DNA from: Oceanobacillus luteolus
GTDB lineage: Bacteria > Bacillota > Bacilli > Bacillales > Amphibacillaceae
DNA length: 46,163 bases
NCBI RefSeq assembly: GCF_023715655.1
Contig: NZ_JAMBON010000030.1
Span: forward strand, 1 to 46,163
Direction of reading: 5' to 3'
The notes beneath the pieces were generated by a model. The model had not been told where the DNA came from and searched no databases. It saw only the letters and a list, made by a program, of their open reading frames with translations. The position numbers and the translations under genes are program-made. Positions within the stretch are counted from its first letter, which is position 1, and each line of letters begins with the position of its first letter. This document shows positions 1 through 46,163 of the stretch, piece by piece.

Positions 1-89
1 AATTTAAAAAATAGAAGAACCCAAACATTTTAGAGCAATATAGGGTTGATAACGCTAACAAAACACTGGACGAAAACAGTATAAAATAA

Positions 90-107
90 GGGACTTAAAA
101 AACTCCC
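90..107 (-). terminator. weak hairpin downstream of the 36-aa ORF
   Basis: GGGACTT at 90-96 pairs with AACTCCC at 101-107 with one mismatch. On the minus strand it is followed by a T-rich stretch. It could end transcription of the small minus-strand ORF at 121-231, but it is weak. Confidence 0.3.
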
Positions 108-120
108 ACAAGTACTTGAC

Positions 121-231
121 TCAATCTGGATTTTCTTTAGCTTTGAATGTTTTTACTGTTTCTTTTAGTTTATGTAGGGTGGATTCAATTTGCCGTTTTG
201 CTTCTTTTAACTGAGATACTTGATAATCCAT
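121..231 (-). CDS. small hypothetical protein (36 aa)
   Basis: A 36-codon ORF reads MDYQVSQLKEAKRQIE... to ...KAKENPD and ends in TGA. It is preceded by AAGGAG nine bases upstream of the ATG, as good a ribosome site as any in the window. The product is highly charged (many Lys and Glu) and predicted helical, with heptad-like spacing, no membrane segment and no cysteine. I do not recognise a family. The nearest gene is the divergent hydrolase starting at 396. The strong ribosome site and Bacillaceae-like composition argue that it is translated, but there is no homology evidence here. Confidence 0.5.
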   Translation of the reverse strand: MDYQVSQLKEAKRQIESTLHKLKETVKTFKAKENPD

Positions 232-395
232 GTTCTTCTCTCCTTATTATTTCAGTGACTGGCATTCATTATTATATAGAATGCTGAATAGTTATCAATA
301 AGCTTGTGCTATGTTATCCTTCTTTTAAACAAGTTGCAGAAGTATCTGAACAGAAATGCACTACATGGCTTTTGTAACAAAAAAATACGAATGAT

Positions 396-1307
396 ATGGT
401 GGAAAAACAATTGAGAAGTATACGAAGTTGGCTTGCGGAACGTTTACTCAGTAGGCTCAGTAATAAAAAAATCTATAGCGATGAAAAACTTTTCCGTAAG
501 CATTTCAGAGTGAAGCAAACGGAGAGAGATTATGTATTACCTCGTTTTCTGATGAAAAGGTATCGTATTGCAAAACAGCAATTTCAAGGAATGGATTGCT
601 ATATCTTTAATCATAAAAAATCATCCTCAACAAAAACGATTCTTTACCTGCACGGCGGAGCATATGTGAATCCTCCATTGGTATTCCACTGGATGTTTCT
701 CGGAAAAATAGCAAAGAAAACAGGGGCTGCCATCTATGTACCAATCTATCCTAAGGCGCCAAATCATCAGTATCAAGATTCTTTCAGCAAGGTTCTTCCA
801 TTATATAAGGAATTGTTGGCTGCTAAGACGAACAACGATATCATCCTTATGGGAGATTCTGCTGGAGGAGGATTTGCATTAGCTCTAGCTCAGCTTCTTT
901 TAGAGAAAAAACTAGCACAGCCTCAACATATTATTTTACTATCTCCTTGGCTTGATATGACGCTGAGCCATCCGGGTATTAACAAGTATGAAAAGTTGGA
1001 TCCGATGTTAGGTGTCCATGGGTTAATTCAGATTGGGAAGGTGTATGCAGGTGAGACGGATACGAGCCACTATTTACTTAGCCCAATCAATGGTAAGTTA
1101 AAAGGTTTGGGAGAACTCACTCTATTCATTGGTACGCACGAATTACTCCTTCCCGATGCCAGGAAATTAAAGAGTCTCACTGACTCACAAGGAATCAAAA
1201 TGAATTATTTTGAATACCCGAAGATGAATCATGTCTTTCCGCTTTATCCTATTCCTGAAGCGAAAGAAGCTGTTAAGAAAATAGTGGACATGTTAAATGA
1301 TGGTTAA
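396..1307 (+). CDS. alpha/beta-hydrolase, HSL-type esterase/lipase family
   Basis: The 303-aa protein has the hormone-sensitive-lipase-type alpha/beta-hydrolase layout. HGGAY at residues 86-90 forms the oxyanion hole, GDSAGG at 153-158 carries the nucleophile Ser155, GTHELLLPD around 246-254 holds the acid (Glu249 or Asp254), and His279 in MNHVF completes the triad. There is no signal peptide, so it should be a cytoplasmic carboxylesterase acting on small acyl esters; the substrate cannot be read. The ribosome site before this ATG is poor, so the true start could lie slightly downstream. The VOC-family gene follows 42 bp later on the same strand and may be co-transcribed. Confidence 0.85.
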   Translation: MVEKQLRSIRSWLAERLLSRLSNKKIYSDEKLFRKHFRVKQTERDYVLPRFLMKRYRIAKQQFQGMDCYIFNHKKSSSTKTILYLHGGAYVNPPLVFHWMFLGKIAKKTGAAIYVPIYPKAPNHQYQDSFSKVLPLYKELLAAKTNNDIILMGDSAGGGFALALAQLLLEKKLAQPQHIILLSPWLDMTLSHPGINKYEKLDPMLGVHGLIQIGKVYAGETDTSHYLLSPINGKLKGLGELTLFIGTHELLLPDARKLKSLTDSQGIKMNYFEYPKMNHVFPLYPIPEAKEAVKKIVDMLNDG

Positions 1308-1349
1308 AGTAAAAGAGAGTCAGCATCTTTAAAAATCGGAGGTCTTAAG

Positions 1350-1703
1350 ATGGGAAAAGTTTTTAGATTTGAATACCAAGTACCAAATCCTCAAGAAGCG
1401 ATCGAGTTTTATTCAAACACATTCGGGTGGAAATTTGAAAAGAATCCAGGTCCGCAAGATTATTGGTTCATTATTACCGGTGAAGGCAGCATTGATGGTG
1501 GTTTAATGAAATCTCCTGATGGTGCAACGCGGACTACAAACTCTATGAAGGTCCCTTCTATTGACGAACATTTAAAGATAGTTACTGAGAATGGTGGACA
1601 AGTAGTCGTCCCGAAAACAGAAGTTCCAAACATGGGATACTTCGCTTATTGCTTGGATAATCAAGGATTACTTTTTGGATTATCAGAAGTTAAAGGCAAG
1701 TAG
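1350..1703 (+). CDS. VOC-superfamily protein (glyoxalase/bleomycin-resistance fold)
   Basis: The 117-aa protein has the length of a single vicinal-oxygen-chelate unit: an N-terminal FRFEYQVPNPQEAIEFY segment (beta strand plus helix) and a C-terminal YCLDNQGLLFGL strand that matches the family's D-x-x-G-x-x-F-G-L signature. VOC proteins include glyoxalases, extradiol dioxygenases and drug-binding resistance proteins. The specific role is not readable, and such short Bacillaceae members are usually left as VOC family protein. GGAGG lies eight bases before the ATG. It sits 42 bp behind the hydrolase gene, and a strong terminator follows at 1719-1753. Confidence 0.85.
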   Translation: MGKVFRFEYQVPNPQEAIEFYSNTFGWKFEKNPGPQDYWFIITGEGSIDGGLMKSPDGATRTTNSMKVPSIDEHLKIVTENGGQVVVPKTEVPNMGYFAYCLDNQGLLFGLSEVKGK

Positions 1704-1718
1704 AAAATAAATAAATCT

Positions 1719-1753
1719 TAAAGACTCCCTTCTATTCAGAAGGGAGTCTTTAT
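1719..1753. terminator. bidirectional intrinsic terminator
   Basis: AAAGACTCCCTTCT pairs with AGAAGGGAGTCTTT around a 4-nt loop, flanked by A- and T-rich sequence. It lies between the VOC gene and the convergent minus-strand gene ending at 1875. Confidence 0.85.
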
Positions 1754-1874
1754 CTGTTATTGGACATCTATGTTGAGAGATGTCTATGAAATTTTTATTT
1801 TAAGTTTAGTTTCAAGGAACTTCCCACAAAATTGTTATTCAATATCTTTTTTCAATTCATGTATCTAGAGGCGT

Positions 1875-2246
1875 TTAACGTACTCTTAGATAATGTTGCA
1901 GAGCTCTTGGTGGAATGTAATGGATTGGCAATGGTCTCAATGAAACAGTGATGTCATCCGGCATAGTAAAATCACGCTGTGCTTGTTTCAGAGAGTTGTA
2001 CATCGCTTTACCACCTACTGAATTTGCAGAGTGGATCGTAATGCGATTGGCGAATAACTTTTCCTTAATCATTATTTGAACAAGCATCAAACCATTTCTA
2101 GTTTTACTTAATAGATCATGGTCCAATGAGAGATGTTCAATACGGAAGTCTTTTAAAAGATCGATACATTCGTCAATCGTCTCGGCTAATACATAGCCAG
2201 CAGGTGCTTCTCGAAAATCATCCAAGAAAACACTAATTTTATTCAT
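1875..2246 (-). CDS. cyclic-phosphate processing receiver-domain protein (cREC-like)
   Basis: The 123-aa protein begins like a receiver domain, with VFLDD (Asp9, Asp10), and has SLDHDL at 40-45 and IHSAN at 71-75. This combination is typical of the atypical stand-alone receiver family named cyclic-phosphate processing receiver domain. That family lacks the usual phospho-acceptor context of two-component regulators and has been linked by others to nucleotide or cyclic-phosphate chemistry; the activity is unproven. GGAAGGAG precedes the ATG. It is monocistronic and convergent with the VOC gene. There is no kinase, ligase or phosphodiesterase neighbour to suggest a substrate. Confidence 0.65.
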   Translation of the reverse strand: MNKISVFLDDFREAPAGYVLAETIDECIDLLKDFRIEHLSLDHDLLSKTRNGLMLVQIMIKEKLFANRITIHSANSVGGKAMYNSLKQAQRDFTMPDDITVSLRPLPIHYIPPRALQHYLRVR

Positions 2247-2546
2247 TTCTTATCTCCTTCCCATATAGGGGAGTGACTAAGAAAAGTCTAGTATTCCCTA
2301 GGTATTCATTCTAACATAATAGGGTTCTATGTTAAAGAGAGCAAGACAGCAACCGGGCAGAATAGTAGGAAATGCAAGATGATTGGGAAGGATTGGTACT
2401 TTTTTTGTTGAATAATATAAAAGAGACAGATGGGAGTATAGAATATGGAATCCAAGCTGATTATTATAAGTATCTGAGGACAAAGAAATAATAGACAACA
2501 CTTTGGAAAGTCAGCATACGTTTTAAAAGGATGACAAAAATGATTA
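2247..2546. other. intergenic region before the phosphotransferase run
   Basis: About 300 bp without a supported gene, between the minus-strand cREC-like gene and the plus-strand macrolide phosphotransferase homologue. An imperfect inverted repeat (AACATAATAG ... CTATGTT) lies near 2313-2333. A minus-strand open frame at 2298-2501 has no ribosome site and no family resemblance, so I do not call it. A promoter for each flanking gene must lie here, but I see no convincing boxes. Confidence 0.4.
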
Positions 2547-2569
2547 ATGGGATGTGTTGGGATGAATAA
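2540..2569 (+). other. possible 9-codon leader ORF overlapping the mph-like start
   Basis: ATG at 2540 opens a nine-codon frame (MINGMCWDE) with AAAAGG nine bases upstream. It ends in TAA at 2567-2569, overlapping the ATG at 2562 of the phosphotransferase gene. Macrolide-resistance genes of the erm type, and some others, are often controlled by short leader peptides. Here that is only a suggestion from position; chance is quite possible. Confidence 0.25.
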
Positions 2570-3470
2570 CTCGAAGCAAGCTATTTTAGAAATTGCCGTT
2601 AGACATGGGATGGATTTACAACAGGAGTCGTTGGAGTTTGATGAATCTGGTCTCGATTTTCAAGTTGTATTTGCAACTGACCAGCAAGGGAAGGAGTGGG
2701 TGCTCCGACTACCTAGACGTGAGGATGTGATGCCAAGAACCGAGGTAGAGAAAAAGGTTTTGGATGTGGTGAATGAACATGTCACTGTCTTTGAAGCTCC
2801 GAACTGGACCATTTATACCAATGAATTGATTGCCTATGAAAAGTTAACTGGAGTTCCAGCTGGTACCATTAATCATGATATTCAAAATTATGTTTGGAAG
2901 CTTGATATTCATCATGTCCCGGATTGCTTTTACGGAACACTTGGAAAAGCACTTGTCGCTTTACACCAAGTCCCCATTGAAAAAGCAAGGGAAGCCGGCT
3001 TAACGATTCATGAAGCTCACGAATTAAGGCAAACTATGAAACAGCGAATGAATGCTGTGAAAGAAAAAATAGGTGTTGGTGATTCCCTCTGGAACCGCTG
3101 GCAAACGTGGATAGAAAATGATGCAATGTGGCCGGAGAAAACAGGACTCATTCACGGAGATGTGCATGCAGGGCATATTTTGATTGATGAGTCTAGCAAT
3201 GTAACTGGTTTAATAGATTGGACGGAAGCAAAGGTATCGGATCTATCGAATGATTTCGTTGTACTTTATAAAACATTTGGAGATGAAGGTCTCGAACTTT
3301 TGATCAATGCTTATAAAGAAGCTGGTGGATATGTATGGGAGAACATGAAGGAACATGTGAAAGAACTAAGTGCAACATATCCAGTTTCGATTGCAGAATT
3401 TGCGATGATATCTGGAAGTGAGGAGTACATGCAGATGGCAAAGCAGGCATTGGAAGTAGCTGAATCGTAA
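2562..3470 (+). CDS. macrolide 2'-phosphotransferase homologue (Mph family, APH fold)
   Basis: From ATG 2562 the product is 302 aa, the usual length of Mph proteins; an in-frame ATG at 2547 would add five residues. It has the APH/choline-kinase fold: a nucleotide-lobe strand WVLRLPR near 46-52, the catalytic loop [10 protein letters not shown] (His198, Asp200) and the metal-binding IDWTE (Asp219). His at Asp+5, where most APH enzymes have Asn, is the hallmark of macrolide 2'-phosphotransferases, which inactivate 14- and 15-membered macrolides with GTP. Chromosomal Bacillus homologues exist, and their ability to confer resistance varies. Two further APH-fold genes follow on the same strand. 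Substrate and resistance are inferred, not shown. Confidence 0.8.
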
Positions 3471-3519
3471 TACGCATGTTGGATTACTTAACATGCATGC
3501 CTGAAAGGGGGAGAGCGAA

Positions 3520-4311
3520 ATGTCCGCTGGTAAAAACGAAGAAATGTTGACAGGAGGAAATATGTCCAACGTCTATCGAGTACAAGATACAGTGAGAAGA
3601 GATCTGAAAGAAAACAGTAACAAGATTCATCGATTATTAAATCACTTGGAAAAGAAAGGTTACCGTTATGCACCGAAGTTTTTAGGAATTGATGAAAAAG
3701 GCAGAGAGGTACTATCTTTTATTGAAGGTGAAGCTGGTAATTACCCTTTAAAAACTTTTATGTGGTCGGATGATGCGTTGATTGAGATAGCGAAGATGCT
3801 TCGGCTTTACCATGAAGCAGTGAGTGATTTTCCATTCGAAGAAAGTTGGCAACCGCTCGATCTTACACCGCAACCATTGGAGTTGGTTTGCCATAATGAC
3901 TTTGCCGTCTATAACATTATTTTTCATCATCAAAAACCAGCAGGAATTATTGATTTTGATGTAGCTGCTCCCGGCCCAAGGCTTTGGGATATCGCCTATA
4001 CGGTTTACACTTGTGTTCCGCTAAGCAGAACCTATTATTCCGAAGCAGGTGAAGCAATTGATTACAATTCTCTCCAGCATGCCAGCCGTATCAAAGAGAG
4101 ACTGAAATTATTTTTTGAATCGTACGGTGAAGATTTAAATGAAGAATTCTTAGATATGGTACTGCTCCGATTGGAAGGCTTATGTGAGTTGAGCAGAAGG
4201 AAGGCTGCGGAAGGAGATATGGCTTTTCAAAAAATGATAGATGAAGGCCATCTAGAACACTATCAAAAGGATATTGCATTTATTAAAAGATATGGGAAAG
4301 AGTGGTTTTAG
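3520..4311 (+). CDS. APH-family phosphotransferase
   Basis: This 263-aa kinase-fold protein starts with a glycine-rich segment, LTGGNMSNVYR (10-20), that serves as the nucleotide loop. It has the catalytic loop HNDFAVYN (His125, Asp127, Asn132), the metal site IDFD (144-147) and the conserved WD at 156-157. All expected catalytic residues are present, so it is probably active. The sequence type is common in Bacillaceae and annotated only as phosphotransferase or aminoglycoside phosphotransferase family; the substrate could be a drug, a sugar or a small alcohol. GGGGGAG precedes the ATG. It begins 49 bp after the mph-like gene, and its stop codon is only 6 bp from the first unit of the 52-bp repeat array. 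Confidence 0.85.
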   Translation: MSAGKNEEMLTGGNMSNVYRVQDTVRRDLKENSNKIHRLLNHLEKKGYRYAPKFLGIDEKGREVLSFIEGEAGNYPLKTFMWSDDALIEIAKMLRLYHEAVSDFPFEESWQPLDLTPQPLELVCHNDFAVYNIIFHHQKPAGIIDFDVAAPGPRLWDIAYTVYTCVPLSRTYYSEAGEAIDYNSLQHASRIKERLKLFFESYGEDLNEEFLDMVLLRLEGLCELSRRKAAEGDMAFQKMIDEGHLEHYQKDIAFIKRYGKEWF

Positions 4312-4317
4312 TTAGAG

Positions 4318-5020
4318 ATCTTTTCTTGCGTTCGATTGTATTGTAGTATTCGTCTTCACCTCGCACGTGATTTGTTCTTGCGTTCGATTGTATTGTAGTA
4401 TTCGTCTTCACCTCGCACGTGATTTGTTCTTGCGTTTGATTGTGGTGAAGTATTTGCCATCTCGTCGTACGTGAGATGTTCTAGCGTTTGATTGTAGTAA
4501 AGTATTTGCCATCTCGTCGCACGTGAGATGTTCTTACGTTTGATTGTGGTGAAGTATTTGCCATCTCGTCGCACGTGAGCTGTTCTAGCGTTGGATTGTA
4601 GTGTCGTATTTGCCATCTCGTCGTACGTGAGCTGCTCTTGCGTTTGATTGTAGTGTAGTATTTGTCTTCTCGTCGCACGTGAGCTGTTCTTGCGTTTGAT
4701 TGTAGTGAAGTATTTGTCATCTCGTCGCACGTGAGATGTTCTTACATTTGATTGTAGTGAAGTATTTGTCTTCTCGTCGCACGTGAGCTGCTCTTGCGTT
4801 TGATTGTAGTGAAGTATTTGTCTTCTCGTCGCACGTGAGATGTTCTTACATTTGATTGTAGTGAAGTATTTGTCTTCTCGTCGCACGTGAGCTGCTCTTA
4901 CGTTTGATTGTAGTGAGTATTTGTTTTCTCGTCAGACGTGAATTGTTCTTGCGTACGATTGAACTGAATTTTGCCATCTACTTGAACGTGAGTAGCTCTC
5001 ATATTCGATTGTAGTGATTT
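4318..5020. repeat. 52-bp tandem repeat array, about 14 units
   Basis: Units end in the core CACGTG (or TACGTG/GACGTG) and contain TTTGATTGTAGTGAAGTA and TTCTCGTCG. Eleven consecutive units are exactly 52 bp, the next two are 51 and 50 bp, and the last is truncated near 5020. Units beginning at 4734 and 4838 are identical and are each followed by a near-identical partner, so a 104-bp two-unit block has been duplicated recently. The first unit starts 6 bp after the stop of the upstream phosphotransferase and the array runs almost to the next gene. There are no unique spacers, so it is not CRISPR. No strong hairpin is conserved between units. Function unknown. Confidence 0.95.
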
Positions 5021-5061
5021 TTTACAATGAATGTCTTACTAAAAGAGCCAGGGGGAGAGTA

Positions 5062-5985
5062 ATGAATGGAAAAGATGTCCTAAATAAATTTGGATTTGAC
5101 ATAAAAGAAGAACCGGTGAGTATATATCCATATTCACCGGTCTATCGTGTGAAGCATGAAGAGCGTGATGTCATTGTCAAGCGTACACAAGAGCATGCTG
5201 AACGATTGATGGAATATACATCGATGTTAAAAAGAAATGTAGTAAAGGTAGTAACACCAGTGAAGCTTGACGAGGAAAATCCCCAAAGAATTGGTGAATA
5301 CAATTTTGTTGTATACCCCTTTATTGAAGGAACAACTTATACGGGAAGTGACCGGGAAATTTTTGAGGCCGGCCAACTGTTGGGGAAAATCCACAGCTTA
5401 TCTCCGGATTCCAATACATATGGTCTTCCTGAATACGATGTATATGATTTTAACCAGGATGAAGTAGAGGAGAGTATGGCTGCTATAACAAAGCATATTA
5501 GAGAGGCGCAATTAACATTTGATTTGGAGAGTTTGAGAGACGTTCTGCAGGAGGCTGTCATCGTTCAAGGAGAGTTGCAGCAGACTGATTTACCTCATAT
5601 TGCAACAACTTATGATTATAAGGCGAACAATTTAATTATGACTCCAGAGCCATATCTCATCGATCCGGATAATGCAACTTGGGCTCCTAGGATATTTGAC
5701 CTTGCTTTAGCGCTATTGCTTTTCCATAATGAACATCACGATGCACCAGACCGTGTCTTTACAACACAAGAGTGGAAGACATTCCTTTCTGGCTATCAAA
5801 CATATGTAGAGCTCACAGAAGCGGAAAAAAGACATTGGGAGAGAGCAAAACGTCATATTTTTCTTGATGAAGTCATATGGTTAATGGCTGAGTATCCTGA
5901 GGATTGGCAAAATCCAGCACAGCAAAAGTTGTTTCTAAGCTTAAATCAAATGATTCTCCCAAATGCTGATTATAGGCTGGAATGA
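5062..5985 (+). CDS. APH-family phosphotransferase, divergent catalytic loop
   Basis: I start this 307-aa protein at ATG 5062, preceded by GGGGGAG; an upstream in-frame ATG at 5014 lies in the repeat tail without a ribosome site. The kinase fold is recognisable: VIVKRT near 38-42 (ATP-lobe lysine), VVYPFIEG at 83-90 (hinge), a catalytic loop TYDYKANN with Asp185 and Asn190, and LIDPDN at 199-204 for metal binding. The usual HGD reads TYD here, so the His two residues before the catalytic Asp is Thr. This is seen in divergent APH/CotS-like branches. Substrate unknown. It is the third APH-fold gene in a row on this strand. Confidence 0.8.
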   Translation: MNGKDVLNKFGFDIKEEPVSIYPYSPVYRVKHEERDVIVKRTQEHAERLMEYTSMLKRNVVKVVTPVKLDEENPQRIGEYNFVVYPFIEGTTYTGSDREIFEAGQLLGKIHSLSPDSNTYGLPEYDVYDFNQDEVEESMAAITKHIREAQLTFDLESLRDVLQEAVIVQGELQQTDLPHIATTYDYKANNLIMTPEPYLIDPDNATWAPRIFDLALALLLFHNEHHDAPDRVFTTQEWKTFLSGYQTYVELTEAEKRHWERAKRHIFLDEVIWLMAEYPEDWQNPAQQKLFLSLNQMILPNADYRLE

Positions 5986-6047
5986 TAAAGAATTATTCAT
6001 CCACACACGAGAATATAATAAATATTATCGAAATATTTTAATTTGAA

Positions 6048-6076
6048 TTGCATTTGAATTAATAGATTAATATACT
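6048..6076 (+). promoter_or_regulatory. candidate sigma-A promoter
   Basis: TTGCAT and TATACT are separated by 17 bp. The -10 is near consensus and the -35 is weak. It would drive the six-codon ORF at 6110 and the hydrolase at 6196. Confidence 0.45.
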
Positions 6077-6109
6077 TGTTAATAGACGTAATGCCGAGGA
6101 GGAAATCGT

Positions 6110-6130
6110 ATGAAGCGTCACATGGTATGA
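6110..6130 (+). other. six-codon ORF with a strong ribosome site
   Basis: GAGGAGG is followed seven bases later by ATG and the codons for KRHMV, then TGA. It lies between a candidate promoter and the beta-lactamase-fold gene 65 bp downstream. It could be a leader peptide or the stump of a decayed gene. Confidence 0.35.
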
Positions 6131-6195
6131 ACAAGCTAACTGGATTCCTATTCATCTAATTAAACAAAAAAATAAGGAATTCAGGAGGTAATAAA

Positions 6196-7218
6196 ATGGA
6201 TAATACAAACAAATTGAACTACCTAAAAGAGAAACAGGAAGAGCTTCATTTTTCCGGCGCTTATTATGCAAAAAGAGGTAATGAAATTCTGCAAGGAAGC
6301 AGCGGATTCGCCAATCGTTCAGAAAAAATCGCGAATGAACCGGATACGAGGTTTGCGATTGCTTCAGGATGCAAAATATTTACAGCGGTTTCCATTTGTA
6401 TGTTAGTAGAGTCTGGAAAAATTTCATTTGACTCCAAATTAAAGGATTGTCTTGATATCGATTTACCTAACTTTGATGGTGATATCACGATACATCATCT
6501 ACTGACACATACATCGGGCGTCCCTGACTATTTCAATGAAGAAATCATGGATGATTTTGAGCTCCTTTGGAAATCAAGGCCGATGTATACGATCCGTTCG
6601 CCAAAGGATTTTTTACCGATGATTCAATATGAAGAGATGCAAGGTAGTATCAATGGTTCGTTTCAGTACAACAACTCTGGTTATATATTGCTAGGGCTTA
6701 TTGTAGAACAGGTGACTAAATGCAATTTTACTGCATTCGTTGAGGAACATATCTTTCAAAAAGCGGGTATGATGGATTCTGGCTATTTTGAAATGGATCG
6801 ATTGCCAGGAAGAACTGCATTAGGTTATATAGAGGAACCGGATGGGAATTGGAAAACAAACATCTATTCCTTACCGGTAAAAGGCGGACCAGATGGAGGA
6901 GCATATGTCACCGTGGAAGATATGGCCAAGTTCTGGGAAGCATTGATGAGCCATCGATTGTTGTCAGAAGATATGACTCAGAAACTATTGGCGCCACGTG
7001 AAGTTGTCTATGAGGAAGACAATATATACTACGGGTATTGCGGTTACATGGAATTGGACGACGAGAAAAAGATTGTAAAGTATATTCAGATGGGATACGA
7101 CCCAGGGGTTAATTTCCGGGCCGTGTACTATCCAGGCACTCAGTCTATAATTGTAGTCTGTTCCAATGAATCAGAAGGTGCTTTTGAACTACTGAAGGAA
7201 ATTGAAACTATCTTATAG
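6196..7218 (+). CDS. serine hydrolase, class C beta-lactamase/DD-peptidase fold
   Basis: The 340-aa protein carries the penicillin-recognising triad of the PF00144 family: the nucleophile motif SGCK (Ser57, Lys60), YNN at 158-160 (Tyr158), and a C-terminal GYDPG segment where classical enzymes have KTG or HTG. The conserved LLTHTSGVPDY lies at 102-112. There is no signal peptide, so it is probably cytoplasmic and more likely an esterase or amidase than a true beta-lactamase or cell-wall enzyme. CAGGAGG lies eight bases before the ATG. It follows the run of three kinase-fold genes but has its own upstream promoter candidate. Confidence 0.85.
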   Translation: MDNTNKLNYLKEKQEELHFSGAYYAKRGNEILQGSSGFANRSEKIANEPDTRFAIASGCKIFTAVSICMLVESGKISFDSKLKDCLDIDLPNFDGDITIHHLLTHTSGVPDYFNEEIMDDFELLWKSRPMYTIRSPKDFLPMIQYEEMQGSINGSFQYNNSGYILLGLIVEQVTKCNFTAFVEEHIFQKAGMMDSGYFEMDRLPGRTALGYIEEPDGNWKTNIYSLPVKGGPDGGAYVTVEDMAKFWEALMSHRLLSEDMTQKLLAPREVVYEEDNIYYGYCGYMELDDEKKIVKYIQMGYDPGVNFRAVYYPGTQSIIVVCSNESEGAFELLKEIETIL

Positions 7219-7395
7219 CCACGGTGACAGCGAAAGGGATTAACGATCAGGTTAGTCCCTTTTGTCTGTAAAATATGTCTTCAACTCGCTAAGAGAGTTT
7301 TAAGCGGATAGGAAAAGTTGATAATGTGATCGTCATGTGATTTTCTTATACTATCAAGAAGTATTTTATGAGCACAAAAGGAGTGAAATCCAAAT

Positions 7396-7650
7396 ATGGT
7401 TATTCGAATAGCTAAAGAAACGAAAGAAGAGATGATTAGTTCTTTAAAGGATTATTTTTACAATGAGCGTTCAGAGGAAATTGGAGAATTGGCCGCAGAA
7501 AATATGCTGCATTACTTTCTAGAAGAGATTGGACCGCATATATACAATCAGGGGATAAGGGATGCCAAAGCAATGGTCGATCAGAAGATGATGAATTTAG
7601 AGGAAGATATACTCTCTCTTGAAAAGTCAGTCAGGAAGAAAAGGAATTAA
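7396..7650 (+). CDS. DUF2164 family protein
   Basis: The 84-aa protein matches the DUF2164 pattern: an N-terminal IAKETKEEMISSLKDYF helix, an E-rich centre (SEEIGELAAENMLHYFLEEIGP), and IYNQGIRDA. The family consists of short, soluble helical proteins of unknown function common in Bacillaceae. AAAGGAG lies upstream of the ATG. It is monocistronic, with a strong terminator at 7688-7742. Confidence 0.8.
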   Translation: MVIRIAKETKEEMISSLKDYFYNERSEEIGELAAENMLHYFLEEIGPHIYNQGIRDAKAMVDQKMMNLEEDILSLEKSVRKKRN

Positions 7651-7687
7651 ATATACATACAAGGATCTAAAAGCTAAATTTAATTGA

Positions 7688-7742
7688 AACGGTAAAGACG
7701 GGAAATAGGGATAATTTCCTTCTAGTCTTTACCGTTAATTTT
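7688..7742 (+). terminator. intrinsic terminator
   Basis: AACGGTAAAGAC pairs with GTCTTTACCGTT (7688-7699 with 7725-7736), with an inner GGAAAT/ATTTCC pairing, followed by AATTTTT. It ends the DUF2164 gene. Confidence 0.85.
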
Positions 7743-8042
7743 TGACATTTTTCGCCTTAATGTAACAAAGCTCAGTAGGCCATATATCCTGTTTTAAGAA
7801 AACAAACACCTGTAACCATAGGCTTTGTAGATAGAATAGTACTAAGTTTTTCGTAAATGATGAAAGATTTTGTCATTTTTTGAAACAAAACTGTAACATA
7901 AAGATAACTCGAGTGAAACGTTTATATGATAAAATGCCTATGGCTTAGAAAAAATAAAGTTCACGAAATTGCGTTTTACATAGATGATAGAATGACATAG
8001 TTATAGTTAGGCAATGGTTGTGATGGAAACGGGGAACGAAAA
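7743..8042. other. long upstream region of the M23 hydrolase gene
   Basis: About 300 bp without an ORF. It holds TGTAAC at 7761, a WalR-like direct repeat at 7881-7897, and a TATGAT (7925-7930) that could be the -10 box. Transcription from there would give a leader of roughly 100 bases before the ATG at 8043. Confidence 0.5.
7881..7897 (+). promoter_or_regulatory. WalR (YycF)-like binding site
   Basis: TGAAAC, five bases, then TGTAAC matches the WalR consensus (two TGTAA/T-type hexamers separated by five bases) with one mismatch. It lies about 27 bp before the candidate -10 at 7925, a position suited to activation. The downstream gene encodes the kind of cell-wall hydrolase that WalKR controls in other Firmicutes. 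Confidence 0.55.
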
Positions 8043-9263
8043 ATGAAGAAAAAATTGATGACAATTACTACAGTTGCTGTGGTTGGTATTGGTAGTGTAT
8101 TTTTCAGTACTCCAGCATCAGCAAATTCAGTTGAAGATTTAAAGAGCAAAGAGACGGAACTTAAGCAGGACAGAAAAGATTTAAAAGCTAACCTTACTGA
8201 AGCAGAAGCGGAAGTTGCTGACCTTCTCATTGAATTGGAAGAAATCAATGTTGAAATTAGTCGAATTCAAAAAGCTTTGGAAGAAAATAAAAAATCATTG
8301 AAGCAAAATGAAGAAGATATTATAGATACAGAATCAGAGATAGATGAGCTTGAAAAAGAAATTGCAGAATTGGAAGATGCAATTGAAAAACGTTTTGAAA
8401 TCCTAAAAGAGCGTGCAGTTGCTTACCAGAAAAATGGTGGAAATATATCATACATAGAAGTACTATTCGGATCGCAAAGTTTCGGTGATTTCATCAGCCG
8501 TGTCAGCGCGATCAATAAAATTACCGACTCTGATGCAGCTTTGATGGAACAAATTGAAGCAGATAAAGTCATTGTGGAAGAAAAGAAAGAAGAAGTCGTA
8601 GTTAAACTTGATGAATTGACTGATTTGAAAGCCGAGTTAGAAGGCATGCAAGCATTAATTGAAGATCAAGAGAAAGAAACGAAGAAAAAGCAAGCTAACT
8701 TAAAAGAAAAAGAACAAACTCTCGTTGCTAAAGTAGAAGAGTTGAAGATGGAAGATAGTAAACTAGCAGCACTTGAAAGAGAAGTAAGAGCGAATATCTC
8801 AGAATTGACGAGACCGGCTCCGTCGACTCAAATTGCATCTTCTGGTGGTTCAGATGGTGATCTCTCAACGTATAGCAGCAGCCAATCAAATGGTGGCTAT
8901 TTAGCATGGCCAGCTGTGGGAGGATATATTTCCAGCTACATGGGCCCACGTTGGGGTAGACAGCATCAGGGTATCGATATCGCACGTCCAAGTAATTATA
9001 ATATTCTCGCTGCTGCAGATGGCGTGGTCGTCAAAGCAGGTCATACGGGCGGTTTTGGAAACAGAATCGAAATCGAGCACAGCAATGGCTTGAAAACTCT
9101 TTATGCACACTTGTCTGAAATCCACGTATCGGTTGGACAAGAAGTAAGCACAGGATCAGTTATCGGGATAATGGGTAACACAGGTAACTCCACAGGAATC
9201 CATTTACACTTTGAAGTACGTAAAAATGGTGCTTTACAAAACCCGATGGACTATCTGAAATAA
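8043..9263 (+). CDS. secreted coiled-coil M23 peptidase (CwlO/PcsB/EnvC-like murein hydrolase or activator)
   Basis: The 406-aa precursor has a signal peptide with a cleavage site after Ala27 (PASA). A long Glu/Lys-rich coiled coil spans about 30-260, then a Ser/Gly linker, and a C-terminal LytM/M23 domain from about 300. The zinc ligands are intact: His308 and Asp312 in HQGID and His389 in HLHFE, with His356 as general base, so it should cut peptidoglycan cross-links rather than only activate others. Such PcsB/CwlO-type coiled coils are usually regulated through FtsEX; no ftsEX is nearby. A WalR-like box lies upstream, and a bidirectional terminator follows at 9313-9360. It acts outside the membrane during growth or division. 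Confidence 0.9.
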   Translation: MKKKLMTITTVAVVGIGSVFFSTPASANSVEDLKSKETELKQDRKDLKANLTEAEAEVADLLIELEEINVEISRIQKALEENKKSLKQNEEDIIDTESEIDELEKEIAELEDAIEKRFEILKERAVAYQKNGGNISYIEVLFGSQSFGDFISRVSAINKITDSDAALMEQIEADKVIVEEKKEEVVVKLDELTDLKAELEGMQALIEDQEKETKKKQANLKEKEQTLVAKVEELKMEDSKLAALEREVRANISELTRPAPSTQIASSGGSDGDLSTYSSSQSNGGYLAWPAVGGYISSYMGPRWGRQHQGIDIARPSNYNILAAADGVVVKAGHTGGFGNRIEIEHSNGLKTLYAHLSEIHVSVGQEVSTGSVIGIMGNTGNSTGIHLHFEVRKNGALQNPMDYLK

Positions 9264-9312
9264 GGTCCCTTATATTTTCAAAGATTAATATAGTAACAAT
9301 CATATACCCAGC

Positions 9313-9360
9313 AAAAAGTGGTTCCAAACATCTTGAATAGGATGTCTGGAACCACTTTTT
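9313..9360. terminator. bidirectional intrinsic terminator
   Basis: AAAAAGTGGTTCCA pairs with TGGAACCACTTTTT, with an inner ACATC/GATGT pairing. It separates the M23 gene from the convergent copper-binding protein gene. Confidence 0.9.
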
Positions 9361-9373
9361 CATTTATCTAGAG

Positions 9374-9700
9374 TTAAGCAATCTTTCGGCAGACTTCTGC
9401 GCAATGGAAGCATGCTTCGGCGCATCTCTGACAATGTTCATGATCATGCTTCTTACATTCGTTTCCACAAGCTTCACAGATTTCGGCACATACTGCAGCC
9501 AATTGAGGGATGAATTGACTATTTCTTGCAATGGCCTGCTCTAAATAAGCGCAAATATCAGCGCATTCTCTATCCAGCCGTATACAGTCCACCATCATTT
9601 TTACGTCTTCTTCTTTTAGGCATGCATCATAACAATGATTGCAAGCTTCCATACATTCGTGCAGTGCTTCTAGCAATTCTTGATGTTGTTCGTGTGGCAT
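9374..9700 (-). CDS. Cys-rich four-helix-bundle copper-binding protein (Csp/DUF326-like)
   Basis: Starting at the ATG behind AGGAGGG, the product is 108 aa with 16 cysteines, arranged as repeated CxxxC and CxxC motifs on predicted helices (Cys16/20/23/27, 39/46/50, 71/75/78/82, 90/93/97/100/104), plus a His-rich HDHEHC segment. This is the pattern of the four-helix-bundle copper storage proteins, which line the bundle core with thiols and bind many Cu(I) ions. There is no signal peptide, so it should be a cytosolic copper sink like Csp3. It is divergent from csoR-copA-copZ and has its own CsoR-type operator at 9787-9804, so it should be induced with the exporter. Confidence 0.85.
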   Translation of the reverse strand: MPHEQHQELLEALHECMEACNHCYDACLKEEDVKMMVDCIRLDRECADICAYLEQAIARNSQFIPQLAAVCAEICEACGNECKKHDHEHCQRCAEACFHCAEVCRKIA

Positions 9701-9786
9701 TTTAGATACCCTCCTATAGTATAAAATGATGCTATACAATTTAAGTTTCCCGATATGTATTGGATTAAACAAAGATAACATATTAT

Positions 9787-9804
9787 ATACCTAAGGGGGG
9801 TACC
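9787..9804 (-). promoter_or_regulatory. CsoR-type operator of the copper-binding protein gene
   Basis: ATACCTAAGGGGGGTACC resembles the second operator before csoR (shared ATAC ... T.AGGGGGGTA). On the minus strand a TATAAT follows directly, so the operator sits in the -35/-10 spacer, the same geometry as on the csoR side. Confidence 0.65.
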
Positions 9805-9936
9805 TGTATTTTCGGATAAGCTGTCATTTATATGCTAACTAGTTGATTCGAACATGGGCATAGAATCAATTATTATAGAAGGAATTGATAACACTAACTC
9901 ATAGTAAACCGTTAATTCATACCCCGAATTTATTTA

Positions 9937-9965
9937 TTGACAAAAATACTCTAGGGGGGTATGGT
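9937..9965 (+). promoter_or_regulatory. csoR-copA-copZ promoter with CsoR operator
   Basis: TTGACA at 9937-9942 and TATGGT at 9960-9965 are spaced by 17 bp. The spacer and -10 are covered by the G-tract pseudo-palindrome ATACTCTAGGGGGGTAT (9946-9962), which matches the B. subtilis CsoR site at copZA. Apo-CsoR would block RNA polymerase, and Cu(I) would release it. Confidence 0.8.
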
Positions 9966-9988
9966 ATAAGTATAAGGTGAAGGATGTG

Positions 9989-10297
9989 ATGATGTTGGAT
10001 AAATTTCTGCACGATCACCCAGTTACTCCGAGAACGGAATCGGAGAAAACGACAGTTATCAATAGATTGAAACGGATTGAAGGGCAAGTGCGTGGTATTC
10101 AAAAAATGGTCGAGGAAGACCGGTATTGCTTAGATATATTGGTGCAGATCAGTGCGATTCAGGCAGCATTGAAGAAAGTTGGTCATGAAGTAACGGAACG
10201 ACATATTAAACATTGTGTCAGCGATGCAATGAAATCTGGCGAAGGTGAACCAGCAATCGACGAATTAATGAACGTGTTAAAACAAATCTCTAAATAA
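9989..10297 (+). CDS. csoR: copper-sensing transcriptional repressor CsoR
   Basis: The 102-aa all-helical repressor (start at ATG 9989 behind GGTGAAGG; a GTG at 9977 would add four residues) has the CsoR/RcnR signature: [13 protein letters not shown] at the N-terminal helix and Cu(I) ligands Cys47, His72 and Cys76. The 25- and 4-residue spacings equal those of B. subtilis CsoR (Cys45-His70-Cys74). CsoR tetramers bind G-tract operators and are released by Cu(I). Here the gene is first in csoR-copA-copZ, so it is autoregulated through the operator at 9946-9962, and probably also controls the divergent copper-binding protein gene. Confidence 0.93.
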
Positions 10298-10308
10298 GGA
10301 GGGATTTT

Positions 10309-12693
10309 ATGAGTGAGAAGCATCATACGACATTAGGTATTACAGGTATGACGTGTGCTGCATGCTCCAGCCGTGTGGAAAAAGTATTGAATAAGATGGA
10401 CGGGGTCGAAGCTCAAGTCAATTTGACAACAGAGAAGGCCACGATCGATTATGATTCAGAAGTCGTTTCTATCGATGACATTACGAAAAAAATTGAACAT
10501 ATCGGTTATGGTGTCGTCACAGAGCAAGTCGACCTTGATGTGTTTGGCATGACCTGTGCTGCATGTTCAAGCCGAATCGAAAAAGTGCTGAATAAGCAAG
10601 ATGGTGTCAAGCAAGCAACCGTAAACCTTGCAACAGAAAATGCGTCTGTCCAGTATAATCCTGGAATCATCGACATGGATGATTTAATCGTTAAAATTCA
10701 AAAAATGGGTTACGATGCAAAGCCTAAAGAAGAAAGTGAAGCGAAACAAACGCATAAAGAAAAAGAATTAAAGACCATGAAGATGAAAATTCTCATCTCA
10801 TCCATACTAACTGCTCCATTGTTGGTAACGATGCTTGTTCATTTATTCAATATGAGCATTCCGGATATTTTTATGAACCCATGGTTCCAGTTCGCTTTGG
10901 CGACTCCGGTGCAATTTTTTATCGGTTGGCAATTTTACACCGGTGCTTATAAGAGTCTCCGGAATGGCGGAGCGAATATGGATGTCCTTGTCGCCCTGGG
11001 TACAAGTGCTGCGTATTTCTACAGTTTATACGAAGCAATCAGGACGATAGGAAATCCTGCATACGAACCGCATTTATATTTTGAAACAAGTGCAGTCATC
11101 ATTACGTTGATTCTCGTTGGTAAATATTTGGAAGTGAGAGCGAAAAGTCAAACATCAACTGCGCTGTCTTCTTTACTCAATTTACAAGCGAAAGAAGCAC
11201 GTGTCATTCGAAACGGTGAAGAAACGATGATTCCTGTTGAAGAAGTTACCGTTGGCGATCGTTTAGTTGTGAAACCAGGCGAGAAAATTCCAGTAGACGG
11301 TGTTGTAGTGAAAGGTCGTACCTCCGTCGATGAATCGATGCTGACCGGTGAATCAATCCCGATTGAAAAAGGCATGGATGCAACCGTGATTGGATCGACG
11401 ATTAATAAAAATGGAGTCATCGAAATGGAAGCGACGAAGGTTGGTAAAGATACCGCCCTTGCATCGATTGTAAAAGTGGTAGAGGAAGCTCAAGGATCGA
11501 AGGCACCAATTCAACGGTTAGCTGACGTGATTTCCAGCTATTTTGTACCAATTGTTGTAGGTATTGCGATTTTGACTTTCGTTGTGTGGATTGCCTTTGT
11601 CCAACCAGGGCAAATCGAATATGCGATGCTTGCAGCGGTTGCTGTACTTGTCATCGCTTGTCCTTGTGCGTTGGGGCTTGCGACACCGACATCAATTATG
11701 GTCGGTACAGGTAAAGCAGCTGAAACGGGAATCCTTTTCAAAGGTGGCGAACATCTCGAGCGTACCCATGAACTTAACACGATCATCCTAGATAAGACAG
11801 GTACGATTACAAAAGGTAAACCTGAAGTCACAAATTTCATAGGTGATGAAGCAACATTACAACTTCTGGCAAGTGCGGAAAAAGGCTCGGAACACCCGCT
11901 TGCAGAAGCAATCGTCACGTATGCAACAGAACAGAATATGGATTTTGCTGAGGTGGATGATTTTAACGCGATACCTGGTCATGGTATTGAAGCAACGATT
12001 ACTGGAAAAAACATTCTTGTCGGAAATCGAAAACTTATGCAAGACCACCACATTGAAGTCGGTGACGCCGAGCAAGAATTAGTGCAGTATGAAATGGAAG
12101 GAAAGACGGCGATGTTGATCGCTGTCGATGGAGAATTTAAAGGGATTATTGCTGTCGCGGATACGATTAAAGATACAGCTCCACAAGCCATCCAAGAGTT
12201 GAAAGACCAAGGATTAGAAGTAATCATGCTGACAGGAGATAATGAACGGACGGCAAGAGCCATCGCGAAACAAGTAGGCATTACCGAAGTGATTGCTGAA
12301 GTTTTACCTGAAGAAAAAGCGGATAAAGTGAAGGAAATCCAGTTGAAAGGTAAAAAAGTCGGGATGGTTGGAGATGGAGTAAATGATGCTCCTGCCTTAG
12401 CAATTGCAGATATCGGAATTGCCATCGGTACAGGGACAGAAGTTGCGATTGAAGCAGCTGACGTCACGATTCTTGGCGGCGAGTTACTACTCATTCCAAA
12501 AGCAATCAAAATCAGCAGAGCAACGATTAAAAATATCCGTCAAAACCTGTTTTGGGCATTTGGCTATAACACGGCAGGAATCCCAATCGCAGCCATCGGA
12601 CTCCTTGCTCCTTGGATTGCCGGCGCTGCGATGGCACTGAGTTCCGTCAGTGTAGTTTCCAACTCGCTTCGTCTAAAGAGGGTTAAGATATAA
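10309..12693 (+). CDS. copA: copper-exporting P1B-type ATPase CopA
   Basis: The 794-aa membrane pump exports Cu(I) using ATP. Two N-terminal heavy-metal-associated domains carry CxxC (Cys16/19 and Cys83/86). TGES at 346-349 is the actuator loop, CPC at 451-453 is the membrane metal site, DKTGT at 495-499 holds the phosphorylated Asp, SEHP at 527-530 marks the P1B nucleotide domain, and GDGVNDAP spans 688-695. YN (753-754) and MxxSS (775-779) in the last helices mark the Cu(I)-specific P1B-1 subgroup. It lies 11 bp behind csoR with GGAGG before its ATG and 33 bp before copZ, so the three form an operon. Confidence 0.96.
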
Positions 12694-12726
12694 ACGTAAT
12701 CTTGAACTTTAAAGGAGGTGAGAACT

Positions 12727-12933
12727 ATGCAAAAACAAACATTAAATGTTACAGGCATGTCTTGCGGCCACTGCCAAGCGTCTGTAGAAGGCGCATTGAA
12801 AGGGTTGGATGGCGTATCTGCTGTAGAAGTGGATTTAAATTCTGGTAAAGTAGAAGTCACCTATGATGAATCAAAAGTTTCTTTAGAAAATATGAAAGAA
12901 GCTGTTGAAGATCAAGGGTATGACGTAGCATAA
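12727..12933 (+). CDS. copZ: copper chaperone CopZ
   Basis: The 68-aa HMA-domain protein has the Cu(I)-binding GMSCGHC loop at 10-16 (Cys13, Cys16) and the ferredoxin-like strand pattern. ATG 12727 follows AAAGGAGG, whereas the upstream GTG at 12718 lies inside that ribosome site and is rejected. CopZ delivers Cu(I) to CopA and can exchange copper with CsoR. It is last in the operon and ends at a clear terminator. Confidence 0.95.
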   Translation: MQKQTLNVTGMSCGHCQASVEGALKGLDGVSAVEVDLNSGKVEVTYDESKVSLENMKEAVEDQGYDVA

Positions 12934-12946
12934 ATATACATGATAG

Positions 12947-12981
12947 AAGCTGGTTTCCTGATTGGAGACCAGCTTTTTTTG
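12947..12981 (+). terminator. intrinsic terminator of the cop operon
   Basis: AGCTGGT and ACCAGCT pair, with an inner TCC/GGA, followed by seven Ts. Confidence 0.9.
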
Positions 12982-13178
12982 TGAAATAAATCCTTTTACA
13001 TTCGAGATGAGCGAGATTTATGGATCCAACAACCGCTCACAACCTCCCCAAAATTACAAATCTGCAGGATATGTTAGGATACTTAACCATTTGTAAGGTT
13101 TTTTGCAAAAATTAGTACATAGACCTCTCTGATATTGAAATATATAAAAATATCACTATTAACCGTTGTTTATCTAAT

Positions 13179-13207
13179 TTCAGAAATCTTAGGTCCATTG
13201 ATATAAT
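13179..13207 (+). promoter_or_regulatory. candidate promoter of the amino acid ABC operon
   Basis: TTCAGA and TATAAT are separated by 17 bp, about 50 bp before the GTG start at 13258. The rest of 12982-13257 shows no T-box, SAM or lysine riboswitch features that I can recognise. Confidence 0.35.
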
Positions 13208-13257
13208 AAAAACCATCGTTTCGAAATAAAAAGACATTCGAGGAGGATTTATTATTC

Positions 13258-14058
13258 GTGTTCAAACAAAAGGGAAATAGGATTGTTAGTCGACTCGTTA
13301 TGCTTACGCTACTTAGTATTCTTGCAACTGCGTTAGCCGCATGCGGTTCAGAAGAGGTAAGCGGTGATCCGTCAGATGAAGCAAATGATGCGATTAGTGT
13401 TGCGGTTGTTCAAGATTACGCCCCATTTGAATTTAAGGTAGATGATAAATTGACTGGGTTTGATGTTGAATTAGTGGAAGCGGTTGCGGAGAAAGCGGGC
13501 TTGTCTGTCGACTGGGAAATCATGAAATTTGATGGCATTATTCCGGCGCTTCAAGCAAATCAAGTCGATGCCGCTGTTTCAGCCATTGGAATCCGGGAGG
13601 ACCGTCTAGAAGTTGTGGACTTCTCCGATCCATATTTTGAGTCTGGTTTATCTTTAGTGGCGCTAGAGGGCAATGATTTTGAAAGTGAAAAAGATCTGGA
13701 TGGCAAAGTGATTGTCGCGAAACAGGGAACATCCGGTTTAAAACTGGCCAATGAACTTGCTGAAAAATATGATGTTGAAGTTACGACACTTCAAGATGAT
13801 GCAACCATGTATATGGAATTAGAAAACGGAAATGCGGATATCGTTATCAATGATTATCCAAGTGTTGCTTATAAATTGAAACAGGATGGAGAAGATTCCG
13901 AGCTTGAGATCGTGGGCGATATGTATCCAAGCGAAGATTACGGAATTGCTATTTCTAAAGACAGTGATGGTCTATTAGAAAAAATGAATGACGGACTTCA
14001 GGAATTAAGAGATAGTGGGGAGTTTGACGAGATTTACAATCGTTATTTCTCTGAATAA
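13258..14058 (+). CDS. amino acid ABC transporter substrate-binding lipoprotein
   Basis: The 266-aa precursor starts at GTG with GAGGAGG upstream. It has a lipoprotein signal peptide with lipobox LAAC (Cys29), so the mature protein is anchored outside the membrane. The body is a family 3 solute-binding protein: DYAPFEFKVDDKLTGFDVEL near the N-terminus, IPALQANQVDAAVS in the middle, and VIAKQGTSG in the second lobe. These features indicate polar amino acids such as glutamine, arginine or cystine. The choice between them cannot be made by eye. The cognate permease and ATPase follow directly. Confidence 0.9.
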   Translation: MFKQKGNRIVSRLVMLTLLSILATALAACGSEEVSGDPSDEANDAISVAVVQDYAPFEFKVDDKLTGFDVELVEAVAEKAGLSVDWEIMKFDGIIPALQANQVDAAVSAIGIREDRLEVVDFSDPYFESGLSLVALEGNDFESEKDLDGKVIVAKQGTSGLKLANELAEKYDVEVTTLQDDATMYMELENGNADIVINDYPSVAYKLKQDGEDSELEIVGDMYPSEDYGIAISKDSDGLLEKMNDGLQELRDSGEFDEIYNRYFSE

Positions 14059-14098
14059 GGATTGGCTGAATCTGAGAGAAAGAGGGATCGTGTGTTAG

Positions 14099-14752
14099 AT
14101 GGAAACTATACAAATCATACTTGATGCATTACCCACTCTGTTAAGTGGAATGGGATTGACTTTAGAAATAACAATTATATCACTAGTCCTTGCAATGGTC
14201 ATTGGACTTGTACTCGGTGTATTCAGTATTACGAAAAGCAAAATACTAAGAGCTATTTCAACTGTTTTTGTTGATATGATCCGAGGCACACCATTACTTG
14301 TCCAAATATTATTTATTTACTTCGGTATACCTAGTGTATTCGATGTTAACCTAACGGCGTTTGCTGCTGGTGTGATTGCAATCACGATCAATGCAGCTGC
14401 ATACTTAGTTGAAATTTTCCGAGCCGGAATTAACTCCATTGATAAAGGACAAATGGAAGCTGGTAGGTCGATTGGATTTTCCTACTGGCAAACAATGCGA
14501 TTAATTGTATTACCTCAAGCAGTACGGCGTATGATTCCTGCTTTCGTTAATCAATTTATTGTCAGTATTAAAGATACTTCGCTCCTTTCCGCTATCGGTA
14601 TAGCTGAACTTACATTTTCTGGACAATCGATTTATGCTGCTAATTTCCGGGCTTTTGAAATATTATTTGCAGTGGGAGTTCTGTATTTTGTCATCATCTA
14701 TACATTGAGCTTACTCTCACGCTGGTTGGAGAGGAGATTAGATGTCGCATGA
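14099..14752 (+). CDS. amino acid ABC transporter permease (HisM/GlnP family)
   Basis: The 217-aa integral membrane protein has about five hydrophobic segments and the EAA loop [17 protein letters not shown] (120-136), which contacts the ATPase, plus the family signature RGTPLLVQI at 62-70. One permease gene is present, so the transporter should use a homodimer. The ribosome site is weak (AGAGGG at a long spacing), so the exact start is less certain. Its TGA overlaps the ATG of the ATPase gene by the usual ATGA type, indicating translational coupling. Confidence 0.9.
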
Positions 14753-15477
14753 AAATGATTGAAGTAAAAAGTTTGAAGAAATCATTTGGTAAATTAGAAG
14801 TTTTAAAAGATATAAATATAGATGTGGCGCCACAAGAGGTTGTGTGTGTCATTGGTCCATCAGGTTCTGGGAAGAGCACGCTTTTGCGTTGTATGAATCG
14901 CTTGGAAGAACCTACAGCTGGAGAAATTTTTATTGAAGAAGATAACCTCACAGATACAAAAACAAATATTAATCAATTACGTCAACGAATGGGAATGGTC
15001 TTCCAACAATTTAATCTTTTTCCCCACAAGACTGTAATGGAAAATATCACAATGGGTCCACAGCGATTAAAGGGAAAGTCAAAGACAGAAGTAAAAGAAC
15101 TTGGATCTCAATTGCTTGAGAAAGTGGGATTAGTAGATAAAGCAAAGGTATATCCAGATAACTTATCAGGGGGACAAAAACAACGGGTTGCGATCGCACG
15201 GGCATTAGCGATGGAGCCGAGTATCATGTTATTTGATGAGCCGACCTCAGCCCTAGATCCAGAAATGGTTGGGGAGGTACTTCAAGTGATGAAGGATTTA
15301 GCGGAAGATGGGATGACCATGGTCATTGTGACGCATGAAATGGGATTCGCTAAGGAAGTCGCTGATCGCGTTATCTTTATGGATGAAGGTTTCATCGTTG
15401 AAGAAGGCTCACCAGCAGAACTCTTTGATAACCCACAACATGAAAGAACAAAGAGCTTTTTATCGAAAGTCTTGTAA
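14749..15477 (+). CDS. polar amino acid ABC transporter ATP-binding protein (GlnQ/ArtM family)
   Basis: The 242-aa ATPase has Walker [10 protein letters not shown] (36-44), the Q-loop in VFQQFNLF (85-92), signature LSGGQ (139-143), Walker B LFDEP (161-165) and the H-loop [15 protein letters not shown] and the overall length are typical of the amino acid importer ATPases GlnQ, ArtM and TcyC. It is the last gene of the three-gene operon. An inverted repeat at 15505-15525 follows. Confidence 0.93.
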
Positions 15478-15504
15478 GTATTGGGACCACACATATTAGT
15501 GAAC

Positions 15505-15525
15505 AATCTCGTACCTTGCGAGATT
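15505..15525 (+). terminator. hairpin after the amino acid ABC operon
   Basis: AATCTCG and CGAGATT pair around a 7-nt loop and are followed by a loosely T-rich stretch. It could be a weak terminator. Because it lies just before ectA, it could also be an operator for the ectoine genes. Confidence 0.45.
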
Positions 15526-15545
15526 AGTTTATAGATATTTTTAAT
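15516..15545 (+). promoter_or_regulatory. possible promoter of ectABC
   Basis: TTGCGA (15516-15521) and TTTAAT (15540-15545) are separated by 18 bp, about 20 bp before the proposed ectA start. The -35 overlaps the second arm of the hairpin at 15505-15525. Confidence 0.3.
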
Positions 15546-15566
15546 AAAATAATTAGGGGTGAAATT

Positions 15567-16124
15567 ATTAAAACGTTAGAAGTTGCTAGGAAGTCAAAGG
15601 TAAAAACGAAGCATTTTTTTCGGAAGCCAGAGAAGAAGGATGGGGCGGAAGTTTGGAGATTGATTAAACACACTGGTAATCTCGATCTTAATTCTTCCTA
15701 TAGCTATCTTTTATGGTGTGAGGTATTTTCGGAGTCGTCGATTATCGCTTTTGAGGGACTAGCTGAGGAAAGGCCAGTTGGATTCGTCTCAGGTTTTATG
15801 CACCCAGAAAAACCAGATACTTTATTTATTTGGCAGGTAGCTGTTCATGAATCACAACGAGGAAAAGGTTTAGCTACAAAAATGTTAAAGCAACTATTGA
15901 ATCGTGAGTGTTGTGAACAAGCAAAATACATTGAAGCCACGGTAGGTGAGTCAAATACGCCTTCTAATAATTTGTTCTTAGGTCTTGCGAGAAAATTTGA
16001 ATCAAATTATAGGATAAGCAAGTATTTTGAATCAGATGACTTTCCGGAAAGTGATAAGGAAGCACATGAAACCGAGTGGCTATATCGTATTGGGCCAATA
16101 AATAAAAAATTTATAAAGGGATGA
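15567..16124 (+). CDS. ectA: L-2,4-diaminobutyrate N-acetyltransferase EctA (non-ATG start)
   Basis: EctA acetylates diaminobutyrate, the second step of ectoine synthesis. The first TTG of the frame (15660) would give only 154 aa and lose conserved sequence. Upstream in the same frame are FFRKPEKKDGAEVWRLIK and then HTGNLDLNSSYSYLLWC, the characteristic EctA N-terminus. No ATG, GTG or TTG exists between the stop at 15525 and 15660, so the likely start is ATT at 15567, five bases behind AGGGGTGA, giving 185 aa, the normal EctA length. The GNAT acetyl-CoA loop is RGKGLA (98-103). It is the first gene of ectABC; ectB follows 6 bp later. Frame and family are certain; the start codon is an inference. 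Confidence 0.9.
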   Translation: MKTLEVARKSKVKTKHFFRKPEKKDGAEVWRLIKHTGNLDLNSSYSYLLWCEVFSESSIIAFEGLAEERPVGFVSGFMHPEKPDTLFIWQVAVHESQRGKGLATKMLKQLLNRECCEQAKYIEATVGESNTPSNNLFLGLARKFESNYRISKYFESDDFPESDKEAHETEWLYRIGPINKKFIKG

Positions 16125-16130
16125 ATCTAA

Positions 16131-17405
16131 TTGAATACAACTTTAGTAAAAAATGAGGAAATGAAAACGTTTGAAGAATTGGAATCAGCGGTGAGAAGTT
16201 ACAGCCGAGGCTGGCCAACTGTATTTGAAAAAGCAAAGGGCTATCGTTTATGGGATACAGCTGGAAAGGAATATATTGATTTCTTTGCAGGCGCAGGAGC
16301 ACTGAATTATGGCCATAATAATGCTGACATGCAACAGAAATTAATAGAGTACATTGAGCGGGATGGGATTCTTCATAGCCTGGACATGGGAACTACTCCG
16401 AGAAAGGAATTTCTCGAAAAGTTTCAGGAAATTATCCTTAAACCCCGAGAGCTGGACTATAAAATCATGTTTCCAGGACCAACTGGGACAAATACAGTTG
16501 AGAGTGCTTTGAAAATTGCCAGGAAAGTAACACAGCGTCAAACTGTCATTAGTTTTACAAACGCATTTCATGGAATGACGATTGGTTCGCTTTCTGTAAC
16601 AGGCAATTCCTTTAAACGGAAAGGTGCAGGTATTCCATTAAATCACTCCGTATCTATGCCGTTCGATCAGTTTATGGAGAATCAGGAAACGCTCGCTTAC
16701 TTGGAAAGTTACCTGGAGGAGAGTGGAAGCGGCCTAGATCTACCAGCAGCCGTCATCTTGGAAACCGTTCAAGGAGAAGGTGGCATCAATGCTGCGAGAA
16801 TCGAATGGTTGCAGAAAGTCGAAGAGATTTGTAGACGTTTTGACATCCTGTTAATTGTTGATGATGTTCAAGCGGGATGTGGACGGACAGGTACATTCTT
16901 TAGTTTTGAGCCAGCGGGAATCAAGCCGGATATCGTATGTCTTTCCAAATCAATTGGTGGTGCGGGTTTACCAATGGCGATAACATTGATTAAGCCTGAA
17001 TATGATCAGTGGGAACCTGGAGAGCATAATGGCACATTCCGGGGAAATAACCTAGCATTTATCACTGCGACAGAAGCATTGAATTATTGGGTTACGGATG
17101 ATTTCTCCAACCATATTCATGAACGTGCTGCCGAACTGAAAGCAGCAATCCAGTCCATCATTGAAAATTATCCAGAGCTTAACGGTGAGGCACGAGGCAG
17201 GGGACTCATGCAAGGAATTGCCGTTAATGTAGAAGGATTAGCTACAAAAATTTGTAGTGAAGCATTTGAACGAGGGTTGATTGTTGAAACGTCTGGACCA
17301 AAAGATGAAGTAGTCAAATTCCTTCCACCATTAATGATTGATGAAGAGGGATTGAGTAAGGGCTTATGTATTTTGGAAGATAGTATCAAAGAAGTTCTTA
17401 AATAA
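16131..17405 (+). CDS. ectB: diaminobutyrate--2-oxoglutarate aminotransferase EctB
   Basis: The 424-aa PLP enzyme makes 2,4-diaminobutyrate from aspartate semialdehyde, the first step of ectoine synthesis. It is a class III aminotransferase, with NAFHGMT (144-150), the cofactor-ring Asp in [14 protein letters not shown] (241-254) and the Schiff-base Lys273 in LSKSIGG. The length equals that of typical EctB. It starts at TTG with AAAGGGATGA upstream; TTG here and ATT in ectA suggest deliberately weak initiation at the head of the operon. ectC follows 27 bp downstream. Confidence 0.95.
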
Positions 17406-17432
17406 ATATAAAAGAAAAAGGGAGATAGAGAA

Positions 17433-17834
17433 ATGATCGTAAAATCACTGGAAGATATTGTTGGAACTAAAGACGATGTAGCTGATGGTAACTGGAGAAG
17501 CCGAAGATTTGTTTCTGCACATGATAAACTTGGATTTAGTATAAATGACACGATTATCAAAGGCGGGACAACAAACTATTTCTGGTACAAAAATCATATT
17601 GAAGCTGTTTATATCATCGAAGGAGAAGGCGAAATTGAAAAGCTGGAAAACGGCCAGGTATGGCAACTTAAGCCAGGTACCATCTATGTATTAGATGAAA
17701 ACGATAAACATGAACTGCGTACGAAAACAGACATGCGGATGGTCTGTGTATTCAATCCACCACTAGTCGGTACGGAAAAGCATGATGAGGACGGTATTTA
17801 TCCGTTATTGACACTTGAAGATGTAGAGAATTAA
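17433..17834 (+). CDS. ectC: L-ectoine synthase EctC
   Basis: The 133-aa cupin-fold enzyme closes N-acetyl-diaminobutyrate into ectoine. Recognisable segments are MIVKSLEDIVGT at the N-terminus, NYFWYKNHIEAVYIIEGEGEI with the cupin metal-site residues, and LKPGTIYVLDENDKHELR. The length is standard for EctC. It completes the ectABC set. No ectD hydroxylase and no dedicated aspartokinase follow, so the product should be ectoine. The operon ends at the terminator 17856-17893. Confidence 0.96.
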   Translation: MIVKSLEDIVGTKDDVADGNWRSRRFVSAHDKLGFSINDTIIKGGTTNYFWYKNHIEAVYIIEGEGEIEKLENGQVWQLKPGTIYVLDENDKHELRTKTDMRMVCVFNPPLVGTEKHDEDGIYPLLTLEDVEN

Positions 17835-17855
17835 CAAATAGATAAACTTTTATAA

Positions 17856-17893
17856 AAGGTTCCGAGCTGATTCTTAAGCTTGGAACTTTTTTT
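17856..17893 (+). terminator. intrinsic terminator of ectABC
   Basis: GGTTCC and AGCT pair with AGCT and GGAAC around a 7-nt loop, followed by a run of Ts. Confidence 0.85.
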
Positions 17894-17990
17894 GTGGGCT
17901 GTGTTTCTCAAGAGGAAGATGGTCGAAAAGGTTACGCCTGCTCTCTTTTTAATTGAGGCATTTAATATTTAAAAAGGTGCGATAAAATTG

Positions 17991-18020
17991 TTGACTTCAA
18001 TGTTTAATATGTGTTAAAAT
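17991..18020 (+). promoter_or_regulatory. candidate sigma-A promoter of the CarD-like gene
   Basis: TTGACT and TAAAAT are separated by 18 bp, about 70 bp upstream of the TTG start at 18089. Confidence 0.5.
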
Positions 18021-18088
18021 TATATAATTTGACTAAAAATAATATATATGTTATGATAAAGATGGTTAGAAAATATGGAGGCGATTGT

Positions 18089-18562
18089 TTGTATCAAGTT
18101 GGCGATAATATTTTTTATCCACTGCATGGAGCAGGTGTCATTAAAGCCGTAGAAGAAAAGGAAGTCTCTGGAGAAAAGCAAGAGTATTATATCATCAAAA
18201 TGGTGCTCGATAATTTAAAGGTTATGATTCCTGAGAGTAAAATAGCGGATTCAAGTATACGGCATGTTACGGACTTAGCTTCGTTAAAAAAAGTTGCAAA
18301 CATGGTTGAAGATGAAGAATCAGATGAAATACTGCCTTGGAAAACAAGGCATAATGTGAACATGAATAAAATAAAAACCGGTAAACTTAAAGCATGTGCT
18401 GAAGTAATCCGAGATTTAATACGCGTAAAGAAAGCAGATAAACTTAATTCAAGTGAAAGAAGAATGCTAGGTAAAGCGCGTGATTTTTTGATGAGTGAAT
18501 TGAAATTGATCGAGGGGATTGAAGAAAAACAGATCGAAAGGTTTATGTTAAAACTGAAATAA
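18089..18562 (+). CDS. CarD family transcriptional regulator (CdnL/YdeB-like)
   Basis: I start at TTG 18089, seven bases behind GGAGG, giving 157 aa that begin YQVGDNIFYPLHGAGVIKAVEEKE, the conserved N-terminal CarD/TRCF RNA-polymerase-interaction domain. A longer reading from 18011 has no ribosome site. The C-terminal half is helical, with basic segments (RVKKADKLNSSERRMLGKAR), as in CdnL proteins. CarD/CdnL stabilises open promoter complexes and binds the polymerase beta subunit. In Bacillus the family member YdeB is of about this size. It is monocistronic, with its own promoter candidate and terminator. Confidence 0.88.
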   Translation: MYQVGDNIFYPLHGAGVIKAVEEKEVSGEKQEYYIIKMVLDNLKVMIPESKIADSSIRHVTDLASLKKVANMVEDEESDEILPWKTRHNVNMNKIKTGKLKACAEVIRDLIRVKKADKLNSSERRMLGKARDFLMSELKLIEGIEEKQIERFMLKLK

Positions 18563-18580
18563 AAGAAGATATTCAAGTTG

Positions 18581-18614
18581 GAATTTCCTGATTTCTCAAG
18601 GAAATTCTTTTTTT
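18581..18614 (+). terminator. intrinsic terminator
   Basis: GAATTTCC pairs with GGAAATTC and is followed by eight Ts, directly after the CarD-like gene. Confidence 0.85.
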
Positions 18615-18646
18615 GTTTAAGGACAGCCTAAAGGCTGATATATCAA

Positions 18647-18688
18647 CACATTTAAAGGTAATCAATATGTTGATTACCTTTAAATGTG
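18647..18688. repeat. perfect 19-bp inverted repeat with a 4-nt loop
   Basis: The arm CACATTTAAAGGTAATCAA (18647-18665) is followed by TATG and its exact complement (18670-18688). No T-run follows, and a separate terminator already ends the upstream gene, so it is not a simple terminator. A small AGCCT/AGGCT palindrome lies about 15 bp before it. It sits 80 bp upstream of a truncated acetyltransferase gene. Confidence 0.9.
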
Positions 18689-18767
18689 GTAAAACTATTT
18701 TGAATATAGTGTTATTATGAAGATGCGAGATGGAACTATAATAAAATATTGAATCGGAGTACGGCTA

Positions 18768-19166
18768 ATGAATATTAAAATCACGAAATTGCAGGAATCA
18801 GACTTTGAAAAGCTTTACGATTTTGAATATGAAAACAGGGATTATTTTGAAGAGATGGTACCGAGCCGTGGGGATGAATACTATAACTATGAGACTTTTA
18901 TAAAAAGGAACAAAGCTTTGTTGGATGAGCAAGCTGAAGGATTATCCTTTTTTTATTTAATAAAAGATGAAGACGGCCAGATTCTTGGAAGAACGAACTT
19001 GGTGGGTATAGATAAAAAACAAAGTCTTGGTCATCTGGGCTACAGAGTTGGAGAAAAACATACTGGAAAAGGAGTCGCTCATACAGCTTTGAATCTCTTA
19101 TTAATAAATATGACTATTGTTTGGATACTGTTGGAGACTAGATTTAAAGAGTGTTACGCTCTATAA
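18768..19166 (+). pseudogene. GNAT acetyltransferase, C-terminally truncated
   Basis: The first 112 residues are a good RimJ/RimL-like GNAT protein: LGRTNLVGI, then LGHLGYRVGEKHTGKGVAHTAL, with the acetyl-CoA loop GKGVA at 100-104. Family members continue for about 60 residues with an NxxS..xxEKxGF segment. Here the reading changes to an unrelated INMTIVWILLETRFKECYAL tail and stops at 132 aa. I do not find the missing end in another frame nearby, so this looks like a deletion or rearrangement rather than a simple frameshift. A CGGAG ribosome site is present, so a short product may still be made, but probably an inactive one. Confidence 0.7.
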
Positions 19167-19279
19167 TCCATAGATATTAAGATACCTGTGGCTAAAATAA
19201 AAGCAAGCATCCAGATGATCATCTTTTATACCATACTCCCCACTCCAATTTCCCTCTTTTTCCGAAAATAGGTAAAATA

Positions 19280-19450
19280 TTGTATATATTTGTAGATACA
19301 CCATTTACTTCCATTATTTTCCTTGTTACAATTCTTATTGTAAACAAAAGACAGCGTTATCATCAACTCATTAGGTGCTTTATTGGAACAGCTATTTTTT
19401 CAATCATGCAAGTAAAGCTTAAGAGCTTAGAAGAAATACAGGAATCCTAA
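19280..19450 (+). pseudogene. possible remnant of a small membrane protein
   Basis: The 402-bp stretch 19167-19568 has no convincing gene. This TTG-initiated frame of 56 codons contains one hydrophobic segment (FTSIIFLVTILIV) and a charged end (KLKSLEEIQES), and stops inside a terminator-like hairpin at 19442-19470. The ribosome site is weak. A neighbouring frame just upstream (MIIFYTILPTPISLFF) is also hydrophobic, as if one gene had suffered a frameshift. No family recognised. Confidence 0.25.
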
Positions 19451-19470
19451 GTTGGGATTCTTGTGTTTTT
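19442..19470 (+). terminator. intrinsic terminator-like hairpin
   Basis: GAATCC pairs with GGATTC around a 7-nt loop, followed by TTGTGTTTTT. Confidence 0.6.
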
Positions 19471-19568
19471 GTATGAGTTTAGCTATGAGATTCCACTTTA
19501 CACCTAAAAAATTCAGAAAAAGCGCAACTTTTACTTACTGTCAACCGTCTTAATGATGTAGGGATGAT

Positions 19569-20411
19569 ATGGGCATTTTCTCTGGAATCTTCAGAGTTAT
19601 ATTAGATCACTTGCAAGGTTTGATTTACATAGTTTATTTTCCAGTGGCATTGTTTCTAATCATATTCAGATTTAACACTTTTAATAGAATTTGGGGCAGA
19701 TTTCATTATTTTTTGTTTATTATTCATTTATCGATATGGGGGATTAACATGAATATTATCATGGGTGGATTTTTGTTGGGGACGATTGTATTTATGTTTT
19801 TTTATGTTGCATCTAAAAAAAGTGGCCAATACTTTTTGGCGCCAATCATCACTTTCCTTTTCTCCCTCGCCATTACTGCTTATGGACTTTTTGCAGTTGG
19901 CGGTTTTGAAGGAATGGGATATGGATTGGTCGGTGTTGGATTTATTGCTGTAAGTATTATTGGTACGCTTCTTCTACCAATATTTACTCGGAGGGGGAGT
20001 GCACAGCAATTTACGAAAAGAGATAAAGCAAGTCTTATACTTTTACCATTATTGTTCTTTTCTATCATTGGGCTAAGCATTTACCTGGACGATGGGTACT
20101 GGATTATTGAACAAGGTGGAGTTACCTATGTGGAAGATAGAAGCAGGGCAGGTTTAGAAAATTACTATAAAGTTTCTACGATTTTAGAAGGCAAGAAAAA
20201 AATCGATCTCATGTTAGGGAAGGATTTCTTAGGTAAGGAAATTGAAGTTGAGAATGTATCCAAGTGGGGTTCTACGGAAATAACTCTGAATATTGTAGAT
20301 GGTGAAGCGGAAGATAAGGCACCTTATATTAGTATAGGTATAGACGAAATAAGGGAACCTTTAACCATTCAAACAACAGATGGAATGGTGTTTGAATCCG
20401 TGGTGGATTAG
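19569..20411 (+). CDS. membrane protein with YesK-like domain
   Basis: The 280-aa protein has about six hydrophobic segments in residues 15-180. One stretch (GFEGMGYGLVGVGFIAVSIIG) resembles the Bacillus YesK family of small membrane proteins. It then has a soluble C-terminal domain of about 100 residues (from DDGYWIIEQGG onward) rich in beta strands. YesK alone is around 100 aa, so this is either a longer relative or a fusion. The C-terminal part is not recognised. The ribosome site is poor (GTAGGGATGAT), making the start uncertain. It is monocistronic. Function unknown. Confidence 0.6.
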   Translation: MGIFSGIFRVILDHLQGLIYIVYFPVALFLIIFRFNTFNRIWGRFHYFLFIIHLSIWGINMNIIMGGFLLGTIVFMFFYVASKKSGQYFLAPIITFLFSLAITAYGLFAVGGFEGMGYGLVGVGFIAVSIIGTLLLPIFTRRGSAQQFTKRDKASLILLPLLFFSIIGLSIYLDDGYWIIEQGGVTYVEDRSRAGLENYYKVSTILEGKKKIDLMLGKDFLGKEIEVENVSKWGSTEITLNIVDGEAEDKAPYISIGIDEIREPLTIQTTDGMVFESVVD

Positions 20412-20624
20412 TTGGAAAATAATTGAGAAATGTTTAAGATGAAAAAATAGTTTTTAAAAAAGGTATCTTTTTGCAGGTATACGTGTTACACTGTGGTTAA
20501 CTTAATTGTTCGTGCTAGCAATACAGGATTTTGTCACAGCTTACTATGTAAAATCATCGTCTTGAATTATTAACAGAACAACCAAAGTAATAAACGTGCT
20601 TGAAGCACAATGGAGGAATTATCT
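20412..20624 (+). promoter_or_regulatory. upstream region and probable long leader of the cold-shock gene
   Basis: About 210 bp separate the YesK-like stop from the cold-shock ATG. A TTGCAG at 20471 could be a -35 box; I see no clear -10. Genes for Csp proteins usually have long structured leaders that control translation by temperature. That role is assumed here from the gene type and the leader length. Confidence 0.35.
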
Positions 20625-20819
20625 ATGAACACAGGTTCAGTAAAATGGTTTAACGCAGAAAAAGGTTTCGGATTCATCGAAGTTGAAGGTGGAGACGATG
20701 TATTCGTACACTTCTCAGCAATTCAAGGCGAAGGTTTCAAAACTTTAGAAGAAGGTCAACAAGTTACTTTCGATATCGAAGAAGGCAACCGTGGACCACA
20801 AGCAACAAACGTTAGATAA
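20625..20819 (+). CDS. cold-shock protein, CspA family
   Basis: The 64-aa single cold-shock domain starts at ATG 20625 behind GGAGG. It has RNP1 KGFGFI (13-18) and RNP2 VFVHF (26-30), the aromatic RNA-binding surface residues (Trp8, Phe15, Phe17, Phe27, His29, Phe30) and the C-terminal GPQATNV. It binds single-stranded RNA and acts as an RNA chaperone. The paralogue (CspA, B, C or D) cannot be assigned. A strong terminator follows. Confidence 0.97.
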
Positions 20820-20830
20820 TAACGGATAAG

Positions 20831-20864
20831 AAAAAAGCTCTTCTGTCATAGAAGGGCTTTTTTT
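20831..20864 (+). terminator. intrinsic terminator of the cold-shock gene
   Basis: AAAAAAGC and CTTCT pair with AGAAG and GCTTTTTTT around a short loop. Confidence 0.9.
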
Positions 20865-20928
20865 GTTGTTCATATAAAACGGATAATCCATGCTGGTATG
20901 CTTTCAATCTAAGGCCAGCATGGATGTT

Positions 20929-21921
20929 TTAGTTTCTCCTCAATAGATAAATAAAGTACGGAGCACCAATAAATGCGACGATAATACCTGCTGGGACGGC
21001 ACTGGATTCAATGATGGTTCTCCCGATGGTATCAGAAATCATCAACAGGATGGAACCGACAAATAATGCAATAGGCAAAAATAATTGATGTCTTGGACCG
21101 ACCAATCTTTTCGCGATATGTGGTGCCATTAGTCCAATAAAACCAATTCCACCTGTGATGGATACGGCTGCTGCCGCAAGTGCTACAGCAATCACGATCA
21201 GGAGAAGCCTTTCCTTTGTAAGATGGATCCCTAATCCAATGGCAGTCGGTTCGCTCATCGTTAAGATGTTCAGTGTGTTTGCTTTGTAAAAGACAATCGG
21301 CAGCCCGATAAGTAACCAAGGGAGGATAGCTAGAATAAATGGCCAGTCCGCTCCCCAGATATTACCTGCCAGCCACTGTGCGATAAAATCCACCTCACTG
21401 CGCTCTGCGGAAGAAACGAGAACCATCATAAGTCCAGATAGTGTAAAGGCAAAACCGACCCCAATCAGGACAAGCTTTGTTGGTTGAATTCCTTTGCCTT
21501 TTTCATAAGAGAAAAAGTAAATAAGTGCAGCAGTCAGGAGCGCGCTAATAAACGCAACAGCTGGCAAGACGTAAGCATAATGTTGGATATCCGTTTTGAT
21601 GAATAGATAAAAACAGGTAATACCAACGCCGGCGCCGGCATTAATTCCGATAATTCCCGGATCAGCTAAATCATTTCGCGTCACACTTTGGAGTAAGGCG
21701 CCGGAGATGGCTAAAGCCATTCCTGCGAGAGAAAGTACAATGACTCTTGGTAATCGAACGGAAAATAAAATGAATTCTTCTTTGAACGAACCTTGACCGA
21801 ACAAGGTAGGTAGAATACGTCCAAATGAAACGGAAGAACTTCCAAGTGAAATACTCAATAGAAAAGTGAAAATGAACAGTATCGTAAGAATCAACAGCCA
21901 TTTTCTTTGTTTATGAACCAA
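20929..21921 (-). CDS. iron-siderophore ABC transporter permease, FecCD family (second subunit)
   Basis: The 330-aa protein has about ten membrane segments and the FecCD signature LQSVTRNDLADPGIIGINAGAG, plus GFIGLMAPHIAKRLVG near the C-terminus. It forms the membrane channel with its neighbour (21911-22915), whose stop it overlaps by 11 bp. It is the last gene of the minus-strand operon ATPase, binding protein, permease, permease, controlled by the Fur box at 24697. No terminator is obvious after it before the convergent cold-shock terminator. Confidence 0.92.
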   Translation of the reverse strand: MVHKQRKWLLILTILFIFTFLLSISLGSSSVSFGRILPTLFGQGSFKEEFILFSVRLPRVIVLSLAGMALAISGALLQSVTRNDLADPGIIGINAGAGVGITCFYLFIKTDIQHYAYVLPAVAFISALLTAALIYFFSYEKGKGIQPTKLVLIGVGFAFTLSGLMMVLVSSAERSEVDFIAQWLAGNIWGADWPFILAILPWLLIGLPIVFYKANTLNILTMSEPTAIGLGIHLTKERLLLIVIAVALAAAAVSITGGIGFIGLMAPHIAKRLVGPRHQLFLPIALFVGSILLMISDTIGRTIIESSAVPAGIIVAFIGAPYFIYLLRRN

Positions 21922-22915
21922 GTGGTCGCCCCCCTTTACGTACTAAAAATAGTAAGAACGGCAACCCGATGATGGAAACAACGGCAATGACAGGTGTTTC
22001 AAAAGGAGCGTTTATCGTTCGTCCGACCAAGTCAGCTAGCATCATAAATCCTCCACCGACAATGATGCTCATTGGAAGGATGTATCGATAATCGGTTCCG
22101 ACTAAACCGCGGACGATATGCGGGATCATCAGCCCCACAAATGCCAGATTGCCAACAAGGGCAACTGCTGCACCTGCCAAAATGACGACTAATACCATCA
22201 AGATGACTTTTAATGTTGCAGTTTTTTGTCCTAAACCGACCGCTACTTCTTCATTTAAACTCAGTACCGTCAGCTGTCTGCTAAAACAGAGGCTGGCAAC
22301 AATGCCGATTGCGATGATTGGTACAACTAGTAATGCCTGCCATGTCGTACCGATTAAACCACCAGCCGTCCACATCGAGACGTCCTTGGAAATATGGAAG
22401 ACAATCCCTACTCCATCTGCTAACGCTTGCAAAAAAGCAGATACCGCAGCACCAGCCAATACGAGTTTCAAAGGGGAGAGCCCATCTCGTGTAGAGGTGC
22501 CAATTCTGTACACTATAGCCATACCTACTGCTGCTCCAGTAAAACAACCGATAATAATCAGATAGTAAGAAGCAGATGGTAAAAATGCCATCGTGAGTGC
22601 AAGTCCAGCATTTGCTCCAGCAGTTATCCCAAGCAAACCTGGATCTGCAAGCGGATTACGTGTGACACCCTGCATTATTGCACCGGCTACAGCAAGTGCA
22701 CTGCCAACAAAAAAGGCAGCAATCACACGAGGAAATCGAATTTCGCGTAAAACAGCATAATACTCTCCACCATGTTGTCCGAGCGCAGCCTGCCAGATAT
22801 CCTGAAAACTAGTATTTGCCGCTCCATAGATGATAGAGAAACAGAGTATCAAAAATAGAGTGAATATCGCAAGAATCATTTTTATTGAAAAGGCGATGGA
22901 GCGAATCTTATTCAT
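21911..22915 (-). CDS. iron-siderophore ABC transporter permease, FecCD family (first subunit)
   Basis: The 334-aa integral membrane protein has the family motifs MQGVTRNPLADPGLLGITAG and AFVGLMIPHIVRGLVG, the latter contacting the ATPase. It is a paralogue of the next gene and pairs with it as a heterodimer, as in FhuB/FhuG- or FeuB/FeuC-type importers. It starts 19 bp after the binding-protein gene. The siderophore type (hydroxamate, catecholate or citrate) cannot be read from it. Confidence 0.92.
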   Translation of the reverse strand: MNKIRSIAFSIKMILAIFTLFLILCFSIIYGAANTSFQDIWQAALGQHGGEYYAVLREIRFPRVIAAFFVGSALAVAGAIMQGVTRNPLADPGLLGITAGANAGLALTMAFLPSASYYLIIIGCFTGAAVGMAIVYRIGTSTRDGLSPLKLVLAGAAVSAFLQALADGVGIVFHISKDVSMWTAGGLIGTTWQALLVVPIIAIGIVASLCFSRQLTVLSLNEEVAVGLGQKTATLKVILMVLVVILAGAAVALVGNLAFVGLMIPHIVRGLVGTDYRYILPMSIIVGGGFMMLADLVGRTINAPFETPVIAVVSIIGLPFLLFLVRKGGRPLGS

Positions 22916-22934
22916 AACAATCTACTACTTTCTG

Positions 22935-23849
22935 TTAGTTGTTTCTGAGAAATGCTTCTTCAAAATAATCCAATTGATAGTCTAGCGTCAATGCATCATT
23001 AAAGTAAAACGCCTTAGCATCTACTTCGAGCACACGGTCATTTTTCACGGCATCTATTTCGTTATACCATTCCGTATCTGTAAACGATGTGTCATGGTCT
23101 GTCGTCTTGCTTAACACAACATAATCTCCAACATAATCCCCAAGTACTTCTTGAGAAATCGCAAAGTATCCGGGCTCCAATGCAACATCAGCGACTACTT
23201 CCGGCATGTTCAGCCCCATTTCCTGATACAAGATTTCTGTACCGCGGCCCCAGTTATCACCGAAAAGGTAGAATTGCTTTTCAAAGTTTTCCACGACGGT
23301 CACCGTTGCATCTTCACCGATTTCTTCTTTAATTTGTTCTCCTAAATCAGCTGCGCGCTTTTTGAAATCTTCTACCCATTCTGTTGCTTCCTCTTCCTTG
23401 TTCACGACTTTTCCAATTTCAATATGTTGCTCTAAATAATTGTTTTTCCCATAAGTGAACAAGACGGTTGGAGCGATTTCCTGCAGTTTATCAGCGTTTT
23501 CAATATTGTTTAAACCAATAATTAAATCTGGCTCAAGCTCAATAATCTTTTCGAGATCTTGATTGGAAATCACTTCTGCTCCTTCTAACGCTTCCTGAAA
23601 ATTAGGGTTATCAGCCGACCAAGTATCAACGCCGACAATGTTCACTCCTAATTTGATTAAATCACCAGCATAGGAGGAAAGAACAACGACACGCTCTGGG
23701 TTTGCAGGGACTTCCACTGGTCCGGTTTCAGATTCATAGGTGATTGTATCTCCCTCTGCACTATCATTTTTTTCCGAGTTCTCGTCATTGCTACATGCTG
23801 CTAGCAGAAGAGTGAGTAAAATCAACATTGGCATGATAAGTTTTTTCAT
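22935..23849 (-). CDS. iron-siderophore ABC transporter substrate-binding lipoprotein
   Basis: Of three consecutive ATGs (23855, 23852, 23849) the last is best spaced from AAAGGGG, giving 304 aa. The signal peptide ends in lipobox LAAC (Cys19). The body is a TroA/FhuD-like binding protein: PERVVVLSSYAGDLIKLG, a central LEPDLIIGLNN, and LFGDNWGRGTEILYQEMGLN. Such proteins present ferric siderophores to FecCD permeases. Its first 59 bp overlap the 3' end of the ATPase gene in another frame, so translation is probably coupled. Confidence 0.92.
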   Translation of the reverse strand: MKKLIMPMLILLTLLLAACSNDENSEKNDSAEGDTITYESETGPVEVPANPERVVVLSSYAGDLIKLGVNIVGVDTWSADNPNFQEALEGAEVISNQDLEKIIELEPDLIIGLNNIENADKLQEIAPTVLFTYGKNNYLEQHIEIGKVVNKEEEATEWVEDFKKRAADLGEQIKEEIGEDATVTVVENFEKQFYLFGDNWGRGTEILYQEMGLNMPEVVADVALEPGYFAISQEVLGDYVGDYVVLSKTTDHDTSFTDTEWYNEIDAVKNDRVLEVDAKAFYFNDALTLDYQLDYFEEAFLRNN

Positions 23850-24642
23850 CATCATAATCCCCTTTTATTAAGTCATATGTTATACATATTGGTTTATTTG
23901 TTCTAGGATCTGTACTAATGACTGCATCGATGTTGAATACGCTTCTTAAAACATCACATGTCATCACAGCCTCAGCATCTCCTGCACGTACAATCTTTCC
24001 CTCAGACAAAGCAATAATATGATCAGAAAATCTTGCTGCTTGATTAAGATCATGAAGCACCATCACAATCGTTTTGTTTTCCTCTTTATTCAATCTTGTG
24101 AGCAGCTCTAACACTTCTAATTGATGGGCCATATCCAAATAAGTTGTTGGCTCATCGAGGAAAATGGTATCTGTGTCCTGTGCCAATGCTAAAGCTATCC
24201 AGACACGCTGCCGTTGACCTCCGGATAAAGCATCTACTGGCTGATCCCGCATTTCATTCGTCCGTGTGACTTCTAACGCCCAATCTATGATTTCATGATC
24301 TTGCTTCGTTAGGCCACCGAATCCTTTCTGATATGGATATCTTCCGTACGAAACGAGTTCTCTTACAAGCAGGCCATTGGCACTCTCTGGATTTTGAGGG
24401 AGAATCGCAAGCTGCTTAGCTAAGTCCTTCGTATGGATGTTACGGATGTCTTTTCCATCCAGGATGATTTGGCCGTGTTGATGGGCAATGATTCTCGTCA
24501 TCGCTTTGAGCAAGGTGGACTTGCCGCAGCCATTGGATCCGATGATGGTTGTGACTTTTCCTTCAGGAATTTCCAAACTTAAGTCATGCAGAATGGTTTT
24601 TTCTTCATATCCGACCCGGATATCTTTTACTTGCATGCTCAT
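23791..24642 (-). CDS. iron-siderophore ABC transporter ATP-binding protein (FepC/FhuC family)
   Basis: The 283-aa ATPase starts at ATG 24642 (MSMQVKDIRVGY) behind AAAGGA; a longer frame to 24696 would run into the Fur box. It has Walker A GSNGCGKST (35-43), Q-loop LPQNP, signature LSGGQRQR (139-146) and Walker B FLDEPTTYLD (161-170), where TTYLD is the hallmark of the iron/B12 importer subfamily. It is the first gene of the operon, close to the Fur box. Its C-terminal 20 residues are encoded by the overlap with the binding-protein gene. Confidence 0.94.
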   Translation of the reverse strand: MSMQVKDIRVGYEEKTILHDLSLEIPEGKVTTIIGSNGCGKSTLLKAMTRIIAHQHGQIILDGKDIRNIHTKDLAKQLAILPQNPESANGLLVRELVSYGRYPYQKGFGGLTKQDHEIIDWALEVTRTNEMRDQPVDALSGGQRQRVWIALALAQDTDTIFLDEPTTYLDMAHQLEVLELLTRLNKEENKTIVMVLHDLNQAARFSDHIIALSEGKIVRAGDAEAVMTCDVLRSVFNIDAVISTDPRTNKPICITYDLIKGDYDDEKTYHANVDFTHSSASSM

Positions 24643-24696
24643 AGAATTAGGTCCTTTCTTTATATTATAGGTGTGATATAGTATAATTGATGACAA

Positions 24697-24711
24697 TGAT
24701 AATCATTATCA
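24697..24711. promoter_or_regulatory. Fur box shared by divergent iron genes
   Basis: TGATAATCATTATCA is a perfect 7-1-7 inverted repeat, identical to the Bacillus Fur consensus, and an extra TGACAAT precedes it. A minus-strand TATACT (complement of 24680-24685) and a plus-strand TACTAT (24715-24720) flank it, so Fe-bound Fur should block both the siderophore importer and the reductase gene. Confidence 0.92.
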
Positions 24712-24787
24712 TTTACTATCATAGGTAGTTCACAATTGGATGTCAATATATATCAGAGAAATACTTTGGAGGATGGGGGCATTTAAA

Positions 24788-25834
24788 GTGTTGGAAAAGT
24801 ATGATGTTACTATTATAGGCGGTGGCCCAGCTGGATTATTCTCATCATTTTATAGTGGCTTACGTGGATTGAAAACAAAAATAATCGAGTGTCAATCTGA
24901 ACTCGGTGGAAAAGTTTTATTATACCCAGAGAAAATGATTTGGGACGTCGGTGGACAACCCCCTATTTTGGGAGAAGCTTTTGCAAAACAAATTGTCGCA
25001 CAAGGATTAACCTTTGAACCGACAGTCTGTACGAATACAAAAGTGGAACTTATTCAAAAAGATGAAAATAACGATTTTATCATTACGACAAATGATGGGA
25101 TGAAGCATTATTCCAAGTCGATCATATTGGCCATAGGCGGAGGTATCATTGAGCCGAAGCGGTTGGATATAGCTGGTGCAGAAAAATATGAGGGGAAAAA
25201 TCTGCATTACACCGTGAAAAGCTTGAAACAATTCCATAATAAAACCGTGTTAATTTCCGGAGGCGGAGATGCTGCAATAGATTGTGCGGTAGAACTATTG
25301 GATATTGCCAAAAAAGTAATTATCGTGTATCGGAAAAAGGAATGCCGTGCACATGAGGCGCAAGTGGATAAGTTAATAAAAGGCAATGCAAAGTTCATCA
25401 TGAACACAACGATTTCTTCACTCGTTGGTAACGAGGATGATACGGCGATTAAACAAGTCGTCTTGAAAAATATATTGTCTGGAATTACTCAGAGAGTAGA
25501 GATTGATCAAGTGATTGTCCAGCATGGTTACAATCAAGATGTTTCCTTTAATGTGGCTGAGGATCTTACACTAGAAAAAAAGGATGATTATTTTTATAAA
25601 GGGGATGCTTTTGGGTGTACGACACAAGAGGGCATCTTTGCTGCAGGGGATATCCTAACATATGATGGAAAAATCAATCTGTTGGCAGGTACTTTTCAAG
25701 ATGCTGTAAACGCTGTAAATAGTGTGAAAAATTACTTGGATCCGAATGCAGCTAAAGTAGCTATGGTTTCTTCCCATAACGAGGCATTTGAGGAAAAAAA
25801 TAAAGAGATGATAGCAACGATGTTGGGGAGTTGA
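24788..25834 (+). CDS. ferredoxin/flavodoxin-NADP+ reductase, YumC/YcgT type
   Basis: The 348-aa flavoprotein has an N-terminal FAD fold with IGGGPAG (10-16), a second Rossmann fold with ISGGGDAAIDCA for NADPH, and AAGDI with a C-terminal FAD-contact segment. It resembles thioredoxin reductase but lacks the redox CxxC, which defines the Bacillus FNR group. Its start is uncertain: GTG 24788 (VLEKYDVTIIGGG) has a G-rich site upstream, while in-frame ATGs at 24740 and 24773 lack spacing. It shares a Fur box with the siderophore importer, like Fur-regulated ycgT, suggesting it supplies electrons for iron release or for iron-free flavodoxin. Confidence 0.88.
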   Translation: MLEKYDVTIIGGGPAGLFSSFYSGLRGLKTKIIECQSELGGKVLLYPEKMIWDVGGQPPILGEAFAKQIVAQGLTFEPTVCTNTKVELIQKDENNDFIITTNDGMKHYSKSIILAIGGGIIEPKRLDIAGAEKYEGKNLHYTVKSLKQFHNKTVLISGGGDAAIDCAVELLDIAKKVIIVYRKKECRAHEAQVDKLIKGNAKFIMNTTISSLVGNEDDTAIKQVVLKNILSGITQRVEIDQVIVQHGYNQDVSFNVAEDLTLEKKDDYFYKGDAFGCTTQEGIFAAGDILTYDGKINLLAGTFQDAVNAVNSVKNYLDPNAAKVAMVSSHNEAFEEKNKEMIATMLGS

Positions 25835-25924
25835 GACTGCTAATGAAGTTGAAGTGGATGAGTATGAGTCCAAAGCATAGTATGAGAATCTTGATTCATT
25901 TCGAAAATAGTGATTTTTCTTTGA

Positions 25925-26437
25925 TTCGTACATGAGAGTGCTTTTAAGAACACGAATACTCTAATATTTCTTCAGTTCATGTCCTTAGAGTGCTTCTAAG
26001 GACGTGATCTCTCTAATATTTCTTCAGTTCATGTCTTTATAGTGCAGCTAAGGACACGAATACTCTAATATTTCTTCGGTTTGTGCACTGAGATGGCAGC
26101 TAAGGACACGAACTCTCTAATATTTCTTCAGTTCATGTCCTTAGAGTGCAGCTAAGGCCACGAATACTCTAATTTTTCTTCGGTTCATGTCCTAGAGTGC
26201 TTCTAAGGACATGAATACTCTAATATTTCTTCGGTTTGTGCACTGAGATGGCTGCTAAGGCCACGAATACTCTAATATTTCTTCAGTTCATGTCCTTAGA
26301 GTGCTGCTAAGGACACGAATACTCTAATCTAATATATCTTCGGTTCATGTCCTTAGAGTGCTCCTAAGGACGCGAACTCTCTTATTTTTCTTCGTTTCGC
26401 GCACTGAGAGCACTTCTAAGGATACGAACAATCTAAT
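25925..26437. repeat. 52-bp tandem repeat array with three-unit higher-order structure, 10 units
   Basis: Each unit ends in a variant of CTCTAATATTTCTTCAG. Two unit types occur. Type A (TTCATGTCCTTAGAG...) contains GTCCTTAG and CTAAGGAC around 7 nt, so it can form a hairpin; the arms are perfect in three of six copies and have one or two changes in the others. Type B (TTTGTGCACTGAGATGG...) lacks the first arm. The order along the array is B A A B A A B A A B, a 156-bp higher-order repeat. Unit lengths are 52 bp apart from small indels. The array fills the gap between the reductase gene and a broken M50 gene. Confidence 0.95.
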
Positions 26438-26497
26438 ACCCAGAATGAGTTATGATATAGAGTAGAGAATTTTTTTGCTATCGTAGTGGGGAAAGGA

Positions 26498-26973
26498 ATG
26501 GAAATAGGCGTGCTTGAAACGATCTTCGGCTACTCGGTTGCATTTTTTATTTTTCAACCGTTAAATGTATTCATACACGAGCTTGGACATGCATTTTTTG
26601 TGAAAATTTACGGAGGGACCATACAAAAGATTGAAATCGGTATCGGTGAGCACTTATTCAGAATAGGAAAGGTGCAGATTAAAAACAATTTTTCATCATG
26701 GGACTGTGCAGATACGATATAGACTCGTCTAATCTGAATAAATTCAGATTAGCGTTTATAGCGCTTGGAGGAGTTATTTTTAATCTAATGACGATTCTTT
26801 TATTGATAGCGATAAAACTATATACGGACCATCACCACTTCCTTGATGGCTATTTCTTTGGCTTTACCGGTGTGCTCATTCTATCTGCACTAATTCCAGT
26901 TACATATCCTACTGGATACGATAGTGATGGCCGTTGGTTGATTAATATTTTAAAAGAAGACCCACACCTTTGA
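26498..26973 (+). pseudogene. M50-type membrane metalloprotease gene, frameshifted
   Basis: The first part reads to a membrane segment with the zinc site HELGH (His27, Glu28, His31) and IGIGEHLFRIGKVQIKNN, then stops at 26722. From about 26690 a different frame continues with CRYDIDSS, LAFIALGGVIFNLMTILLLI and YDSDGRW, the second metal-site Asp region of site-2-protease-like peptidases. The two parts join in a CAATTTTTC stretch, where gaining or losing one T would restore a single gene of about 158 aa. It may be a real mutation or a sequencing error at the T-run. The product would be a short integral-membrane protease. Confidence 0.75.
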
Positions 26974-26997
26974 CTATAACTGGTGTGGGTCTATTAT
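26959..26997. terminator. bidirectional terminator
   Basis: GACCCACACC (26959-26968) pairs exactly with GGTGTGGGTC (26982-26991) and lies between the convergent M50 gene and catalase gene. The M50 stop codon is in the loop. Confidence 0.75.
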
Positions 26998-27021
26998 TGT
27001 GTTCAATTGGAACTCATGTAT

Positions 27022-29103
27022 TTACTTCGTGATTCCTGTTATCCCTAAGGATCCGGGGCCGGCTCCTTTGTCACGGTTCCAGAAACGGGACTGTGCAATC
27101 GCTGTGATAAAACTTTGTTTGAAGTTTTGACTGTTTGCTGCTAATATGACGCCTTCTAAATTATCTGTTCCTTGTGGTGCGACGATTGCTTGACCTGTGG
27201 TAGCAATTCCGATCGGTTTGTATAATTTATAGGCCATGTTCACAAACTCTGTGACATTTTCTGTAAACCTTTTTTCGTTAGTGGTGTTTCCTCCGACGAC
27301 GTAAACGGAGTCAACTAAATAAGGACCAGAAGTGAGGAACGTTTTGTTTACTTTGATTTTTAATCCATTGGCTCCAGTGACGTACCCCAGCCTTTCACTA
27401 ATAATATCGTAAAAGACTTTATGCTGGTCAAAGAATTCAAGGACCTCGGTGACTTCCCGATCATTAAAACCATTGCCAATCAGTACACCAACCTTTTTCG
27501 TATAAGCGCTAGGTGGTGTATGGTATTGGCTTAGAGAAGGGTAACTTTCAGAAACCGGTACATGGCTACCTGTTGGACAAGCAACACCAATGTTATCTGC
27601 AACGGTGGATGCTAGTTCCATATCGACATTGGCTAATAAATTCACATTTTGCTGGCGCACGGATTCATCCATCACGTTACCGAGTTGATAGCTAAATGCT
27701 TCAATGGTATGCATTTTCTCAATAGACGTCAAGCTATTCCAAAATATCCTCGTCTGTGAAAAGTAATCATTGACCGAATCAATCCGTTTCCGTGTAGTGT
27801 GACCACCAACTTCTTTTGGATAATGTTCATAGCCACCTTCTTCAACAGGCACTTCATGCGGGGTGTTATCCGCTAAGGAATTCGGATGGTAGTTCACATG
27901 ATCGACATCGATTAGATAACGCATCGGTCCACGTCTTTGGTTATTATGAAACGGACAAACCGGTTTATTAATCGGCAATTGTTGGAAGTTAGGCCCAATC
28001 CGATAGAGTTGTGCACTGTGGTAAGCGACTAACCTGCCCTGCAATACGGGATCATTAGAAAAATCAATCCCAGGAACAACGTTGGCAGGATTAAATGCGA
28101 CTTGTTCGGATTCCGTATGGTAATTTTCGATGTTGCGGTTTAGCGTCATCTTACCGATAATCTGTACTGGAATCAGTTCTTCTGGCCAAAACTTGGTTGG
28201 GTCAAGAATGTCAACATCATATTTCTCTTCATCTTCAACTGGGATAAGTTGAACTCCTAATTCGTATTCTGGATAGGCACCACGATCGATGGCATCTCGT
28301 AAATCTTTTCGATGAAAGTCAGGATCAATTCCACCAATTTTAATCGCCTCTTCCTGAAGTAACGATTCCACACCGAGAACAGGTTTCCAGACAAATCTTA
28401 CATAAGTTGCTTTGCCCTGTTCATTCACAAAGGTATACGTATTAATCGACCATGATTCCATATGTCGGTAACTTCGTAAAACCCCTCGGTCTGACATAAT
28501 CCAAGTGACCATATGAACCGCTTCAGGATTATTCGCAACATAATCCCAAAATCTGTCGTGGGCACCCGTAGCTGTAGGGACATCATCATCCTGTTTTGAT
28601 TGATATGCATGCATCGCATCTGGGAATTTCATGGCGTCAAAGTTAATGAGTACAGGCATCGCAATGGTTGTTAAATCATAATTTCCTTCTTCTGTGTATA
28701 ACTTAACCCCTTGACAACGTAAATCTCTCGCTGTGTCATAAGAACCTTTAGGTCCTTGAACGGTTGAAAATCGAATCGTTAGCGGCGTCTTTTTCCCAGC
28801 TTCGCCTAGGATATTTGCTCTTGTCACGTCCTTCATGGATTTGTAACATTCAAATTCACCATGTGCACTGTAACCACGGGCATGGACCACACGTTCAGGT
28901 TGCTCTTCATGGACAAAGTGAGTGATTTTTTCAAAGTACTGCCAATCCTCATGTAGCGTCGGTCCACGTTCACCTGCTTTTAATAATTCCCTGTTATTTG
29001 CAATCGTCCTGCCTTGATTGGTAGTTAATGGTTTGTCGGTGTGCTGAACACGATGATCATCTAATTGCTGTTGCTTCTTGTCTTTACCAGGATGATTCTC
29101 CAA
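27022..29103 (-). CDS. large-subunit catalase (clade 2, KatE/HPII-like) with altered haem-pocket motifs
   Basis: The 693-aa protein has the large catalase layout: a haem domain to about 480 and a C-terminal flavodoxin/DJ-1-like domain from about 530 (KKVGVLIGNGF onward). Distal His74 (VVHARG), the haem-ligand Tyr361 and PVCPFHNNQR are present. However, where catalases have DLVGNNxPVFF, this reads DLTTIAMPVLI (143-153), so both distal Asn are gone. The proximal RLFSYxDTQ reads RLVAYHSAQ. The protein may be a slow catalase, a peroxidase or another haem enzyme. GGGAGG precedes the ATG. It is monocistronic. The fold is sure, the activity is not. Confidence 0.8.
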   Translation of the reverse strand: MENHPGKDKKQQQLDDHRVQHTDKPLTTNQGRTIANNRELLKAGERGPTLHEDWQYFEKITHFVHEEQPERVVHARGYSAHGEFECYKSMKDVTRANILGEAGKKTPLTIRFSTVQGPKGSYDTARDLRCQGVKLYTEEGNYDLTTIAMPVLINFDAMKFPDAMHAYQSKQDDDVPTATGAHDRFWDYVANNPEAVHMVTWIMSDRGVLRSYRHMESWSINTYTFVNEQGKATYVRFVWKPVLGVESLLQEEAIKIGGIDPDFHRKDLRDAIDRGAYPEYELGVQLIPVEDEEKYDVDILDPTKFWPEELIPVQIIGKMTLNRNIENYHTESEQVAFNPANVVPGIDFSNDPVLQGRLVAYHSAQLYRIGPNFQQLPINKPVCPFHNNQRRGPMRYLIDVDHVNYHPNSLADNTPHEVPVEEGGYEHYPKEVGGHTTRKRIDSVNDYFSQTRIFWNSLTSIEKMHTIEAFSYQLGNVMDESVRQQNVNLLANVDMELASTVADNIGVACPTGSHVPVSESYPSLSQYHTPPSAYTKKVGVLIGNGFNDREVTEVLEFFDQHKVFYDIISERLGYVTGANGLKIKVNKTFLTSGPYLVDSVYVVGGNTTNEKRFTENVTEFVNMAYKLYKPIGIATTGQAIVAPQGTDNLEGVILAANSQNFKQSFITAIAQSRFWNRDKGAGPGSLGITGITK

Positions 29104-29334
29104 TATTATATTCCTCCCAAAATTTTACTTAATCATATTGTTAGAATGTGCCGTCAAATCATAAATATACATGGTAGAAGGTATTATGTTTTTTTACGAC
29201 TTAGTGGAAAAATTGGAGATCATCAGCTTTTAGTTAATAAGTCTACATAACAAGTAATTTCCAAAAGAAGGATAATCCCGCTTTTTGTCGAATGTGTAAT
29301 AGTTAGGGAATTTGTCCGTGGGGGAGGGAAGGAC

Positions 29335-31170
29335 ATGGAAAATGAAAGAATAGATAAGCTGGAAGCGCGAATTCTCCAGTTGGAAAAGGAAGTTCAACAA
29401 TTAAAAGAGGAAAAAAATAAACCACCTATACTAACAAATCAAGAAGTTCCTCAACCGATAAAACCGGTAAGCACATCAATCCCTAAAAAACCTACCGTTC
29501 CGAAGCCGGAAACAGTTAAGAAGGAACAGACGGATTGGGAAACATTACTTGGAAAAGTGTGGCTACCGCGCATTTTTATTTTTGTATTGCTTTTGGGAGT
29601 TGTTTGGGGATTCAGAATCGCGGTGGATGCTGGGTGGCTGAATGAAACGAACCGGATTATCATTGGTTTTATTGTGGCTGTCCTCTTTTATTACATAGGA
29701 AATAAACAAATAAAGCGAGATCGAGTCGCTTTAGGAAAAGTGTTGCTTGTCGGTTTCATATCCACCTTATTAGTGACGACCTTTGCGATGCATATTTTAT
29801 ATGATATGATTCCGCTTGCTGTCGCATTTCCGTTAAATGTTATTTGGGTTGCCATCGGGATTTATTTATCCCATCTGCATCGTTCGCAGGCGATGGGTGT
29901 GATGTTTGCGGTAGCCGGATATTTGATTCCATTTTTAGTGGCAGGGAGCGGTACAAATGCTACTGTCGTGTCGGTCATTACGTATGAACTCATTTATTAT
30001 GTCGCTTTACTTTGGTTTGCAGTACGTAACCAATACCGGATTTTATTTTATGTTTCAACAGTATTCTTGCATATCGTTTATATAGCGTTGTTGTTTACTG
30101 GTAGTCATGTTTGGGATAGTGCCCATATCTTCTTGATGACAGTAGGAATCTTGATTCAGCATGAAGTGGTATTCTATACATTGCTGAAGGGTAAAATCGA
30201 AAAACTACGGGCTTTCCCTGTTTTATTCTCAGGTTTTATTGTCACACTAACCTGGGCGAAAATAGGTTTTGAAATACATGATGTCGCTTATCTGTTCACG
30301 ATCTACGTTCTACTTACTACCATCCGTTATGGATGGCTTGCTTATCATTCGAACCGGAAACAGCAGGCGAATTTATTTTCCATTTCCACCGTCGCTGCAA
30401 CATTTGGCATTTCGGTGTTGATATTGGATTTGGTGGATAGTCCATACGTCAGCACCTCCTTGTTTCTCATCCAAGGTGCGCTCGTTGTCTATGTCGGATA
30501 TACTTTCCAATCTAAGATTCAACAGATAGTTGGATATGTCATCTATTATCTTGTAGCGTTAATCATCATCAGTGATCCTTTTCTCCTTTGGTGGGAAGAT
30601 ATAATGGTATGGGCGATTTTGATTGGAACGTTGTATTTCTTAGTGTTGTTCAACTTAAAAAGAAAAGATGAGATGTTCTTCCGTGTGAATATCGTTGCAG
30701 CTTTATTGGCCCACACTATATTCTTATTGGAGCTGGATTACTACAACATAGCATTTGGAGAGTTATATTGGATGGTGATTATCAGTTCTTTAATTGTCTT
30801 ATATCGATTAACTAGCAAACATATGCATACGGTGATGAAGCAGGTCTATGTTGGAGTGAATGTGATTATTCATCTTGCATTTATTTCCTATCTGGCTGGA
30901 GAATGGGTTACTGGAATGACCAACGAAGTGGTGTTCTTCACTACAATAGGATGGGCCTTGTATGCGTTAGGTTGCGTGTTTATCGGAGTGAGGAGACAAC
31001 ATAAAGAGACCCGCTTGTTAGGGATAGGTTTAATCCTGTTTACGTTATTGAAATTGATATTCTTTGATTTAGCATTCATCAGTTTGGCGACAAGGGCGAT
31101 GTTGTTTGTACTGCTCGGCTTCATAGGAATTGTACTTTCAAGGTTTATGTATGGGAAGAATAAAGAGTAG
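29335..31170 (+). CDS. DUF2339 family membrane protein
   Basis: The 611-aa protein starts with a short coiled coil (ERIDKLEARILQLEKEVQQLKEE) and a Pro/Lys-rich linker to about 65. It then has WETLLGKVWLPRIFIFVLLLG and around 18 hydrophobic segments to the end. This is the layout of DUF2339, a large predicted membrane protein family of unknown function found in many bacteria. GGGGGAGGG lies before the ATG. It is monocistronic, with a strong terminator at 31184-31213. Confidence 0.85.
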   Translation: MENERIDKLEARILQLEKEVQQLKEEKNKPPILTNQEVPQPIKPVSTSIPKKPTVPKPETVKKEQTDWETLLGKVWLPRIFIFVLLLGVVWGFRIAVDAGWLNETNRIIIGFIVAVLFYYIGNKQIKRDRVALGKVLLVGFISTLLVTTFAMHILYDMIPLAVAFPLNVIWVAIGIYLSHLHRSQAMGVMFAVAGYLIPFLVAGSGTNATVVSVITYELIYYVALLWFAVRNQYRILFYVSTVFLHIVYIALLFTGSHVWDSAHIFLMTVGILIQHEVVFYTLLKGKIEKLRAFPVLFSGFIVTLTWAKIGFEIHDVAYLFTIYVLLTTIRYGWLAYHSNRKQQANLFSISTVAATFGISVLILDLVDSPYVSTSLFLIQGALVVYVGYTFQSKIQQIVGYVIYYLVALIIISDPFLLWWEDIMVWAILIGTLYFLVLFNLKRKDEMFFRVNIVAALLAHTIFLLELDYYNIAFGELYWMVIISSLIVLYRLTSKHMHTVMKQVYVGVNVIIHLAFISYLAGEWVTGMTNEVVFFTTIGWALYALGCVFIGVRRQHKETRLLGIGLILFTLLKLIFFDLAFISLATRAMLFVLLGFIGIVLSRFMYGKNKE

Positions 31171-31183
31171 TATTACGCAATAT

Positions 31184-31213
31184 AAAAACTCTCCATTGAT
31201 GTGGAGAGTTTTT
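31184..31213 (+). terminator. intrinsic terminator of the DUF2339 gene
   Basis: AAAAACTCTCC pairs exactly with GGAGAGTTTTT around an 8-nt loop. Confidence 0.92.
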
Positions 31214-31287
31214 CATTTTTTATGGTCTTCGAAAACCCTCGGCTACGCCGGGGGTTCCGTAGAGCTTCTAGCGTGGGGTCAAAAAAG

Positions 31288-31349
31288 GCCTCCTTCATGG
31301 TAAAATATGGTTGGTTTCCCGACCACCAGATCTCACCAAAGAAGGAGGC
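31288..31349 (+). promoter_or_regulatory. ribosome-site-sequestering stem in the tnpA leader
   Basis: GCCTCCTTC (31288-31296) pairs exactly with GAAGGAGGC (31341-31349), which contains the tnpA ribosome site. The stem would keep transposase translation low, as described for Salmonella IS200. Confidence 0.75.
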
Positions 31350-31356
31350 GCGTCCC

Positions 31357-31827
31357 ATGCAGGACAAGAATAGTTTAGCACATACGCAGTGGAGATGTAA
31401 GTATCACATTGTTTTTGCACCAAAATACAGGAGACAAATTATCTACGGTAAGTATAAAAGAAGTATCGGACAAATTATAAGAGAGCTCTGTGAAAGGAAG
31501 GGGGTTGAGATACACGAGGCAAATGCATGTAAAGACCATATTCATATGCTGGTAAGTATTCCACCTAAATTAAGTGTGTCTCAATTCATGGGTTATCTAA
31601 AAGGAAAAAGTAGTTTAATGATTTTTGATCGTCACGCGAATTTAAAGTATAGATATGGTAACCGCAAATTCTGGTGTCGAGGTTACTTTGTAGATACAGT
31701 GGGCCGAAATAAAAATCAAATTCAAGAGTATATAAGAAATCAGCTTAAAGATGACTATATGAGCGATCAATTAACGTTATTTGAGGAATTTGATCCATTT
31801 ACAGGAGAGAAAAATCAAAAAAGATAA
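31357..31827 (+). CDS. tnpA: IS200-type transposase TnpA (HUH Y1)
   Basis: From ATG 31357, behind GGAGG, the product is 156 aa, a normal IS200 TnpA length. It has the HUH metal site HIH (61-63) and the catalytic Tyr125 in QIQEYIRNQ. The N-terminal WRCKYHIVFAPKYRR and the GYLKGKSS segment are family-typical. All catalytic residues are present, so the enzyme may be active. A longer in-frame reading to 31201 crosses the leader hairpin and is not used. Confidence 0.95.
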   Translation: MQDKNSLAHTQWRCKYHIVFAPKYRRQIIYGKYKRSIGQIIRELCERKGVEIHEANACKDHIHMLVSIPPKLSVSQFMGYLKGKSSLMIFDRHANLKYRYGNRKFWCRGYFVDTVGRNKNQIQEYIRNQLKDDYMSDQLTLFEEFDPFTGEKNQKR

Positions 31828-31940
31828 GAGATTCTTTTAGAATCAGTGAGTAAGTGTGGTGCAGAAGGGAAACCCATTCAGTGGGCCTTTTAGGCCGAGG
31901 CCGGTAATAGAGGCTTTCAGCCGCAGAGCAAACCACCAGT

Positions 31941-32528
31941 TCACACTGGTGGTTTTGATTTCTTTTGGTTCAATCTAAATTGGTGAGGGGAGCAGCCGCA
32001 ACTTTTCTTAAAGTGTTTGTAGAAGCTGGAGAGATTCTTGTACCCGATTTGAAAGCATATTTCCGTTACGTTATGATCTGTATTCATCAACAAGTTCTTG
32101 GCTTTTTGAATTCTAAGCTGTTCCAAGTATTCGTGTGGTGACGTGCCGGTATGTTCTTTGAAGGTCCGACTTAAATGATAGGGACTTACGCCAATGATGA
32201 CGGCAATGGTGTCTAAGGTGATTTTTTCTTCATAGTTCTTTTCTAAAAATAATTTTGTTTTCTCCACTATTTCTTGTTGAGGGTCATAGCTGTCGATTAA
32301 AAGCTCCGGGCGACATCTTTTACATGGTCGAAAACCTTGTTGTACCGCTTCTCTTGCGTGATTAAAAAAACAAATATTTTTATAATGTGGAGTTTTGGAT
32401 TTACATGATGGACGACAAAAGATACCGGTCGTCTTTACAGCGTAAAAAAACTTGCCATCAAAGCTGTGGTCACATGTAACGATTGCTTCCCATTTTTCCT
32501 CAAGTGAAAATAGATTATTAGATTCCAT
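31941..32528 (-). CDS. adaA: methylphosphotriester-DNA alkyltransferase / AraC-type activator AdaA
   Basis: The 195-aa protein has the N-terminal Ada zinc domain with four cysteines (Cys38, Cys42, Cys69, Cys72); Cys38 in FCRPSC is the methyl acceptor from phosphotriesters. An AraC-family DNA-binding domain follows at about 90-190 (ITLDTIAVIIGVSPYHLSRTFKEHTG). Methylated AdaA activates the adaptive response to alkylation. In B. subtilis it pairs with adaB, which is not seen here. The last codons (KPPV and stop) lie inside the right-end hairpin of the IS200 element, so the native C-terminus has probably been replaced by the insertion. Core domains are intact. Confidence 0.9.
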   Translation of the reverse strand: MESNNLFSLEEKWEAIVTCDHSFDGKFFYAVKTTGIFCRPSCKSKTPHYKNICFFNHAREAVQQGFRPCKRCRPELLIDSYDPQQEIVEKTKLFLEKNYEEKITLDTIAVIIGVSPYHLSRTFKEHTGTSPHEYLEQLRIQKAKNLLMNTDHNVTEICFQIGYKNLSSFYKHFKKSCGCSPHQFRLNQKKSKPPV

Positions 32529-32553
32529 AGATGAAACCCTCTCATTTCTTCGA

Positions 32554-33819
32554 CTAGCTTGCTTTTTTCCAAGATAAAACTCTTTTTTGAAATGTCATAT
32601 AGCTTCCATATAAAATGATCACGATAATAGGTACGAAAATATATAATTGAAAAAATGGTAATACAAGAATACAGAAGACTAGAGATATGACAGCGGAATA
32701 CCACGGTAATGTTTTACTTGTAAAAAGCTTCACACCAGCAGCCATTGAAAAAAGGTATACGAATACGCCTAACGAGGTCGGGATAAATAATATATCTTGG
32801 AATGTCATGGTAAAATATTCCGTGATGATCACCCCAATACATGCGAATGCAATTACAAACACTACCATCCGTCTTGGAATTTGCTTCGTCGGATGCATCG
32901 TTGATAATTTTTTTGGGAATGCGCCGTCTCTACCCAATGCGTACCCGAGCTGTGTCAGGCTTGCTACAAATGCATTTGAAGTTCCGATACAGATGAAAAA
33001 TGCCAATACGGCGGTAACCATTTGAGCTCCTATCCCTAGTGTTTCTCCCATTATAGCACCAATCGGTGAAGAATCGCTTTCGATATTTCCATAAGTTCCG
33101 GTTCCGATCGTGACAAAACTTAGAGATAAAAATAAGATCCCAATAATGATGACGCTGATGATGGTACTGTGAATGATATTTTTTTCGGGACGCTTAAAGT
33201 GATTGGCAAGATTACAAATCGCTTCCCATCCAAAAAAGGCCCAAAAGATAGCCGTTATCGCTGTTCCGATAGAGTACCAACCGTTCGGAGCAAGAGGTGT
33301 AAATCTTTCCAAAGTGATGTTCGGTATGGAAATGATAATGCTGACTGTGAGCATGAGTAATAAACATCCACTTAGGAGTAAGGCAACTTTTCCACTGACC
33401 TTCACGCCGTTATAATTGGTAATTCCTGCCGTAATTAAAATGAAGAATGCCAATAAGATTCTTCCCCAGTCAGAAAAGCCAAAAGCTTGACTCATATAAT
33501 AAGCCCCTGTCAAAGCTACAATGGTTTGTCCAACTGCAGCTGTAACGAAGTAAAACCAACCGACAATATTACCAAAGTGGAATCCAAACGATTTCCGCAC
33601 AAAAGTTGCAGCACCGCCAGCATCTGGGTATTCACGTGCCAAACAAGCAAAGGTGTAGGCAAGTGGAAGGTTGGCAAGAATTACGATGATCCAAGACAAG
33701 ATCGAAGCAGGTCCTGCGATAGAAGCTGTTACCGAAGAAATAAACAGAACACCCGAACCGAGAATGGCAGCAATATACAAGGCAATCCCTTCATATAAAC
33801 CAATAGAACGATTCTCCAT
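32554..33819 (-). CDS. APC-superfamily amino acid permease
   Basis: Starting at ATG 33819, behind AGAGGGGA, the product is 421 aa with about twelve membrane segments. The N-terminal IALYIAAILGSGVLF matches the substrate-binding helix 1 of APC transporters (GSG break), and PLAYTFACLAREYPDAGGAATFVRKSFG is typical of the YjeH-like branch, in which E. coli YjeH exports methionine and branched-chain amino acids. Direction and substrate are not determined here. It lies 25 bp upstream of adaA on the same strand, so the two may be co-transcribed, but a functional link is not evident. Confidence 0.85.
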   Translation of the reverse strand: MENRSIGLYEGIALYIAAILGSGVLFISSVTASIAGPASILSWIIVILANLPLAYTFACLAREYPDAGGAATFVRKSFGFHFGNIVGWFYFVTAAVGQTIVALTGAYYMSQAFGFSDWGRILLAFFILITAGITNYNGVKVSGKVALLLSGCLLLMLTVSIIISIPNITLERFTPLAPNGWYSIGTAITAIFWAFFGWEAICNLANHFKRPEKNIIHSTIISVIIIGILFLSLSFVTIGTGTYGNIESDSSPIGAIMGETLGIGAQMVTAVLAFFICIGTSNAFVASLTQLGYALGRDGAFPKKLSTMHPTKQIPRRMVVFVIAFACIGVIITEYFTMTFQDILFIPTSLGVFVYLFSMAAGVKLFTSKTLPWYSAVISLVFCILVLPFFQLYIFVPIIVIILYGSYMTFQKRVLSWKKAS

Positions 33820-33840
33820 AACATCCCCTCTTTCTCTCAT

Positions 33841-34092
33841 TACATTAACACTTCAAAAGGGGAGATTTCTTCTCTTTTCTTGCGTTCTAATTTTTAAAAA
33901 CCATTTCTAATGGAGGAGAAATATCTTCTTTTGTTGAATTATACAAGGAGCATTCCTGTAGAAACCACATAGATTCAGTCTCATTGAATGATTGCAAACG
34001 GGAGGTAAATGAGATCTTTCAAAGAACATAAATGGATGGATGAAGATTTACTTGTTTTCAGATAATTGATCATAGGGAAAGGTGGAAACTGA
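33841..34092. other. intergenic region between divergent genes
   Basis: About 250 bp between the permease gene and a small membrane protein gene. A possible 18-codon frame (34009-34065, MRSFKEHKWM...) follows GGAGG at a short four-base spacing and may be chance. No clear promoter was found. Confidence 0.3.
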
Positions 34093-34380
34093 ATGAAGTA
34101 TTCAACAGCAAATTGGTTTGCGTTCCTATTTTTTGTTATCGGCGCTGTTCCAGTTGCAACTTATTTTTATTTAGATGCGAAAGATGCGATGATCTCATTT
34201 TTGCCTGTCATTGTTAAACCAGTTGGGGTGAACATGTTTTTTGCAGCATGTTTTCTCTTATTAGCCAGTATGATGGCTTCGAGAACACAGGAAAAGCAAA
34301 TTAAAAAAGCTCACTTTCAAAAAGCATCTGTAATACTTATTTTACTAGTTTCAATGAGAGTAATCGCCCATTTCCTGTGA
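34093..34380 (+). CDS. small membrane protein (95 aa)
   Basis: The 95-aa product has three hydrophobic segments (about 8-26, 45-62 and 78-94), separated by a short outward loop with DAKDAM and a basic cytoplasmic loop (RTQEKQIKKAHFQK). GGGAAAGGTGG precedes the ATG at reasonable spacing. I do not recognise a family. It is monocistronic. Confidence 0.65.
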   Translation: MKYSTANWFAFLFFVIGAVPVATYFYLDAKDAMISFLPVIVKPVGVNMFFAACFLLLASMMASRTQEKQIKKAHFQKASVILILLVSMRVIAHFL

Positions 34381-34451
34381 AAAGGGAGCCGATGTTTGGA
34401 ATCAACGGACAGGAAGAAGCACGTAGGTTTCATGACGGGAGAATCCTATGT

Positions 34452-34482
34452 AAAAAGGCTGATCACTATGATAGTCAGCCTC
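34452..34482 (-). terminator. intrinsic terminator of the yjcZ-like gene
   Basis: AGGCTGA and TCAGCCT pair. Read on the minus strand the stem is followed by five Ts. Confidence 0.65.
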
Positions 34483-34507
34483 TTCAATTAGGAAATCCTA
34501 ATTTAAA

Positions 34508-34621
34508 TTAGTATCCATAATTACCGAAGGATGCCCCAACAATAATCAATAGGATGAATAACACAACGATCAAGGCGAAATTCTTACCATGACCGTATCC
34601 ACCATATCCACCTCCACTCAT
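34508..34621 (-). CDS. YjcZ family sporulation-associated small membrane protein (37 aa)
   Basis: Starting at ATG 34621, behind AAAGGAGG, the protein is 37 aa: a Gly/Tyr-rich head ([16 protein letters not shown]), one membrane helix ([16 protein letters not shown]) and a short GNYGY tail. This is the standard form of the YjcZ family of tiny Bacillus proteins, several of which are made during sporulation. A longer frame to 34744 has no ribosome site. Monocistronic. Confidence 0.88.
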
Positions 34622-34703
34622 AGCAGCACCTCCTTTTACCTGAGTTAATAAAGTATATGACAATGGATTTAACACGCTTGGACTACTGACATTATTACGA
34701 ACA

Positions 34704-34733
34704 AAAGGACACTCAAAAAAATGAGTGCCCTTT
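34704..34733. terminator. inverted repeat, possible terminator
   Basis: AAAGGACACTC pairs with GAGTGCCCTTT (one mismatch) around an A-rich 8-nt loop. It lies upstream of the yjcZ-like gene on the minus strand and just before an AGGAGG with a seven-codon frame on the plus strand, so its role is unclear. Confidence 0.4.
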
Positions 34734-34797
34734 AGGAGGTCCAAGACTATGCTGCAAACGGAGGTAATTTAGTTTATGCGTAAAATACCAATATGAA

Positions 34798-34935
34798 ATG
34801 GACAAGAGTGGATTTGATAATCTGTCATTCGATACAGTTTGGAAAAAGTTAAAACAAGGCGAACGAAAGGTTATCTTATTCTATATTTATTTGGAGCAAA
34901 CTCAGTTAAAAAATAAAAACTGGTTACATATATAA
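34798..34935 (+). pseudogene. possible remnant ORF (45 codons)
   Basis: The frame encodes MDKSGFDNLSFDTVWKKLK and a KVILFYIYLEQTQLKNKNW end, with protein-like composition. Its frame is open back to 34772 without a start, and AGGAGG at 34734-34739 serves another frame of only seven codons (ATG 34749). This looks like one short gene broken by a stop and a shift. It overlaps the last 12 bp of the convergent peptidase gene. No family recognised. Confidence 0.25.
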
Positions 34936-36114
34936 ATTGGCAAGCATGATTCCCAACGTTTCCTCGTAAATCTCATTAAATTGTGAGATGGGGAGCGGGT
35001 TTATCCCGGAACCAAGTTCATTCGTAAAGCCGGGTCTACGGTAAACGAGGATAAACCAATCTTTAAAGCCTGCATGACTGTCAACAAAGCGAACGGCTTC
35101 GTACCCACTTACCCGGGCATATTCATTGGCTATTATTTCAGATTCTGGAGGTTCTAATCCTTGATAACCCCAAAAGATAACTTCGCCTTGAGTGTGGAGT
35201 GCATTCGCTCGCTGGAAGTTTCGATTGCCTGTGAGTTCAGCCATGGCAATGGATTCGGGTTCAGTGAGGGGAGCATACCCAGGAAAATCCCTCGGTGCTG
35301 GGGATGTAGGTTTTCTTTCCGCTTCAATTTCCCAGTTTGCAGGGTATTGGTTATTTAAATCCACCCCACGAATATTTGCTTTCCAATTGGAGAAATCAGG
35401 ATCATTATTATTAATCATTAGTACGTCATTTTGAAAATCACCAGCAGCAGTTGCTCCTTCAATCACGAGGTCCACTCCATCCGGGTTCACCATAGGAACA
35501 GCAGAGAGGAATGTCTGCATAAAATATGGCATCATATTCAACCCTCTAATCGGCTGATTATTTGTAAGGGACAAGGCATATTGATTAAGGAAGCGCATAA
35601 TTACAGGTGTAGTAATCCATTCATTCGCATGAAAGGAGCCATTTACATGAACTTGTTTATTACCGATGCCGATTTGTAATTCCAACAAGTCTTTTCCAAG
35701 AATCGAGTTTCCAATCGTATTTCTTCTTATAAAAGGATAAATGGTAAGCAGACGATTGATATCCTCAATCATTTTTTCATAAGTATAATCGGCAGGATCA
35801 CTGAGGACTAAATCGGTGATACGAACTGGAACCACGATGGTTTGCCCCACTTGCAAGTTTGCTGACTGGATTCCAGGATTGATTCTGAGGATGGCATCCA
35901 CAGTTGTTTGATGACTGAAAGCGATTTTCCAAAGTGAATCAGCAGGTCTTATCTGATAACTTTGTGTAACATAGCCTGGAATTTGAACACTCTGTCCAAT
36001 TTGTAGCTGCGAGCTGGAGAGAGTAGTGTTTGACTGGATGATCAACTCAAGTGGTATATTGAATAACCGACTATAAAACCAAAATGAATCCCCACTACGT
36101 ACATAAATTTCCAT
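34924..36114 (-). CDS. LysM-containing M14 carboxypeptidase (gamma-D-glutamyl-diaminopimelate endopeptidase I type)
   Basis: The 396-aa protein has two LysM repeats (about 1-48 and 52-97) that bind peptidoglycan, followed by an M14 zinc carboxypeptidase domain (110-396). The metal and catalytic residues are intact: His162 and Glu165 in FHANEW, His307 in ALHTQGEV, and general base Glu366 in FTNELGSG. The layout equals endopeptidase I of Lysinibacillus sphaericus and YqgT of B. subtilis, which cut gamma-D-Glu-diaminopimelate bonds during sporulation. It lacks a signal peptide, as those enzymes do, so it is probably made in the spore or mother cell. GGAGCGAT precedes the ATG. Confidence 0.92.
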   Translation of the reverse strand: MEIYVRSGDSFWFYSRLFNIPLELIIQSNTTLSSSQLQIGQSVQIPGYVTQSYQIRPADSLWKIAFSHQTTVDAILRINPGIQSANLQVGQTIVVPVRITDLVLSDPADYTYEKMIEDINRLLTIYPFIRRNTIGNSILGKDLLELQIGIGNKQVHVNGSFHANEWITTPVIMRFLNQYALSLTNNQPIRGLNMMPYFMQTFLSAVPMVNPDGVDLVIEGATAAGDFQNDVLMINNNDPDFSNWKANIRGVDLNNQYPANWEIEAERKPTSPAPRDFPGYAPLTEPESIAMAELTGNRNFQRANALHTQGEVIFWGYQGLEPPESEIIANEYARVSGYEAVRFVDSHAGFKDWFILVYRRPGFTNELGSGINPLPISQFNEIYEETLGIMLANLYM

Positions 36115-36277
36115 CTAATCGCTCCTTTTATCGACTATTAAATCTTATGATTCTAATGGTAAAATGTGCTCTTGTAGGGGATTCATCATTTGCTTCTTAA
36201 GGAGGAGAAACATAAATCCTTGTTGAATTTATTATAAGATACAGATTAATGCTCTAGGCATGGAAAGTTGGTGAAAA

Positions 36278-36994
36278 ATGATCCCATTAGTATATGACCA
36301 AATCAATCGTTGGGCGAAAGACGATGAGTTCTTTTTAGCATTACTAAAAAAGTTGAAGGTAAATAAAATCGCTGATTTAGGCTGTGGCACAGGAAGGTTG
36401 ACTGCACATTTTGCTAAAGAGGGCTATCATATTACAGCTGTCGATCCAAATGAGGAGGCGATTGAATATGCGAGAAATAAACAATATCCAGGTGAGCTGG
36501 ATTGGATAGTTGGGGACAGTTCCCATTTACGAAAACATACGTTTGACGCTGTGATCATGACCGCAAATGTAGCACAAGTCTTTCTGACGGATGAAAGCTG
36601 GCAACAGAACTTATCAGACGTATATCGTGAATTAAAGCCAGGTGGACATTTTATATTTGATACTCGTAATCCAATTGCTAGAGTGTGGGAAGAGTGGGAA
36701 AAAGATATGACACCTGATGTTGCGGTACATGAAGAGACTGGTGATACGCTTGAGATATGGACGGAATATGAGGGGTTCGCGGAGGATGTTTTTACTTTTT
36801 ACGAAACGGTAAAAAATGTACGTACGGATGAAGTACTCATTCGTGAAAAAATGCAATTAAAATTCCGCACGAAAGAAGCAATCGATGAATCGCTTTTGCA
36901 AGCAGGATTTTCACAAATTGAAGTATATGGTGATTGGGAATTTGAACAAGCAACAGCGGAATCTAAGTCGTTTATTTTTCACAGTAGAAAATAA
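36278..36994 (+). CDS. class I SAM-dependent methyltransferase
   Basis: The 238-aa protein has the Rossmann-fold methyltransferase motif I IADLGCGTGRL (31-41), the acidic ribose-binding end of strand 2 in TAVDPNEEAIEYA, and motif IV-like FDAVIMTANVAQV. The C-terminal half (TVKNVRTDEVLIREKMQLKFR) is a beta-rich cap typical of small-molecule methyltransferases of the UbiE/YcgJ kind. The substrate is unknown. The gene runs directly into a fragment of a GNAT gene, whose frame overlaps its stop. Confidence 0.88.
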   Translation: MIPLVYDQINRWAKDDEFFLALLKKLKVNKIADLGCGTGRLTAHFAKEGYHITAVDPNEEAIEYARNKQYPGELDWIVGDSSHLRKHTFDAVIMTANVAQVFLTDESWQQNLSDVYRELKPGGHFIFDTRNPIARVWEEWEKDMTPDVAVHEETGDTLEIWTEYEGFAEDVFTFYETVKNVRTDEVLIREKMQLKFRTKEAIDESLLQAGFSQIEVYGDWEFEQATAESKSFIFHSRK

Positions 36995-37163
36995 ATTGCA
37001 CCGGATTATCGCTACTTGTCAGCCTGAGAATATTCCATCTTATCGGGTGATGGAGAAGATTGGTATGAGAAGAGAAGGTCTTTTTAAGAAGTGTATTCCT
37101 CAAGGAGAAGAGTGGTGGGATGAGTATTATTATGCGATTTTGGAGGAAGAGTGGCTACAATAA
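36987..37163 (+). pseudogene. 3' fragment of a RimJ/RimL-type GNAT acetyltransferase gene
   Basis: About 57 residues from LHRIIATCQPENIPSYRVMEK to WWDEYYYAILEEEWLQ are the unmistakable C-terminal third of a RimJ-like N-acetyltransferase (the N-xx-S-xx-V-M-E-K-x-G-M-R-x-E-G segment). The N-terminal two thirds and the acetyl-CoA loop are absent. Upstream sequence in this frame is the shadow of the methyltransferase gene. The junction lies at the methyltransferase stop codon (36992-36994), so a deletion or recombination has joined the two genes. Not expected to be functional. Confidence 0.8.
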
Positions 37164-37254
37164 CAGTCTTTTGCAATCTCGGATGGGGTTAGAATAATAT
37201 TCCCTATTGTGGTGAAACTACCAAGGAATATAAATCAATAGGGAGGCAGTTTTT

Positions 37255-37497
37255 ATGGCACGTATTGGAGTGGAACAGTCACTGACTCAAGTAAAGGAAG
37301 CATTAATGGAAATGGGACATGAAATCATTGATTTGCGGACCGAAGAAGATGCACGTCAGTGTGATTGCTGTGTGGTTTCGGGAATGGATAATAATGTGAT
37401 GGGCATGCAGGATACTGTTTCAGAAGGACAAGTAATCAATGCACAAGGATACAGTGCAGAAGAAATAACCCAGATGGTGAACGAACGACTTAGCTAA
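37255..37497 (+). CDS. YkuS family protein (UPF0180)
   Basis: The 80-aa protein matches the UPF0180/YkuS family: MARIGVEQSLTQVKEAL at the start, GHEIIDLRTEEDA, the cysteine pair region QCDCCVVSGMDNNVMGMQDT, and a C-terminal SAEEITQMVNERL helix. It is a small soluble protein of unknown function conserved in Bacillaceae. GGGAGGC precedes the ATG. Monocistronic. Confidence 0.92.
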   Translation: MARIGVEQSLTQVKEALMEMGHEIIDLRTEEDARQCDCCVVSGMDNNVMGMQDTVSEGQVINAQGYSAEEITQMVNERLS

Positions 37498-37594
37498 GAT
37501 GGATGCAGGCTTTCCCTACATGGGGGGCCTTTTCATTTAGAGTTACTCGTTATTAATCAACGCTTCGGCCATATTACAACTAGAGGTGATCATA

Positions 37595-37790
37595 ATGGGT
37601 AAAGAAAAGAGAAATGAAAAAGAAAAGAATGAGTCTTTATGGGACAACTTCCAATACGGAAGTCGGAGGGTATAAGGCTTCCGGAGATATTGAAAATGCG
37701 GGCAGACTGGATAAAGGTTTTCAAAAAGTTGAAGAAGATGATCTTAAAGCCAAAGCTTCCATCAAAGAGGGAGATCAAAAGGAGTATTAA
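37595..37790 (+). CDS. small hydrophilic protein in two overlapping frames (possible frameshift)
   Basis: ATG 37595, behind AGAGGTGAT, opens a 26-codon frame (MGKEKRNEKEKNESLWDN...) that stops at 37675. A second frame from ATG 37629 gives 53 codons (MSLYGTTSNTEVGGYKASGD ... EGDQKEY) with better composition but no clear ribosome site. Joining them in the A-rich stretch near 37620-37630 would give one basic-headed, acidic-tailed protein of about 65 aa, as for small Bacillus stress or spore proteins. Either two overlapping ORFs or one frameshifted gene is possible. Family not recognised. A terminator follows at 37825-37857. Confidence 0.45.
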
Positions 37791-37824
37791 TCTCTATTTT
37801 TGTGAGAAGTTCTATATGAAAGTT

Positions 37825-37857
37825 AAAGCTCTCGGATGATATCCTGGGGCTTTTTTG
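37825..37857 (+). terminator. intrinsic terminator
   Basis: AAAGCTC and GGGGCTTT pair with a long loop and are followed by a T-run. It lies after the small hydrophilic protein ORF. Confidence 0.6.
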
Positions 37858-37893
37858 TAGATCATTCGTTGAAGAAGCCCATTGATATGGAGT

Positions 37894-37922
37894 AAAAAAG
37901 ACGATTACATATAACCGTCTTA
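37894..37922 (-). terminator. intrinsic terminator (minus strand)
   Basis: AAGACG and CGTCTT pair, with an inner TTA/TAA, and on the minus strand six Ts follow. It ends the gene at 37969-38178. Confidence 0.75.
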
Positions 37923-37968
37923 TCAGAAACTTTTTAGATTTGTCCTTATCGTCTTGGTGGAGGTGGGT

Positions 37969-38178
37969 TCAATTATTTGCTTCGTTGTATTTTTTAAATG
38001 TATTTGGTATATTTTGGATTTTTGTAACAGACCACTGTTTATTTGAGTGTGTACGTGAGTTCAGCTTTTGGGCAAACGTTTTTGCAGTATCATAGTCATG
38101 GAAGACCTTATTAGATGTACTATTCGAGTCTTTAAGTATTTCAGTTTGTCCATTTACTTTCCTATTGATCATATACAT
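37969..38178 (-). CDS. hypothetical protein (69 aa)
   Basis: The 69-aa product is rich in Asn, Lys, Ser and Thr (MYMINRKVNGQTEIL ... FKKYNEANN) with no membrane segment or cysteine. A central HDYDTAKTFAQKLNSR segment looks like a small alpha/beta domain. GGAGGGAG lies upstream of the ATG and a minus-strand terminator lies behind the gene, so it is probably expressed. I do not recognise the family. Confidence 0.7.
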   Translation of the reverse strand: MYMINRKVNGQTEILKDSNSTSNKVFHDYDTAKTFAQKLNSRTHSNKQWSVTKIQNIPNTFKKYNEANN

Positions 38179-38394
38179 AATGGTTCTCCCTCCAATTGAA
38201 CCAAAATTCCTATTTTGTCTAATTCTACCTGATTTTGTCAGCGAATACTATTACAGATAGGTTAAAAATCTTTATTGCTTGATGACTGATATAATATAAT
38301 TGTAACAATGTTTGGAATGGCAAGTGAAGGGAATGGAGAATTAAGACAGATCATCTTCATTTCGGGCTTCAAAGAAATAAAGGGAGTGTTTTTC

Positions 38395-38718
38395 ATGTCT
38401 ATCACGATTACAGAGCGAGCATCAGAAGAACTGAATAAAAGAATCGGTGAACGGAACGGATACCTTAAGCTGCAAACCGAAACGAAAGGTCTTTCCTGTG
38501 ATTCAGGAATACCTACGTTGTATTTTGTCCCGTCGATACAAGAAAAGGAAGACATTCTGGTAGAGACGAACGATCGTCCGGTGTTATTGGAGAAAACGGA
38601 GCACTTTTTCAGTGACGACTTGAAGATTGATTACTCGGATACCGTGAACAGCTTTCAGTTAAAGAGTCCTGCACAAATTATAAATGGGAGAATGACATTT
38701 ATTATAAAAGAAGGTTAA
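38395..38718 (+). CDS. HesB/IscA-like iron-sulphur biosynthesis family protein (YqkB-like)
   Basis: Starting at ATG 38395, behind AAAGGGAG, the protein is 107 aa, the same size as YqkB. It starts with MSITITERASEEL, an N-terminal pattern of HesB-fold proteins, and has GLSCDSG with a single Cys35. The C-terminal CxC of true A-type Fe-S carriers is missing, and the end reads INGRMTFIIKEG. It is therefore a fold relative rather than a proven Fe-S scaffold. A strong terminator follows at 38725-38757. Confidence 0.75.
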   Translation: MSITITERASEELNKRIGERNGYLKLQTETKGLSCDSGIPTLYFVPSIQEKEDILVETNDRPVLLEKTEHFFSDDLKIDYSDTVNSFQLKSPAQIINGRMTFIIKEG

Positions 38719-38724
38719 GAAAAT

Positions 38725-38757
38725 GAAAGGCCCAGTTCATTTTGGAACTGGGCTTTC
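38725..38757. terminator. bidirectional terminator
   Basis: GAAAGGCCCAGTTC pairs with GAACTGGGCTTTC. It lies between the YqkB-like gene and the convergent Bce permease gene. Confidence 0.9.
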
Positions 38758-38765
38758 TTACGTAT

Positions 38766-40718
38766 TTAACTAACAATCTTATAATATTCCCTTGCCGTCA
38801 CCAGATAAACAATTGCATAAAAGACAGCAAATACGAGTACGGTAATCACCGTCCAGAGTACAAATAGGCTGACATTGGTCAAGTTGAGTAGAGCTAGAAG
38901 TTTGGTGATCACTTTAAAGGCAAAGGCTATGTGGATGACAGCTCCGACTAGCGGCATGAAAAATACAATCAGCACTTGGCCATGAATCGATTTTTTAATT
39001 TCCTCTTTACTTAAGCCGACATTCTGCATAATTTCAAATCGTTTCTTGTCATCATATCCTTCTGAAATCTGCTTGTAGTACATAATGAGTACGGTCGCCA
39101 TGATGAATAAAGCACCGAGAAAGATTCCGAGGAAAAAGAGCCCGCCATATAAGGAATAAAAGGATTCCCTCGCTTCTTCTTTCCCTTCTGCATATCCTTC
39201 GATAGATTGTTCTTTTAATAGTTGGGATAAAGATAGGGTCAGAGCAATTTCCGTTTCACTATCCGCTTCGGTATCGAAACCGTAATAATAGGACAAGTCT
39301 TCCTTTGGTGAAATCTCGTTTATAATGTTTTCATCCTTCATGATGACAAAATAACGATTCGTCAGCATGGCAACCGCCATCCCATCAAAAGTTAAATCAT
39401 CAAGCTGATCCTTAATTTTAAAATTTTGATCAGCAATGGTAATCGTATCTTCAATAGGATCTCCCCGAAACGTGTATAAGAGAACTTCATCATCATCCAA
39501 TGTGGCGGATTGCTTTTCCAACTGATTGTATTCGTCCAGTGGCATTGCCTCGATGATAGAAATATCAGTGAAAGATTGTGACTCCGGATCATGTGCAGAA
39601 AATGAATTTCCTTGCTGGGTCATTGGAAATTCGACCGAACGATAATGAATCGGGTTGATCATTTCTACATTATGTTCGTCAGCTTCATCAACTATATTTT
39701 TTTCAATTGATTCAGCCTCTTCTAGAGACACATCAAATGCAGAAACACTGATTTCTTTCGGATACCGATGTTCCAATGAATCTTCCATCCCGATATAGAG
39801 GGAAACGGTTGTAGAGAGCATGATTAATACCATCGTTGATAAAATACATATGCTTGCAAGGCCTGCCGCGTTTTGCTTCATTCGATAAATCATGCCAGAT
39901 ACACTGATGAAATGTTTCGTTTGATAATAAAACTTTTTGTTTTTCCGTAATAATTTCAATAAAGCGATGGTTCCCGCTGTGAATAAGGCGTAGGTTCCAA
40001 TGATGACGAGCACGACGGCTAAGAAAAATTTAACCATTGCCGTCAGCGGCGACTCCGTGACAAGGGCGATATAATAACCGTAACCAAGCGTGATGAGACC
40101 TATGACGACAAGCAGCCATTTTGTTTTGGGCTCCTTTTCGCCGACTTGTCCGCCACGTAACAATTCAATCGGTTTTGCCAGATGGATATGCCTTAGATTG
40201 TTCAATAGGATAAGAATAAATATTCCTGAAAACAAGAGGACGCTATAGACGATTGAAAGTACTGATATAAAATATGTGAACTGAATATTGAATTGTAAAA
40301 TGTTACTCAACAGCAAAAACATCAGCTTGCTTAAAACGATTCCACTTGTTAACCCAAGGAGCAGGCTGAGGGCTGAAGCAAAGAAAGTCTCGATAGAAAT
40401 AACTTTCGCAACATGTTTCTTCTCCATGCCAAGCACGTTGAATAATCCAAATTCCTTCTTCCGTCGCTTGATTAAAAAACTGTTTGTATAAAATAAGAAG
40501 ATGACGGAAAAAATCCCGATGACGTAGTTTCCTAGTGTCAGCATGGTGATCAAGGCTTCGCCACCAGACATTTCCTTCAATCCTGGGTTGCTGGATATGA
40601 AATGCATCATATAAAACATCGCGATGATAAAGATGTTGGAAAGAATGTAAGGAATATACGTTTTCCGATGTTTGTTCATGTTGCTGAGTGCCAGTTTGGA
40701 ATAGAAGAATCTACGCAT
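38766..40718 (-). CDS. BceB-type ABC transporter permease (peptide-antibiotic resistance)
   Basis: The 650-aa protein starts at ATG 40718 behind GGTGGGAG. It has the BceB/VraG layout: an N-terminal FYSKLALSNMNKHRKTYIPYILSN, FtsX-type helices (10 in all), RRKKEFGLFNVLGMEKKHVAKV as the coupling region, and a large extracellular domain of about 200 residues between helices 7 and 8. BceB permeases recognise bacitracin- or lantibiotic-bound lipid II intermediates and signal to the partner kinase. Its start overlaps the end of the ATPase gene by 8 bp. The exact peptide is not readable. Confidence 0.93.
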   Translation of the reverse strand: MRRFFYSKLALSNMNKHRKTYIPYILSNIFIIAMFYMMHFISSNPGLKEMSGGEALITMLTLGNYVIGIFSVIFLFYTNSFLIKRRKKEFGLFNVLGMEKKHVAKVISIETFFASALSLLLGLTSGIVLSKLMFLLLSNILQFNIQFTYFISVLSIVYSVLLFSGIFILILLNNLRHIHLAKPIELLRGGQVGEKEPKTKWLLVVIGLITLGYGYYIALVTESPLTAMVKFFLAVVLVIIGTYALFTAGTIALLKLLRKNKKFYYQTKHFISVSGMIYRMKQNAAGLASICILSTMVLIMLSTTVSLYIGMEDSLEHRYPKEISVSAFDVSLEEAESIEKNIVDEADEHNVEMINPIHYRSVEFPMTQQGNSFSAHDPESQSFTDISIIEAMPLDEYNQLEKQSATLDDDEVLLYTFRGDPIEDTITIADQNFKIKDQLDDLTFDGMAVAMLTNRYFVIMKDENIINEISPKEDLSYYYGFDTEADSETEIALTLSLSQLLKEQSIEGYAEGKEEARESFYSLYGGLFFLGIFLGALFIMATVLIMYYKQISEGYDDKKRFEIMQNVGLSKEEIKKSIHGQVLIVFFMPLVGAVIHIAFAFKVITKLLALLNLTNVSLFVLWTVITVLVFAVFYAIVYLVTAREYYKIVS

Positions 40719-41478
40719 TTCTCCCACCGCCCGTGGCAATGATGTTTAATGTTTCTGAGATTTTTTGATACATTGCCTCATTGGATAAGGATCCTTTATA
40801 AAGCTGGTGGAAAATCGTTCCGTCTTTGATAAAGAGCACCCTTCCAGCATGGCTGGCGGCTTTTGTACTATGAGTAACCATCAAGATGGTTTGGCCTTCT
40901 TGATTGATCTGTGAAAAAATCCGCAGTAAATCATCGGATGCGCGTGAATCGAGCGCCCCAGTTGGTTCATCGGCAAGAACGAGCTTCGGATTTGTGATCA
41001 GGGCCCGTGCTACAGCTGTTCTTTGTTTTTGGCCTCCCGAAACTTCATAAGGGAACTTAGATAAAATCTCACTAATCCGTAGTTTTTCAGCTAATGGAAC
41101 TAACCGGGCATTCATTTCGTTATACGATTTACCCGATAAGACGAGTGGTAAGAAGATATTATCTTGGATGGAAAATGTATCGAGTAAATTGAAATCTTGG
41201 AAAACAAAACCGAGGTTCTGCCGGCGGAATGCTGCGAGTTCTTTTTCACGAATCGTTACGATGTTTTTATTTTGCAGCATCACTTGTCCGCTCGTTGGTT
41301 GATCGAGTGCCGCTAAGATGTTTAATAGCGTTGTCTTTCCTGAGCCGGACTCTCCCATAATCGCCACATATTCTCCCTCGTCCACGGAAAAGTTTACATC
41401 CGTAAGAGCGTGGACTTGATTTCCTCCGAACCGTGTCGTATATATTTTTTTAAGATTTTTAACTTCTAATAATGTCAT
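40711..41478 (-). CDS. BceA-type ABC transporter ATP-binding protein
   Basis: The 255-aa ATPase starts at ATG 41478, seven bases after GGAGGC; the upstream ATG at 41484 is too close. It carries Walker A GESGSGKTT (42-50), Q-loop VFQDFNLLD (92-100), signature VSGGQKQR (146-153) and Walker B LADEPTGALD (168-177), as in the MacB/BceA exporters. It energises the BceB partner to free the lipid II cycle target from antimicrobial peptide. A BceR-type operator lies about 90 bp upstream, and TATACT (complement of 41510-41515) is a likely -10. Confidence 0.93.
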   Translation of the reverse strand: MTLLEVKNLKKIYTTRFGGNQVHALTDVNFSVDEGEYVAIMGESGSGKTTLLNILAALDQPTSGQVMLQNKNIVTIREKELAAFRRQNLGFVFQDFNLLDTFSIQDNIFLPLVLSGKSYNEMNARLVPLAEKLRISEILSKFPYEVSGGQKQRTAVARALITNPKLVLADEPTGALDSRASDDLLRIFSQINQEGQTILMVTHSTKAASHAGRVLFIKDGTIFHQLYKGSLSNEAMYQKISETLNIIATGGGRNA

Positions 41479-41566
41479 CGTCATGCCTCCATTTATCGTT
41501 TCTATGTTTAGTATAGCAAGGCTCTAAAGGCTGGAGACATCGCCTTTGCTTACAGATAAGCTCTCA

Positions 41567-41586
41567 ATCTTACATTTTCGTAAGAT
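41567..41586 (-). promoter_or_regulatory. BceR-type response regulator operator
   Basis: A perfect 7-bp inverted repeat, ATCTTAC and GTAAGAT, flanks a six-base spacer that reads GAAAAT on the minus strand. The B. subtilis bceA site has the same spacer between TGAC and GTCA arms. It lies about 50 bp upstream of the candidate -10 of the bceAB-like operon. Confidence 0.8.
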
Positions 41587-41600
41587 AGGGTCATAGGTTG

Positions 41601-42602
41601 TCATTCTACTCCAATATTTTTTGTTTCCAAGTCGATGATAACTTTCGTGCCTCTTCCAACTTCGGATTGTATGATGATGTCATGGGACAATTTGGTTAAG
41701 ATTTGTTTGCATAAATACAACCCAATTCCCGTCGATTGTTTATAGGTACGTCCATTATGGCCAGTGAATCCTTTCTCAAATATCCGCGGTAAATCTTCCG
41801 CTGGTATACCAATACCGGAGTCTTCGATAAGCAATCGTTTTCCATCCATATAAATGGAGATGGATCCTTCTTCTGTATACTTCAAAGCATTTGATAGGAG
41901 TTGGTCGATGACAAAGAGCAACCATTTTTCATCTGTTAACACTTTAAAATTCACTTCAGAATAATGCAGGGTGATTTTATTTCGAATAAATATTTTTGCA
42001 TGTTTCCGTACGGCTTGTTTGATAATGGAATCTAACTCATACTGTTGAAACAAAAGGTCCGTCGATATATTTTCCAAACGTAAATACTGTAGGACAAACT
42101 CTACATATTGCTCAATTTTAAAAAGTTCCATCTCCAATTCTGCATTTTGTTCATGGTGTTCCGATTGAAGAAGAAGTCGCATCGCAGCGATAGGTGTTTT
42201 TATTTGATGGGTCCATTGCGTAAAGTAATTCACTAAATCTCTTTGTTTCTCCTCAGCTTGTACAGTCAGCTCATGCATATTATTGTGTAGGATTTGTAAC
42301 AGGATGTGATATTGTTCTTCGGTAATATTTACGGGCACTGGTAACTGGTCGAGCTGGACCGTAATTGTTTTTTGCATGTTTTTTAATACGCGGACCCTTT
42401 TGGTAAACTTGAAAAAGTCCACAACAAAGAAAATCAACCCGATATACCCGCAAAGCAGGAAAGCATAGAGAATCGGGTCGAGGGGCACATGGCTGAGATA
42501 AAATACAATAGTGAAGCATAGTAGAAAGATGAAAAGCAATAATAGCGTCTTCCACTTCATTTTTAAGTAAGCCAGTAATAGATTTTGTCTGTCTTTCCTC
42601 AT
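41601..42602 (-). CDS. intramembrane-sensing histidine kinase, BceS type
   Basis: The 333-aa kinase has two closely spaced membrane helices (about 19-37 and 43-62) with almost no extracellular loop, the mark of intramembrane-sensing kinases. The H-box THQIKTP carries His132, and the ATPase domain has DSGIGIPAEDLPRIF and TGIGLYLC. Such kinases do not sense peptide directly; they read the activity of the BceAB transporter. The gene follows the response regulator by 1 bp. Confidence 0.93.
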   Translation of the reverse strand: MRKDRQNLLLAYLKMKWKTLLLLFIFLLCFTIVFYLSHVPLDPILYAFLLCGYIGLIFFVVDFFKFTKRVRVLKNMQKTITVQLDQLPVPVNITEEQYHILLQILHNNMHELTVQAEEKQRDLVNYFTQWTHQIKTPIAAMRLLLQSEHHEQNAELEMELFKIEQYVEFVLQYLRLENISTDLLFQQYELDSIIKQAVRKHAKIFIRNKITLHYSEVNFKVLTDEKWLLFVIDQLLSNALKYTEEGSISIYMDGKRLLIEDSGIGIPAEDLPRIFEKGFTGHNGRTYKQSTGIGLYLCKQILTKLSHDIIIQSEVGRGTKVIIDLETKNIGVE

Positions 42603-42603
42603 G

Positions 42604-43275
42604 TCAGTCCACCAAATAGCCGATTCCTTTCTTTGTGATGATAAACTCTTTTAATCCGATCGTTTCTAGTTTTTTTCGCAGCCGATTAATATTGACGGTC
42701 AATGTGTTGTCATCTACGAAACTATTTGTTTCCCAAAGCCGGGTCATCAATGTATCCCTGGAAACGACTTTTCCCTTATTCTCTAGTAAAATATGTAAGA
42801 TTTTGTGTTCGTTTTTTGTGAGCTCCATTTTTTCGCCTTGATAGCTCAGCGTTGCATCACTGATATTTAAAATGGCTCCCCGATGCTCCAGCAAATTTGC
42901 TTGTCCAGTGAAATCATAGGTGCGTCGGAGCAAAGCCTGTACTTTCGTGGTCAGGATGGTAAGATCAAATGGCTTGGCGATAAAATCATCTCCACCCATA
43001 TTAATGGCCATAACAATATTCATACTGTCTGATGCCGAAGAAATAAAAATGATTGGCACTTTAGATAGCTTTCGAATCTCACTGCACAAGGTATACCCAT
43101 TGATATAAGGAAGAGAAATATCCAATAGCACCAATTGCGGATCAAAGGACACAAACGTAGACATGACTTTATTAAAATCGGTAATATACTCTACTTCATA
43201 GCCCCAAGTTTCCAAATGACATTTTATTGCTTTTGCAATGACCATATCATCTTCAACGATTAATATTTTGTACAT
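42604..43275 (-). CDS. response regulator, OmpR family, BceR type
   Basis: Starting at ATG 43275, behind GGAG, the protein is 223 aa. The receiver domain has Asp9, Asp10, the phospho-acceptor Asp52 in LLDISLP and Lys in AKPFD. The C-terminal winged helix ends with TVNINRLRKKLETIGL, as in OmpR-family regulators. It is encoded directly before its kinase, and with the downstream ATPase and permease genes forms a complete BceRS-BceAB module. Its likely target is the operator at 41567-41586. Confidence 0.94.
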   Translation of the reverse strand: MYKILIVEDDMVIAKAIKCHLETWGYEVEYITDFNKVMSTFVSFDPQLVLLDISLPYINGYTLCSEIRKLSKVPIIFISSASDSMNIVMAINMGGDDFIAKPFDLTILTTKVQALLRRTYDFTGQANLLEHRGAILNISDATLSYQGEKMELTKNEHKILHILLENKGKVVSRDTLMTRLWETNSFVDDNTLTVNINRLRKKLETIGLKEFIITKKGIGYLVD

Positions 43276-43465
43276 GATAAAAACTCCATTCATCACTAAA
43301 TTGATGCCTTTCTTTCATCTTACTAAATAGAACGAATATAATCACGAATAAATGACAGATTTTTCTAGAAGTAACTCAGGTCTCTGCCAAAAAAGGATTA
43401 TTCCCTCAACTTGTTGAATATATAGGTATAGTTGTTGAAAACGTAAAATGGGCTGGGGGATGACG

Positions 43466-44275
43466 ATGAAAAATTTTTGGTTGGAAGATGAAGATCAGAC
43501 ATATGCATTAAAACCTGTGAAAAGAAAAGATATTATCGCAGCTGAGAAACAATTAGGGGTAGAGCTGCCGGCACTGTATAAGAAATTGGTTAAAAAGCAA
43601 AATGGCGGATACATCCAACGAACCCTTTTTCCTATTTCTTTTGTTACGGATCATGTGGAAGAATTTATTGAAGTCCGTAGTTTATATGGCATTGGGGAGG
43701 ATGGAATTTTAGATACGGATTACCTCATCAAAGAGTGGGGGCTTCCGAGTGATATTGTCCTCCTTGATGGCGATGGGCATACTTGGGTTGCGCTGGATTA
43801 CCGAGGAAAGAAACGTAATCCGAGTGTCGTCTATTTGGAAGTGGAAGAAGGGAATGAATTCCAGCTTGCTGAAAGTTTCGATGAATTCATCGCAGCGCTA
43901 CAAGAGGAAGAGTTTGATGAAGAGGAAGAAGAGATGGTCGACGATATGGACATACCGGATTTGAATAATATATCGAAAAGAGACGCGGAAGACATTTTTA
44001 GAACTAGTGAGGATGAAATATTAATCAGAAGCGTCATCATAAATATCCCATTAGTTGCCGGGGATATGAATTGGATGCTCGATCAACTTATTTACCTCTT
44101 GAAAAAACGTGATACGGAAGGAATTGCAGAAAGTGTCGCTGATTTCTTACTTATCTATTCTCGTTTCCGAAGTGAAATGGACGATAGTAAATATACCTCG
44201 TTGATGAAGAAGTTAAGGTCTCTGCCTTATCCAGGAGTGAAGATGGACCTCGAGATGATAGATGAAAACAATTGA
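43466..44275 (+). CDS. SMI1/KNR4 (SUKH-1) family protein
   Basis: From ATG 43466, behind GGGGGA, the product is 269 aa. Residues 15-150 form a SUKH domain: IIAAEKQLGVELPALYKKLVKKQNGG and LLDGDGHTWVALDYRG. A very acidic stretch (EEEFDEEEEEM) and a helical C-terminal domain of about 100 residues follow. SUKH proteins are often immunity proteins against polymorphic toxins but also occur as stand-alone housekeeping proteins. No toxin gene with LXG, YeeF or WXG features is next to it here, so immunity is only a possibility. Confidence 0.82.
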   Translation: MKNFWLEDEDQTYALKPVKRKDIIAAEKQLGVELPALYKKLVKKQNGGYIQRTLFPISFVTDHVEEFIEVRSLYGIGEDGILDTDYLIKEWGLPSDIVLLDGDGHTWVALDYRGKKRNPSVVYLEVEEGNEFQLAESFDEFIAALQEEEFDEEEEEMVDDMDIPDLNNISKRDAEDIFRTSEDEILIRSVIINIPLVAGDMNWMLDQLIYLLKKRDTEGIAESVADFLLIYSRFRSEMDDSKYTSLMKKLRSLPYPGVKMDLEMIDENN

Positions 44276-44312
44276 GTACACCAATTGACGCACGAGCTGA
44301 AGGAGGACTCTA

Positions 44313-44513
44313 GTGGAGTTTGTGAGGAAATACATCTATATTATATTTTTTATTGCATTGTTGCTGAACTTCGTTATTTGGGATTACGTGAGAGATGAGG
44401 AATTTAAATTTGTAGAAAATACATTTCAGGCGCTATTCTTTGTGTTATTTTATATTTTTGTGAGATGGTTCTTTGGCTGGGATAAACCTAAAAAAGATGA
44501 GGATATAGAATAA
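44313..44513 (+). CDS. small membrane protein (66 aa)
   Basis: GTG 44313 follows AAGGAGG. The 66-aa product has two hydrophobic helices (about 7-24 and 39-55) joined by a short acidic loop (RDEEFKFVEN), and a charged KPKKDEDIE tail. It lies between the SUKH gene and a membrane-anchored protein gene, 37 bp and 22 bp away, so the three may be one operon. No family recognised. Confidence 0.7.
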   Translation: MEFVRKYIYIIFFIALLLNFVIWDYVRDEEFKFVENTFQALFFVLFYIFVRWFFGWDKPKKDEDIE

Positions 44514-44535
44514 TAGTGAAGAATGGAGGGGAGAG

Positions 44536-45207
44536 ATGAAGGGTAATAAAACAATTTTCGTAGCTATCATCATCTTCTTATTCTTAGTTGCGGCGACTTA
44601 TTTCACTGAGATTACTAAAAGCAAAGAAGTCATCTCTGAAAAAGAAAAGGAACTGATCCAATATCAAAAAATGTATAGTGAATTACATAATGATTATCTG
44701 GAGATGAATTCAGATTATGAAAGTCTGGCAAATGAGCTATTCAACATGGAAAAGAATGTCCTTGAATCAAATGTTGGGTCAAGTGATTCTCTTCCTCACC
44801 TAGGTCCAGCTACAGTGCATCATAAGCAAATGAAAGAGAACTTAATCTCTATCTTTTATGAAAATGCTTTGGGATACCAATTGAGAATATCGAAGCCGGA
44901 TTTTTACGGTAATCTAACAATAGATATAGTGAATCCTGTTATGGGAATTAACTACGATTATGTTGATTATGCAACTAAACTAGTATTTGGTGGTGTAATT
45001 ACAAATAAGCAAATTAAAAAGATTAAATTAACACAGGATGAAGTTTATCATGCTAGTATTTTAAAAGTTAATAGTGATTACTTTGTTTGGTATAGCCTCG
45101 TTGAAAATAAATCAACTCCTGAAGAACCGTTTGAGGTGAACATTAAAGCTCTCGATGATGAGGACAATGTTATATGGGAAAAGACGGTTGATGAAGCAAT
45201 AAAATAA
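44536..45207 (+). CDS. membrane-anchored hypothetical protein with coiled coil
   Basis: The 223-aa protein has one N-terminal membrane helix (about 7-24), a coiled coil (SKEVISEKEKELIQYQKMYSE) to about 75, and a C-terminal beta-rich domain of about 120 residues that is probably outside the cell. TGGAGGGGAGAG precedes the ATG. It starts 22 bp after the small membrane protein and ends 13 bp before a GNAT gene. I do not recognise the extracellular domain. Confidence 0.7.
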   Translation: MKGNKTIFVAIIIFLFLVAATYFTEITKSKEVISEKEKELIQYQKMYSELHNDYLEMNSDYESLANELFNMEKNVLESNVGSSDSLPHLGPATVHHKQMKENLISIFYENALGYQLRISKPDFYGNLTIDIVNPVMGINYDYVDYATKLVFGGVITNKQIKKIKLTQDEVYHASILKVNSDYFVWYSLVENKSTPEEPFEVNIKALDDEDNVIWEKTVDEAIK

Positions 45208-45220
45208 GGAGGCGCTGATC

Positions 45221-45688
45221 ATGAATATTTCGATCATTAAACCAACCACGGAACATGCTAAAGAAATTAGTAGAATTTGTTCAGTGGGCTGGCGTCAAAC
45301 TGTCGAAGGTTATTATAGTGAAGAATATCAAATTAAAAATATAGAATACTGGTATAACCACGAACGAGTAGTTGAGGATATCACCAAAGGTGCATATACA
45401 CATGTTGCGATGGTAGATAAGAAAGTTGCAGGGACAATTGGAGGTGCCGTCACCGAACCTGGTGTCAGTGAGATTTTTGTTTTTTATGTGGATGATGTAT
45501 ACAGATATAAAGGGATAGGCACGAAACTATTAGATGCGTTTACCAAGGAACATATGAAGAAAGGTGCAACCGAACAATATGTATCTGTACAAGAAGGAAA
45601 TGAACTTGGTATCCCATTCTATAAATCGCGTGGATTTCAACAAAGAAAGGAAGATAATAAACGCTTTTGGAGACGGATTCGAGACTAA
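45221..45688 (+). CDS. GNAT family N-acetyltransferase
   Basis: The 155-aa protein is a complete GNAT domain: VGWRQTVEGYYSEEYQ near the N-terminus (a pattern common in Bacillus GNATs), GTIGGAVTEPGVSEIFVFYVDDVYRYKGIGTKLL with the acetyl-CoA loop RYKGIG (95-100), and the C-terminal NELGIPFYKSRGF. The acceptor is unknown. ATAAGGAGG precedes the ATG. It closes a short cluster of co-directional genes. Confidence 0.9.
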   Translation: MNISIIKPTTEHAKEISRICSVGWRQTVEGYYSEEYQIKNIEYWYNHERVVEDITKGAYTHVAMVDKKVAGTIGGAVTEPGVSEIFVFYVDDVYRYKGIGTKLLDAFTKEHMKKGATEQYVSVQEGNELGIPFYKSRGFQQRKEDNKRFWRRIRD

Positions 45689-45840
45689 ATACATAGGTGA
45701 ATTTCTCAATCTATATGTTGAAAATAGAGTGGTTGGGATACAGTTAAGCTGGAGGTGTTAATCTAAAATGATTAATCACCTTTTTTGTTTATATTTGGTA
45801 ATGGGATTGGTTAGTGAAGTTGTTTTTAAAGTAAACGTCA

Positions 45841-45874
45841 AATAATCCACACCTAGTTTTAGATGTGGACTATT
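45841..45874 (-). terminator. hairpin between GNAT gene and IS66 fragment
   Basis: AATA-TCCACA and TGTGGA-TATT pair with one mismatch. On the minus strand a T-rich stretch follows, so it may terminate the transposase transcript. Confidence 0.4.
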
Positions 45875-45882
45875 GTTATGAT

Positions 45883-46163
45883 TTATTTAGTTTTATTTGG
45901 TACACGACATTCCGCTGGAATGGACGGTGACCAAGGTAGTAGTTGATCCAATTTCGGTTTGTCAGTCATGTCCATATTTGGCAGCTGTTCAAATAAATAT
46001 TTCAGGTAATTAAATGGGTTTAATCCGTTTTCCTTCGCCGTCTCCACAATGCTATAAATAATTGCGCTGGAATTAGCTCCCTTTGCGGTATTGCTAAACA
46101 TCCAGTTTTTTCTTCCGATCACAAACGGCTTTATAGACCGTTCCGCCCGGTTGTTATCGATTT
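45883..46163 (-). CDS. IS66 family transposase, C-terminal part (runs off the window)
   Basis: The frame is open from the window edge (46163) to the stop at 45883, about 93 residues. It includes NNRAERSIKPFVIGRKNWMFSNT and ETAKENGLNPFNYLKYLFEQLPN, the conserved end of the IS66 DDE transposase and its C-terminal extension; the last catalytic Glu lies in NNRAERS. The ATG at 46122 is internal. IS66 elements normally also carry tnpA and tnpB, which would lie outside the window. No inverted terminal repeat was identified downstream. Confidence 0.9.
   Translation of the reverse strand, partial: IDNNRAERSIKPFVIGRKNWMFSNTAKGANSSAIIYSIVETAKENGLNPFNYLKYLFEQLPNMDMTDKPKLDQLLPWSPSIPAECRVPNKTK

Follow-up and report, generated by a model that had tools for sequence, protein, structure and literature searches.

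Dispersed 52-bp tandem arrays with a two-armed core in Oceanobacillus luteolus: possible phased binding sites kept uniform by repeat turnover

Does the regular order of units in a tandem array reflect a function that depends on this order, or the way in which such arrays grow? The question is raised by an array of ten units (25925..26437) in the genome of Oceanobacillus luteolus, within a stretch of 46,163 nucleotides (contig NZ_JAMBON010000030.1) that was analysed as a whole and is called the window here. The initial annotation had read the units in the order B A A B A A B A A B, with A units carrying two hairpin arms and B units lacking the first of them, and had proposed either growth by copying of three-unit blocks or a function that needs the spacing, for example protein binding or a structured RNA.

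The array follows an oxidoreductase gene on the plus strand (24740-25834) that was recognised by a domain match to Pyr_redox_2 and whose product we take to be a ferredoxin--NADP reductase. Downstream of the array, a broken frame on the plus strand begins at 26498 like an M50 peptidase. This frame (26498-26973) contains the motif HELGHAFF and gives weak M50 matches just under the curated cut-offs, but it is interrupted, its start and its later part lying in different frames, and a comparison with 109 loci, each surrounding a relative of the upstream gene, gave no match to it at E 1e-4. Further along the window, an IS200-like transposase is encoded at 31201-31827 (Y1_Tnp, 140 bits), and the genome has six equal-scoring copies of it.

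Tandem Repeats Finder calls the array at 25935-26438 with a period of 52 and 9.6 copies, and a second time with a period of 155 and 3.1 copies. Together with the unit starts (25925, 25976, 26028, 26080, 26132, 26184, 26235, 26287, 26344 and 26396), the first call bears out the ten units of about 52 bp. Each unit, listed here without a strand, consists of a two-armed core of 33 bp and a linker of 19 bp, and the core is made up of a left arm of 14, a loop of 5 and a right arm of 14 bp; in units 0 and 5 it measures 32 bp. Three of the six A units have both A arms, GTCCTTAG and CTAAGGAC, in their perfect form, as had been noticed: unit 1 (core 25976..26008), unit 7 (26287..26319), whose linker has a 5-bp insertion, and unit 8 (26344..26376). 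The other three are nearly so, with two substitutions in the left arm of unit 2 (26028..26060), one substitution in the right arm of unit 4 (26132..26164) and a one-base deletion in the left arm of unit 5 (26184..26215).

The B units do not lack a first arm, since their left arm is another version of the same half-site. It is identical in units 3 (26080..26112) and 6 (26235..26267), reading TTTGTGCACTGAGATGGC, and unit 3 joins this B left half-site, TTTGTGCACTGAGA, to an A-type right half-site. Unit 9 (26396..26428) has a divergent left half-site of the B type, TTCGCGCACTGAGAGCAC, and unit 0 (25925..25956) has a B-like degenerate left arm, TTCGTACATGAGAGTGC, and a right half-site at 25943-25956. 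With CA at positions 7-8 and CTGA for CTTA, the B arm falls inside the range of half-sites found in this genome. The sequence TTCRTGCACTGA (CA to TA twice, CG once) is the left arm in all six listed units of the array at C119:10261 and in all three listed units of that at C165:11145, so that two further arrays are filled with the half-site variant called "B" here.

The B-A-A order can be recognised, with B-type left arms in units 3, 6 and 9 and the degenerate one in unit 0, but it is less special than had been claimed. A strict super-repeat of 156 bp does not exist: the B-to-B distances are 155, 155 and 161 bp, because of one-base losses and the insertion in unit 7. Identity between left arms is 0.654 at lag 1, 0.618 at lag 2 and 0.948 at lag 3, and without left arm and loop the corresponding values for the rest of the unit are 0.858, 0.873 and 0.843. 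When the order of units was shuffled 5,000 times (nine full units, which excludes the first left arm and the last right arm of the array), the observed three-unit score of the whole unit was equalled or exceeded in 138 shuffles; once left arm and loop were removed, this happened in 4,687, so that a 156-bp block is not confirmed. Counted by hand and post hoc, four B units among ten would by chance fall exactly at 0, 3, 6 and 9 in 1 of 210 cases, or in 3 of 84 if the degenerate unit 0 is set aside. Copying of 156-bp blocks would put all positions into the three-unit rhythm, and since only left arm and loop follow it, block copying alone does not account for the array.

Other arrays of this genome display orders of their own. 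Two-unit orders are found at C32:35143, C129:90199 (with a higher-order period of 106 bp) and C124:48366, and three-unit orders at C149:12083, C21:218 and C54:67112, while no higher-order pattern is apparent in others. Identity over whole units is 0.873 at lag 2 versus 0.804 at lag 1 in C32:35143, 0.907 at lag 3 versus 0.835 at lag 1 in C21:218, and 0.869 versus 0.848 at the same two lags in C149:12083. The proposed copying of blocks of whole units is thus visible in some other arrays, but not at 25925-26437, where left arm and loop alone follow the rhythm. Because block sizes differ among arrays, the B-A-A order is most easily understood as something that repeat turnover produces in passing; for this particular array, arm-limited conversion or later homogenisation of the remainder must be added. 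B-A-A as a functional spacing was rejected because of the other orders in other arrays; what survives of a function that needs spacing is a constraint on the 52-bp step, which does not concern the order of the units.

How widespread is this step? The genome carries at least 25 arrays with periods of 51-53 bp, in several sequence families. The array at 25925-26437 belongs to family I, with a 33-bp core of TTCRTGYNCTTANA-N5-TNTAAGNRCAYGAA. The window contains another array, of family II (CACGTGAG...TTGCGTTTGATTG), at 4323..4968 (52 bp, 12.4 copies, no strand assigned), and six other places in the genome give seven further matches to family II. Among 27 stretches of 20 kb (540 kb), which were not chosen for arrays yet are a non-random sample, their contigs being mostly known from array matches, eight repeats with a period of at least 30 were called. 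Six of them lie outside reading frames and all have 51-52 bp (L158, L161, L162, L163, L183 and L184), and the two inside reading frames have 30 and 60 bp. L161 and L183 are probably the two ends of a single array split by a contig break. Additional arrays of 51-52 bp comprise two of family I (C124 and C54:33112) and five of family II.

The arrays are intergenic minisatellites in the sense of intergenic tandem arrays with units of more than 10 bp. Only one of 20 overlaps a called frame, a 176-aa frame on the opposite strand over the first array of the window, and of seven more, six lie outside called frames and one (C132) overlaps one. For 15 arrays both neighbours were called by a simple ORF rule, which gave five convergent, eight codirectional and two divergent settings. 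On contigs C21, C109, C120, C162, C165 and C186, arrays lie at or close to the contig ends; the assembly was therefore probably broken there, and the number of arrays is underestimated. C109 and C162 probably join in one array. At L322:1-192 there is a further array of period 52, with a sequence unlike the others and units that are poorly conserved (61-63% matches).

What the family I arrays share is the core. A search for TTCRTGNNCTTA-N9-TAAGNNCAYGAA with up to three mismatches found 116 cores in the genome as compared to none for the reversed control, each core being matched on both strands (100 of the 232 resulting matches are among the matches listed). A scan of the array loci with up to four mismatches gave 113 cores, C109/C162 being counted twice. 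Of 90 core-to-core steps (C109 left out), 60 measure 52 bp, 24 measure 53 bp (13 of these in one array, C129), two measure 51 bp and one 57 bp, and three are longer gaps. With 84 of the 90 steps at 52 or 53 bp, the repeated site holds a constant helical phase, 52 bp being about five turns of B-DNA. Linkers are 19-20 bp long and specific in sequence to each array; between arrays, the half-site of 12-14 bp is kept, as is the length of the linker but not its sequence.

The half-site is moreover nearly confined to arrays. Its exact form, TTCRTGYNCTTANA, occurs 100 times in the genome (all copies listed; 6 for the control), 98 times within arrays, once at an array edge (C32:35074) and once alone (C87:563); with 98 of 100 copies in arrays, it is no scattered operator. 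A search of the genome with the whole array retrieved five places, and a search with a 13-bp arm, allowing one mismatch, gave 45 forward and 11 reverse matches as compared to 4 and 3 for the control. When 18 unit consensuses from this genome were examined for symmetry, nine of them were matched in symmetry by 11 or fewer of 200 shuffles, seven of these being centred at the core, with the best centre elsewhere in C149 and C165:4970. Symmetry is not significant in the other nine, which 35 to 155 of 200 shuffles equalled. An apparent alternation of half-sites at 21 and 31 bp was dropped, because it hinges on the chosen arm ends.

The array sequences that were searched for turned up in none of the other genomes covered. 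DNA similar to the array at 25925-26437 occurs in no other of 28 genomes of the genus, among which families II and III are likewise restricted to this genome, and the exact pattern of two right half-sites is absent from 158 other genomes of the taxonomic family, though diverged forms would escape such a search. A distant-mode search of 50,697 phage and 72,556 plasmid records left the array unmatched, and a phage or plasmid origin was dropped for this reason. Of the 109 loci surrounding relatives of the upstream gene, 80 are named and 29 belong to the genus; none gave a call of a repeat with the unit of the array, but three of the 80 named ones (L078, L104 and L110) carry an array of 51-52 bp. 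In G020, the closest in the genus (75% identity), the 1.5 kb downstream of the gene contain no repeat with a period of at least 30.

The period, by contrast with the sequence, recurs. In the congener G008, a complete genome of 3,630,528 bp, the arms of the 51-52-bp arrays read GGTAACTCAT and ATGAGTGCCC; outside reading frames, 30 stretches (600 kb) yielded five arrays of 51-52 bp and two of 55-56 bp, the latter at L285:1902-2394 and L288:18300-18455. The 52-bp arrays of Evansella caseinilytica contain CGTTAACGAATAG and CTAATCGTTAACG, and the period is 52 bp in all five arrays called at the matched place, although all Evansella arrays were found via similarity to one 52-bp array and are not independent of it. 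Eight loci represent seven places there, with no array call at L311 and L316, and two loci have adjoining repeats of 42 and 56 bp. The array sequences of both genomes are unrelated to those of the window. Samples of G020 (400 kb), G014 and G027 (200 kb each) contained no 51-53-bp array and one of G025 (200 kb) contained a single one of 2.3 copies; a non-frame array of period 40 bp was seen in G020 (L203:2442-2790). The 52-bp array trait is hence patchy in the genus, and the near-emptiness of these four samples means that a conserved, genus-wide function is not needed. Among the papers listed by literature searches, none describes such arrays for Bacillaceae in its title or the opening of its abstract.

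What, then, might the arrays be? Our preferred reading, which we put forward tentatively and with a little less than even confidence, is that they are helically phased arrays of putative binding sites, kept uniform by repeat turnover. Its base is the period, the two facing half-sites, the array-specific linkers of fixed length and the near-confinement of half-sites to arrays. Since two other genomes keep the 52-bp step with different sequences, the spacing itself is suggested to matter, perhaps as a row of evenly set docking sites for a DNA-binding protein. Each core would be the binding site of a putative dimeric protein, and the 52-bp step would place neighbouring dimers on the same side of the helix, such that they could bind jointly in a filament, a bridge or the base of a loop. 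Unequal exchange or slippage would grow the arrays and keep their units uniform, and would also yield orders such as B-A-A, while the sequence of the site would drift from species to species along with its protein and the phase would be retained. Against this reading stand the nine of 18 unit consensuses without significant symmetry, as well as the two arrays of 55-56 bp in G008 and the 40-bp array in G020, which break the 52-bp rule. Furthermore, an inherited period combined with homogenisation within arrays could yield the steps and the 51-52-bp periods of this genome without any protein.

The orientation of the arrays bears on what phased binding sites would be used for. In G008, 11 matches represent ten distinct places (eight also called as tandem arrays), and all ten point with replication: the six before 1.4 Mb are on the plus strand and the four after 2.1 Mb on the minus strand, and of the sampled stretches, all 18 up to 1.72 Mb have a positive GC skew and all 12 from 1.90 Mb a negative one. 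A gene of the same strand precedes nine of the ten places, but five lie between convergent genes, so that gene direction alone does not force the orientation. In Evansella, the contig C42 (1.17 Mb) has six distinct places, which all share one direction, and the strand of the array matches the sign of the local GC skew at six of seven loci; at the seventh, that of the largest array (1005 kb, plus strand), the local skew is slightly negative and seven of eight called frames are on the minus strand.

In O. luteolus itself, array composition matches the sign of the surrounding skew in 14 of 19 cases over all families (leaving out L183, a likely double), which is too weak for use. For family II, the strand agrees with the local skew at five of six matched places, a 30-bp match on C160 being left out, or at five of seven if the C21 array is included, which was oriented by eye and disagrees; with an absolute skew above 0.05, a cut-off picked afterwards, four of four agree. 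No orientation could be fixed for family I in this genome. Because the arrays are intergenic, rarely at divergent promoters and point with replication in the congener, a use in chromosome organisation appears the likeliest. It is possible, if doubtful, that selection acts on the period of five turns and on the two-fold layout and leaves the sequence free between species, the arrays forming a phased scaffold, laid in one direction relative to replication, for a DNA-binding protein that evolves fast.

The main rival holds that the arrays are minisatellites without function, amplified and homogenised by slippage or unequal exchange, with an inherited length of 52 bp, a drifting sequence and a symmetry that aids slippage. 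Higher-order patterns of two units in some arrays and three in others, the patchy presence in the genus and the position of 19 of 20 arrays and six of seven further ones outside called reading frames agree with it. It sits less well with a half-site that is kept across arrays next to linkers kept in length alone, and with one period in three genomes of unrelated sequence. We regard it as a serious possibility, albeit on the unlikely side.

A structured RNA, with the array being transcribed and its hairpins acting in a 3′ untranslated region in stability, termination or processing, is improbable. The stretch does fold beyond chance as RNA (z -7.0 on the plus strand), and five convergent, eight codirectional and two divergent settings, together with nine of ten G008 places following a same-strand gene, would suit such a role. 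However, the minus strand folds as well (z -6.9), which leaves no strand preference, and arrays of inverted repeats fold well on both strands. Covariation would be expected of a selected stem, but not necessarily of a recognition site that is present twice. The arms were compared in 100 units from the 14 arrays that have two or more (leaving out C109, two isolated cores and any unit with over three mismatches). They pair at 145 of 196 consensus positions as compared to 150.2 expected from redistributing the right arms over the arrays (probability of a value as high as that observed or higher, 0.96), and at positions 7-8 at 9 of 28 as compared to 12.0. Given this absence of covariation, the arms seem to be one DNA half-site present in two independent copies, and not an RNA stem under selection; selection for hairpins was dropped as the main reading, and protein binding fits better than RNA. 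Within arrays, matched arms pair marginally better than shuffled ones (1031 versus 1024.2, P 0.08), and there may be a weak structural constraint at this level.

Nor do the strands point to transcription. Eight arrays lie between codirectional genes; the strand that folds better is the gene strand in two of them (the first array of the window and C129) and the opposite one at C127:8110, and in five, 25925-26437 among them, the strands fold with little difference. A bias in G-U pairs is strong in some arrays (48 versus 4 in the first array of the window, 38 versus 3 in C32:35143), but as a sign of transcription it was discarded, because it does not follow gene direction consistently and base skew confounds it. 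No terminator-like site was found at 25700-27100, and Rfam gave no match in the whole window at gathering score.

An element of the REP/BIME kind, spread by a REP-associated tyrosine transposase, is very unlikely: the units are two-fold, intergenic, dispersed and in arrays, and one single-copy Y1_Tnp protein exists (C153:15775, 52.5 bits versus 141.7 for the six IS200-like copies), but only one of 100 half-sites is clearly solitary, and unit orientation does not alternate, all 19 stacked arrays running head to tail. The candidate gene (L317, G000:C153:15000-17000, 575-1138, minus strand) differs in kind from the IS200-like copies. Its contig contains no half-site and the 2 kb around it no such repeat, which makes a role of this candidate unlikely. 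From its translation we presume that it resembles REP-associated transposases and that its neighbour is a ComM/Mg-chelatase-like frame. A CRISPR array was dismissed because the linkers are nearly alike within each of the 19 stacked arrays, with no unique spacers.

The phased arrays proposed here resemble several known systems in part. Like the palindromic-unit arrays of enterobacteria (BIME/REP), they are dispersed, intergenic clusters of imperfect palindromes, but they keep one orientation, a fixed 52-bp step and array-specific linkers, and solitary half-sites are almost absent. MIRU and other mycobacterial intergenic minisatellites are also dispersed intergenic tandem arrays with units of about 50 bp; the present ones differ in their two-fold core, their many sequence families and one period across genera. 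Pneumococcal BOX elements are likewise modular, dispersed and foldable, with a repeatable middle module, whereas the arrays here have uniform 52-bp units and no end modules were seen. In operator or centromere arrays (iterons, parS/parC-type), tandem sites at helical multiples are bound cooperatively, as is proposed here; unlike these, the arrays described here occupy at least 25 chromosomal loci, and their binding protein is putative.

The reading as phased binding sites predicts a protein and a sensitivity to half-turn spacers, and the rival of an inherited geometry predicts neither. Tandem arrays are usually recognised by their sequence, and a kinship by spacing, as in these three genomes, would escape the usual searches. 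Through their polarity in the congener G008, a connection of the arrays with chromosome replication or segregation becomes open to test. If the phase is selected, the arrays would be a ready probe for a nucleoid protein in these bacteria.
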